Shown here: positions 1 to 64,000 of the stretch, one piece after another
Position numbering within the stretch: the first letter of the stretch is position 1
How the letters are laid out: each line of letters opens with the position of its first letter
Source of the DNA: Terebella lapidaria
Taxonomy: Eukaryota > Annelida > Polychaeta > Terebellida > Terebellidae
Assembly (NCBI GenBank): GCA_949152475.1
Contig: OX424564.1
Span: 29,758,165 to 29,822,164 of the forward strand
Length of the DNA: 64,000 nt
Direction: 5' to 3'
The notes under the pieces: model-generated
Seen by the model: the letters and a program-made list of their open reading frames with translations, nothing else
What the model was told of the DNA's origin: nothing
The model's database searches: none
Translations under genes and position numbers: made by a program

Positions 1-206
1 ATATTCAAACTCGGAATTAAGTATTAAAACCGGGAATTAAATGTTAAAACCGGGAAACAAATATCCAAACCTGGAAATAAATGTTCAAACTGGGAAAAAA
101 TATTGAAACCCGGAATTAAATATTCGAACCAGGAAATAAATTATTCAAACCTGGAATTACGTATCAAATATTTGATTCCCGGTTTGAAATATTTCCCAGT
201 TGCAAA
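1..206. repeat. minisatellite with about 20-bp unit
   Basis: About nine degenerate copies of a 20-22-bp unit of the form AAATATTCAAACCYGGAATT follow one another from the window edge, so the array probably continues to the left. The last one or two units (about 168-200) are in the opposite orientation (ATTTGATTCCCGGTTTGAAA), making a small inverted end. No coding potential is seen. Confidence 0.8.
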
Positions 207-1885
207 AGTGAGTGAATAATTCTACAGAAAAAAAGTTATATCCTAAATTAAAAAAAAGATGAATATCCCTCGACTCTATAGAATTAACAAAAACAATTGC
301 TTTTGAGAAACAATAGATGCAATTGAAGACAGAGGTTTCATCAACGTTAAATGTCGATGCTTTTGTATTGCAATAAACTGTTAGGAGTTTTGTATGGGTG
401 AGATTTTAAAAAAAAACCCACAAATATTCGACTTTTTGTTGTTATTATTATTGTCATGTTTTTTTTTTTCAAATTTAGAAGTAGAGAAGCACATTTTCAA
501 AACCAATTTAAGAGAGAAGTACGAACACTACTTATAACAAATACCAACGATTTTTGCATACATTCTGATAATGACAATGCTTCACAGTGTTTCATATTCT
601 TGAAATTCTGTGAATCGTTTCCATAAATAAATAATGAAGAGCAAATAACTTTGATGATGGAGAAAGAAGTGTTGAATTTTCGGCCATCCTGATATATTTT
701 TGATATTGGGACTTGTGTATCCCATAGTAAAGATTAGATGACGTGTTTGGGGCACGTAGCGAGAGTTTCAATTTGTTTGAAGCAGAAAAATTAAAACTTT
801 ACCAGTCATCATTTGAGGACACTGTCAACATATTGATATATTATTAATACACAAATAGTCAGTTTGTGTAGGACATTGAAAACAGAGGCCCGTCTTAGAC
901 AATCATTGCTAGTAAATGGGATTGGACCCTTGGCTAGATGGTCGTGGGAGTACAGTATATTGGTGTAAATAATTAATCATTTTCAGGAAGCACATGTCCT
1001 CAAACTAACTGACTAACTTTCGTGCACGCTGATGATGTCGATTGATTTCCCTTCAAGCGAAAACAATCCACGTACATATTTATCAGTCTCAACAGTCGGT
1101 ATTTAAGGTAAATCGCACGGAAAATTGTCACGTGGGCACCGACGTCATCGAACAAAGCATTATAATAGTTCATACAAATAGTGGGGGCATTCCCTTTGGA
1201 TGGATAATAGTAGTCTATACTGGCCTAAGAGGGCATGACAATTTTGGACTGAGCGTGACAATTTGTCATCTACAAACGAGAATAATCTTGAATAATGCAA
1301 AGAAATATTGGTATTTGTATGTACGTTGGATGGTGTAGATTGATGGCACGCATGACAGTCTGAAAGTCGGATGCCGTGCATTGTTCGAAAACAAACATTC
1401 ATATATTATAACAATTCTCGGAGGCTATCACTTTCCACACATCAAAATTGTTTGCCTTTGAAGGTATTACACCTCCTGAGAAATTGTGCCTAACTCAAAC
1501 TACAGCTTTTCACATCTTCCACAATTTTTATCTTCTCATGAAACGCCACTTCCATTGTCACCTGCACTCTACTGTACGTATGGTTTAGTGGTACGATATG
1601 AAGCATGGCATGGAGATTTTACAGAACCGATTTATCTTGATTCCTTCTTGAGATATACGTGTTTCAGTCCCTAAAAAAACATCATAAAATTTGACTCATC
1701 CTTAAATCTTATAATCAGTATTCATGACATCGACAAGTAAAGTTGTTTTATTGAACTACTTACAAAACATTACTGCAAAACAGTACAAAAAATTACTGCA
1801 ACTTTCATTGATTTTATCAGGACAACTTTGGAGATATTTGATGGTCACAATAAATTTTCGAAAATGATTGTTAAAAACTTCGAAG
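187..1885. other. AT-rich non-coding stretch
   Basis: No exon, RNA gene or element end could be supported here. The stretch at about 187-260 (containing GAGTGAATAATTCTACAG and a following A-run) recurs in diverged form at about 12266-12335, so it belongs to a dispersed repeat. The open frames at 1042-1402 have no recognisable domain and overlap each other on both strands. Confidence 0.5.
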
Positions 1886-2060
1886 CTTCCTGGTAACCAT
1901 CTCAGTTGGTAAAGCCCCTAGCAACCAAATAATAGGTAACTATAGGCTTGATTCTTCATTCACACGAACTTCACCGAGTGCTACCAAAACGATCCCTCGG
2001 CGCATCGTCAGGGATGACATGGTTGCCAGGGGCCATATTGATCGACTTGGTAACCATAGC
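1886..2060 (+). repeat. possible tRNA-derived SINE remnant
   Basis: The string ATCTCAGTTGGTAAAGC near 1894 resembles a tRNA A box (TAGCTCAGTTGGTAGAGC). About 50 bases further on, GGCTTGATTCT resembles a degraded B box (GGTTCGATTCC). The spacing is close to that of a tRNA head. A hairpin-like tail follows: CTGGTAACCAT near 1890 is partly complementary to ATGGTTGCCAG near 2020. No intact tRNA cloverleaf can be drawn and no A-rich tail is clear. A chance match is possible. Confidence 0.3.
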
Positions 2061-3509
2061 AATTTGATTTTTGGTCAAAAGTACGATATTTGTCCAACAT
2101 ATTCAAAAGATTGAATGAATTACTTCACAGCTAACATCAAATACAAAGATCTCAATTGCCAGTTAAAAGACCTTCACTAATTGACGTCTTGATTAATCTT
2201 CATAATATTTAGTGAATGATCAATTTGCACCCTGATTTCAGACAATGAAACTTGTATTATCTCTGTAACAAATCAAGATAATTAAATTCCGTAAAAGCCA
2301 AAGTTATCATCAACAACATGATATTCATGCCACGCTTTCATATCTCTCATGATAGACCATATCTTATCAATAATGGCAGCAGAGCTGATAGAAAATTAAT
2401 TAGTCGTCGCATCAGGAGCGGCCTTAATCAAACACAAAGTTACTTTAACTAAAATTCCGGTGCCGCTTAGCACATGCATCCCTTTTCCACCTATCACTCA
2501 CGACACTATATATGACAAAGTGTCGTCTTACTTGGTTCCAATAGTAATTAAAGAAATATTGGAGGAGAATGTCCCGTCAATTGAGAATATAACTGACGAC
2601 AGGAGAGCGACACAGTGATCCAATGAATGAGTGTAAGATATGTCATTCCCGTTCTTGATGAAATATCAACATTCTGCTCGTCCTCCAAGGAACACACACC
2701 GCTCTCAGAACTCAGCGGCTACAGCAGGTTCTTGATGTAAACCCAGCAAAATAGTCACAGTAGTTTATGTAAATGAATGTATAACATCCCATGCACACTG
2801 CCCTGGACACATGGGTGACAAAAGAAAGATTAAATTCAATGATATATACACGAGCTTTCATTTCGCACATCAAGGAGTGAAACGTGTACCTCTATACATG
2901 TATGGTTGTAACATGAATTTACCATACATATTTACCATACATTGGTAATAATAGACATTTTTTAAAGCAGCACACAGGTCAGGTCTTGTATGTGTATGCT
3001 TCTTGCAGATTTACCACAAGCGAACCCTGGGTCACATCCCCCATCCCAACCCCAACATTCTTTCCCTACCTCTTGCCATTATGACTCCCCGTTCGAAATA
3101 CGTGACGAAAACAGTCTGAACAACCGACAAACTTTAGGAACTTGAGAAGTTAAGGACCTATGGAAGGACAAATGACAGTCGAGCCATCCCCACCCCCCTG
3201 ACCCCTGTCGTATCGATTGGCCTCAGGCGCATACATGGTGACACGACCTTCTGTATTAATGTAATGCCCAATATTATTCAGACTTTTAATTAATTTGTCT
3301 ATGTTCGTTATTCAATTACGGATGTCCTTGCTATATCTTGTACAATGTAGTCTGTGTGTCTTTTTCTGCTTTGATGTGACGTTTGCCCAGACTTTTTTTT
3401 TCTGTTCGCACGCCAAAATGACACAAATATCAGACATTCATATTCATTTTCCCCCAGAAAGAAAAAGAATACAACGCGAGGTATCAAGTTCATTCCATTG
3501 AGGACTTCG
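2061..3509. other. non-coding, nothing recognised
   Basis: Both strands were read. Only short open frames without recognisable domains are present, and no splice-bounded exon, tRNA or inverted-repeat element stands out. Confidence 0.45.
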
Positions 3510-3965
3510 GTTAAAAGTCCTAAATAAACTTCAGCTGTTTTTGACAAAAATGCTGAAGTTTCTTTCTAACATTTGTACATCTGGTCGATTGCCCTTCAAA
3601 TATCGAGATGGATTTGTCAAGACCGCCTCTAATAACCCACAGGCCTCGGTTTGATGAAATATAGCCTCATGTGTAGCATTGCGACATTTACATGTAAATA
3701 CACTTGACATATATACACATGTCTTTGTGGTGTATTGTATATACTTTAGCAGAAGTTGGCATGAGTTACAACGATATTGTTTCTGTGGATCGTCAATGCA
3801 AAATATTTCTGACAAATTTCATTAAGATAGCTTCTCACAGGTTTTATGCCTCGGCACTTATCTAGGCAAATTATCTCTTTTCCTTATATTATTTCCCATG
3901 AATGCGGAAGCAATGGATGGAAACCGTTGTACTACACTTGGAGTTTTTATGTGAAATTGATGTTC
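3510..3965 (+). repeat. dispersed repeat, copy 1 of 2
   Basis: This segment matches 8015-8450 in the same orientation. Shared blocks include TTGCCCTTCAAATATC, AGAAGTTGGCATGAGTTA, GGATCGTCAAT/GGGTCGTCAAT and GGAAGCAAT, with many substitutions and indels between them. The copies are about 4.5 kb apart and lie either side of the reverse-transcriptase element at 6.07-7.69 kb. Open frames inside differ between copies, so the segment does not look coding. Confidence 0.7.
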
Positions 3966-4477
3966 AAACAAGAATGAATTTCGACTCAAAATTTAATGTT
4001 TTTTTCTAGATTTTACTTCTTACTATCAACAGAGAGCCCTCGCTATCTACATCAAACTTAGCTCTATGGATATCACCAAATGAAACACAAAATGGCCTCT
4101 GCTGTTGTTTGAAAGTTATAGCTATTTGCTTATCGAAAACCTAACTAGCAACTAGACCTAGAGGCTTTGTGGCATCCTCCAATTTTTCTTCTCTTTTCGA
4201 AAGGCGAAACTAGGCCGAAAAAGGATATATAAGATATTGAATACGGGTGACAGTGGGAACCAACCGGACAGTTGCTCACTGGACAAATGTCCACCAGACA
4301 TTATCTACCTGAAAAGTTAAAGAATGGACAATTGCCATGTCATAAATGGCGATTTATATGGAGATCTCGGATTTGATCTTCAATGACCTTGAAGGGTAAT
4401 ACGGCAATTGTTTTTTTTTAAAAAGGAAAGAAAATTGCCTAGTTTTGTACTTCCTTTTTGTTCCTTGTGTTAAAAAG
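3966..4477. other. non-coding; contains TGACCTTGA-type dispersed repeat
   Basis: Around 4350-4410 the sequence ATCTTCAATGACCTTGAAGGG resembles a repeat found again at about 56500-56560 and, in tandem form, at 40.2-40.8 kb. Nothing else is recognised. Confidence 0.4.
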
Positions 4478-5020
4478 CTGATGCCGACACAAGGTGAGTA
4501 AATGATTTTTCCATATTACCTTAGAATGGGGATTCGATCCAGTGTCTAAGATACCAATGTACAAACCCGTGCTGTCCAATTATCCATATGAGTCTGATTT
4601 GTTCAGAAATAGGCCCTGTTCCGACGGATGAGACCCACAAATATGTAGTGTCCAAACATTGATCACAATGTGTTCGATACTTGTGGCCCATGTGCAGCAA
4701 CGCTGTCTGAACTGAAGATTTCAAATAGTTCAAACTTCATTCGCAAGCAATATACATGTAAAGGCGCAACGACATCTGATTAGGGCTCTAATAATTCATT
4801 ATTTTATCGCTTGTGTCTTGTCAAAGCTCTAAAGACACAGTCTGCGCTCTAAGGCTGCCAGGCCATGTACATGTCTCGATTTGCTTGCCGTAATGGGTAG
4901 TTTTTGGATGGAATATCCAAGACGGGTTCATGGAAACTTCAGGTATCTCGGACACCACACACGGTAGTATGGTCAGTTTTTGACAGAAAAATTATTTTAC
5001 TCACCATGTGTCGGCATTAG
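4478..5020. mobile_element. inverted-repeat element, non-autonomous DNA transposon or foldback
   Basis: The left arm 4478-4510 (CTGATGCCGACACAAGGTGA and following bases) is the reverse complement of the right arm 4985-5020 (TCACCATGTGTCGGCATTAG) with a few mismatches, enclosing about 475 bp. On the minus strand near 4532-4590 a tRNA-like pair of boxes is seen (CATATGGATAATTGG and GGATCGAATCC about 50 bases apart). No transposase frame is present. The target duplication is unclear. Confidence 0.5.
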
Positions 5021-6065
5021 GTTACAAAAGGTTAGCTTTACAGCGTTGACAACAACATGACCTGATTCCTGAACCTTAAACAAAACAACTAGGTCGGTCA
5101 ACGCTATATGCCATTTGGCAGGGTGTTCACATGTCAACACCCAAAAATATACGGTAGTGGCTCTCTCCAACATAGAAATCGGCACTGAGCAATTGATTTC
5201 CAGACTTCAGAGAGCCATTAGCACTACTGAAATATAAAATTTTGTTTTATTCCTTTCTTGTCAACCGGTAATATTATTTTAAAAATAGGCTTCATTGTTT
5301 TTCATAAGTTGTAGCTATTTGAAACAGCAACATTTAAAATATCAAAAAATATAATGTGTCTGATGTTGCATAACAGGTACATCCATGCCTACTTTTGACA
5401 AACTTCAACCAGAACTGCCCGAATCCAAGCACCATAGTGAGCCATCTACCAAGGGATTCACTTGTGTGTAACCATGAAAAGAGCATGATTGCATTCAGGA
5501 AGACGCGAGAGGGGATTGAGATTACAGAATGTCATCGCCTGGTCATATCATTCCTAACTACTGGGTTTATATTTGTATATACATGTAATCGATTTTCAAC
5601 TTGGTGAAATCATTATTATCGGTCAATTATCGACCGTGTTTCGAACGTCCACTATTCCAGTCTTGTAATCGCGATGGCGACTATATCGTCAATGCCCAGT
5701 AACTGTCAATCAATAAGTGACCAACGTCAGAGGCGCAGCAAAGAGCCTTGAGGCGTCACATCTACGGCCAATCAATGCACTTGTTGTGCACATAATGAGT
5801 CAGAATAATGAAATGAGGAAGTGAGTGATAGACGTGGAATCAATACCCAGTATTAAGTATTCCGAGCAAACAAAACAGGGTCCGTTATCCAATCTCATAG
5901 CCCGGGGACAGAAAGTCATATCAGGCATACGAAGTGAGAGAAAACAAAAATGACAGGGAAACTCATGAACCCCCAAAAATGGCCATTAGGAGGTGAAATC
6001 AGGTGTTCCGGAAAGAGTGAGCATTTCCTGCCCCACTAGTGGCACCCGTCATGAATTCCCCAAAA
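5021..6065. other. non-coding, nothing recognised
   Basis: No exon, RNA gene or repeat end could be supported. The short open frame at 5395-5607 has no recognisable domain. Confidence 0.45.
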
Positions 6066-7685
6066 TTAACATGAAAATAGATCTAGTTGCATGGCAGACA
6101 TGGATCTTGGTAAAACATATCCTTGTCGCAGCAGTTTAGAGACTAGCTGGGCACTTCGATAGACAAAGTCCTCATATTTGCAACTAGCTCTGGAACAGCG
6201 TATAAGTTGAGAAACAAACACACCATATGCCGGTGACATAGGAATGTTGCTGCTTAGAAAATAGAAATTGACTATGGAAAAATTGAAATCATCACGTTTG
6301 TCATATAATCTAGTTGTCAGGTTAGAATCATTATCAATCTCCAATCTCAGGTCTAGATAGTTGGAAAAATTAGCGGAGTCTGTAGTATCTTTAATTTCAA
6401 GTTCCTTAGGATATATGACATCGTAATAATCACCAAACTTGGGATTATTTAGCGACAATACATCATCTATATATCGGAAAGTGAAATTAAAATTTCATGT
6501 TAGTTTCTTAGAACCTCCTCGTTGTAAATGTTGTATGAAATCTGATTCATATGAGTATAAAAACAGGTCTGCCAATAATGGTGCACAGTTTGTACCCATG
6601 GGAATACCAATAGTTTGTTGAAATATTCGACCACCAAATTCCACAAAAATATTATCAATCAGAAAATTAACCATATTTACCACCTCTTTCAGTATATTTG
6701 TATGGGGCATCAGAGTCGCCTTTAACAAAATAAGCGGTATTATATTTAACTACAATATAGTGGTACCGATGTTGTCCCTTTTTAGAGAAAAATGAATTAT
6801 TGATTAGTTTTTTAAGCTGAGACTTCAGTTCAGAATGAGGTATAGTTGTGTACAAAGTAGAGAAATCAAATGTTTTGATAGACGTTACTTTTGAAAGTGT
6901 GTGAGCATGTAGATATTCCAATAAAAATTTGGAATTTTTTAATATCCACATTTGGTTTATACCACTTCTAGAATAGATGGTTTCAGAGTACTTTTGGAGA
7001 CCCTGTTTAATTTTAGACAATATAACAGTTAATATTTTAGAAAGGGCTTTGGTAGAACATGACGCTGAACCTGAAATATATCTTTGTTTGTGTGGATTTT
7101 TGTGCAACTTTGGGATCCAATATAAGTTTGGTAGATTAGAATCTTTACATGAGGTAGTAATACCAAACAAATGCAATACAGACACATGATTTGATAAGAT
7201 ATCCTGTTTGGGCACGGTAATGGCTTGGTATGTACTATTGGAATTAGTATTGTTGGCAATACCCAGTTCGTCAAACAGACACTGTATATAGTATGCTTTA
7301 CAAACAAAAACAACATTATTAGAAGCTTTATCTGCAGGGACAATGACGAACCTTTCTTGACGTTTCAACAAACTATTAGTAACCACGGGATCATTGAAGA
7401 CAGAGCTGTATTTAGTACTAACTGACTTTGACAAAACATTAATGCGTTTATTTACCAATGACCTAATCTGTTTGACCCATTCTGACAGAGAATCAGTTTC
7501 TGCCTTTTCTCGCTTTGTCCATTTTCTGGCATGCTCCTCAACTGCATCCATGATTAACTTGAAATTGTATCTCCATGAAAACGACGTGGGCTCTCTATAT
7601 TTGGGACCTTTGGACAAAATGTCTCTCAATGATTCATTCTCCACTATATTGAGGTCGCCTGAAATAACATGCCCAACTGGATCGT
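6066..7685 (-). mobile_element. Penelope-type retroelement fossil, reverse transcriptase part
   Basis: Read on the minus strand, conceptual peptides show the order typical of a reverse transcriptase common in marine-invertebrate genomes. There is an N-terminal part with GDLNIVENESLRDI and KGPKYREP, then VPADKASNN and WIPKLHK, then FDFSTLYTTIPH. The palm follows with GIPMGTNCAPLLADLFLYSY and the catalytic YIDD, then the downstream KELEIKDTTD and SPAYGVFVSQLIR blocks. No integrase, capsid, LTR or GIY-YIG endonuclease is seen, so the family name is a best match. The copy is broken, with a few breaks, and its ends are not defined. It appears to be an old insertion unrelated to the neighbouring host genes. 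Confidence 0.8.
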
Positions 7686-7784
7686 GTTACATGATGAATA
7701 TATTACATCATTATACATTATGAATGTTGTATTGGTGTACATGCAGGTAGAAGTCTCGATGCACAATCATAAAGACTATTGGGA

Positions 7785-7809
7785 GGAATGAATGAATGAA
7801 TGAATGAAT
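7785..7809. repeat. (GAAT)n microsatellite
   Basis: Six uninterrupted GAAT units just upstream of the retroelement's 5' side. A shorter run of the same motif lies at about 54092-54110 in the USP10 3' UTR. Confidence 0.85.
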
Positions 7810-8014
7810 TGTGTTTTAGGATAATTTATACACAATATATATCTTTTCCTGATTTAATGTGACGATTTCACACATAATTGGTTTTTGTTCACAAGTCTGA
7901 ATGCCACATATATCAGTCATCCGCTCACTTTCAAAAATGAAAACGAAAACGAAAAATGAAAGTATTGAACTCAACTCGGATATATCGATTCATTCATTTC
8001 ATGAACTGAAGTTT

Positions 8015-8450
8015 ACGACAAGTGCTGAAGTTCTTCCCCTAATTAGTTTCGTCTCAACTATCAGAATTGCCCTTCAAATATCAGTGAGGATGTTTCAAGA
8101 CCACCTCGAACGACCCACAGCCTTTGGATGGGTGTAATGTTGTCTCCTGTACAGCGTTGCAATGTATGTATGTAAATGCCCCTGACATATAAATGTGCCC
8201 CTGACATACACCTGTACGTGTATGTGCAATGTATTGTATAGCTGAAGTTGGCATGAGTTAGGATGATGTCGTCGTCTCTGTGGGTCGTCAATTCTAACTT
8301 TTTCTGGCAAATTGAATTGAGACAGCTTTTGACAGGCTGCATGTGTCAGAAGTGATCTAGTCAAATTATATTCTCTGTTTCTTCTGTTATTTAGCATAAA
8401 TGGGGAAGCAATAAACGGAAACTGTACAACATTAGGGTTTTCACGTGACG
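8015..8450 (+). repeat. dispersed repeat, copy 2 of 2
   Basis: Direct-orientation partner of 3510-3965. It also carries a small internal duplication (CCCCTGACATA repeated near 8177 and 8198). Confidence 0.7.
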
Positions 8451-9439
8451 TGTATATTAGAATAATGTTACAATATGTTCATATGTTACAGGCTAGCAAA
8501 TTTTCACTATTGTGCCAACGTTGGACGTTCAAGTTGACATTAGCCAATTTAAGCATTCTTGCTGGTCAAGAAAAGTTGTTAACTCGATGACACTAAAAGA
8601 AGTCACAGTTAGCCGTGCATGAAAACACTGGATAGAGAATGAATGACTCCTCGACATCGATATAACCGGCAAATGTTGCTGGTTGCCATCTTATCGAGAC
8701 AAATAGATTTACCAATGACGTCGTGGTAATGTGTGAAGAACTGGACAAATTAGATGAGAAATCGTTTGGCCCGAGTTTCAATTTTGGTTTCTAAAGCACA
8801 TTAAAACCAGTTCAAAAGTTCTGCATGAATTGCCATGGTATAGGCAGAATAACGGTACTAAAGAGAGTATCAATTCTTGAAAGGCCACATTAAACTTTAA
8901 GGCGGCATTACTTCTCTGTTCAGAAGTAATTTCAAACTTCCATAGTAATGCATTACACCATGATGATGCTATTTGTATTCGATCATGGATTGACCCTCTT
9001 CATAGTCCACTCCATCAAACATTTACAAACAAGTGAAAAATCATGTCGTTAAAGATATAGCAGTGCATTTACGATGGGAAATGGGTAGTGAACCGTTATC
9101 CATACTGATTCTATCAACACGAAACGATCGTAATATTGAGGCTACAACGTACGTCCAAGGTTCTCGCGGATTGGATGCCATGCTTGGATTACTTTCGAAT
9201 AATTAATTTAAAACTGTATCAGATAGTCGTCATTGTAAGCTGATCAATAGAATATATGTGGCGATTTTGCCCTAAGCACGAGGCAGGTGATTGTAAACAT
9301 AAATGCCATTTATGTGGCCTTTTCGTACTTGGCCTTGTTTTGACATGCTCCGTTCGAGCGTGCGTTGCCACGGCGACGTATTGTAATTTACGCTCCAGTA
9401 AACTATAACAATGGATCGATTAAACCTCGCGTGCGCCCT
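8451..9439. other. non-coding, nothing recognised
   Basis: No exon, RNA gene or repeat could be supported on either strand. The sequence is AT-rich and unremarkable until the GC-rich block that follows. Confidence 0.45.
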
Positions 9440-9965
9440 ACAGTTTCTGGTGTATTATATATACACTGGAAGCGACTCGATCGAGGAGATTGTCCAAGAT
9501 CGAGAGACAGGACGCACGCAAGGCTCGCCATGAGCTTTGTGTTCCCTGTTTGTGAGTAGTGGGCTCCTTAGAGCCCTGGGGACGATTTCCATGGGGAGGC
9601 CCGGGCTGGGAGAGACAAGTTGCTGACTCGGGGGCCTTCGGCCCTGTGGATCGCCAGCTCTCTCCCTTCCCGGGACGTGTGACATAGGCTCTGGCCAGCA
9701 TGTCGGACTGTACGGGGTTCCGTCCCCGAGGCAGACCGCGGCTCGCCAGGCCCCGCCAGTTAACACCGTAGGGATGAACTAGTTTCTGAACGGTGTCCGT
9801 AGGCCTGGGAGTGTCGGGTGGGCTGTTACCTGGTTACCGTTAATGCTGAAGTAGTTACCGTGTCCGCCGCGACCTCCGGTGAGCGGCCCTGCCGCAAGGA
9901 TCCGGAATAGCGGATGCGCGTCCCCAAGGACTCGGATGAGAGAGGACTATCCTCGAGGATCCCGA
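9440..9965. other. isolated GC-rich block of unknown origin
   Basis: About 520 bp of clearly GC-rich sequence in otherwise AT-rich DNA, with sharp edges and blocks such as GGGGAGGCCCGGGCTGGGAG, CTCGGGGGCCTTCGGCC and GGTTCCGTCCCCGAGG. Overlapping open frames exist on the minus strand (9438-9766) but show no recognisable domain and look like a by-product of composition. It could be the 5' UTR or promoter region of a non-LTR retrotransposon, a CpG-island promoter of an unseen gene, or foreign DNA. I cannot identify it. Confidence 0.5.
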
Positions 9966-10897
9966 AGAGCGGACGGTAGTCAATAACTTTACATATATAT
10001 ACAAATGTGAATACATATTTCAAAACATTTCCTTGACTATGACTAATAATATTATAGCCATATGCACAACGCTATCTGATATTGTAGTGTGTTGGTTTCC
10101 ATAATGGACGAAAATGTGGAATTATCAGTGTAATATTAAAATCGCGAGCACGTGTTAATTACAGGATTCGAATTAATAGGCACTGTCATTTCTGGAGTAT
10201 AACTCTTAGACTCTTTGATCGATTTGAAAAATACGAGCAAAGTGAGCTACGCTATAGTTCTTGTAAGAATTCTCAACTGTACATCGCTCTCCCCATAACA
10301 ACTGGGATTAACCTCATGTGGATCATGATGAAGTCTACCAAGGACTTTACCAATTTTGCCTGATAATAGCTGATCTGAATCTGTATTACTTTGCATTCAA
10401 AGATTTTTTGTTCTCGATGGGAATACTCTCGACTTCTTGTGGTGACCGAAATCTACATAATCGAATGTGCATTCGTAACCACACACGTTGTCAGCATTAA
10501 TATATATAACACGATATTTTGTTTGTCTTCGGAGCCAGGCAATCTGCATGGCAGTTCGCGTTTATTGCCATCTATCTTATCACCATTTGACATATAAATG
10601 CAATATTGACAATGCAATAGTGTCCGTAGTGGTCACCAACTTTTAAAGTACTAGTAAAGTGCAAATATGATATTGAGTTATATGAAAGATTGATCTGAGC
10701 AAAATGGTTTTTACGGTATATCAATATCACTATCCGCTCAAAAGTTATAGCCATTTGAAACTTCCATTCCGGCACTACATTACAGAAGCTACTTGAAAAG
10801 TTTTAGCAGCTCATTAATATGGAAACTAGATGTTAATGAGAATTCATGACGTCATGAGAGGAACAAACTATAATTACCATATTTTAACCCATGATAT

Positions 10898-11775
10898 GTG
10901 GATTCTTATTGAACGTTGGTAAAAGTTGTTGAAAGTTGATGAAAGTTGGTGAAAGCCGGTGTACGCTGGTGAACGCTTGGGAAGTTAAAGTTCGTCGGAA
11001 ATTTTGAACATGTTGAAAAATTCTCGACGTTTGGAAAAGTACGTTTTTGAAAGTTAGGCTGCGTTATGCAACGCTATGAAACGCTCACGTAAGTTGTGCT
11101 AAGTTACACTAAGTTCGCCTAAGTTGGCCCGCGTTGAAGAACGCTGTTTATAGAACTGTCAATTACAACTTAGCTTAACTTATGCCAACTTAGCACAATG
11201 GAGCCAACTTGGCACAACGTTATCGAACTTTTATAAACTTTTGCTGAAACGAACTGAAAGCGTTCTATAACGTTTGCCGACGGTAACAGGCGCGAATCAA
11301 AGGTTGGTCCAGCTTTCGTAGTATAAGTTTGTAAATTTGACATAATCGTAGAGTTCTGGATCAGAGCGTCACTATGTTGTACTTGGAAAAGCTGCTCGAT
11401 TGATGGCTATCCGCCGGAAAAGGCTCTCATTTTTATGATAGTTGTATAACGTTGAGCTCCGTTGATATGCGCTCAGCATGTGTTGAGCTAAGTTCTGCTC
11501 AGTTGGCCTACACTGGACAACGCTCCACCAACGCTAGCCTAAGTGAGTAATAGGCCTAGTTTGCATTCGTTCATGTAAAGTTCATGCTATGCTGCCATAC
11601 GCTCGCTAAGTTACCAAACGTTCACCAACGCTCGCCAACGGTATACTCCAAACGCTCACTATGTGAAACAATTTTTTTCTTCCTCTGAACGTATTTTCAC
11701 CAACGTTTGGTCTAATTTTGGTAACTTTTCAAAACGCTGGCAAACGTTGGCCCAAACGCTATAGTGTGAATCCAC
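10898..11775. mobile_element. foldback-type element built of AACGCT/AAGTT motifs
   Basis: Ends are inverted: GTGGATTC...GAACGTTGG on the left, CCAAACGCTATAGTGTGAATCCAC on the right, with a different spacer. The inside is a dense lattice of degenerate short motifs. AAGTTGGTGAA, TAAGTT and AACGCTCAC dominate the left part; complementary AACTTAG and CCAACTT runs follow about 11165-11230, so the middle can fold back. No transposase frame is present. It lies inside the array described at 10.3-31.95 kb. Confidence 0.55.
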
Positions 11776-13050
11776 CCTAAGTACTGAGTGATTCATTATT
11801 TAAATGAAGAGAAGGGGGTAAATCCAATGGGTCTGTATGTATTGACCTATCACCTCTCAAACATTTTCATATTACAACAGTTGTATAATAAAAGTAACCC
11901 ATTTGCCCCGATAAATAGCAGATTTTGTTGTCTAAGTTAGATTAGGAACTCATAAAGAATTTGAGCTCTATAACTTGGTAAAAAATTGATTTTCTTCTGG
12001 AAAACAAGATAAAAACCTTTTTTTTTTAATTTTTACAATTTTTCGTGCTTCTTTACAAAATGTATTTTTCGAATTACAATTATTTGATGTACTGATATCT
12101 CATATCATATCGTATACTAGCAGGCCCGTCTGAATTTCATTTTGGTATTCGTCCTGTAATTGAATTGTCATCAGTTTTTTTTATAGTTTTCATGGATATA
12201 ATACTCTCAAGATTTATGCGACATCTATTTAACATTTATGGAATGGATGATTTATTTGCCTTTTTTCCCCAGTTAGAAAAGTGAGTAAATAAGTCTACAG
12301 AAAAAAAGTTATATTCCAAATAAAAAATAGTTGAGTGTTCCTTATAACCCGCTCTACATATAGACGATTACAACATTACAGTAATGTGTATAGCCGGGAA
12401 GCTTTGATGTTTTTTTTTTTACAACGAACCTGCTATCGCAATTATGTCTCAACCATCCATCACGCAGACGTGAAGAACAATCTCGTCCAATCTTACACCT
12501 GTTACAACTGATCCCAGTGTTGAGAACAATCAAGGTGCGAATGGTGCTAGGTATGGGGCTATTACATAATACCAGAAAGTAGGCGTCATTTTGTGAACCA
12601 AGGATTGGGAAGGCAGCAATGGTCAGGATTAGCGAAAATGATGCATTGTGATTCGCATAACAGAACAAAATCTTTTGAAAATGGAATACACTTGTGAGCC
12701 AACACCCCTTTGGATTATGTCTTATCGTTGAAAGATATACTTATGAGTTGTTGGTGTATGAATCGTTAATCATAGATCCCTGATACATTAAAATGAATAG
12801 GAGGTTTCATTCATTTATTACATAATGACATATTTTGGCCATCGTGAGATATGGTCTGGTAGATATTTATTCTGAAAACTCAATACTTTCAGTATTGAAA
12901 TGATTTGCTAACTAATCCAGGAAAAATGTATTATTTGAGTAGTGTATCTTTACATATGTGGTCAAAATAAACACGTATGGATTTCATTTCGATGCAATGT
13001 ACAAGGAATAGAAAACAGTATACTGCCTACCAAATGAGTTGTGTTGATTA

Positions 13051-13474
13051 TTAAAATGATATTGGCAGAAAAAACTATTTTTTTTATCCACATCAATTAC
13101 ATATATGCCTGTGGTCTCAGAAAAGTAGGTTACAAAATAAACTATGTTTGATCAGATGAATAAATCAAGCATATGACAGTGTCAGGAGCCGCTTTTCTAT
13201 TGTTTTGTGCGCCACTCAGAGTTACCTCTGATTTAACGTAGTTCACGCTCGATTGGCTCGAACATGCAGGAATCACATTGCATCAATGGATACAAAAACC
13301 GAGAATGGCGGTAATGTAAAACTCAAATTATCTCCACCAGAAACTCATCAACGAAATCAATTAGAAAGGGGCATCTGCTTGGGCATACAAGTGCAGATAT
13401 ATAGTTTTCATGTTTTCTTCGTTCGATCAGAAAGGTATGACAAAATCCATAATTTTCTGCCAATATCACTTTAA
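13051..13474. mobile_element. 424-bp MITE, TA target duplication, empty site known
   Basis: Termini TTAAAATGATATTGGCAGAA and its near-perfect complement TTCTGCCAATATCACTTTAA form a 22-bp inverted repeat with one mismatch. TA flanks both sides (13049-13050, 13475-13476). The sister array copy at about 16880-16920 has the uninterrupted flanking sequence (TTGATTATTACTGTATATGG), which supports insertion after the copies had separated. The TA duplication points to the Tc1/mariner superfamily. No transposase is encoded. Confidence 0.75.
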
Positions 13475-16400
13475 TATACATGGAGGCGGGGTATGCGATT
13501 TTCCGACATATGCATTCATTTAAATTCACCGACCTCCAAAGTTTGACCTAAGCAATGGAATGCTTATAAGCGAGAACAGCATATATATGAACATTCGGTC
13601 ATGTACGTTAATAAACGTTTATCCAAACAGTGTCATTTAAAGTTCATAACTGACCTACACGTTTGTGTTATTGATGGGTTACGCCTATAGTTTAGTGCTA
13701 CTCACGCATACTGCATTTATTATCTTACAATCTATTGACATTATTCAATAATTCATCTTGTGGCGTGAATGGCCATGGTTCGTTGAATAAAATACTATAG
13801 TAATAACAAGGAATAGTGAATGAATAAAGTCTGAATGGTGAGCCATCACCAGGTTTTCAGTTTCCCTTTGCGAGAGGATACAACGATCTCAACACAAGAG
13901 CAACAATCACTTTGTGCAATTATGTGTATGCTCATATGTGATGACCTTGACTATGCATAGCTTTGGACGTGAATGTGATATCCATTGGAGTTTATCATAA
14001 CCAAAACTATCTTTGTAATAGGTGATTCTCGGTTCATTTATCATCATATCAAAAATTTTAATTTCAGCACAACGGAAAATGGAAATTAACTTCTGCGTAT
14101 GATGAATACTAACTATGATCATTCCTATATGTTCGCGTGTCTAATTTTGTTTCACGGAAAATCAAAATTTAATTTCAGGCTTTAGCTTTGAAGCAATGAG
14201 TCCAAACACCGATCTCAGTTGGATCAATTAGATTTCTAAACTGTTTTGTGTGAAATTGACTCCTGGATTGAGTTTTAAATGTCTGATGAAGTGGAAAGCG
14301 GAACTACTGTTTATTGCGAATTCTAGGCGATTATCGGAAGAAGTATTTCAGCTTTTGTTCACTTTGTCTCGTTAGTTTCTCCTTACTGAATGTTTGGTTC
14401 AATGACAGAAAATATACTTTGATATGCGAATGTCATAGATCATTTTTATGCAGAAATGTATTTTCATTTGTCGGTATATTTTACTGGATAATCATAAACG
14501 TTAAAACAATGCAGACCAATCACGATATATATATGCAACATCTGTCCTTATTTGTGTTAAATATAGTTTGTTGTTTCCAGCATAAAAAAACAAATTTCAA
14601 ATTTGTCAATAGTGCTTTAATAATCAATTTGTGAAACACTCTTTGATGTTAATACAGTGCATTAACATTCACGGAAAATATCATGAATAAACAGAAATGA
14701 TAGCTTTAGGGAATGTGCCCTCTACTTGACTGTGACATTACCACTGCCCTAATCGAATGTGCATAATGTATCTGTAACCGCACATGTCGCCAAAACCAAT
14801 ATGTTTACGTCGATGCTATGTGCGTATTAGAAGCCAGGCAAACTCCACTAGTCTGTGTCTATTATGGTCTAATCACCATGTGATCTCAACTATGCAATAT
14901 CGCCGAAGCAAAGGCATCCTTTGTGGCTCGTGCCTTCGGGCATGTTGTTGACAGCACCAGAATTAATGTTGCCACAGTCAATATCTTAGTCATCACAAAT
15001 ACAGCATTCATATATTATAAGCAGCTTTGTTGCGGTCTGTTTAGAACACGACATATAGATGTCCATTATGTCAATGTCATTTCTCACATTTGAAAGTTTG
15101 TTACGTGATATTTACTGAACGATTCGAACCGAAGAATTTTCAGAGATCTTTCGTATCTAACTCAGAAATCAGAGAAGTAGGCTATTTAAATGCTTACCAG
15201 GAAATAGATCAAACTTGACAAAATGACAGCTGGACCAAGTGAAAAGCATTCTCCCATGAATCGAACATTACATGTTAACCCACGAGTACCTTGTGGAATA
15301 TAAAAGAAACTGGAATCTCATCTTCGTTCAAATGGCTGGTGAACATACGGCCAGTTTTAACAATTTTTTTTGATGTGCAAAATAATTGTTCTGCAGCTGC
15401 GGGTTGGGCTGTGTTATTATCATCGCTGTAGGTTTCTGCTGTGTTTGGTATGTAGCATTGCCGTTCCCTCTCTATTTTAGGTCCTGTAATTGGTGCCTGA
15501 TTACTTTTTGAGGTAAAATTGGAGCAGTTCATTTGCACAATATTTGCATGTTAGAAGTCCAAGAACACCTCGAAGATGCAGATGTTTTCATGATACATAA
15601 AGATGTTTTCATGATACATAATCGTCAAGATATACCAATCTCAATTACTTAGATTTTGATGTAGTATATACTCCAGTCATTTCGAAATTTCCAGTTTGCA
15701 TATGCTGATGTGCGAGACCATAAAAGAACCATCAACTACGTGTGAACGATTACCGTAATACAGTTCTGCTTATTACCGGAGTCTTTTATGGGCGTTTCTC
15801 ACAACAACACCGCTGTCATATTCCATGCGTCAACCATCCATCATGCATAACACCTTAAGAACCTTTCTTCACAAGTAAACACTGGGTGTCAATAAAAACC
15901 CAGTCATTTGATTATTTATGAGCAGTTTGGCAGCGAGAACAAATATGATGCGATTGCTGATGGATATAACAGCTGTATATTGCTGTAGTTCATATCATGG
16001 AAACACGGTTTTTGACATCCATTTATTGGAGAAGGATGTAATCGGTGAAGCAAATATCAGATTCGTCAACGTTGAAACTTAACTGTGTGCATCACATTAA
16101 CAAAAACACTCTCTGTTTATAAATTTGTGCAATGATTGAATAGTGAGCCTGTGCTGATTCCAATTCCCTCTTTGCGGAGATATTCAATTAGTTATAAATC
16201 TCAACAATCATAAAATGTCTAGTGAAAATGTTCTTCAAATGAAGAAATGAATAGTAAATCCAATGGTTTTGCATGTGTCGACCTGTCAACTATAAAAGCA
16301 TTTTTATATTACACATTTATTTTTAATTAAATTAAAATATAAGTTAGACTGAGCAGTCATCCAAGAATTTGAATTCTAAGAGGTCATCTATCGGGAAAAC

Positions 16401-18596
16401 AAAACAAACGTTTTCTGTTCAGATTGTTTCTTTTTGTGAATTTTTTCCGAATTACAGTTGTACTTGTTGTACGATCTATTTTATCATACATCCCATTAGC
16501 AAGTCGGGTCTGAATTTAATTTGCTATTCATCATGCAACTGAAATAGCAGCTGTTTCTATAGTCATTTTCATGGATATACTCTCAAGATTTACGGGATAT
16601 CTAATTAACATTATAGATTTCTTTGCCTTGATATTATGCACTGCACTGGTACGAATTGGAAACTATTTTTTATCGTATTTAACTTTTAACACTCCCCTGA
16701 TGACGCCAGTGTGGCTTTGTGTATATTTGGTCGGGTTTTATATGTTTTCCAATGTGTGATTTTGGTTTGCTATTGCCATCACCAAAATCTGGTTGGCCTG
16801 GTGGTAATAGGTTGGTATTCACATTTCACTGTCGGTGGTTCAGCCTTTGCCCATTTCCCCAGAAAACCCTATACTGATTAAATGAGTTGTGTTGATTATT
16901 ACTGTATATGGAGGCGGAATATGCCATCCTCTGACATTTGCATCCCTGTAAACTTTCCCAAGTTTGACCTCGACCTCACCTAGTAGATTCTTTTAGGTCA
17001 GAACAGAATGTGAAATTTCGGTCATATTCTTCAGAAATCAATGACTTAAAAGGTGAATGTAATTAATGGTACATAGTATATTGTGATACATGTCGGTCTT
17101 ACTAGCGAATTTTTACCCTCACCTTTATTAAGATAGTAGTTACATGTACTAGATCAATCTAATGGGCTTATTTAATAGTTCATCACGTGACGTGAATGAC
17201 CATGGTCAGCTGGATGTGTTACCAGTGCTGACAAGGAGTAATGAATGAATAAAGTCTGAATGGCGAGCCATCGCCCGGTTTTCAGTTTCCCTGTGTAAGA
17301 TGACACAATGACCTCAACACAAGAGCAACAATCACATTGTGCAATGACGTGCATGTTCATATGAATACATTGATTACGTATAACTTTGAAAGTGAATGTG
17401 ATATCCATTGGGTTTTTATCATAACCACAATTCTCTTTGTGTAATATGAGGTGGCTCACGGTTTATTCATTATGATCATATAAGAACCTTTTATTTCAGC
17501 ACAAAGAGAAATGCTAATTAGGTTCTGAATGTGATGAATAGCGACAATGATCATTCCTATATGTTTTCAAGTCTAATTTGTTCACAAACAATCACAATTT
17601 CTTTTCGGGATTTGCTTTGAAACAATGAGTCCATACACCGTTATTCAGATTTGAAGGTTGTTTTTTTTATGTTAAATTGACTCTTGGATTGATTTATATT
17701 TGTATAATGAAGCACCAACAAATTACTATTATCTATATTGGTTTCTAGACAATTATCATCGGAAAATTGTTCACATTGTCTCGTTAGTTTCTCTTTACCG
17801 TATGTTTGATCTTAATGGCAGAAATATTGTTTCATACGCGAGTGTGGTATATCATTTCTATGTAGAAGTTTATCTTCATTATTCGGCATATATTCTTGGA
17901 CAGTCATAAACGTTCAAACAATGCAGACCATCCATGATATATATGCATGCAACATCTGTCTTTTTTATATTTTTGTTCCAATATAGGATTGCAAGTTTCT
18001 AATTCGTGTTATTTGCTTTATTCCTCACACTATCATTGCTTAAAACCTTTATGTTTCAATGAAACCATCTCAGTTTATTTGGGTGTGAATACAGTGTTAT
18101 AACATTTGCAGAGAAATCTCTCGAATAAGAAACAAAAATGATAGCCTTGGAGAACATACCTTCTACTTGGTAGAGAATACACCTCCTACTTGCTAGAGAC
18201 ATTGCAACTACCATAATCGAATGTACATAATGCATCTGTAAACGCACATGTCGTCAAGAACAATATGCTATGAGTGTCTCAGCAGCCGGGCAACTCCAGT
18301 TTTGGACGTCCACTGGTATGTCTGTTACTATTTGATCACCATGTGGTCTTATACACGCAATACTGCCAAAGCAATGGTTTCCTTAGGGTCCAGTACCTTT
18401 AGGAATGCTGTTGACAACCCATCTGATGCCACACTCATTCTTTTTTTGCTATCACAAACAAAACATACATATATATTATATTGTAGCGGTTCGGTTAAAA
18501 ACGAACTATATAACAATACAACTCGATACTCTCACTATGTCAATGTCGTTTCTCCTATTTAAACGTTTGTCACGCCCATTGGTCCGTTTGCTATTA

Positions 18597-18763
18597 CAGT
18601 GAATCCTGTGTTTGAAGACCACCCAAGGGACACCATAAAAGTGGGCTTAAATTCATTTATTCAGGTTCATTTATATAATAAAGGTCATTCGGGACCGAGG
18701 GGAGCGGTCTCTCAAACCAGGGTGGTCTGTCACGACAGTTTGTCTTTAACACAGGATCCACTG
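18597..18763. mobile_element. 167-bp MITE, TA target duplication
   Basis: The left end CAGTGAATCCTGTGTTTGAA with GACCACCC and the right end GGGTGGTC...TTAACACAGGATCCACTG form imperfect terminal inverted repeats. TA occurs on both sides (18595-18596, 18764-18765). It is inserted in an array copy; the related region near 15200-15300 appears to lack it. Likely Tc1/mariner-derived and non-autonomous. Confidence 0.75.
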
Positions 18764-19798
18764 TAATATAAAAAGAAACTCGAATCTGTGAACTCGTTTT
18801 GTATTAACTCTCTCACCGGAAGCAGAATTTCCTCTCACAGAGTTCAGTTCTCGTAAATATTCCTCACAACTCTAATACCCATTAGTTATTATTCCCATAA
18901 TAACCATTGTCATTATTCTTGGCCAACTGTGTTTTAGTTGCACTTTCCACGAAGGATCGTGGTGTGCGTTTTCCTTGCTCTATATTTGCTACTTAGTTGT
19001 GTTGTAATGTCAGTTTGTGACATAATGTATGGTTAATGCCAATGCTGGCGGTAGCAATCAGTCCACGCACGGGCAAGCTATTCACTTGTGGAACCATAAA
19101 TTACACTAACAGATATAATACGGCTAACGCCGCACAATAACATTGTAGTTACCCTTTGCAAGGTCAAATTGGAGAGGACCATTTGCATAATATGGCTTCA
19201 ATAGAATTCCAACACAAAAATAGAGGATAATGCTGCTTTTATGATAAATAATGCTAAGATATACCGCTCTCAATTACTTACAATTTCATCGAGTATTCTC
19301 ATATCGTTTCGAAATTTCCAGTTTGCATATGTTGCTGTGTGAGACCACAAAAGAACCAATGCTACGTGTGAACGATTACCGCACTACAGTACCGCTTATT
19401 ATTGGGGGCTTCTATGGGCGTTCCTCACAACGAATTCAATGTCACATTTCATGCGTCAACCACCAATTATGCATAAGACCTGAAGAACCCTTCTTCTTAT
19501 CCAATCTTTTTTCACAAGTAAGCACTGGGTGTCCATAAAAAAACCTTGTCATTTAGTCATTTATGAGAGAGTTTGCATCTAGAACAATAACGATGCGAAT
19601 TTGTTAGTTATAATAGCTATATGTTAGCGTAGTTCTTATTATGGAAATACCGTTTTTGACGACCATATATTGGAGAATGATGTAGTGTAAACTGTGATTT
19701 TTCGTCAACAGTGGAACACAACTGTGCGCATCAACTTAAAAGCTATCTGGTTAAATATCAATGAAATACACTTTAGTTTGTACAAAAATTGACTAGCG

Positions 19799-22700
19799 AG
19801 CCAAGTGGTAATTTTATTTTCCTCTTTCTGTAGATATTCAATGTAATATAAAACTCAAAAACTGCATTAAATTTTGATTTAATGATCTGAGCATTAGATT
19901 TTTCAACTGAGAACACAAATGAGAAATACATCGGATTTGTATATATGTCGAATTATTACTGAATACGAGATATTTATATTACCACAGATGGTAATTCATA
20001 TGTATATTTTTATTTTCATATATTCACTGACTCCAAGCTACCGTACGAAAGACCAAACGTGAGTTTGCTCGATTTTGAAAAACATCTGGTTTCATAGAAA
20101 AGAAATAGTTTGTTCAGAATACGAAACAATTTTTTAGGAACCTTGGTGTGCACTTTTTGGACCACTCTGTGAACCATTCTTTTCTCATACTTCCATATAT
20201 TCTCGTTATTTTGTGTTCCACTATGGTATGACACGATTGACGAAGCCTATTGTTTGATATTAGACTGTCGTATTGTGTGATTGAGGACTTAAATGATATA
20301 TTTTGTCTGTATGCAGACATATATTTGAAATTTTATTCTCTTATTCATAATGAATTTGGATAGTCATGAATTTTTATTGAAGATTCATGCCACAACAATG
20401 CCAAAAGTTGACACGTAAAACGTGTGGATGTGGTGTTTGCTTTTCGCCTTTCTATCGTTTGTCTCAAGATATTGGATCTTGTTTGTTCAATTCATTACAT
20501 GCACTGATGATCATCAAAAACTGCAAGGAATATTCTCCCATTTGCCTCCTACATATGCGACTTGCGTGTTAGTATTATCATAAAATATTTTTGTTAGTAG
20601 TGTCACGATTCACAGAAGTCTGAATGACCGGAATAAACATTGTGGTTGATTGTTAATACACTTTTGTTCATATATTTATCATTTGATGCAACTAATAGAA
20701 CGTTAGAGTCGCACAATGATTAATTCATGATTTATGGTTTTGTATGTTTACACCATACAAGCTAATGAGCACATATTATCCAAAGGCTCTGAAAAGAAGT
20801 TAATAAAATCCAATTTTATAGCTATAATATCCCTGATTAGTCAGTCGTTCTCTAATTGTTGCAAAAATATTTGTTTGATTAAAATTAAATATGAAACCAT
20901 GTCCCAGTTCATACCGGTTGGAGCGGACCAATTGTCTTTTAAAAATTGATATCAAGACTATCTGGGAGTCGTCTTTGGAACCTCATTGATGCAACGTCTA
21001 TAAAGTTATATTCAACATCTCATAAAATTGTATCAACGTGTGAACACACGTTTACATGACCACTGCATTAATTAATATTTTCAAGATATTGTTTGTGACA
21101 GCAGATTGGATCGTGACATTATCATTGAGTATAATAATCCATGGCGCCACGTGTAGGTCTGGTCTAGTGATTAGAAAATACACTTCAATGACACATGCCT
21201 TGACTAGCGAGCTGAGGGGTAATTTTGTTTTCCTCTTTGTGTAGATATTCAGTGAATTATAGAACTCAGAAACTGTACTAAATTTTGACTGTGTTCAACT
21301 GAGAACACAAATGATGAATACATCGGGTTTGTGTATATGTCGAAATATTACTGAATACGACATATTTATATTACCACAGATGGTAATTCATATGTACATT
21401 TTTATTTTCATATATCCACTGACTCCAGGCTACCGTACACAAGACCAAACTTGAGTTTGCTCGATTTTGAAAAACAACTGGTTTCATAGAAAAGAAGTAA
21501 TTGGTTCAGAATATGAAACAATGTTTTTACGAACCTCGGTGTGCATTTTGTGGACCACTCTTTTCTCATACTTCCATATATTCCAAGTTTTCGTCCACAT
21601 TGTCTCGTTGTTTTGATCACATTGATATGACTCGATTGACGAAACCTATTTGTTTGATGTTAGACTTTTTGTTTGATTTAAGACCTTAAATGATATACAG
21701 AGTGTCCCATACAAAAGGGTCACGAAGACAAATGGGTATCATGATAACTTCATGCCCATTGACTTGATGTGTTTTTCAACACTTCGAGAGGAAACAGTGT
21801 AGAAAATACTAAAACGGGCATACTTATGTCCAAACAGGACCAGTTTGGTGAAAGTTGTTGCCATAGCAACCCAGTATATCAAATAGCATGGATCCACAAC
21901 AATATTAATTTTATATCCGTCACGTCTGGGTGGATCCTGGGCAAAAGAGGGAGTAAATGTTCCTTAAACATACTCTGAGAAGAGCAGTAAGGTTAGGAGC
22001 CAATGTAGCAGCTTATTGAATCCTATTACTGGGTATATTCTCAGCCATCGTAATTATCTGGGTCATGATTGAGCAGAGTGGAATTGTTTCACCTAAAACC
22101 GGTCATATTGTTAATATACAATTTTTGAAAGCAAATTCACTTGCCTCGATATTAGTAAAGCATTTGCTAATCAAATCGAAGGGAAAAAGTTTGATATCTA
22201 TGAAAATAATGTCAATAAGCTACGTGACCCTATTACTGGAATACCTTGTATCTTTTGTCTGTATGCAGAAAGTTTCATTCTGTTATTCATAGATAAATCG
22301 TCATAGACAGTCATAGATAGTCATAGATAGTCGTCAATTTCTATTAAAGATTCATGCTACCTTGGTATGTAAAAGGTGTGGATGACGTGTTTGCTTTTTG
22401 CCTTTCTGTCGTTTGTGTCAAGATATTGGATCTTGTGGATCAAATTCATTACATGCACTGATGATCGTCAAAAACTACAAGAAATGTTCTCCCATTTGCC
22501 TCCTACGTGATATTTACAAATTGCGTGTTAGTAGCATCACGATTCGCAGAAGTCTGAACGACCGGACTCAACATTGTGGTTGATTGTTAACACGATTTTG
22601 TTCATATCTTTATCATTTGATGCAACTAATAGAACGTCAGAGTCACACGCACAATGATTGATTCATGGTTAATGGCTGTTTCTGTTTACACCATACAAGC

Positions 22701-22890
22701 TAATGAGCACATATTTCCCAAAGGCCATGAAAAGAAGTTAATAAAATCCAATTGTATAGCTATAATATTCCTGATTAACCAGTCGTTCTCTAATTATTGC
22801 CAAAATATTTGTTTGATTAAAATTAAATATGATTTAACCATGTCCCAGTTCATACTGGTTGGAGAGGATCTAATTACTTTTGAATAAATA
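19799..22890 (+). repeat. two adjacent array copies, period about 1.4 kb
   Basis: The segment beginning near 19799 recurs from about 21210 (for example CTACCGTAC..AAGACCAAAC and TGAGTTTGCTCGATTTTGAA at 20040-20085 and 21430-21472). In the second copy the period jumps from about 1.4 to about 2.0 kb because of the insertion at 21698-22248. The block with ACACCATACAAGCTAATGAG is at 20750 and 22688. Confidence 0.75.
21698..22248. mobile_element. 551-bp nested TIR element, Tc1/mariner-like ends
   Basis: The left end CAGAGTGTCCCATACAAAAG with GGTCACGAAG matches the reverse complement of the right end (CTACGTGACCC...GGAATACCTTG) over about 30 bases. TA flanks both sides (21696-21697, 22249-22250). 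The empty site is preserved in the sister copy near 20294-20310 (AAATGATATATTTTGTCTG). Ends of the CAGGGTGTCCC type are known in mariner-like elements. No intact transposase frame is seen, so it is a non-autonomous or decayed copy. It also contains GTTGCCATAGCAAC near 21857, an RFX X-box-like sequence. Confidence 0.8.
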
Positions 22891-25345
22891 ATTAATGTCA
22901 GACTATCTGAGAGTCGTCTTTGGAACCTCATTGATGCAACGTCTATAAAATTATATTCAACATCTCATAAAATTGTATTAAAATGTGAACACAGAGTCTG
23001 GAAAAAACATTATCTGAACTATCGTATATATTAACATAAACTATTGTATGTGATTAGCCCAATAATGAACATAAACCATTCTATGTGAGTAGCCCAGTAA
23101 TGAGGTAATTAACATGCAGTACATGTACACAATTGCATACACCTCAATTTCCTATACTCGTTGATTCAGTATGAAAGGAAAGCATGATTTACCAATATTC
23201 ATGAAGCTCTCTAAGTCTCATATCAACTTGATTTGTTATTAATGTAAACAGACTCTCATACATGCAAACGCTTGCGCTGGTGGTAATGGGCAGATACATA
23301 CAATGGCAATGACTTTTGTGATAATTTGTGAGAACCAAATGTGGGAGGTCTATATGCTCACCCTCTCCACGACATTCCCATGCACCTGATATGATGTTCA
23401 TGAAGTCCATTGGAAGCTGGTAGATCTTCCATGAAGGTGCTTGATCTGAACTGAGTTTTACAGATCAGGTTCCGTCTGGGATAATAGGTGCTATTTGAGT
23501 AAACGGACATCTCTAACCACAAATGCCTTCTACCACAATGTCGCATGTCCTTAGTATACATCCAGACAATCTGCATAGCATTCAATGCCCATTAAAACCT
23601 GATCACCGCATCGTCATAAATGCAGTAATGCAATGTAATAATATATGTAGGGTGGACGGGTTTAGGGCGCATAAGTTCTGCAACATCCAATATCTTCACC
23701 ATCAGTCACCTTAAAACACAGGTATAAGTCATGTAGCTATTTGGGACTTGCGTCTCGAACTTGTATCGATATACTATACCAACTTTCATTGTGCTCACAA
23801 CAATAAAAACTGTACTGATCCAGATAATTACATGTTACCTGAATATCTGATCAACAAAGCACGAATTCATGTGTGTAGTGTGGGTTAGATATGAACGATA
23901 TTCCAGTTACTATTGCTGGGAACTGGGAAATGCATTGGCTGCTGTTTACATGACCACTGCATTAATTAATATTTTCAAGATATTGTTTGTGACAGCAGAT
24001 TGGATCGTGACATTATCATTGAGTATAATAATCCATGGCGCCACGTGTAGGTCTGGTCCAGTGATTAGAAAATACACTTCAATGACACATGCCTTCGCAC
24101 GTGTTGATGTGTAATACCATACAATACTAGGAATCTAAGCCCAATTAGTTTTGAATAATTAATTTCAGACTATCTGAGAGTCGTCTTGGAACCTCGTTGA
24201 TGCAACGTCTATAAAATTATATTCAACATCTCATGAAATTGTATTAAAATGTGAAAACATATTCTGAAAAAACATTATCTGAACTATCATATGCACTGAC
24301 ATAAACCATTATGTGTGGTAGTTTGTGTAGGCCATAATGAGGTAATTACCATGCTGTACATGTACCCAATTGCATAAATCTCAATTTAACATGCTGGCTT
24401 GTTATACTTATACTTATACTCGTTGTTTCAGTATGATAGAGTGCATAAATAACCAATATTCATGAAATTCTCTGGAAATCATATTAACTTGATTGGTTAT
24501 GAATGTGAACAGACTCTCATACATGCAAACCCCCGTGCTGGTGGTAATGGGCAGATACATACAGTGGCACTGACGTGTGATAATTTGTGAAAACCAAATA
24601 TGGCAGGTATAAGCTCGCCCTCTCCACGACAGTCCCATGCACCTAATATGATATTAATGAAGTCCATTGGAAGCTGGTAGATACCCCATGAATGTGCTTG
24701 CTCTGAACTGAGTTTCACAAATCAGGTTCCGTCTAGAATAATAGGTGCTATTTGAGTAAACGGACATCTCTAACCACAAATGCCATCTACCACAATGTCG
24801 CATGCCCTTAGTATACATCCAGACAATCTGCATAGCATTCAATGCTCATTAAAACCTGATCACCACATCGTCATAAATGCAGTCCTGCAATGTAATATTA
24901 CATGTATATGTCGGGTGGGCAGGTTTAGGGCTCATAAGTGCTGCCACATCCAATATCTTCACCACCAATCACTGTAAAACACAGGTATAAGTCATGTAGC
25001 TATTTGGCAGTTACGTCTCGTACTTGTATGACTCACTAGACCAACGTTCATAATGTCCACGACAATAAAAACTGTACTGATCCAGATAATTTTATGATAC
25101 CTGAATAGCTGGTCAACAACGCAGGAATTCATTTCTTTAGTGTGAGTCAAATATAAACGATATTCCAGTGACTATTGCTGGGAACTGGGAAATTCATTGG
25201 CTGCTGTTTGCATGACCACTGCATTAATTAATATTTTTAAGCTATTGTTTATGACAGCAGATTGGATCGTGTAGGTCTGGTCTAGTGATTAGAATATACA
25301 CTTTAATAACACATGCCTCCACACGTGTTGGAGTGAAATACCATA
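22890..25345 (+). repeat. recent tandem duplication, period about 1.26 kb
   Basis: Two adjacent copies are highly similar, as in CTACCACAATGTCGCATG at 23529 and 24787, and GACCACTGCATTAATTAATA at 23951 and 25214. The second copy has a deletion near 25270 removing bases present in the first. These are the youngest-looking units of the larger array. Confidence 0.8.
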
Positions 25346-25364
25346 CAAACCCACTAGATCACGC

Positions 25365-27030
25365 GTTACCGATTACCGTACTATACAGTTAGTACTATAT
25401 TATCGGAGACTTTCATGGGCGTTTCTGTCAATAAAACTGCTGTTGCATTTCATATGTGAACCATGCATCATGGAAATGAGCAAAATAATCTTTCCATACT
25501 TACTGTTACAAGTGATTCCATGGTGTTCATAAAAAAACTGACACGATAACTCATTTCTGAGCTATTTTGCGTTGAGAACAATTATGGTGCGAATGTTAAT
25601 GGATATAGAGCTAGGTGTCGGTGTTATTTCAGCAGGCGTATCACAGAAGTATCGTCTTCTGACGACTATTTATTGGGAAATAATGTGAACAGTGTGGCAA
25701 GTTTCAAACACATTAACATAGATACAGTACGTCGTGCATTATTTCAAAAGAACGCGATTTGAAATATAGAAATATACTTTTATGCAATGTTTGAATCGCG
25801 GACCAGAGGCCGATTTTGTTTTTCTTAAGGCAACCATTCCATTGAACTCAAGAAGCCGAACGTACAGTTGAAGATACAATATGAATACATGACACTTTAC
25901 TCCTATTTGAAGATACAATATGAATACATGACACTTTACATCAATTTGAAGAAAAAAAAACGTTTTCAGACAGATTGTGAGAAAATGGCCGCAAAAAATG
26001 ATCATTCTTCGACGAAACAGCCTCCATTTTAAAAAAATAATAAAGAGACATAAATACCTCCCTCTTTAATTATTTTCAAATATGTTTTCGTATATTCGCA
26101 GAAAATGACCAGTTCTATTGAGCTTTTCCATGAACTGAATGCACACTGTAATATATCCATAAACGTATATTATATACGTGTTCCATGTATTGACCTTATT
26201 CAAGAATTCATGATCGGTCGTAAAATTGTCATACGTTTATTGCGAGTATCACAGTATATTTATTACACGTTCGACCGTACAGGTATGGCAGAGACAATCC
26301 TGTCCACCATTTGGTTTGAAAGTATTCTCGTGGGCACAGAAGGATTACTAGAATGCCACCTTGCCCTCAACGTGACATATATAAAATGCATGTTATTGGC
26401 ATAATAAAATGTTTCGTTCGTGTTATCACGATTCCCAGAATGTCAGTGACTGGTCTCCCTACTGGGGCAGATTGTTAACATGATTTTGTTCTTATTGTTA
26501 TAATCTAACGCGACGGATCGAACTTTAACCATGTTAACAGGTCAGAAAAACAATAATTGATTCATGATTCATGGCTTTGTTCATTCACAATACCCAAGCT
26601 AAAGAATGCATATGATATCATCCAAAGTCACTGAGATATAAATAAATCAGATCTTATTACATGTATGTTATATATTTTTTCCGTTTAAAAACGTGATAAT
26701 AGATGGTACTGATTTTTCGATCCTTTCAAAATGCGCATGAAGAATGGTGCAGATGACAATAATAAATAACTACGTGCATCCGGTGTTTAATACCACGAAA
26801 GTCACCACATCGCTTTGTCGCTTTGGTGGGAAAAGTCGGATAGGTCGACAAGCCAATAAATCAATATGATATTCCCACAAACCGATAGCCCAACAAAGCG
26901 ATAATCTGACAAGGCGTTATGATAAACCGACGAGTCAAGAATGCGATATATCGATGCGAGCGTGCGGCAACCCAATACGAAATGCCAACAAGCCGAGTAT
27001 GTCGAGATATCAAGATTTTGCGTCATCTTC
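25365..27030 (+). repeat. array copy paired with 28190-29815
   Basis: This copy and 28190-29815 match over most of their length at about 2.8-kb spacing, including AAACGTTTTCAGACAGATT, AATAAAGAGACATAAATACC and ACGTTCGACCGTACAGGTAT. Inside it, 25868-25945 is a 39-bp direct duplication (TTGAAGATACAATATGAATA twice). The right end (about 26815-27030) is a run of degenerate CGATAA/CCGACAA motifs. Confidence 0.75.
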
Positions 27031-28189
27031 TCGAATTATCACTTGCATCCAAGCTATCGATCGGTTATTCTGAATTCAGTCTAGAAGGAACATTCATAAA
27101 TAAATCAAATACTGGGGCAAATACAAGGATAATCATGAAAGAATGAAACTTTTGAATTTAACTCAAAATATTCAGTAACATAAAAGTCTGAGTACATTTA
27201 TTGCAAGTAGCACAATATTACAATATGGTGATACAGGCATTGCAAAGACTATAGTGTCCGCCATCTGATCTGAATCTTTGGTCGTGAAGTCGGATAGTAT
27301 TCTCGTGAGTTCAAAAGGATTTCTCATTTGCCTCTGATGTGCCATATACAAATTGCGCATTAATGGCATCAGTAAATGTTTTTTGTTGTTGGTAGGATCG
27401 CGATTAACATAACTCTGCATGGCCTTATTCAACAGAAGGGCTGGTTGTTAACATGATTGTGTTCCATACAATCTAAGAAATGCGTAATACCCAAAGTAAG
27501 AAAAGTAGGTTAATAAGATTCAATTTTGAAACGTGATAAAACGTTACTGATTAGTCAGTCCTTCTCTAATTACTCTTCTCTAATTAATGCAGAATATTAA
27601 TGTGATTATATTCAGATATGGTTCCAGGTCCAGTTCATAATGATTTGAGGGGATGTAAACTAGATTACTTTCTAATAATTAACATCAGACTATCAAAGAG
27701 TCGTCCTTGGGAGCTCATCGACGCAACGTCTATTAAATAATATTCACCACCTCATAAATGTGTATCAAAATGTGAACACATGCTCCTGAAATAGGTGCTT
27801 TGCGGACGTGGAATTGAAATTGCTAACTGATCTGACGGGCCTCCAACTACAAATGCCCTTGAGACTCATATCATATAGACATGTCCTTAGTATAATCAGA
27901 TGAAGACAATCTGCATGCCATCTAATGCCATTACCATCTGATCACTACGCCGTCATAAATGCAGTACTGCAATGTGATAAGATATGTAGGTCTGACAGCT
28001 TTTAGGGTACATCGTTCACAATATAAGTGCTGCCACATCCAATATATTCACCATCAATCAGTGTAAAACACAGGTATAAGTCATGTAGCTATTTGGCAGT
28101 TACGTCTCGAACTTATACGACTCAATGACACATGCATTCGCACGTGTTGATGTGTAATACTATACAAAAAATCCACTAGAACACATGTT

Positions 28190-29815
28190 ACTGATTACCG
28201 TACTATACAGTTAGTACTATATTATCGGAACTTGCATGGGCGTTTCTGGCAACAAAACTGCTGTTGCATTCCATACGTGAACCATGCATCATGGAAATGA
28301 GCAAAATATTCTTGTCCATTCTTACTGTTACAAGTGATCCCAGGGTGTCCATAAAAAAACTGACACGATAACTCATTTCTGAGCTATTTTGCGTTGAGAA
28401 CAAATATGGTGTGAATGTTAATGGAAAGCTGGATGTTGGTGTTATTTCAGAAGGCGTATCACAGAAGTATCGTCTTCTGACGACCATTTATTGGGAAAGG
28501 ATGTGAACAGTTTGGCAAGTTCAAATTCATAAACAAAGATACAGTACGTCGTGCATTATCCCAAAAGAACGAGATTTGAAATATACATTTTTATGCACTG
28601 TTTGAATGGCAGACTAGAGGCCGTTTTTGTTTTTCTGAAGGGAAACATTCCATTGAACTTACGAATCCGAACGTACAGTTGGAGATACAATATGAATACA
28701 TTACACTTAACTCCTATTTGGAAGGGAATATGTGGCTGAATTTTTTTTCAAAATCCATATTTGTTTTTTCAAAGAAAATCCATCTTGAAATCAAAATGGC
28801 TGCCTCGCGCAGACCGAAGATTTAAGTGTAAGGAAACTAATACCCGAGATACATATATAGGGGGAGTCAATTGCGTCAATTGGGAAAAAAACGTTTTCAG
28901 ACAGATTTTGAGAAAGTGGCCGCCAAAATTGATGATTTTTCGACGATACGGCCTGAAAAATAATAAAGAGACATAAATACCTCCCTCTTGACCTATTTTT
29001 AAATATTTTTTCGTATGTTTGGAGGAAAGCACCAGTTCTATTGAGCTATTCCGAAACGAATGCACACTGTAATATATATACATAAAGGTATATCATATTC
29101 ATATATGTGTTCCATGTATTGACCTTATTCAAGAATTTATGATTGGTCGTAAAATTGTCATACGTTTATTGCGAGGATCACAATATATTTATTACACGTT
29201 CGACCGTACAGGTATGCAAGAGACAATCGTGTCCACCATTTGGTCTGAAAATAGTCTCGTGGGCACAGAAGGTTTACTAGAATGCCACTTTGCCCTCAAC
29301 GTGGCACATATAAAATGCTTGTTATTGGGATAATAAAATATTTTGTTCGTGTTATCACGATTTCCAGAATGTCAGTGACTGGTCTCCTTACTGAGGCAGA
29401 TTGGTAACACGATTTTGTTCTTATTGTTGTAATCTAACTCGATGGATTGAATGTTAACAGGTCGGAGTCGGAAATAATAATTGATTCAAAATTCATGGCT
29501 CTGTTCATTTACCATGTTTACAGTACACAAGCTAAAGGATAAAAAAAATGTTACCGATTTTTTTTATCCTCTGAAAATGCACATAAATAATGGTGCAGAT
29601 AACAATGATAAATAAGTACGAAAGTCACCACATCGCTTCGTCGCTTTGTTGGGAGAAGTCGGATAGGTCGACAAGCCGATAAATCGATACGTTATTCCGA
29701 CAAACCGATAACGATAGCGATAATCTGACAAAGCTATCCGATAATCCGAGTCGAGAATGCGATATCTCGATGCGAGCTTGCGGCAACCCGATACGAAATC
29801 GCACCATCCCTGGAG
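28190..29815 (+). repeat. array copy paired with 25365-27030
   Basis: Second copy of the pair. The 39-bp duplication of the first copy is absent here, and the sequence near 28735-28860 differs, so one copy has been remodelled. The end at about 29640-29815 again carries CGATAA/CCGACAA motifs (CGACAAGCCGATAAATCGAT). Confidence 0.75.
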
Positions 29816-31084
29816 AGTCTTTGTACCTTGCTAGAAACTAGTTCCATAACTGAAAATAACTGTTTACTAACTATGGAACTGATTTCAAAATTATTTTAAA
29901 ACTCAGGCATGAATAATGGCAGCATTGGGCCGCCATACTCACATGCATAGTTTGGTGTATATATATAGCAATTTGCAAAGTTGCTAATGATAACTAAATG
30001 AATCCTTGCTCTCTCTCTCTCCAAGTAGTGTTAGTGCATAACATTAGCCTGATTAAAATAATACATGTACGGCATCATTTCTCAGTTTATACTGGTTTCA
30101 GGTGATGTACACCCTAATTACTTTTGAATAATTACTTTCAGGCTATCCTTGAAAGCTCACCAGCCAGAAGTCTAAATTTTCTAAAATTATAAATTACCAT
30201 AAACTCAGTAGCCTTTTGGCTTGTGATTGTGTACTTATATGGGCCTACTTGTCATACACTTATTTCACGGGATTTGTTTCGGATGTCTAAATTACTTTAG
30301 TAAGTTGTTGGGCAGTTGTATGCTAGCTCCATCAGGTGTACAGTAGAAACAATTACATATTAGGTCGGGCTCTATTTCAATTCCAGCATGGTGTATTTAG
30401 GTTTGTAATTGGTATCATCGAAACTTCGTTGAATTGGTGATTATAAGTTACTACTTACATTCACCACCACATAAGTGTGTTACAGCGTAAACACACACTG
30501 ACGAATTTTGTATGTAGTAGTTTGAGTAGTGCAGTGATGCGCCGTAATCTCACCTATTTGAAATCCATGATTCTGAAATCTTTGCAATGGTGATCATTGA
30601 TGATTTAATTTTAAAGGAATGAAGGAATAAACAATACATATTCTGTAGATTCCATATCAACGTTTCTAGTGGCAGATAAGTAATGTACACTGTGTGAATG
30701 TAAACCATCGAAATGTGAGGGATACATTGCTCGCATTTTTCAGAATATCCAAATTGACCTCCATATGATTTTCATGAATTTCGATGTGACCTGGCAAGCT
30801 TTGCCTGGTCGAATTGGACCTCAAATTAGCATCTCTAATATGCAGCAGGACATGTCAGCATGACTTTCTTTCGACTTGTGGCATTGATTCAATGTCTGTT
30901 GCTCGCTCATTTCAGATTATCCTGATTTCTCTTCGTGATCTTCATGAATTCCATTGCGACCTTGCATGCTTTGCGTGATCGAATCTCCAAATTAGCATCA
31001 CAGATCTGCCCTTGATCGCACAGAAAAATACCGTGTGCTTGATGGCTGGAAAGGTGAAATTGCTACTTGATCAAGTCATCAAAT
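29816..31084. other. array-related and unassigned non-coding DNA
   Basis: It contains a perfect 9-bp inverted repeat (AGTTCCATA ... TATGGAACT, about 29839-29880) and a CT-rich microsatellite near 30008-30022. The TGAATTTCGATGTGACC and TGAATTCCATTGCGACC lines near 30776 and 30946 are a small internal repeat. No exon is recognised. Confidence 0.4.
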
Positions 31085-31950
31085 GAGCATTTCCAACCAA
31101 ATATGACATCAAGATTCATTTACGTGAATAAGTATGTCCATAATAGAAATCCAGACAATATGCACACCAGTCAATGCCTAATACCACCAATATTAATTCA
31201 CTGCATGATCGTTAATGCAACATATCCATGTATTGTAGGGCGTTCGGCATTTAGGGCACATTGTTGACAACATAAGTGCTGCCACATTCAATATCTACGC
31301 CATCAATCACGTATAAGACAGATATAGGTCATGTAGCTATGTAGCAGTTTTGTTTCGAAGACATCATTTATTATACACAACATGTATTAGTCAAAACCAA
31401 TTTCATTTTGCCTACAATATGTATGACAATAAATATGTTTATTATGCAATAAGGTGGTACCAGAGAGCTATGACAATACACATTGAATGTCTGCAAAGTA
31501 TTTGTCTGATGTGCTATGACCTCTTTAATATTGGACGTGTTTCATATTTACCTTGCAATACGTGTTTTTTTTAACTACTGAATCATATGCGAACGATTAA
31601 CACGTTGCAGTCATTTCTATAACAGAAAGCTTTTATGGGCGTTTTGACAACAAGCACACTGTCGCATTTACATGCCTCAACCATCCATCATGCGCAAGGC
31701 AATCTTGTCTAATCTTTCTGTCACAAGTAAGCACTGGTTGTCCATAAAAGCCTGGAACGTTGATCACTTCTGGGCAATTTCAGATCGAGAACAATTATGG
31801 TGTGATTGTTGATGGATATAGCGGTTAGTTGTAGTAGGTGTAACGCTCTTTGGGTGTGGCTTGTACCAATTTCTATTGGGAAGATGTTGACTATTACAGC
31901 ACACTTCTCGGCCAAAATTGACGCCTGTTCAACCCACAATTTATGTGAAA

Positions 31951-33508
31951 ACTAATTCTGTCAATCATCCTCAAAAGTGAAAAGCAAATAGAATTTGACA
32001 AATTCTAATTTCTCAATTTGTTCGATTTCACATTTAGACACTCGTTTTGTATTCATATTGCTTGTTTAATGTTACGTTAGTTAATACAGGTACGTGCCAC
32101 TCAATAATGTTAGTGTGATGCATTAATTGTAACCATAAAATTACATTTATTATGATACTAATTATTATACTTAGTTCACTAAAGTGGATTCTATAAAATG
32201 ATCATGAATGACAACATGTACAAATGTATAGTTGGAGTACAAGCATTCATATCCCTGTTCATTCATAATTTCACGGTTGTAGAAGTCAATATTGTGGGAT
32301 ACGGCGGCTACTGTATGACATTCTCTCATTGTAATGAACAGCATCAGTCAGTGACTATTTGGTTACTTTATGATTTTACCATGATATGTACATGTACTTT
32401 ATGATTGAGACACAACCTTAGACTAGATAATCATCGACTCTGCAATGAATATATTACAAAAAGATCACACATGGAACATGAACAAATTAAATGTCCAACA
32501 CATGTCAGTCCGGCACATTGTATATATTTTATTGATTGAACTAACTATTTATACGTCATTACATAAGGCAACAAAAAATACACACTCACATATATACTGC
32601 ATTTTCTACATCATGTCATGATGACACGCTACATGATGGAGGTCAAACACTTAACCAGTATGTCACATGCCGTGTTTTGTCTCTGTATGAGCTTCCCCTT
32701 ACTGTCACGTAGGCCAATGTACTCAAATACCCCATGTGTATGGGTATTGTTAACTGGCGACAATGCTGCACTATACTGTACACTTACATGTACTACATGT
32801 ATGTTTTGGTTGACTGTGATAAATTTGTCATTCGTCGTTGGTTTAGTATCTTGTCTTTTGTGATACTATAAACAATATTTCTTTTTTTAATTGACCCATT
32901 TCGATTATATGATAATTTTATACAGTGGCAACATAATCATCAAGATTTTGATACCCTGTTGATCAATCCAAGTAAATATTGTTTATACAAGCAACACAGA
33001 ATGCGATGTATGTGATCGAATCGATGGTATCTCTTAATCTATCTGATATGATCCGATGGCATTGACAATGATAAAACCGATTAGGAAAAATACGCAACTG
33101 ATAAATAAATGTAGAAATGAGTACGTGTGCGCTGACAATACCTAGAACACACCGCCCATTAGCCTACATTTGACAGATTATGAATGTTCTAACATATTGA
33201 TATCCAATAACGATCAAATGCATTCCTAGTAGCATGTTTTTCCATCAATATAATAAATATAGGTTGAGGTTCGTGCATCTTATCATGCATTGGATCGACA
33301 TTATGTCATTATTTTTTCACAATAAATTTCATTTCGGGCTATGCATTTATTTTGACAGAAAATCTATATTTTGCAACATACACTTGATATGATGATTCCT
33401 TTGATTTTCGTAATTTCACACACCATGTATGTGTCTTTATCGACCATACTGTCTTTCACTTGATAGGTAAGTAGCAATCAAACCAGACTCCATTTCGAAA
33501 ATCAGCCA
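31951..33508. other. non-coding, nothing recognised
   Basis: AT-rich sequence between the end of the array and the MITE upstream of the quinone reductase gene. Open frames (for example 32618-32863) have no recognisable domain. Confidence 0.4.
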
Positions 33509-33510
33509 TA

Positions 33511-33700
33511 CTGTAAAACTACTAATTTTGGCGGACTATTTATTTTGGCGGATTTGGCGTCAGGCTAAAACCGCCAAATTAAATCGTCCGCCAATTTAAC
33601 TAGATATATGATAAGAAATATATGTAGTTTTGAAACCGCCAAATTAATTCTCCGCCAAATGACATGGGGCTTATAGCCGCCAAAATTAGTCGTTTTACAG
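33511..33700. mobile_element. 190-bp palindromic MITE, TA target duplication
   Basis: The ends CTGTAAAACTACTAATTTTG and CAAAATTAGTCGTTTTACAG are inverted repeats extending into GGCGG/CCGCC (about 24 of 25 matching). Internal sequence repeats TTTTGGCGGA and CCGCCAAATTAA, so most of the element can fold on itself. TA flanks both sides (33509-33510, 33701-33702). No coding sequence. Likely Tc1/mariner-derived. Confidence 0.85.
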
Positions 33701-33702
33701 TA

Positions 33703-34620
33703 TTAAAAATCAAGTCAACCTTTTGTTTCGTGTCAGTGTAACAACGAAATGAACTCGGTGATGGGCTGAATGAACATGGACAAGTGCAGGTCACAAATGT
33801 CATTGTCCACTCATTATCGGACAGTTCACTAGCCTAAATACCCGAGCATACATGTATATATATAGTAAAGATGACCGTGAAATAATTAGCGTTGGAGATA
33901 AATGGGCGGAAAAACATGTAGTTATAGGTGGAAGGACACACACATTAGGTCTGTGGGGAAATCATTTTGAAAAAACACGAAAAATGGAGCTACATGAATT
34001 AGCCAATTTGTTTGAAAGGACATTCAACTGATCTCAAATTTGCAGTCAACATAGTCGACGGTAATTCAGCATGGGGATCGCTACAGTATGGATGTCATGG
34101 AACATCTACTAACATAGGGGATGGATGTCGTTATAAATCAACACTTTTCTAACGTCGTTGCATCAATTATAGCGACCAGTCTATTGTTTCATTTCAGAGC
34201 GTTGACTTGATACGAGATATTGGTAGGCCTAAATATCATCTGTGACATTTTAAGGTACATTTTGACAGGTAGAAACTGCATAGCGCTCTGTCACACATAT
34301 ATGCAGTCTTCACGACAACACTAGGCAACAAGTTTATTGAAGATTTGCGGACTCAAAAAGGAAACTTCTCAACATCGAACGACACTGGATCGACTAATCG
34401 ATAACCCACCAAATTGTATAACTGTTTGGATTTGTTAATGTTTTCGTATCAACGAGCACTCATTTTCCTTATCAGACTGAGGGGGAAAACCTACAGTAGC
34501 TGCATTGTCTCTGCGTCGATATCAAACTTTCGATAGGACACTGAACATTATTATACCGATCAATATTTCATTCGCGAGTCAGATATATTATAATGTAGCA
34601 TACATTGTACAGTGCAGCAG
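33703..34620. other. upstream region of the quinone reductase gene
   Basis: No exon recognised. Expected to hold distal regulatory DNA of the gene starting at 34766. I found no clear antioxidant response element (TGACnnnGC) in the last 400 bases. Confidence 0.35.
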
Positions 34621-34623
34621 CCC

Positions 34624-34631
34624 TATATATA
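34624..34631 (+). promoter_or_regulatory. possible TATA box
   Basis: TATATATA lies 142 bases before the start codon of the quinone reductase gene, in the context CCCTATATATACACGG. If used, transcription would begin near 34655, giving a short 5' UTR of about 110 nt. AT-rich DNA makes chance matches common. Confidence 0.35.
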
Positions 34632-34765
34632 CACGGAAGACGCCTACACATTTTGGATTTGATGTGAATCTCATGTTGCACGTTATCAAATCATCACAGG
34701 ACTAACGCAATCATATTGAAGGATACCACACGAAAAAGTGCAATATTTCACTAGTATTTCCCACG

Positions 34766-37700
34766 ATGGGTAAAACCGTGCTAATAGTATACGCTCATCA
34801 CCAGAGGACATCGTTCAATGCAGCGCTGATGTTCGCGGCCGTGGAACAACTCAGGAAAGATGGTCACACCGTCCACGTGTCGGATCTGTACGGGATGAAA
34901 TTCAACCCCGTCATAAGCAGGGATGATGTCGTAGGTAAGATATATTTTGAATATTTTATAGTATATACATGCATTTTATTTTGTAATACATGATACACTA
35001 AAACGTAACGTCTATACATATTCATAAACCAATGCGCTGGTGCGTATGTATGCACTGGTTACGTTCATATACATTGTACATGCGTTTTATTTTGTAAAAA
35101 TATTTGATGTATTCATAACATGCTAACTAGTGCATTGGTTTAGGTATAGATGTACCTTTTCATCGAGTCATGTGCATCATATATTGCATACTAAACACTG
35201 AACACATGTGTATCTTAGATGATCACGTACAATCGTATGATATGTTTGCTAGTCTTATGATACATCATAGAGACATAGTCAACAATGCCACGCAAACATC
35301 CACACCAGAAAAAAATGAATAATTGCCCTATTACATGCTTTTTTTTATTTGCATAGGCCTTCATTATGACATTATAGTCCGACATGTATGTACGTACATG
35401 CATAATGCATGTATCGATTTTTAACCGTTGACTTCCCTGATCTATTATTTCAAAACATGGCATTTAATGTTTTGAGATTGTGTGAAACCGCACAATTCTA
35501 CCATGTAATTTTGGGTAATTGATTTTTATGTGTGAAAAATTGGTGGTATTTCACCAAGCACATATCCTATTCAGATATGTGTATTATTTCTGACAGGAAG
35601 GTCTTTGTAATGGCTTTTTTCAGTCATAAAAAAAAGACCTTGAATTTGATTGGGGACCGAAAATAGTTTCCTGCAGCTGTGTCGTTTGAAAAACAAACCT
35701 AATATTCATGTGAAAAGTCAGCCTGCAAATTCTAAACAGAAACGAATTGTCCTTGAAAAAGACCAAAGCGTCGATTACCAATCAACATGTGTGAACAATG
35801 ATAAATTCGGTACAAAATATGGTCATTGTCATTGCGTTGAAGTACACAAAACATACAATGTAGGTGTATGATATTTTCATGATAATTGTTCTGTAGTCAA
35901 TGGTTAACGTACAGAGTATAATTATGTTAGAAGTATTTTTCAGCTACATGTTTTGCGGCCTTTTTCAGGAAGTGTGAATTACTTGGTCGAATGTAGTTTG
36001 ATTGATAATAAGATAATTACAGTAACGGTGATAGTATTTGAACAGCTGGTAATTAATGTGTTTATGCTTTGCAAATTTTATTAAAGCAGATATACAATGT
36101 TGCTATTGTAAAACGAGGCCGTGATTTATTGGCTACTAAAGATAAAATAAGGCACAATTCTCCATGGCTGAAACTACGGAAATTATACTCTAGCTACTTT
36201 TAAAACTATAAAAAAGCGTCCAAATTCCACAACACTTTTTAACACAAATCTGTTTTCTTCGGTTGAATGATCAATTACGGGTATCAAGTATTCTAATGGA
36301 CCAATTATTCATTCCTGTCATTAGTTTTGCTGACGCAACACAAACCCTTTTCTTCTTGTTTTTCTTCTTATGTTTCTTCTTTTTCTTATGTTATTACATT
36401 TTTACGTGTTAATATTACAACAGGACCTTTGCAAAATGAAGAACACTTTGACTATAGCACGGAGACGGGCGTTGCATGGCGGGAAGGGCGAATCCCAGAC
36501 GATATCAAGGAAGAACAGGAAAAGGTTTCATGCTCGGATCTGATCATTTTCCAATTTCCGCTACATTGGATGGGCATGCCAGCGATCATGAAGGGCTGGT
36601 GTGATCGTGTTTTCCTCGCGAACTACGCCTTCACTGAGACCGAGGTCTATGACAACGGGAAATTCAAAGTGCGTATTAAATTTACTCCCAGAAATGGGTG
36701 TTGGTCACATGCATGTAATACATGTATTTCGCACTATGACAACTGAAGACATATTTGAAACCAACAGGAGATTATGTATAAAACACATGCAGAGAATTGT
36801 TATGGAAATCGCAACTGGTGGTAATGAAACATCCGCACAGATTCAATTAATTATACGTCCAGGCTTAAAGGTGAAACATCTGATGAAATAAAGTATAATT
36901 TCATAGGGTAGGAAGGCCATGCTGTCAATAACCACAGGAGCTCCGGAGCAATTTTATACGAGTCAGGGTCCAAACGGTGACCTCAATGTGCTCCTGTGGC
37001 CTTTACAGGTAAATACTGTAAATATCAGGAACATAGCTAATAATGGGCGGGGGGGGGGGGGGGGTCAATATTCCTTTGTAATGAAACAATATATTGTGTG
37101 TATTTTAACCAAACTCTTGACAAAATATGTATGAATACATGCATCCACAGTACATGTATTCGTTCAACTTTACAGTGGTACACAGAAAATAAAACAAATA
37201 CATTGATGCATTTATTCATAAATACTGCATATAAATAGACCTGACACTCCCATGGCTTACCAAAATGGGGAAAAATACTAGTGCCATCAAATATCACAAC
37301 ATGAAAAATACGCGTTGACATTCGTCCTTTATACGGAATATTGACATACTATCGATTTATGTAGTTTTATGAAGTGAAAGCATTTGAAGAGACCGATATG
37401 CAATATGTAGATGTGGAATCGCTCTTTGTACCTGTTGGTCGGAACGGTATTGGCATATTGCATAATGATATTGCATTCTAAATTTGTTTGATTCGAGTAT
37501 TGATATAACATCACATCGATTCCACAACACCGATGTGTACAGTTTGGTCGTGCACATCTATGCTTTTGAAATGCGTACACAATATGATATATATATGTCA
37601 ATCATAAGTACCATTTTTCCAGTAAATAATTGTATTCCCTCTTTATTGCAAACTGAGAGATGTGTCCTGAATAATATTTTTAAAACTTCGTTCCATGTGA

Positions 37701-38837
37701 CTCATCAAACTTTCCACGGATCAGCGCGTGCTCAGTGGAGCGTAAACAGCATATAATTGTATATCGGCTTATCCAGGTGCCTGGATTTGTGACACCGGCC
37801 GTAGACAAAACAACGATGCCTTGTACACGACGTTATATAGGCCTATTCTTATGATTTTTGTTTTCAATATAAACAGCTGCACGAAACGCATCATTTAATT
37901 GTCTCATTTTGGTTTCACAGATATGTCGGAAACTCGCAAATGTCTAAAATTTCAAAATCGGCGACAAAGATACGTGTACACATATTTGTGATTTGTCTGG
38001 CGAACTAACTTATCATGACCAAACATGTAATCATGTAATGATAGGCCTACTTATACACTATACATACATTTACAGAAATATCACTTACCATCAAGATATA
38101 TTCATCTTATTACAATTAACGGTATTACAATTAATTGTTGATTTTTTCACTCAATTTCATTTCCCCCAAAGAACGGGATCTTGCACCTGATAGGTTTCGA
38201 TGTGCTCTCGCCTCACATGGTCTTTGGACCCCAGCTATTATCCCAAGAGGCTCGCATGCAGCATATTCATGACTGGGAGAACCGACTTTCTACAATATTC
38301 AACGAATTTCCGCTCTACTTCGTGCCTATCTCCAAGTATGGATATTAATTTATACGACCCTGCACCACAGAATCAAACATAACTCACTTTCATTATTTCA
38401 TGTTACAGAAGCCAATATTGAAAAAGTAATTCCAAGAGTATTTCATCAGGACAAACATACGTCACGTTTTTTGAAGTGATCGCACTAAAGTTCATGCGAA
38501 TTTCGAACGAGTTTCGTTCATATCAAGCGAATTTCATTGAAATTCAGCGCAGATATTATTCAGAGCTCATTCGAGGTGAAACACCAATCATATACAATGC
38601 ATGAGAATCATGATGTGTTGAAGTTCTATTGAATGATTTTTCAGGTTCCGTCAGGTGGATCCGTCTGACCCAATGAAAGGCATGCGGCTTGAGGATGAAA
38701 CTATCAAATCGGAGGAAGAATGCAGTGCCTGGGGCCTGACCATAGGCCAGCATCTGGATCGGTCCCTGCCGCCGGCTTCCATGCTCAAACCCAGGCGAAA
38801 ATCGGAGGAACTTCCCAGTAAAACCTCGAAAATATGA
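34766..38837 (+). CDS. NAD(P)H quinone reductase, NQO1/NQO2 family, five exons
   Basis: Cytosolic FAD-dependent two-electron quinone reductase, 290 aa (human NQO1 has 274). Coding exons are 34766-34934, 36424-36668, 36907-37008, 38172-38335 and 38645-38837. All junctions are GT-AG and the sum is 291 codons. The flavodoxin-like fold starts with KTVLIVYAHHQRTSFN and SDLYGMKFNP; the FAD/dimer region is FQFPLHWMGMPAIMKGW. The active-site segment is TTGAPEQFYTSQGPNGDLN, with Tyr155 kept but Asn161 where NQO1 has His; Asn is the NQO2 state. Phe and Glu replace the two NQO1 active-site tyrosines near residue 126. The C-terminal tail (WGLTIGQHLDRSLP) is present as in NQO1 and absent from NQO2. Co-substrate preference (NAD(P)H or dihydronicotinamide riboside) therefore cannot be assigned. 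Introns 1 (1489 nt) and 4 hold nothing recognisable; intron 3 (1163 nt) carries a G-run. Confidence 0.95.
37049..37064 (+). repeat. G16 homopolymer in intron 3
   Basis: Sixteen consecutive G residues about 40 nt after the donor of exon 3 of the quinone reductase gene, on the sense strand. A similar run of 17 G lies at 41326-41342 in the intergenic region. Exact lengths may be assembly-dependent. Confidence 0.8.
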
Positions 38838-39640
38838 TGGTTTGTATGGAATCCACGTACGCGGACTTGTTACTCGATTTGAACTGTGTGATAATGATAC
38901 TGAAATTCAAAACGAACGGGTGAATTTGACACAAACAGAAAGGTTAACTGCCAAGCAAATACAGGAAATACATAGTGTTCAAAAGCGATATTAATTTTTG
39001 TAATGGTTCCTGTTTTGGTGCTTTGTTTGTTTGTTTTTTTATATCAAGCAACACATTTATTTTCAACTTAGTTACACAGGATATTATATGTTGATATTTA
39101 GTTGTGGTAGATAATTATGTGTAGGTATATGCATTGCTTAATTAGGACAATTATTAACTAGGTAATGTATGAATTATCCTATGTATACATGTATGCAGAC
39201 AGTAGGCCTAATTTTATTCTATTGATAGAATGTATAAACCGACTTGTAATACCTAATGTCCTAATGCATGTTAGGAAATATACATGTATCATTAATGCAG
39301 AGTATATCACTGTAATGTTACGTTTACATACAACCTTTTCATTGAAAGTTGGTGCACATGCGAGTTCCATAATTCACCTGAAATAGAAAATGTGAAACAA
39401 TATACGTACAATTTATTCTGCATACCTAAAATACACACAATATATAACATATATACATATACATGTACACTGTATACACGTAGGCTTACATGGAAAATGA
39501 CCTGTAAGTAATTAGACACGCACGTGCTGCTTATAATTGCTTTATAATGTTTTATGTTTTTGTGAGGTGCACCTATTAATTACACGTGTGCAAATTTGTG
39601 TATCGTTTTAAAACTGTGTAATGTGTTCACGTAGCTGACA

Positions 39641-39646
39641 AATAAA
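39641..39646 (+). terminator. candidate poly(A) signal of quinone reductase gene
   Basis: AATAAA about 800 nt after the stop codon, in CTGACAAATAAATATATAC. It would give a 3' UTR of about 0.8 kb. Not verified by transcript data. Confidence 0.4.
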
Positions 39647-39664
39647 TATATACTTTGACAAATT

Positions 39665-40185
39665 TGTTCTGTCATGCTCAGTGTCTTGATGATTATGTTA
39701 TTTTTTTAATTATTTTTTATGGTTATTCCAGGCACAAGACCCATATACATATAAATTAAAAGTCATTTCGATCAGTTAATATCTATGGATCTCCCGAAAC
39801 ACTTTTACACAAAATTTATATTTCCAGCTTGTATCGTAAACTAATTCGCACATGTATAATGTAATGATAATTTCGATCAGTAATCAGCATTCCACGATCA
39901 TGTTTTCGCCATCGATGTTTGCATCATTTTAATGCAATAAATCTCTCTAGTCTATATGACCAAATATGTATATACACGTCTAGTTGTATACGGTATAACT
40001 TTCATGTCGACATAATTTTATTTGGCTCAACACAGGAGGAACCGCAATTAATACATATCGGGATCCAGTCTGAAATCATAACGTTTTAGCCAGCTCTCTG
40101 TATAATGCATTTGGCGTTCGATGTCGTATCATAGAGATATACGCACATTATATGGTCATTTTTAGGTTACCGAGCATATGGACTG
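39665..40185. other. intergenic, nothing recognised
   Basis: AT-rich sequence between the quinone reductase 3' end and the tandem repeat. No exon or element ends. Confidence 0.4.
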
Positions 40186-40810
40186 ACATTTCAAGATCAT
40201 TGACCTTGAAATGATATATGCTGAATATTCTCACGATTTTGAATTTGACCTTTGACTCAATTTTCAAGGTCATGGGTGGCTAATATCTCAGTTATAATCG
40301 ACTAAATACCCTACGGTGTAGGAATCCATAGTGAACATATAGGAAATGATATATGCTGGATATTCCCATGACCTCGAACTTTACCTTTGACCTTATTTTC
40401 AAGGTCAGAGCACAAAATGACTAATAATATCACCTATTATCAACTTTTCAGCTTAGGAATCCATAGTGAACATATAGGAAATTATAAATTCTAAATATTC
40501 TAGTGACCTTGAATTTGACCTTTAACCTCATTTTCAAGGCCAGATAACAAAATGGCTAATTTATATCTCGCTAATTATCGATTTTACAGCTTAGGAAACA
40601 ATATATATGCTTAATTTCCCATGACCTTGACCTTTGACCTCATTTTAAAGGTCAGAGCACAGAATGGCTAATATCTCATTTATTATGGACTTTACAGCTT
40701 AGGAATCAAGTGTGGAATATAGTAAATGATATACTGAATATCCCCGTGGCTTGAATTTACCAATGACCTTATTTTCAAGCTCACGGGACAAAATGGCTAA
40801 TACTAGTAAC
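40186..40810 (+). repeat. tandem repeat with TGACCT half-sites, 5 units
   Basis: Five diverged units of about 112-145 bp. Each has a CATGACCTTGAATTTGACCTTTGACCT-like block (variable), a TTTTCAAGGTCA block, AAAATGGCTAATATCTC and CAGCTTAGGAATC. ACATATAGGAAAT recurs in the first units. At 40628-40640 TGACCTTTGACCT is a perfect direct repeat with one-base spacing (DR1), preceded without gap by another TGACCT at 40622. Related single copies occur near 4390 and 56520, so the block belongs to a dispersed family. Confidence 0.8.
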
Positions 40811-42059
40811 TAAAATATACATTGTCCGGTAACCTTTCTTAGCACTTGGGCTAATTTTATATGAGTACGCACTTACATAATTAATATGGATACACTATAT
40901 TTCCCATATATAGCTATCTTTCCATAAGTCAATCTTGATGAAAAAACAGATATAAGATATATTTGTACTGCGGTCCCACAACTACATTTACCGTAATTTG
41001 ACATATTTTATCACATGAGAAGGTGTTCCTTGCTGGGTTGCGAAACCTTTTTATTTTAAACTGGTCTTTCATTTTGCTCAGTATGCATGTGTTATCTATA
41101 TCATGATATCAGATACAGATATTCCTCATAGTTCCCAATATTTTAAGGATATTTTATTAAGCTTCAATATCATTTATTCAGGCCTGTTTCATTGAGTTCA
41201 AAATAAATGTTTACTCATTAGGAGTATGATTGAAGTACGATTATGTGTTTCATTATAATATAGGGAATGAATTGGGATCATGTGGGGCATGATATGGTTC
41301 AGTTTTCATTTTTTTTTTGCAGGCTGGGGGGGGGGGGGGGGGCTAAGCTGTCGTGGTGCTGATGATGTGCTCGAGCTCTAATGTCATCTCCCGCAGTTAG
41401 CTGCATTTTCTTGTTGGAATATTCTTTACTGATCCGTGCTTAGTATTCATAATACGAATATAAACAAGATAATAGAAAAATATAACAGCCTTAATGTGTC
41501 TGGTCACCATGGCAACTATACTTTACGTACGGCTCATAGCAACGTGCTATGGTTGAGAGGGGGGATAATTTTCGTGTGCAAAATTAAGTTTGAAATTATT
41601 AAATAGATTTCAGAAAAGACTCTCATCCACATTTACACCAGTTCGCATTGGACCCTTAGCAACCACGTGGTTATGGGACATATTTCGAGAATAGTGACCT
41701 TCACAACCAATTCCAGTAATTGAAGATTGATTATATCTCACGCCAATCAAAATTCATGCCGGGCCTTTAAAGCATATGTTATCATCATACGTGTTTGAAA
41801 ATAGACGTTTCTTTAGCTACCCTTGTAAGGTCATGAATACTCAATAGTTAATTAAGTTAAAAAGTTAACCCAAAATTTCCACTAAAACTGTCATATCTTC
41901 ATAAATAATCGAGATATTGACATGCTGTAAAACTATAAAATCAATTATATTTACTCTATCATCTGTCGAAAATAATATCCTGACTATAGTTGGACTTTGA
42001 ATCATTCTAAATACGAGTAGATAATCATAACGCTCTGTAGATGTGATCTAGCCTGGTAA
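40811..42059. other. intergenic, G17 run, nothing else recognised
   Basis: Contains G17 at 41326-41342 preceded by a T-run, and CCATGGCAAC and TAGCAACCACG motifs near 41510-41660 that resemble RFX half-sites. No exon recognised. Confidence 0.4.
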
Positions 42060-42200
42060 GCTGCTGCCATCTGGCGAATATCAAATGAAACGCACCGGAA
42101 GACGATAAGCGTTGCGCATGCGCATTCTCACGACCTTTCATAGCGAGGCAACATGGCCGAGTTCTTCAATGTGTTAGGATGACGAACATAATTTAGCAAA
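42060..42200 (+). promoter_or_regulatory. USP10 core promoter with ETS and NRF-1 sites
   Basis: Directly upstream of the predicted first coding exon are ACCGGAAG (42094-42101), an ETS/GABP core, and TGCGCATGCGCA (42113-42124), a perfect palindromic NRF-1 site. GCCATCT (42066-42072) resembles a YY1 site. No TATA box is seen. This pairing is typical of broadly expressed TATA-less promoters, which fits USP10. Start of transcription is inferred at about 42125-42150. Confidence 0.6.
42153..42182 (+). other. candidate upstream ORF in USP10 5' UTR
   Basis: ATGGCCGAG... encodes a nine-residue peptide (MAEFFNVLG) ending at TGA 18 nt before the main start codon. Its context has A at -3 and G at +4, better than the main start (A at -3, T at +4). 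If it is in the transcript it should lower or regulate translation from the main start. Confidence 0.4.
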
Positions 42201-45200
42201 ATGTCGCAAACTTTACAGGTAAATGCACTAGAGCTTCGCATAATACTCAGCGAAATATGTAGCTGCTTTTGGGGGCAACTTTTTGCACGTATGTCACCTG
42301 AATTTTGGCAGATTTGCGTTGTTAAAAAAAGGCGCACATGCCGAAAAATCGTGAAAACCGTCAAAATGTGACCAGACATTCTTTCTGTCTGGTCGGCGTG
42401 TTTCGATCGCCAAATTCGCAAGTCGAATAAGTACATATGTAATTCCACATAATCATGTCCATGGTTGAACAAGGAACTTTAATATGTTAATTAAGTATTG
42501 ATTCACAAACGGGTTTTGCGCTTTTCTCACGGAACATGTCCATTATTTTTTCCTCAAATGCCAAACAGTCACTGACTGACTGAGTACGACCAGGTTAGCC
42601 CCACGGCCTGAAAACAACGAATTGACAAACTGATATTCAGCATGTTGTTTTCAGTCACACTCCATGACGTCACACAAACCTATCGTTCGCTGCTTTGACC
42701 TGCCATTTCGGCATTTCAGTTGAGGAAGCGGGCAAATAAAAAATTGTTTTCACATTAAGCTGTTAAGTGATATCTTTTCTCTAGTGCTATAACGAGTAGT
42801 CGAGTACTCGTTGACGGTTAGATTACAGGCTCTGATCGGTCAGAGAGTGACTGACCGATTACTTGATCGTAAATTAATTATACTATTTCATGTAGAGAAT
42901 GGCTAATTTATTCACGAAAATATCCTAAAACAACCTTGTCCGGTTGAAAAGAAAGCAGTAGGCCTAGATCATGTGACTGAGACAAGGTGAAGGTTATTTC
43001 TGTCAGTTTACCGTACTGCCGCTAATGCGCGTGCTTTTTGCTCTTGAAACATAGCCGCATGTGTCAGGTATTAATACTATGGCTATATCATAAATCTAAA
43101 ACTTGCACGCAACATAACAACATACATATTGTGGGTTGGAAATAAAAAATGGAATTGAACTTCATCAATCATCGTAAGTTCGTTACATGTTTGACAGCGC
43201 CATGGCATGGGCGCATAAATACGAGTCTTTATGGTAATAGTCTATAAATAGTATGGGTTCGGCCTTGAACTTGGTGTACCGAAAATCATTTAGAAACTGA
43301 AATTTAGTGGAATCGTGATTCGAGAAGCAGCTTGGTCGCCTTCTGTCATGTCTGTCGTCGAGCAGCAGAGCAGGGTTCAGCAGACAAGATCATTCACATT
43401 TAAGAGCACTAAGTTGTGGACAAATATACCTTTGATATCAACTGCTTAAATATTGGACAATATACTGGCGAGTAATCGGTCACGGTTCGGTTACAGGGTC
43501 ACGATTAATCGGTTAGAGTTTTCCGTACTCGTTATACCACTACTTTTCTCTGCTGATGGGCTAGACCAGGTGACTGTCTCGGTTCCATGTTTGGGCGTGT
43601 CTGCTGAATATGGTGGGCAATGTGGACCAGATAGCTTACCTGCTAAATCTAGATCCTAGCAGATCATTGACCTGCTGACCTATTTGAATCCGTTTGGTCA
43701 TATCTTGAAAGGAAAATCGTGACCTACATCTGCATTTCAGAAACGAAGAATACACTTGAAGATTGAATTCTCGCCATGTTTCGGGCAGTCCAAGCGATGT
43801 GGCTCCGCGGTGCTTGGACTGCGAAGTGATGCGGCTTGGACTGTGTTTGACGGGGTTGCGTGTACAAAACTTGTGCAATCTGATATATAGGCTGTGATTG
43901 GTTCAAAACTGGTCACATGGTGCAGATAGTATGGCGTTGATTGGGCACATCCACATTTGCCTAGAGGGCTATATTACAAGGTCGAAACACTTTCTTTTGT
44001 TAGGTCTATGTGCATTGTCAAAATTTTGCCATGCAATTTAAACATATATGTTGGATTTAGGAATTAATCTCGTGTTAAATTTTCTGTTCGAAAATATGCA
44101 ACAACTTTTAATGTTTCCATATAGGTCTATAAACCTAATGATAAATCAATGATTGCTTGGTTGCATCGACCAATTACCAAATATCAATTGCCAACCAATT
44201 TCCAACTCTAGTCGATCATCAAATCTGTTATCAGAACCGGTTGCATTTGCTTTAGTGGATAAGCCTACAGAATGATTTTATCGAGCTTAAATCCCTTCCG
44301 ATATCGAACAGGAATGCAAGCCACTGTTACTGACTTTACCTCAAGGTTACATGGTATTACCTAGACTCCAAATTTGCACCAACAATTTGGGCTAGTAACC
44401 CCTAGAACAAACTAGCCCAACAGAATTCAGACTAGCCCACTATTAACGAATGTCATGTTTCAAACAAAGCACTCATTTTGCCTATCAGGTCATCTGACAT
44501 TCTGCTGATTGAGGATACTATGTTGATGAACCATTCGGCATTTTCCGTGCTTTCTCTGAAGACTCGGAATGAGCGTGTGCTAAAGACGTTTCCTGATCTT
44601 TTATTGCCTTTAGCTTGAGATTAGTATTGCCATTTATGAAATGACAGGCAGCTTGAAAAGCGACTGACCACGTCCACGAGCAGCTGAATCAAAGGAGAAA
44701 TATCTGATTTTTTCCCTTATACACATAGAACATACTAGAAAATGAGCAGAGAACTTGCGGTACATGTATGTTAATTTGTTTGTATACCGATGCTCACGCA
44801 AACCGAAACCATAACATGTGGACTTGTTTATATATGGGATCTGCCCCTCGGGTGCCATGGAAACCACAAGAGTATGCTAGCAAACGCTCACCATGTTCGC
44901 CAGAACTTCCAAAAACAGCTACACACAATGTGCAAGACATTTTCCCCTCATCATGGCGCAGCCATGACCTGCCTGTTGTCCAGTTTGGCTTGAACGTTCG
45001 ATGACTACAGTCTACAGAGCTAACATGAAGCCAACATGCATTTTGTTGCATGGACCAATGCCAACCTGTAGGCGAAGTCCAATCATGATGAACTGTGTAT
45101 AGTACTGTATACCAACATAGCTTTTTGTGTGGCAACGAAATCAATCCTTGATTTATAATCATTGTCTATTAGTGAAGTCCACTTTAATGTACTCACTTGT

Positions 45201-48200
45201 TTGTGTTTTGGAATTAAACTCAGCCAAATTACCATATGTTGAGTATTGAATGATGGAATATTCAAGACAAACTAACCAGTAATAAGTGTTATCTTTCAAG
45301 TGTACAGTTGATGATTTCAAGGCAGATTAACCGCAACAATCACTTAAAAATTTCGGCTGAGTCATTGATAAGATCCAAGTGGTCCATCTTCTATAAAAAT
45401 ATATAAATGACAAATTTGTACATGGTGTTTATGCACTCTTGTGCAGTGTGTGGTGGCCTACTTTCCAGTAAAGATGCTGTTGTATTTCTCGTGCAGGGTA
45501 TAACGTTTGGGTTCTTCGAGAACTTGCCCGCTGAGGACAAGACTCAAGTGGAGGACATCTTGTTTGGAGACAAGGCCCAGGCTGCAAAACCTGATGTACG
45601 TATTGGAACATATTGCGCACTGCGCTCAGATGTGGATTCTTTGCTTGTCCTTCCATATATTGAAACTATTCAACATTTGTGTGCTTCAATGGATTATATG
45701 CTGAATTAGATATCCCAATACCTGTGTTCTATTACCAATTACATGTATAATATTGTATAGTACACAGTCCTACAATAAACTTTTTTCGCCGCCATTGAAA
45801 TGACTGATCAACTTCTAAAGATGAAAGTATTGATGCTCACATTTGCTTTAATGACAGCACTCAGAATTTTTCAGTGTTTCTCTCAACAGCTGCCCTGGGA
45901 CGATGAAGATCCTGAAGTTTCCGCCACCTCTCCAATCCCTGTTAGTGGCGCAGTGGAGCGCGAACCAACACCCGACGCTCCGGTGGAAGCCCCTTCCCCC
46001 ACCACATTGCAGGAACCTGCCCCCCAACCTGAGGTGCCAGTTACCACGGGAACTAACAATGAGGGGCCAAGTGTACCCCTGCATCCACCGCCCGGCGTCC
46101 CTGGCCCCGTGTTCCACCCACATGGTTTGACAATGGTTCCTGGGATTCAACCCATGTACACCGCATACATGGGAATGTATCCACCACCATCCCAGGGCAT
46201 GGGGTCTGTACCCATCAGTCTTATGCAGATGGTGCCACCGCCACCAACGGCACCACTACAGCACCATCCCGCTCACATGGCCATGCCAATGAATGACTCA
46301 CAAATCGGTGTGCATCAGCCGGATAACAACAATATGATGGACAAAGAAAGCACAAAGATCCTTGGAGGTAAAACCTACGAGCGTCGCAACAAGAAGAAGC
46401 GTCCGGCAGACTACTATCAGAAGCTCAGCCAACAAGGCGGACCTGAACCCATGGGAAGGCCCCCAGGGGCCCAAGGTGGTGTCTATGGGATGGTACCACC
46501 CCAAGGACAGCCAATGATGGCAACCCAGCCTCCGATGCAGTATCAGAACACTGGGGTACACCCAGTACCACCCCAGTACATCGCCCATCACTCATCGCCA
46601 AGTCACATGATGCCAGGAACCTCACCCCATGCTTCCCACGAACGCATCCTTATCCCCACAGGCAGCCCTGGTCAGCACTACCACTCGGGCCTCCCAGCCG
46701 TGCCCATGTCATCCCCCTTCATACCCCCTGGTGCGCCTGTCCAGGGCCCCCCACCCCCACAGAGACTCCAGGGCAGTCATCTCTACCAGGAGCCTCTCCC
46801 CATAGCAACGCAAGCTCCGCCCGTCACTTCACCGCCACAGGAATGTCAGCCGTCAGATGCTATGGCGACTGCTGTCCAGGAGGGCGAAGCCAGCCAAAGG
46901 CATGATGCCACAGACTCTTCAATTTCTGGTGAAATATATTCAAATAGTTGTCGGACAGAACCTGAGGCAGATGCCTCGAATATCTCATTTGGCGAAGTCG
47001 ACGATGACATGAGGAATATCGCAGAAGAGAAAAACATGTTCCCGTGGGACCAAGCTAATAACAATGTCAAAAAGTCGCCGCAGCCAGTGAAACATGAGGA
47101 ATTTCCTTCCACAGAAGGCAAAGTTGAAATGCAAGACTTGTCTGGTGGCTCTGATGTGAAGGCTACACAGCTGAGCAGTGCCAAGGACTTGACAGAGACA
47201 TCACTGGCAGATAAGCTGTCAAACTGTCACATTGAACCCGCAGAGGTCGGGCAAGAGACCTGCTCACAGGTCTCTGGTGCTACTTCCGACCTCCCAGTTG
47301 CTAACGACGACTGCGCTGCTGCTATTCCAACTCCTGAAAAGCCCGAACTACCACCACCATCTATATCTATAACTGTAGAATGTCCGCCAATGCAAGTCGA
47401 AAGTCCACCTCTAAATAACTGTGAAAATGCCAATGATGCAGTGGCCAACGCCATGCCTGCAGCGCCGCCCAAGCCTAAAACTACATCCTGGGCTGGTCTG
47501 TTCCGCGGAACGACCACTGCGGAAGCCGCTACTGTGATTTACAACTCGACAAATGCAGTCGGCGCCCCAGCCGAGAATCAAGTTGGGAAAGAGGAGCCAG
47601 TGTCCATAACTAATGACAAGGGCGCTAAACATCTGGCTAGTAAGTGGACACTCGATTGGTTTACCTTTAGTTTTGTCTTTTCATTCAAATTGTCAAGGCT
47701 TCTGGTTTTAAAATATATTTGTAGATCTAGACGAAAATTATATTTTAATGCATAATAATTTAGACTCAAGTTGAAGACACGTGTGTTTCCAATAATTGAC
47801 CAAATGTACCTGAAGTATTAAAGATGAACAGATGTATCTACATGTATCTATGTTTTGCTCGCAATAAAACATTGGCAAGCAGAGTATGGAGACACTGCTG
47901 AATCAGCCTCTGTTTCTGTTTTCAGACCTTTTAAAGGACTACCAGTTGTCGTACGCTCCTCCCTCTCTCCAGCCCAGAGGCTTGACGAACCGTGGGAACT
48001 GGTGCTACGTCAATGCTGTATCCTTTACTATACTTTAAAACTGAATAACTGTGTAATGAGATTGTTTTGATTTGGCACAATCGAGTAGTGAAAATAATCA
48101 CATTTAGCAGCGATTCATTACAGAGTGGAGTTTTCATAAAGTAGCAAAATATCCTCATATGCTCTAAAGCTGCTATCAATATTGAAAGAATACAATTCCT

Positions 48201-51200
48201 TAACTAGTATTGCAGACCCTACAGTCACTGCTAGCTTGTGCACCGCTCTACAACCTTCTGAAAACTCTCCCCCACTCTGACAAATCCAGCAGGGGCCCAA
48301 GCTCAACTCCCATCATGGATAGCATGTAAGTTGTGAACATAACAATATAGTTTGACATTTGAAACCTTTTCGGAAAAAGACTTGCTTGAATAACATCAAA
48401 TGATGGAATCACCATGGAACTTTTTTGAATGAGTGTATTCTTTTCATTACAGAGTGGAGTTTGTCAACCAGTTCTCGCCGATGCCATCAATGAAACCAGT
48501 TGATAAAATGACCAAAGGTTTGTCTTCGTCGAGTCTTTTTGCATCTTGAGATTTTTATGGAAACATATTGTAGCATAAAAAGAAATTACTGTGTCCTTAT
48601 GACAGAGCCAACTTAAATGTTGCTGGGGAAAAATATGTCAAATATTGTTGTTTGTATATGATTTTTAGGCGGCAAAGGGAACATTAAGTACGACATTCAG
48701 CCGGGACCAACATTTGAGGTACAGAACATCTACAAAATGCTGCAGCTCATCAAATATGATGGCTTCAAGGTAAATAACAATGCCTGTTATATTATATTAT
48801 ATAATACCTATATATTATATAGATCTTTTCAGAAATCTTTCCGAAATAATATTTACAACTATAAAAACACAAAATAACTTTGCTGGATCGGAATTACAAA
48901 TGAAAGATGTGTGAATATGGAAAATGAATATCTCTGTTAATCCCTCCATCCAACCCACTATTGCGCAATAGACCGGGCGACAGGAAGATGCTGAAGAATT
49001 CCTGAGCTGTGTCCTCAACGGTCTACACGAGGAGATGAGTGCAGCCATCAAGTCCTTAGGGGAACCTGCGACCAACAACCATAACTGTGAGTTGTTTGCC
49101 TGGGAGCGTTCGTCATAAATATCATAATTTTGCATTAGCACAGTTCTTGAAGCAATTTTTGTGACCTCTAGCGCAAATTCTCAAGCAAGTTCCGAGAAAC
49201 TTGATGATTTTGAGGCATGTCTGAAAACGGCATTACTGTATTGGTCCTATTAGTGGCACGTGCCCTAATAGTAGAGCGTCCCCCTCTTTTCCCCAAAAAT
49301 GTTCAATTTTCGCAACCGAGTAATTCACTTCAAATCTCTCTAATAAGATCTTGGAGTGTTCCAATCCACATACTTATGTTATTTGAATCATAATAAAGGG
49401 GATTAAAGGATTGAACTGATATTATTCAGTGATTTTCCTAAATCTGACCTCTAGTCCTACCTAATTTTTGCGCGTAGTGCTGCAACGGTCTTGCTTCGGC
49501 TCGCCGTGCTACTATTAGGACTAATACGGTAGCTGAACCTTTCACTCACTCAAACATGAAATCTTAATAATAATAGCCGAAATGCAAATAGAATTTAGGG
49601 AATCCAAAATATTCTGACTTGTGTAACTGATAAAATAATTACCGGTACTGCATTGCACCAAGTAGGGATTCTGTGTTTGCTGTCTTCAGCCATGAACATA
49701 GAATAAACAATCTCGGTGCTAAAAAATCTTCTCATTGACAGTTAATGACACATTGATATTCCCAGAAGTATGTCACATCTGTCTTTGTGTACATCTATTT
49801 ACCTTTAAAAGGCTCGATAAACTTGAAATAGTTGTTTGAACGTTCGTGAAAGACGGCCAATATATTCTCATTGTCAGTTGAGAAAATCAATATGTGTAAT
49901 CGCAAATTCAACCCATACAAATATTTTTGCATTTTGAATAACGAATTTCGTGAAGGTACCATGAAATCTTTGACTGAAAATATAGTGACTAGCTTTTATT
50001 GCACCAAGTAGGGATTCTGTGTTTGCTGTCTACAGCTATAAACATAGAATAAACAATCTCGGTGCGACAGTATCTTGCTATTGGCAGTTCTTTACTAACT
50101 TTGTCTTTCTGAAAAGTTAGGCCTCTGTCAGTGGCATACATCTATCTGTCTGTTCACTATTCCTATAAGAAAACAAGACATGTTTGAATTTGTGAAAAAA
50201 GAGCTTTGCATGTTTGCTTGTAAGATAAATAGGTTTTGTCAGTATTGCACCAAGTAGGGATTCTGTGTTTGCTGCCACAGCTATAAACACAGAATAAACA
50301 ATCTCGGTGCTAAAACATCTCGTTAATGACAGTTCATGACAAACTTTGGCTCTCAGAGAAGTATGTCATTTTGTCATTTACATACAACATGCATATACTC
50401 TCCAACTGGTTTAAGAAATGATCAAAAATGGTGTTTGTGCTGGATTACAAAAGAGCAATCCAATGTTTTCTGATCGGCAGCTGAAGAAATAACTACAAAT
50501 GGCGAAGCTGACCTCGCGATGGAAGAAATTCCCGCAGACGAAATCGTCGATGACGACTGGGAACAAGTTGGTCCAAAGAAGCGAAGCGTCATCACACGAG
50601 TGGTAAAAAAAATAGTTCTTTCTTTGCGGCAGTTCTCCGATGCATTCTGAAGAAGTAATTCTGTGAAAATGTAGATATTTTGAGATGGTGGATGGTCACT
50701 TTGGAAGTCTTGATATTGAAACTGTTGTTTCGCACACACAAAACACGAAAAGATCGAGGTGGTTATTGCTACCTTCCTAAATTATTTTGTGGAACTTTCT
50801 TCGTTTCACAGGCAAACTTTGACACGTCGCCTATCTCGGAGATATTCCGAGGACAGCTCAGAAATATCCTGAATCGCCAGGGAGCGAAAGAGTCGGCCAC
50901 ACTTCAGCCGTTCTTCACACTACAGCTGGATATACAGGTGGGTGGCAGGTTTCCATGCTTTGAATAAATCATAATGAGTACACAGTTGTGTTGTTTGCAT
51001 ACATGTACTGTGTGACTAATATTGCAGTGAGAACTTGTTTGTGAGAACTTGTTTGTGCTATCTACTGAGTAATGGTCGATAATTATATACATCAACTTCC
51101 CCTATAAAGTGTGTTGAATGTGTATTTTTTATTGGAAACATTTTGTAGGAGTGAGTTTGTGCACCAAGTAGGGATTCTGTGTTTGTCAAAAATGGCCATA

Positions 51201-53732
51201 AACACAGAATAAACAATCTCGGTGCGAAAATGAATTTCAACTGGCAATATCCTGATATTTCTTCAGTGAAATGCCGGGCTTGTCATTGAAAAACATTACA
51301 GTGTATTTTATGTAACGATGGCTTAAGTTTTGATGCAGTCAATACAAGAATACTTTTACGTTTTGACAGTCGGAGAAAATCTACACAGTGCAGGATGCTT
51401 TGGAAGCGCTTGTCAGCCGTGAAACTCTACAGGGTGTCACATGTGTCAAAACCAACGTTGAGGTATAGTGATATATTGAAAAATTCTCTGGATATCTGTA
51501 TACTTTTTTATGCACATTAACGTTGATTGTTACAAAAAATTACAAAAATCTATGGACAGAGCAATAGTTTAACATGAATCATGACAATCGATCTTGAGAA
51601 TTATGATGGTAGGGTTCTGTGTGTTTAGTACATTCATCTACAATTCAAAATATTTAAACCATCGAAGAAAGACGAGGAAATGTACATATTCAAACACATA
51701 ATATGTCAAAATCCTGGAATTAGAGACCTATATGCAATATGTCGTAAATGATAAAATTCAAATTTTCCATTAAAAACAATCCTGTCGTTTTTGCAGGTTG
51801 ACGCGACCCGTCGAAGCATGCTAGAAAACTTGCCCCCAGTCCTTCTACTGCACCTCAAATGTTTCGTCTACGACAAGAACGGTGGCTGCCAGAAAGTTGT
51901 CAAACAAGTCGACTTCAGCAACGAGCTGGAAATCAACAAAGGTAAACCAACTGTAGTTGACTGTGCCCATTCCTTGGTGACAAAGTCCACAAATGTTTAC
52001 CCTCGCCCCGATAGGGGCAGAGGGTATTGTAATTGGGTCTGTCAGTTTGTATGTCTGTTTGTCTGTTTGTTTATCTGTCCGCGCGCATAACTCAAAACCG
52101 AATGGTCCGATCTTCCTGAAATTTATAGGGAAGAAGCGGTATCACCGTGGCTCGGTCCTCCTCAATTTTTGTCAAAATCAGAAAAAAATTGTTGCCATGG
52201 CAACGAAAAAAGAGAGAATCACATAATTGGCTATAACTCTAGTTCTAATGAATATTAATTTCTTAAACTAATTTTGTATTTTTCTTTGGCCAATTCCCAA
52301 CCCTATGGTGTACGGCCGATGGTCGTACGACGAAAACTCTCCATTATCGCCCGATGTCGAAAAATTGGGGGTCACGATTTCGGTTATTTTTTGCCAGCGA
52401 CGTTTCAATGCAAATGTCTGCGCTCATAACTCAAAGGCAAACAGTCTGATCGATCTGAAATCTATAGGACTGGAGTGCTATGATAGTCGCTCGGTCCCGT
52501 TCGAATTTTGTTCAAATCGGATGAAAACAGTCGCCATGGCAACGGAAAAAGTGAAAATCACTTAATTGGCTCTAACTCCGGTTCTACTTGATATTAGTTT
52601 TTCCAACTATTTTTGTATTTTTCTTTGGCCAATTCCCGATCGTTTGGTGTACGACCGATGGTCGTACGACGAAAACTCTCCATTATCGCCGGATGTCGAA
52701 AAATTGGGGATCACGATTTCGGTTATTTTTGGCCAGCGACGTTTCAGTGCAAATGTCTGCGCTCATAACTCAAAGGCAAACGGCCCGATAGATTTGAAAT
52801 TTATAGGGCTGGAGAGCTATGGTAGTGGCTCAGTCCCTTTCAAATTTTGCCAAAATCGGGTGAAAACGGTTGCCATGGCAACTGAAAAAATAAAATCACA
52901 TAATTGACTATAACTCCGGTTCTAATCAATATTAAATGTTCAACCTATTTTTGTATTGTTCTTCGGCCAATTCCCAATCGTATGGCGTACAACTGATGGT
53001 CTTAAGACCAAAACTCTCAATTATCGCCTAATTTTAGTGACTAAATCTGAAGGGCGAGGGTCTGCAATCTCTGATTGTCTCGTTTATGGAATGTTATTCG
53101 TAAGTTCAGCATATGTCGAGTTTGATCGAGTTGACTGTTTTGAGGAAGAATGTTTTCCTTTTGTTTACAGAACTGCTATCACAGAACTCCCGAATGAAGT
53201 ACACACAAGCTCAGCGTAAATACAAACTGTTTGCAGGTGAGTTAGAAATCAATACTTTTCAAATTCTCTTACTTCTTGCCTGTGACCAAATGTATCGACT
53301 TTCAAAACATTTCAAATTATGACTTGATAACTTGTTTACAAACTTACTTACCACATTAAATTTCAAGATGGTTTCGTTCAGTGAGCAATGGCTACAAAGA
53401 TACACTTTTACTACTGAAGATTACTGGTTGAAACCTATACATTGTTACAATGATCTATATTGATTTCCAAATTAAAATGAACGGACGAAGATATAGGAAT
53501 TCAGAATTAAAACGAGTGACACTCTTTTTCTCTCCGCATTTCAGTGGTGAAGCACATCGGCGTCCGGGCGGCTGGCGGTCACTACACTGCAGACGTTTAC
53601 TACCAGTCACTAGGCGAATGGCTTCACTTCGACGACAACCACGTGACCACGGTCTCCATGCCTTCGGTGTTCAAGTTCCGCGCACCAAAAATCCCTTATC
53701 TACTTTACTACAGGCGCACGGATTTGAGCTAG
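42201..53732 (+). CDS. USP10: ubiquitin carboxyl-terminal hydrolase 10-like, 14 exons
   Basis: Cysteine deubiquitinase, 1029 aa (human USP10 798). Exons: 42201-42218, 45497-45595, 45890-47639, 47926-48017, 48216-48325, 48453-48517, 48669-48769, 48972-49086, 50481-50602, 50812-50937, 51370-51462, 51797-51941, 53171-53236, 53545-53732; all GT-AG, exactly 1030 codons. Exon 1 (MSQTLQ) is inferred: it gives the right phase and puts FG at the same residues as human MALHSPQYIFGDF. Residues 7-13, GITFGFF, resemble the FGDF G3BP-binding motif. The 583-codon exon 3 is Pro/Gln/His-rich and disordered-looking, with the family signatures KKKRPADYYQKL (about 205-216) and SWAGLF (about 571-576); I see no PAM2-like LNxxAxEF. 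The USP domain has NRGNWCYVNA (Cys649), GRQEDAEEFL, DDDWEQVGP, KESATLQPFFTLQLDIQ, AGGHYTADV (His980) and FDD (Asp997/998), so it should be active. The extra length lies in the N-terminal region. Confidence 0.95.
43785..43822. other. 11-bp perfect hairpin in USP10 intron 1
   Basis: GCAGTCCAAGC and GCTTGGACTGC are perfect complements with a 16-nt loop. Weak pairing extends outward (CATGTTTCGG with GAAGTGATG). A third GCTTGGACTG follows at 43834. It may be a small transposon end or a structured RNA. Confidence 0.4.
49236..49529. mobile_element. 294-bp MITE in USP10 intron 8, copy 1
   Basis: The left end CTGTATTGGTCCTATTAGT and the right end ACTATTAGGACTAATACGG are inverted repeats, and TA flanks both sides (49234-49235, 49530-49531). 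The same element occurs at 63637-63924 with shared internal blocks such as CTTGGAGTGTTCCAATCCAC. No transposase. Likely Tc1/mariner-derived. Confidence 0.85.
49655..49719 (+). ncRNA. conserved intronic hairpin, microRNA-like, copy 1
   Basis: 65-nt stem-loop in USP10 intron 8, sense strand. The 5' arm begins GCACCAAGTAGGGATTCTGT (then GTTTG); the 3' arm ends AGAATAAACAATCTCGGTGC. Pairing is 5 bp at the base (GCACC/GGTGC), 2 bp, a conserved asymmetric internal loop, then about 11 bp (ATTCTGTGTTT with AAACAYAGAAT; one G-U here) and a variable loop (CTGTCTTCAGCCATG). Both arms are shared by all four copies. The internal loop is larger than in a canonical microRNA precursor, so another structured RNA is possible. 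Confidence 0.6.
50001..50065 (+). ncRNA. conserved intronic hairpin, microRNA-like, copy 2
   Basis: Same arms as the hairpin at 49655, in the same intron (8) and orientation. The loop is CTGTCTACAGCTATA. The 3' arm has AACATAGAAT as in copy 1. Downstream sequence (TTGGCAGTTCTTTAC) is weakly related to that after copies 1 and 3, showing local duplication of a longer segment followed by decay outside the arms. Confidence 0.6.
50247..50310 (+). ncRNA. conserved intronic hairpin, microRNA-like, copy 3
   Basis: 64 nt, USP10 intron 8, sense. 5' arm identical to the other copies; 3' arm has AACACAGAAT, giving a full 11-bp upper stem. The loop is one base shorter (CTGCCACAGCTATA). The downstream AATGACAGTTCATGACA resembles the flank of copy 1. 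Confidence 0.6.
51161..51225 (+). ncRNA. conserved intronic hairpin, microRNA-like, copy 4
   Basis: 65 nt in USP10 intron 10, sense, two exons downstream of copies 1-3. The 5' arm is identical up to GTTTG and the 3' arm is like copy 3. The loop (TCAAAAATGGCCATA) and both flanks are unrelated to the other copies, making this the most diverged locus and the best evidence that the arms are under constraint. Confidence 0.6.
51999..53061 (+). mobile_element. 1.06-kb element with three 339-bp units, USP10 intron 12
   Basis: Starts with ACCCTCGCCCC followed by GATAGGGGCAGAGGGT, which fold into a terminal hairpin, and ends with AGGGCGAGGGT, the inverse of the start. Between them lie two full units and a partial one with a period of exactly 339 bp (CATAACTCAAA at 52086, 52425, 52764). 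Each unit carries GTTGCCATGGCAAC or one variant (52191, 52530, 52869), then CTTTGGCCAATTCCC and GAAAACTCTCCATTATCGCC. As 339 is a multiple of three, similar open frames repeat (52305-52907), but no domain is recognised. No clear target duplication. Probably a non-autonomous DNA transposon. Confidence 0.7.
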
Positions 53733-55840
53733 TATTCGCTGCATGCTTAGTGTCTTTGTTTGTGTTTAATTATTGGGGGAGAGGAGCGGGGGGGTGGTTG
53801 CCGAATGAAATGTGCAGTTTTATGCATTGGTGTATATTCGGTTTGTAGTGTGAGTTGGTAGAGTATATGGTGTTTAGTTCAAAGACGGTCGCAACATTGT
53901 ATATTTGCATTACTTATGAGTTTAGGTTCATTGAGAAGAATATAAGTAACATTTGTGACTTCTCTGCTCGAATGTAAACGCCTGAATTCCCCCTTGGTGT
54001 GTTTCATTTACTCGCACATGATATCTCGTTATATCAAATTTTGACATGCTTCAAACACCTCTAAATGTGATTACATGAATATGTATTACTGGAATGAATG
54101 AATGAATGAAAAACGCTGCTGTATTCCCCATTCAACGATACCAGTTTTATCCACACAATTAATCCCCTCTATGTCTGTACATGTAAATCGGTGATGCTTT
54201 CATTAAACAGTGGTGAACTAGGTCCATAAAATATGTGCTCATTGGATCGATCAGCATTGTAGAGATGTAAATAGCCGTACTTGTAAATACTGTACAGATT
54301 TGTACATAGCTTCTGTGCATCCAGAGCAGATTGTACAGTGTCTGGAAAGTGTACATTTTGAACATAGGTGCGTATATCTGCTGTTGTAATAGAAAAAAAA
54401 GCGGCATAGCATCATTGCGTAACTTTGCAGAGATTCTTATTACTGTGAAATTATGTAACTTGTTTGGTTTCGAGGAAAAGTAAAATGTAGCTGCTTTAGT
54501 GTTTAGTATGAGATGAAAGACAACTTGATTATATGCAGAATTCTAATGCTGTTAATACTGTGATTTTTTGACCATGAACAGTTGTCTCGTTTTGTATCGC
54601 GTAGAATGTATATTCGATTGAAATGTCGGTAGTTGGGCCAGTTCGTCATACTGTGAGATATTTTACTTTTGTAATCAACTGAAGCAGAGAAATGCAAATT
54701 TTGGTGATAATACATGTCAACACACTGGCAAGAATCACCAATAACTTTCAACAAGACTATAATCTGTGTGATGTTTCTTGCTTCTAATGTTGATTTTTTG
54801 TTCAATTACAATTTCTTTCTTGTTTGTGTGTAACATCAGTTAGACACTCGGAAATTGAATGTAAATTGTGTGAACGTTGCATATCACATGATAACTTGTA
54901 AAAATGAATCCCAGTGTCCATACTTGTACACGTCTCATAAATTGTGTCAAATTCTACACACACCACTTTTGTTTGACATTCCTCCTATAAATACGCCAAT
55001 TGTTTTATGTCATTGCATGCAAATCGCCCTGTGCCACACACATCTATATTCACAGAAAAAGTCAACCTATAAGCATTCATCACCGTGTATTCAATGTGTG
55101 TATTGTGTATTGAGTGCGTGTATAAGTTGCATGTTCTTGCTTGAAGGATGAACTTTCACACTGAACTTCAATGTACATACGTGTTAACTTATCTACAGGC
55201 TTCGTGGCATGTTCTTGCCTAAACTGTAAATATTTGGGGGGAGTGATTCGCCGGGTTGGGTCTTGGGATATAAAACCAAAATATTAGGGAGGAATTGGAG
55301 GGGGGCAGGGGGGAGGCTTGTACATATTACTAATAATTTGTGCACTCATATTCCCAGGTTTTCAGAAGAAAAACCTGTAGTCGTTGAAGTAATTACTGTT
55401 ATGTTGGAAATAATGTAATGTTAAGTCCTGTGGGGTGGGTTTCTCGCACGAAACACTGTACAAATATTCACTTTTGAAAAGCTGACCCCAGTCTTGCTGT
55501 AGATTATTCCTTTGTAAATAAACCAATCAAAATGAATGCGAACGAGTGAATGGTTCTGTGAAGTAGCAGAAAACTTGTATTGTTGTTGAGGTTTAATTTC
55601 TGTTCAGTTAACTTCTTCGTTGTTGAAAAATGTGTTTCGGTGACGACAGTATTTTGTATGTGTGGACGCAGAGTCCCGAAAAATTTCGGGAGAAGACAAA
55701 AATGTATTTTGTGCGTGTGATAACAAATTTTGAATTGCTGACGTTGGATTTTGATGTATTTTGCATGTTGCTTGATGATGCGTTATATTTTGGGCAGTGC
55801 AGGAATATGCCTTAAATAAAAAAAAAATACATAAAATGTT
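53733..55840 (+). other. USP10 3' UTR with two poly(A) signals
   Basis: No further exon follows the stop codon. AATAAA occurs at 55517-55522 and 55815-55820; the second is followed by an A-run. Either end gives a 3' UTR of about 1.8-2.1 kb. A short GAAT microsatellite lies at about 54092-54110. The frame at 55630-55815 is probably not coding. Confidence 0.5.
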
Positions 55841-57419
55841 GAAAAAAATTACGACTTGTCTTTTATTTGCCTTTGTGCATAAAACGAAACATTTAGCCTC
55901 GGACTAGGTTATACATGTACATGTAATGAATTGAAATTCAGTGTGACCAAATATAATTATTCATGATTGACATTTCAGTAACTGATATGACTCCTTTACT
56001 TAGACCTGAATCACGATATTACCCACCAAATAGTCAGTTTGGCACAACAAAAATCAATCTTGATAGTTTTTAGGTTACCAGACCTTTGGTTTGATAACAT
56101 ATTGGCATGGCGTTGTGTCCGTCCAGGTAAACATTTGGGGTTAAGGGACTATGAAATAGCCCCTTAACCCACTTTTTATGAAGAAAATGGGATAAGGGCT
56201 ATTTTGGGGGATGAGGGGCTGGCTGGAAATAGGAAATTTAACACGTGAAAAGCTTTTTAACCTAAAATGTTGGGTCGTCCATCCACATTTTTACCTTGAA
56301 GTTTACGGTCTGAAATTTTGCACAAAAATAGATAGATCACCCTTGAATTGTCGGTCTGTGTATGGTGGCCATTTGTGTCGGTCCAAATCGCGTTATTGTC
56401 CATTTTGGGCCATTTCTATGCAACTGGACTCGTAGAACGCCTGAAGATAGAGCTTAGAAATTGGCATTTTCAAATGTGAAGTCATATATGGTGACTTGTG
56501 TGGTGACCTTGAATTTGACCTCCGATGACCTTGAAAGGTCAAAACTGCCATTTTCAGGTAAAAAAAATGCCCAGATTTGCCTCTAGATGAAATGCTCGCA
56601 GATAGAGCTTATGTTTGCATTATGAACATATGGGAAGACATATATGGCACAACTAATAATGACTTGAACCAGCAATCTCTGTAGAAGACGGAAATCTGCA
56701 AATATCTCGTGCGTGATTCTAATTTTTACTGAAGAAAAATTTAGCCAATGATCCTGCAGATAACCGGCACTGCATGTGATTGATAATGCACATGTAATTT
56801 GAGGTCCAGATGAGCTGTCGAAAACTAGAGGGTTCATTTACTTTCGGGGATAAATTGATTGAATTCATTATAGCCTACGAAATACTTTGACAGATGATAA
56901 CTACATGTAATAGCTCGCAATTTCCGATGGCAAAATCAGACCAAGATGGCTAAAATATTACTGAACATCATAACATGTAACTTCTGCACCTAGACGACAT
57001 GTACCTAAGTTATACAGGTCTATATTTGCTGTATCCCCTAATGGCAAATAATCATGTAGTCTAGACTAGACGTGACTTGGACTATGGCTACTGAAGGTCA
57101 GAGTCTGAAGCTGTATGTACGTTTATAAGAGATTCATGTCCAATTTAAGTTACCGAGGAATATTCCAAACGAAAGGAATGTGATGAATTGGGAGACAATT
57201 TCACTCGGAGAGGGATAAAGGGGTGCATGTTGCAAGCGAAATACAGCATCTTTTCACTCAATTCAAAATGGGAATGAAAAAAATGAACATACAGCGATGA
57301 AAAGGACAAAAATATATAGGCTACATTTTGGCAATAGTGTACCTGTCATGTTTCATTCCTTGACTTTGCTATTCGAATCAATGTTTATTTCATTTAATTT
57401 TTTTTAAATTAAATATAAT
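55841..57419. other. intergenic, with dispersed TGACCTTGA repeat
   Basis: At about 56500-56545 the sequence GTGACCTTGAATTTGACCTC then GATGACCTTGAAAGGTCA is related to the tandem array at 40.2-40.8 kb and to 4390. AGATAGAGCTTA recurs at about 56446 and 56598. Nothing else recognised. Confidence 0.45.
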
Positions 57420-57829
57420 GCTTGAAACGCCGTTATCCGGCCGCACCTGGCGTCTTCGCCTAACCACGTGCTTGTCCCTAGACTTCTGTAACTACCGTCT
57501 ACCCCGGCGTGGGTGACATTGGGCAATAGTCAATAGGCGAGCAAGCCTCATGTTGTGAAACCCCCCGCCCGCAGACAGGTAAAACAAGTCCACCGACGAT
57601 GATGGCCAAAGTCCCCCCAAGCCAACGAATTTGTTGACAAGTTTAAACGAACGCAAGGCGGTTGACATTTGGTGAGTCGGGCTTGTCGACGGCTTGAGAA
57701 TTCTACCGGAATTTTTGGATTTTATCTGATAACGTTAGCTACATGTAGGTAGGATAAGGCGTTCAATGAAACGGGCTTCTCGATGACTCTACGTTGGTGG
57801 TTGTCGTCATAGGCGAAGGTTCGTCCAAG
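57420..57829 (+). promoter_or_regulatory. candidate promoter and non-coding exon 1 of the LRR gene
   Basis: This stretch is more GC-rich and CpG-containing than its surroundings (for example CCGTCTACCCCGGCGTGGGT) and ends with a strong splice donor, TCGTCCAAG|GTAAGT at 57829/57830. The LRR gene's first coding exon begins at an acceptor (TTGCAG, exon from 60233) 55 nt before its ATG, so at least one upstream non-coding exon is required. Linking the two is inference. Confidence 0.35.
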
Positions 57830-60232
57830 GTAAGTCCATGAATGGCTATTATTGATGCGTACATCTATGACCAAATTAAGGCAAATTGCCAATAATTATG
57901 ATGTATTGGGATGTGTCATATAGAACCATTTATGTGTGAGACAATTCCTCGATTTCTGTGTTTAATATGACGATCCCACATTTTCCTTGATACACGTACA
58001 TATGCATGAAAAGTGGAGCTTTGTCCATGTGCATTTGACATGTGCACATCGAGTATAATAATAATAATAACAATGACACCATTTCAAGCGATTCCATCTG
58101 GAGTTCTTTGTCCCCCCTCGATTAAAAGCAGCTGTCGACTAGTTTATGCCTGTAGTTTGATGATTGCCCATATATTGATCATAAAAGTGAATCATTTAAT
58201 ATAGAAATGGTTGTATTGAATATGTCACAACTATGCACGCACAGCATAATGAAGTAATACATTTTATACTATTGGCATGGTAATAAACAGTATCAGAACC
58301 AGGACATGTATCTGCATTCAGCCATACCAACCATGACCGTATCTCTAACGTATTTATCGATAATTGTGGGGCAAGGCTATCCCCATACATTGTAATTGCA
58401 CGCGACAAAAGCAGCTGCTTACTCTACTATACACGTATAGATCTGAAGCTATGCCACACAGTCACACAGTAACACATATATTTCTATAAATGAATAACGA
58501 TAATAAAAATTATGCCTTGTCCTCTGAGTACCTTTGGCGGTCTACATATGCATATAAAAGCCGTCCTCGTCAGCCAGATAACTTGACCTGAAAGAGCTGG
58601 AACAATGTCGATGACAGGACAACAAAAGCGGGATGATGTTCATCGGGAACATTTATCGAATATGACGCCTCCGCGCTCCAAAGCAGTGTTAAACCATATA
58701 TAATGACCTCAAATTTCGCGTCCGAACAGCTTGGCCTGTTATTATTGCCCCTATAGATAGTGCTGATGTTAGTTATACTCATTCGAGGAGGCAAACATGA
58801 GTCAATCCTAGCTGCAAATGTCAATAACAATTCTGAATCAGACTTTGTCAATTTTCCGACCCGCATACATGTGTCTTGACTGTTTCCGTACAACTCTGGC
58901 CCACTGTCATATTTATTATAGGTCTATCAGATAAATACTTTGACGTTGACGATGTAAACACAAAATTGGAGGAGCACTTGATTAAAAAGGACAGATAGTT
59001 GGACGTGACAAGGTTTGTTTGAGTAGGTATAACCAATGTATTCCGTGTATATTGTACCTTGATATTTTAGAGATTGTTGTCTCTATATAAATAAAACACT
59101 TTTTATATAATGCTTGCAAGTGGCACACAAGACCATTCAGTTGTTGTACATTTTGATGCACAGTCAGTTAAACCTGAAACGTGATATGTTTCCAGACGGA
59201 GCTGATAATGTAAACGTACCATAAATTTTTATTTTGATCACAAACACAAACATATTACGTACGCGGCCAGGTAGGTATGTGGTCCTTCATGGTAGCATGG
59301 GCTCTCGCTATGTCAACAATAGGCCTCCAAATTTTGGCCGGTCACCATCACACTCTGATGTGTAACATATAGAATACCGGTATATAAAAATGTAGTCCAA
59401 AAATAGGGCAACATAGGTGCATATATTTACCTATAACAAAAGAGCCATACATGTACAAACGTCCATATATTTTTCCTGTTATATTTACTGTACATTGTAC
59501 TTTCGGCTGCATTTCTTTCGCTCGGTAAAGGCGAGTTCAATTTTCAACTCTTCTTGGAAATTATCATGTTCAATAAGTACATGTTCAGCGAAAATTGGAC
59601 CAATGCTCCGTTCGCACGCGATTGAATAAAAAAATTGATCGTAAGTAATCAATAACAAATAGCAACATGTCGGAAATGGTCATTTAATGGTTAGTTTCCG
59701 CCACTGGGAATGACCTTGGAACGTACCGATCTCACGTTTCATTATTGATTAAAGGGCAGTTCCATTTGCTAAATTGGCCGAAATTGGACACCACTCAAAA
59801 TTAATTTGAACAAGGAATCAAATTGCAGGCGTCACTGAAACACTTCTTAAAATTACCTATAATTGTAGTCAATTATAGTACATACATGTATATGTATACT
59901 GTTTGATTTGATTTTCCAGTATGAGTACAGTTCAATTATATGGAAAAAAAAATAATATTTCGGTTCATACATTGTACATTGTACACGTGCCAGTTACTTG
60001 AAGATAAAATCGATGTTGTAGATTGGTGTACAGCATGGAAAATTAGCCTACATTTACTTTCAAAGACGCAACCAACCACTTCAAGATGTTCAAATGTGTA
60101 TGAACTGGTACACCACACAAGGTCATGTTCAGTATGTAACATGGTGTATAATAGAAGAATCTGTTAATAGAGACACATAGATTGTTCTTTGCATTGTAAT
60201 GTATTAAATTCCGTGTTTCTATTCCCTTGCAG
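57830..60232. other. probable intron of the LRR gene
   Basis: No exon or repeat end was recognised. The short frames at 58570-58893 and 60043-60327 on the minus strand have no recognisable domain. It ends in a pyrimidine tract and TTGCAG. Confidence 0.35.
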
Positions 60233-60287
60233 ACTGAAAGGAAACCCGGATTGGACAGCAAAGAAACACCCTGATACACGTAGAACG

Positions 60288-61852
60288 ATGGCTCCAACGA
60301 CATTGCTACGATATACTTTGTTGTCATTCACGTTAGTGTCACTGACAGTATCCCAGGGATGTCTGCCAGGATGCACGTGTAGGTTTGACCAGGCCCACAT
60401 GGTCTGCAGAGGAATAAACCTTCAAGTGCCATCTACCATACCAGCTGGTATCAAAGACGTGGAGTTTCTCAACTGCTACTTCAAGAACTTGCCCAAACTT
60501 CCCGCCAACTACAGCGAATGCGAGAGCTTGACTATTATGAACAGCAAAGTCTCCACGATTGCCGACGGCGCCTTCGAGCAACTATCAAAAGTCCACACGT
60601 TGAATCTACACGGAAACCAGATCCAACGCATTGATTCCAGTGTGTTTCGCGGGATGACGAGTCTGCGACAGCTTTCGCTTCAAGCCAACAAAATCACCAC
60701 GTTTGAAGAATACTCCTTCCACGACAACCCCAACATAGAAGTCCTCACTTTGAGCGACAATCATAACCTGGAACTGCAGTCGAAATCTTTCGCACAACCT
60801 GAGAACGTCACAAATAAACTTAATTACATTGAATTACACAACTGTGGTTTAACCACTGTCCCGACTTCGTCAATATGTCATTCCAAACTGCCAGGACTAA
60901 CCCACCTAGACCTAAGTGGCAATGACTTCAGAAACCTGTCAGAATCGCTCTTCAAACACGCGCCCAACCTGCGATTTCTCAACTTGGACAGCTGCCAAGT
61001 TTCAGGAATTCAGCGGGAGACACTGGGCGCTTTGACGAATTTGGAAACTCTTCTGTTGAGCAACAATTTGATCACTTCCATTGACGAACAGGCTTTCGAC
61101 GATTTTTACACTTCGATGAAATATCTGCATTTAGAGTACAACCAGTTGACTTCAGTTGACGATCATATGTTCAACTTCAATGTACTGACCGTTCTCAACG
61201 TTTCGTACAACCCTTGGGACTGCAGTTGTGAGAATAGCTGGCTGCAGGTCTTCCCAGTCAAACCCAACAACACCCACCATAACATTACGTGAGTTCTTAC
61301 TTCATAAAGCTGTTGCAAGATATTGTAATATTTCTGTACATACACGTACATGTAAGATGCTTTGGGGTAAAATGAATTCCGAAGCAGTACTATGTATGCA
61401 TACTAATCATGTGTACTTTGGGCTACATCGCTTTGAAAGTTTCTGAAATACAGAACTACTTCAACTGTACATGTGCTTTAAAAGTTACTGATAATTCAGA
61501 TTGTAAATGAAAGAACATATCATTGAAGTTCCACATGATACATGTAAGTGAATATACTATTCAGTTAATCACTATATGAACAATATAATAAATACTCCAC
61601 TTCAGATGCGACACCCCGAAGGAGTACCACGGGAAGAACGCGTTGACCGTCATGACGAAAGACGTCAAAGACTGTTCCTCAGACTATGCTGACCCGATGG
61701 TAGCCGTCTACGTGGCTATTCCAATCCTGATCATCCTTGCCATCGTCACCATTATAATCATCGTCAAGATTTGCAGGCTCAAGCGCAAGGAGAAAAGAAG
61801 GAACAGTGCGCAGTATAGTCTGGTTTATAAGCCCACAACAGAACATGCCTAG
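60288..61852 (+). CDS. leucine-rich-repeat single-pass membrane protein
   Basis: Type I surface protein of 415 aa in two coding exons, 60288-61288 and 61606-61852 (GT-AG, 416 codons with stop). The start at 60288 is chosen because TTGCAG just upstream marks the exon boundary and the ATG is followed by a signal peptide (TLLRYTLLSFTLVSLTVSQ). Next come an LRRNT cap (CLPGCTCRFDQAHMVC), about nine LRRs of the LxxLxLxxN type (for example VHTLNLHGNQIQRI, LTHLDLSGNDFRNL, LETLLLSNNLITSI) and an LRRCT cap (NPWDCSCENSWL) that continues across the intron (CDTPKEYHGK ... DC). Exon 2 also encodes the membrane helix (VAVYVAIPILIILAIVTIII) and a basic tail of about 28 residues with tyrosines (QYSLVY). Several N-glycosylation sites are present. 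This architecture is shared by adhesion and receptor-like proteins; the ligand is unknown and I cannot assign a named orthologue. Confidence 0.92.
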
Positions 61853-63636
61853 TAGAAAACGGAGGACTGTTTAGTTGGAGTACGTTCGAAGATATTTTTT
61901 TGAAGGAATGCACCAATTTTTGCAGATGAACTCTTTCCCACAAATTATAAAATATCTATAGTATGTAGAATGATTTACAAATACATGTAATTGAACATAC
62001 ACGTTCTTCTCAACAAAAACATATATTGTATATTTCACATGTTAATTGCATATGTACATGTACATGTTTGTGATTCACTTTCCCTTCGAATCAGGATGAT
62101 TGTTTATTTGTTGGTCATGGATTTTGAGTTCTCATTTTTTTTTTTAGAAAATGTTTCTGCCATTTCCAATATGTTCAGTATCATACCTTAGAAATGTGCA
62201 TGTAGGTGTAAATGCATACACATACAAGTACATGTACTGATTCACTTTGCATAATTTGCAGTTTTATCAGTTAACCCATCAGATACATTTATTATACTAG
62301 ATCTAGTATCCATTTGTTTCTGCTTATTTTAGGAGGAAACTAAGTTTTTTCCCGTGTAAAAGCTCCGCAAATCTGCCAAGTTTTGTTTGTTTGTTTCCGA
62401 CTGTTCCTTTTAGTCAAATCTCGTTGAAATCTCGCTTCACTTCAATGGCATTTTTAATTAAATTCCCCCATAAACAAGCTTTCGGTGGTGATATTTTTAT
62501 GAAGTATTACCAGTGAAGTAGGAAAGAGTCATAGAAAAGACCATTTATTTGGGTCGTAACAAGTATTTCCACAAATACCGCACTCAGTTGGACTTTCTCT
62601 TGGCGGCTGGCATTTTGACCTTGACCCTGCAGCAATTTTTTGGGGCAGTACGCTAATTGGCGGGACTCGCTCACGTGATCATTTGCATATCATTATATCC
62701 ACGTGTATTTCATAAACATGTGGGTGTATCCGCCAAGACAGCTTCCCGATTGGACAATTCAGTGACTCTCTGGCTGGCGGGCCGACTGCCGTGACTGCTT
62801 ATCGGGGCCACACGAGAATTGAATTTGCCCACTGGAATATGGAATACCACCACTATCACATAATTATTATGTTGCCGTATCAACTTGTTTTTCATTGTTG
62901 CAATACCATACTGTATCTATATATTGTGCGGAATGTATATCCAAAACTTTGAGTGCATATGATTGCAAGAAAGCACTGTTCCAGTGGAGATCAAAACGGG
63001 AGTGGTGATGGGTATGAAACGGTGACATACAAAAAAAAAACGGTCGGAACACACGTCTCCTGGGATTATTATCACTAATAACTTATTACATTAACCATGA
63101 TTAGGTACACGGGCGTCATTTTCCTCCCAACGGGCCCCGGGCCCTCCCAATTAGCCACAGTTGAATAGCCTGTTGTGGTTCCAAGTGGCACTTTCAAGAA
63201 TGTAAACAAAAGAAAAAATTCAAAAATCCAAAAAAAACCAACATCATAGAGGAAGAGCCCTGCTCTTCCTAATAATATCATACCAAATGTACACAGCTAT
63301 TGTACAATATTTTCATCAAGTCATTGTTTTCATCATTCCATTTCTTGTCCCGCATGGAACTCGAACCAGAAATGTGTTATGCATGTACAGATATTCATGA
63401 ATTGCATTTGCAATTTTGCATGTCCGGAATTAATTGTGTGGCTGATTTATTTCATGAATATACATTTACAATTACAGAATGTATATGCATGAATACATAT
63501 ACGATCACCTCAACAATTTATTTTCGAGTTGTGTGCATCTATATGCATGGCTCAGCTACGCGTACATGAATGTAAATCAGTGTGTGGGCCAAGAAATATC
63601 CATGTGAGGTTTCTGTTCATAATGTACCCACTTATA
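61853..63636. other. 3' UTR of the LRR gene and intergenic DNA
   Basis: No clear AATAAA signal was found close to the stop codon. At 62590-62830 the sequence is less AT-rich and contains CACGTGATCATTTGCATAT (octamer-like ATTTGCAT) and CACGTG elements. This could be a regulatory region, but no exon is visible. The rest shows nothing recognisable. Confidence 0.4.
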
Positions 63637-63924
63637 CCGTATTGGTCCTAATAGTGGCGCATGCTCTAATAGTACCACACCCCCCTTTTTCTCCAAAAAC
63701 GCTCGATTTTTGTAACCTTGTATTTCACTTCTTATTTTTCTAATAAACTCTTGGAGTGTTCCAATCCACATTTTATGTTATTTGAGACATAATCAAGAGG
63801 ATTGAAGGCTTTAGGTACAATATTCAGTCATTTTCTGAAATTTGACCTCAGTTTTGCACGTGATGCTGCGCGCAAAACTGAGGTCTTGCTTCAGCATGCC
63901 TTGCTACTATTAGGACCAATACAG
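63637..63924. mobile_element. 288-bp MITE, copy 2
   Basis: Same family and orientation as 49236-49529. Ends CCGTATTGGTCCTAATAGT and ACTATTAGGACCAATACAG, flanked by TA (63635-63636, 63925-63926; TATA on both sides). An internal inverted pair (ACCTCAGTTTTGC / GCAAAACTGAGGT near 63846-63883) is intact here but not in copy 1. Confidence 0.85.
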
Positions 63925-64000
63925 TATAGGTATGGTTATATAGAGTGATGCAGTGTGAGTTCATACCTACATTTACTCATACACTACATCAAATCATGTT

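Follow-up and report, generated by a model that had tools for sequence, protein, structure and literature searches.

Four paralogous intronic units in a ubiquitin-specific protease gene of Terebella lapidaria as probable box H/ACA snoRNAs with a predicted 28S rRNA target

Introduction

Box H/ACA snoRNAs have a hairpin, a hinge with the H box, a second hairpin and an ACA, and their target reads as the reverse complement of the 3′ guide, then UN, then the reverse complement of the 5′ guide. ScaRNAs can also be H/ACA RNAs, and their CAB box has the motif UGAG. One review (PMC12205218) places the pseudouridylation pocket 14 or 15 nucleotides above the box, describes the presence of several snoRNAs in one intron, and reports that H/ACA snoRNAs themselves give 20–24 nt fragments. 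Duplication of snoRNAs and their movement between introns have been described as well (PMC3412847).

Here we analyzed a 64-kb stretch of Terebella lapidaria DNA (64,000 nucleotides, "the window"), in which a first-pass annotation had recorded four hairpins as a candidate microRNA or structured RNA cluster. We conclude, with a probability of about 0.93, that the locus encodes four paralogous intronic box H/ACA snoRNAs, the hairpins being their first halves. This reading follows from the order hairpin-ANANNA-hairpin-ACA in all four units, the spacing of the pocket, the invariant guide, the lack of copies found elsewhere, and a fitting site on 28S rRNA. The units share with box H/ACA snoRNAs the hairpin-hinge-hairpin-ACA layout, a pocket ~15 nt above the box and a sense intronic location; no architectural departure was found, and no known orthologue was identified. 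Compared with the described intronic snoRNA clusters, the locus differs in that three same-guide copies share an intron and the host gene carries the fourth in another intron nearby. The snoRNAs are new, within a known class.

Results and discussion

Host gene and genomic location

The host gene was modeled on the plus strand at 45800–53729, with 11 exon segments placed and a provisional 5′ end. In this provisional model, the ends of segments 1, 2, 5 and 8 are off by 1–2 bases. Pfam UCH matched three of seven exon pieces, one of them above the curated cut-off, and the last exon matched solved USP structures by sequence, indicating that the host is a ubiquitin-specific protease. It is probably USP10, the label given in the first-pass annotation. 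A protein search with the large exon found one relative.

Copies 1–3 lie in one intron (49087–50480, plus strand, 1,394 nt) and copy 4 in another (50938–51369, plus strand), all in sense direction, as previously annotated. Both introns have GT/AG ends and open frames on either side. One further intron lies between them, compatible with their earlier numbering as 8 and 10. The distance from the unit end to the 3′ splice site is 684 nt for copy 1, 337 nt for copy 2, 91 nt for copy 3 and 71 nt for copy 4.

A literature search on snoRNAs in USP10 introns brought up no such snoRNA evident from titles and abstract openings. Among the matches listed for marine-invertebrate snoRNAs nothing was relevant by title, and a search on mollusc snoRNAs, pseudouridine and 28S rRNA in combination gave nothing relevant.

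Two tandem repeats were also seen in the window. One consists of 2.6 copies of a 339-bp unit and lies in a later intron of the host gene (52162–53028); the other, at 40319–40597, has two copies of a 135-bp unit.

The first hairpin

On recheck, the four hairpins were found at 49655, 50001, 50247 and 51161 on the plus strand, at the positions first given. All four share an identical 25-nt 5′ arm, which occurs exactly four times in the window. The 25-nt 3′ arm, also with four occurrences, has a single T/C difference (two copies each). Neither arm was found in 100 shuffles. The T/C change turns a G-U into a G-C pair (columns 19–45 of the consensus fold), so that pairing is kept, as the first-pass annotation had noted.

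The stem has 11 contiguous pairs above a conserved asymmetric internal loop in all copies. The conserved region of this loop measures 8 × 10 nt; the fold pairs two positions within it, leaving a 5 × 7 loop. In sense orientation the hairpins folded with −20.8 to −24.1 kcal/mol (z −3.5 to −5.0), and in antisense with −16.6 to −26.6 kcal/mol (z −2.2 to −4.9). The antisense folds are thus about as strong, and the strand does not follow from folding alone. An antisense reading was considered and discarded: the antisense guide had no site on a 1.3-kb LSU sequence (L005, see below), and a covariance model of the units (R1) scored 16–28 bits on the minus strand vs 141–161 bits on the plus strand, the minus-strand matches reflecting the near-palindrome itself.

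Architecture of the units

Downstream of hairpin 1, all four copies have an ANANNA hinge, a second hairpin and an ACA, giving units of ~140 nt (138–143 nt), with the 3′ ends placed by convention at ACA + 3 nt. All units are on the plus strand. Copy 1 (49655–49796) has hairpin 1 at 49655–49719, the H box AAAAAA from 49721 and the ACA at 49791–49793. In copy 2 (50001–50143), hairpin 1 spans 50001–50065 and is followed by the H box ACAGTA from 50067 and the ACA at 50138–50140. For copy 3 (50247–50389) the corresponding positions are 50247–50310, AAAACA from 50312 and 50384–50386, and for copy 4 (51161–51298) they are 51161–51225, AAATGA from 51228 and 51293–51295. The pocket of hairpin 1 has a 5′ guide, AAGUAGGG (49660–49667 in copy 1, plus strand), and a 3′ guide, AAACAAUCUC (49705–49714 in copy 1, plus strand), both identical across the four copies.

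Measured on the 3′ side, from the upper stem to the end of hairpin 1, the pocket lies 15 nt above the hairpin end in every copy. The H box begins after 1–2 spacer nucleotides, with copy 4 requiring a 1-nt shift. Across the two host introns, the background fraction of positions with ANANNA at the equivalent offset is 0.061. This rate serves as a guide and not as a test, and its fourth power is no fair probability, because the offset was picked post hoc and the copies are related by descent; the background also included the units. The ACA is aligned in all copies, 1–2 nt past hairpin 2.

The second hairpin had z-scores of −5.8 in copy 2, −3.4 in copy 3 and −4.1 in copy 4. Among 145 background windows of 60 nt, taken from eight of the ten modeled introns, none reached z −3.7 and two reached −2.3. 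With z −0.95, the second hairpin of copy 1 is weak and has no support from folding energy. Of eight 66-nt windows beside the units, the one upstream of copy 4 reached z −4.4. It corresponds to a separate strong hairpin at 51094–51153 (z −3.5 to −4.4), which rivals the second hairpins in stability. The sequences upstream of the four copies resemble one another no more than expected by chance.

The hairpin-hinge-hairpin-tail folds were obtained with 9 nt at the start of the hinge and 6 nt at the end of the unit constrained open. When folded unconstrained, the hinge stayed open in copies 1 and 3, and paired with the tail in copies 2 and 4. By eye, no UGAG was found in the apical loops of the four constrained folds, and in this the units differ from scaRNAs with a CAB box.

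Conservation and selection

Pairwise identity between the copies was 1.00 in the 5′ arm and 0.92–1.00 in the 3′ arm, 0.47–0.86 in the apical part and 0.44–0.89 in the hinge. Hairpin 2 with the ACA reached 0.56–0.69 (shuffled baseline 0.5), and the 60-nt flanks 0.42–0.60 (baseline 0.51). In hairpin 1, the lower stem and the pocket are conserved as strongly as the upper stem. The 28 pairs of the consensus fold include three changed on both sides, four more changed on one side, one gapped and none broken. This covariation is only supporting, since the four sequences also served to build the fold.

The first-pass annotation had described the loops and flanks as strongly diverged. This is so for the apical loops and for the flanks in general; the downstream flank retains some structure, as the second hairpin and the ACA are located there in every copy. 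Going by the identity values, the units retain traces of their duplication that are gone from the flanks, and the pocket and its stems have stayed constant. Reading the asymmetric internal loop as a pseudouridylation pocket accounts for the constancy of pocket and stems and for the drift of the apical loop, hairpin 2 and the flanks. The earlier proposal of a structured RNA under selection at the RNA level is supported. Hairpin 2 has diverged; its role is probably structural, not that of a conserved guide.

Comparison with known RNA families

No Rfam family reached its gathering score within the window, in line with the earlier description of the hairpins as a candidate unknown cluster. The best plus-strand match of the region scans was SNORA40 (RF00561), aligned over positions 1–128 of its 128-position model on copy 4. 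It scored 19.9 bits vs a gathering score of 51 (E 1.8–3.1), and the pocket letters differ in the alignment. The lowest E-value (0.019–0.033) belonged to the nematode RNA ceN47, with 23.9 of 35 bits. This candidate was rejected as sub-threshold and on the minus strand, with nearly the whole model unpaired. As both SNORA40 and ceN47 stayed below threshold, we placed the element in neither. SNORA20 matched copy 2 with 12.8 of 60 bits, also sub-threshold. A tRNA scan found none.

Genomic copy number and alternative readings

A DNA search of the 762-Mb assembly with copy 1 gave at least four matches, namely the four copies, all in the host gene. A 19-nt guide-plus-stem pattern, allowing up to two mismatches, matched the four copies exactly and four more loci with two mismatches each, compared with 21 for the reversed control. 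The R1 model had no match at E ≤1 in those four loci, and across the window its plus-strand matches were the four units from which it was built.

The first-pass annotation had named many copies elsewhere in the genome as a point that would speak against a functional RNA family. Having looked for them, we found four copies genome-wide, and with only these found in 762 Mb a mobile palindrome is unlikely. The copies do differ in spacing and flanks, and snoRNAs themselves have been described as mobile (PMC3412847). Still, the dispersed copies of a mobile element were not found, all four matches lying in the host gene, and neither target duplications nor A-tails were evident in the 40-nt flanks. 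We therefore regard a palindrome or MITE inserted four times in the host gene as extremely improbable. The proposed four-copy microRNA cluster, in which hairpin 1 would be a pre-miRNA with both arms conserved, is not supported and appears very improbable. It has in its favor the conserved arms, the diverged apical loop and the stability of the hairpin, together with sub-threshold Rfam matches to mir-283 (minus strand of copy 4, 18.6 of 50 bits), mir-711 (copy 2, 13.6 of 68 bits) and mir-221 (copy 2, 10.3 of 46.6 bits). However, no miRNA family reaches its gathering score, and instead of a near-continuous arm duplex of ~22 bp, the conserved 8 × 10 nt region interrupts the stem in every copy. 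The ANANNA, second hairpin and ACA that follow hairpin 1 in all four copies also argue against a microRNA, as does the equal conservation of the lower stem, pocket and upper stem. The asymmetric internal loop, earlier noted as unusual for a microRNA, is indeed present; we read it as a pseudouridylation pocket. Small-RNA reads alone would not separate the two classes, since H/ACA snoRNAs also yield 20–24 nt fragments.

Within the H/ACA reading, some copies might be decaying pseudogenes, with one to three functional ones. The weak second hairpin of copy 1 fits this idea, which we nevertheless find unlikely, as all four copies share a near-identical guide and near-identical stems in hairpin 1 despite the 0.56–0.69 identity of hairpin 2. 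This pattern suggests either that all four are kept under selection or that hairpin 1 alone has been homogenized.

Predicted 28S rRNA target

A candidate site in 28S was proposed first and then tested on actual sequence. In the T. lapidaria 28S rRNA (L028, 1,141 nt), the guide of hairpin 1 matches GUUU-[UA]-CCCUAC, followed by A, with 4 + 6 = 10 contiguous pairs in the expected register. Spelled out on 28S, the predicted target site is GUUU-U-ACCCUACAG. The next-best site in these 1,141 nt scores 5. A score of 10 was reached by 54 of 5000 shuffled guides and on 29 of 1000 shuffled 6.8-kb targets. Among 24 wrong pocket registers the best reached 9, 8.5, 8.5 and 7. The site sequence is the same in eight of nine T. 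lapidaria loci, from five genomic places; the ninth (L034) lacks the search string.

Seven further sequences (L001–L007) carry an identical site, all of them selected by a pattern that contains it. In L005, a eukaryotic-type LSU of 1,320 nt, the best of 343 uridines is GUUU-[UA]-CCCUACU, with 4 + 7 Watson-Crick pairs. It is the sole site with at least three pairs on each side. Equally high scores were reached by 15 of 5000 shuffled guides and, with letter-shuffled 7.9-kb targets, in 12 of 1000 cases. Opening the A-U pair above the pocket was also tried and gave merely a 6-point site on L005. Within L001–L007, L001 alone was confirmed as eukaryotic LSU by Rfam. The Rfam consensus at this place is GGUUAGUUUUACCCUaCu, an independent sign that the site may be common in eukaryotes.

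The exact 28S target pattern was not found in the T. lapidaria genome, where the 28S copies examined differ by one base: they read CCCUAC-A-GAUG (L027 at ~9590, and L028–L030) vs CCCUAC-U-GAUG in L001–L007. This A costs the seventh pair found on L001–L007; the guide retains an A able to pair with U. For the second pocket of copy 2, no target was found on the 1,141 nt of T. lapidaria 28S. Eukaryotic 18S and 28S patterns had no match in viral contigs.

Counting along L001 from the Um-Gm-Ψ triplet places the target at the equivalent of human 28S U4528. The letters of L001 fit all 13 human modifications compared (Um4468, Gm4469, Ψ4470, Ψ4491, Am4493, m3U4500, Ψ4502, Cm4506, Ψ4522, Am4541, Ψ4546, Ψ4549 and Am4560). 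In the part consulted of a human 28S modification table (PMC9916637), nothing is listed between 4522 and 4541.

With ~1.1 kb of T. lapidaria 28S scanned and moderate statistics, the target is a prediction only. On the basis of base pairing, we slightly favor 28S GUUU-[ΨA]-CCCUAC, the U4528 equivalent, as the pseudouridylation target. A serious competing possibility, to which we give somewhat less than even odds, is that the same H/ACA snoRNAs have another RNA as their true target, such as 18S, the rest of 28S, a U snRNA or an mRNA. The scan of T. lapidaria LSU rRNA covered 1,141 nt, one 30-nt pattern with up to two mismatches did not find 18S in the genome, and the moderate statistics of the 28S match leave room for such a target. 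Against it stands that the proposed site was the only one to score above 5 in those 1,141 nt, and that L005 (1,320 nt) has no other site with at least three pairs on each side.

Proposed function

For the four H/ACA snoRNAs we infer expression, protein binding, processing and target. For each snoRNA, excision from the host intron and trimming would leave an RNA of ~140 nt, to which dyskerin, NHP2, NOP10 and GAR1 would bind. Hairpin 1 would then pair with rRNA through its pocket, exposing one uridine for conversion to pseudouridine. The predicted site lies in the 3′ part of 28S, near the peptidyl-transferase region. More tentatively, and with odds clearly on the lower side, the locus may be a lineage-specific guide, with four same-guide copies in one gene, that installs Ψ at 28S GUUU-Ψ-ACCCUAC (U4528 equivalent). 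USP10 has been connected with stress granules and with the quality control of ribosomes. If this proposal is true, the Ψ dose would be tied to the transcription of a ubiquitin protease gene, perhaps USP10.

What had been presented as an unknown hairpin family can now be tested as a snoRNA family, for which a candidate target nucleotide is named. Of mild interest are the predicted Ψ site and the presence of three copies within a single intron. If the target holds, the locus would combine a ribosomal Ψ absent from the human table, as far as consulted (PMC9916637), with an array of same-guide snoRNAs in a ubiquitin-protease gene. The case also suggests that, for a conserved intronic hairpin with a fixed asymmetric loop, the downstream sequence should be searched for an H box, a hairpin and an ACA before a microRNA is called.

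Observations on the rRNA sequences

Rfam scans of eight loci on rDNA contigs of the T. lapidaria genome recognized only 3′ pieces of LSU in six and no rRNA in two. The 28S pieces in L027, L029 and L030 (contigs C375 and C83) start abruptly at Rfam LSU position 2390. The sequence adjoining these starts had no rRNA match, possibly due to an insertion into 28S or to truncation. Six contigs labeled as bacterial MAGs (L002–L007) carry the eukaryotic-type 28S pattern, in five of them within ~310 nt of an end of the sequence available, likely due to eukaryotic contamination.
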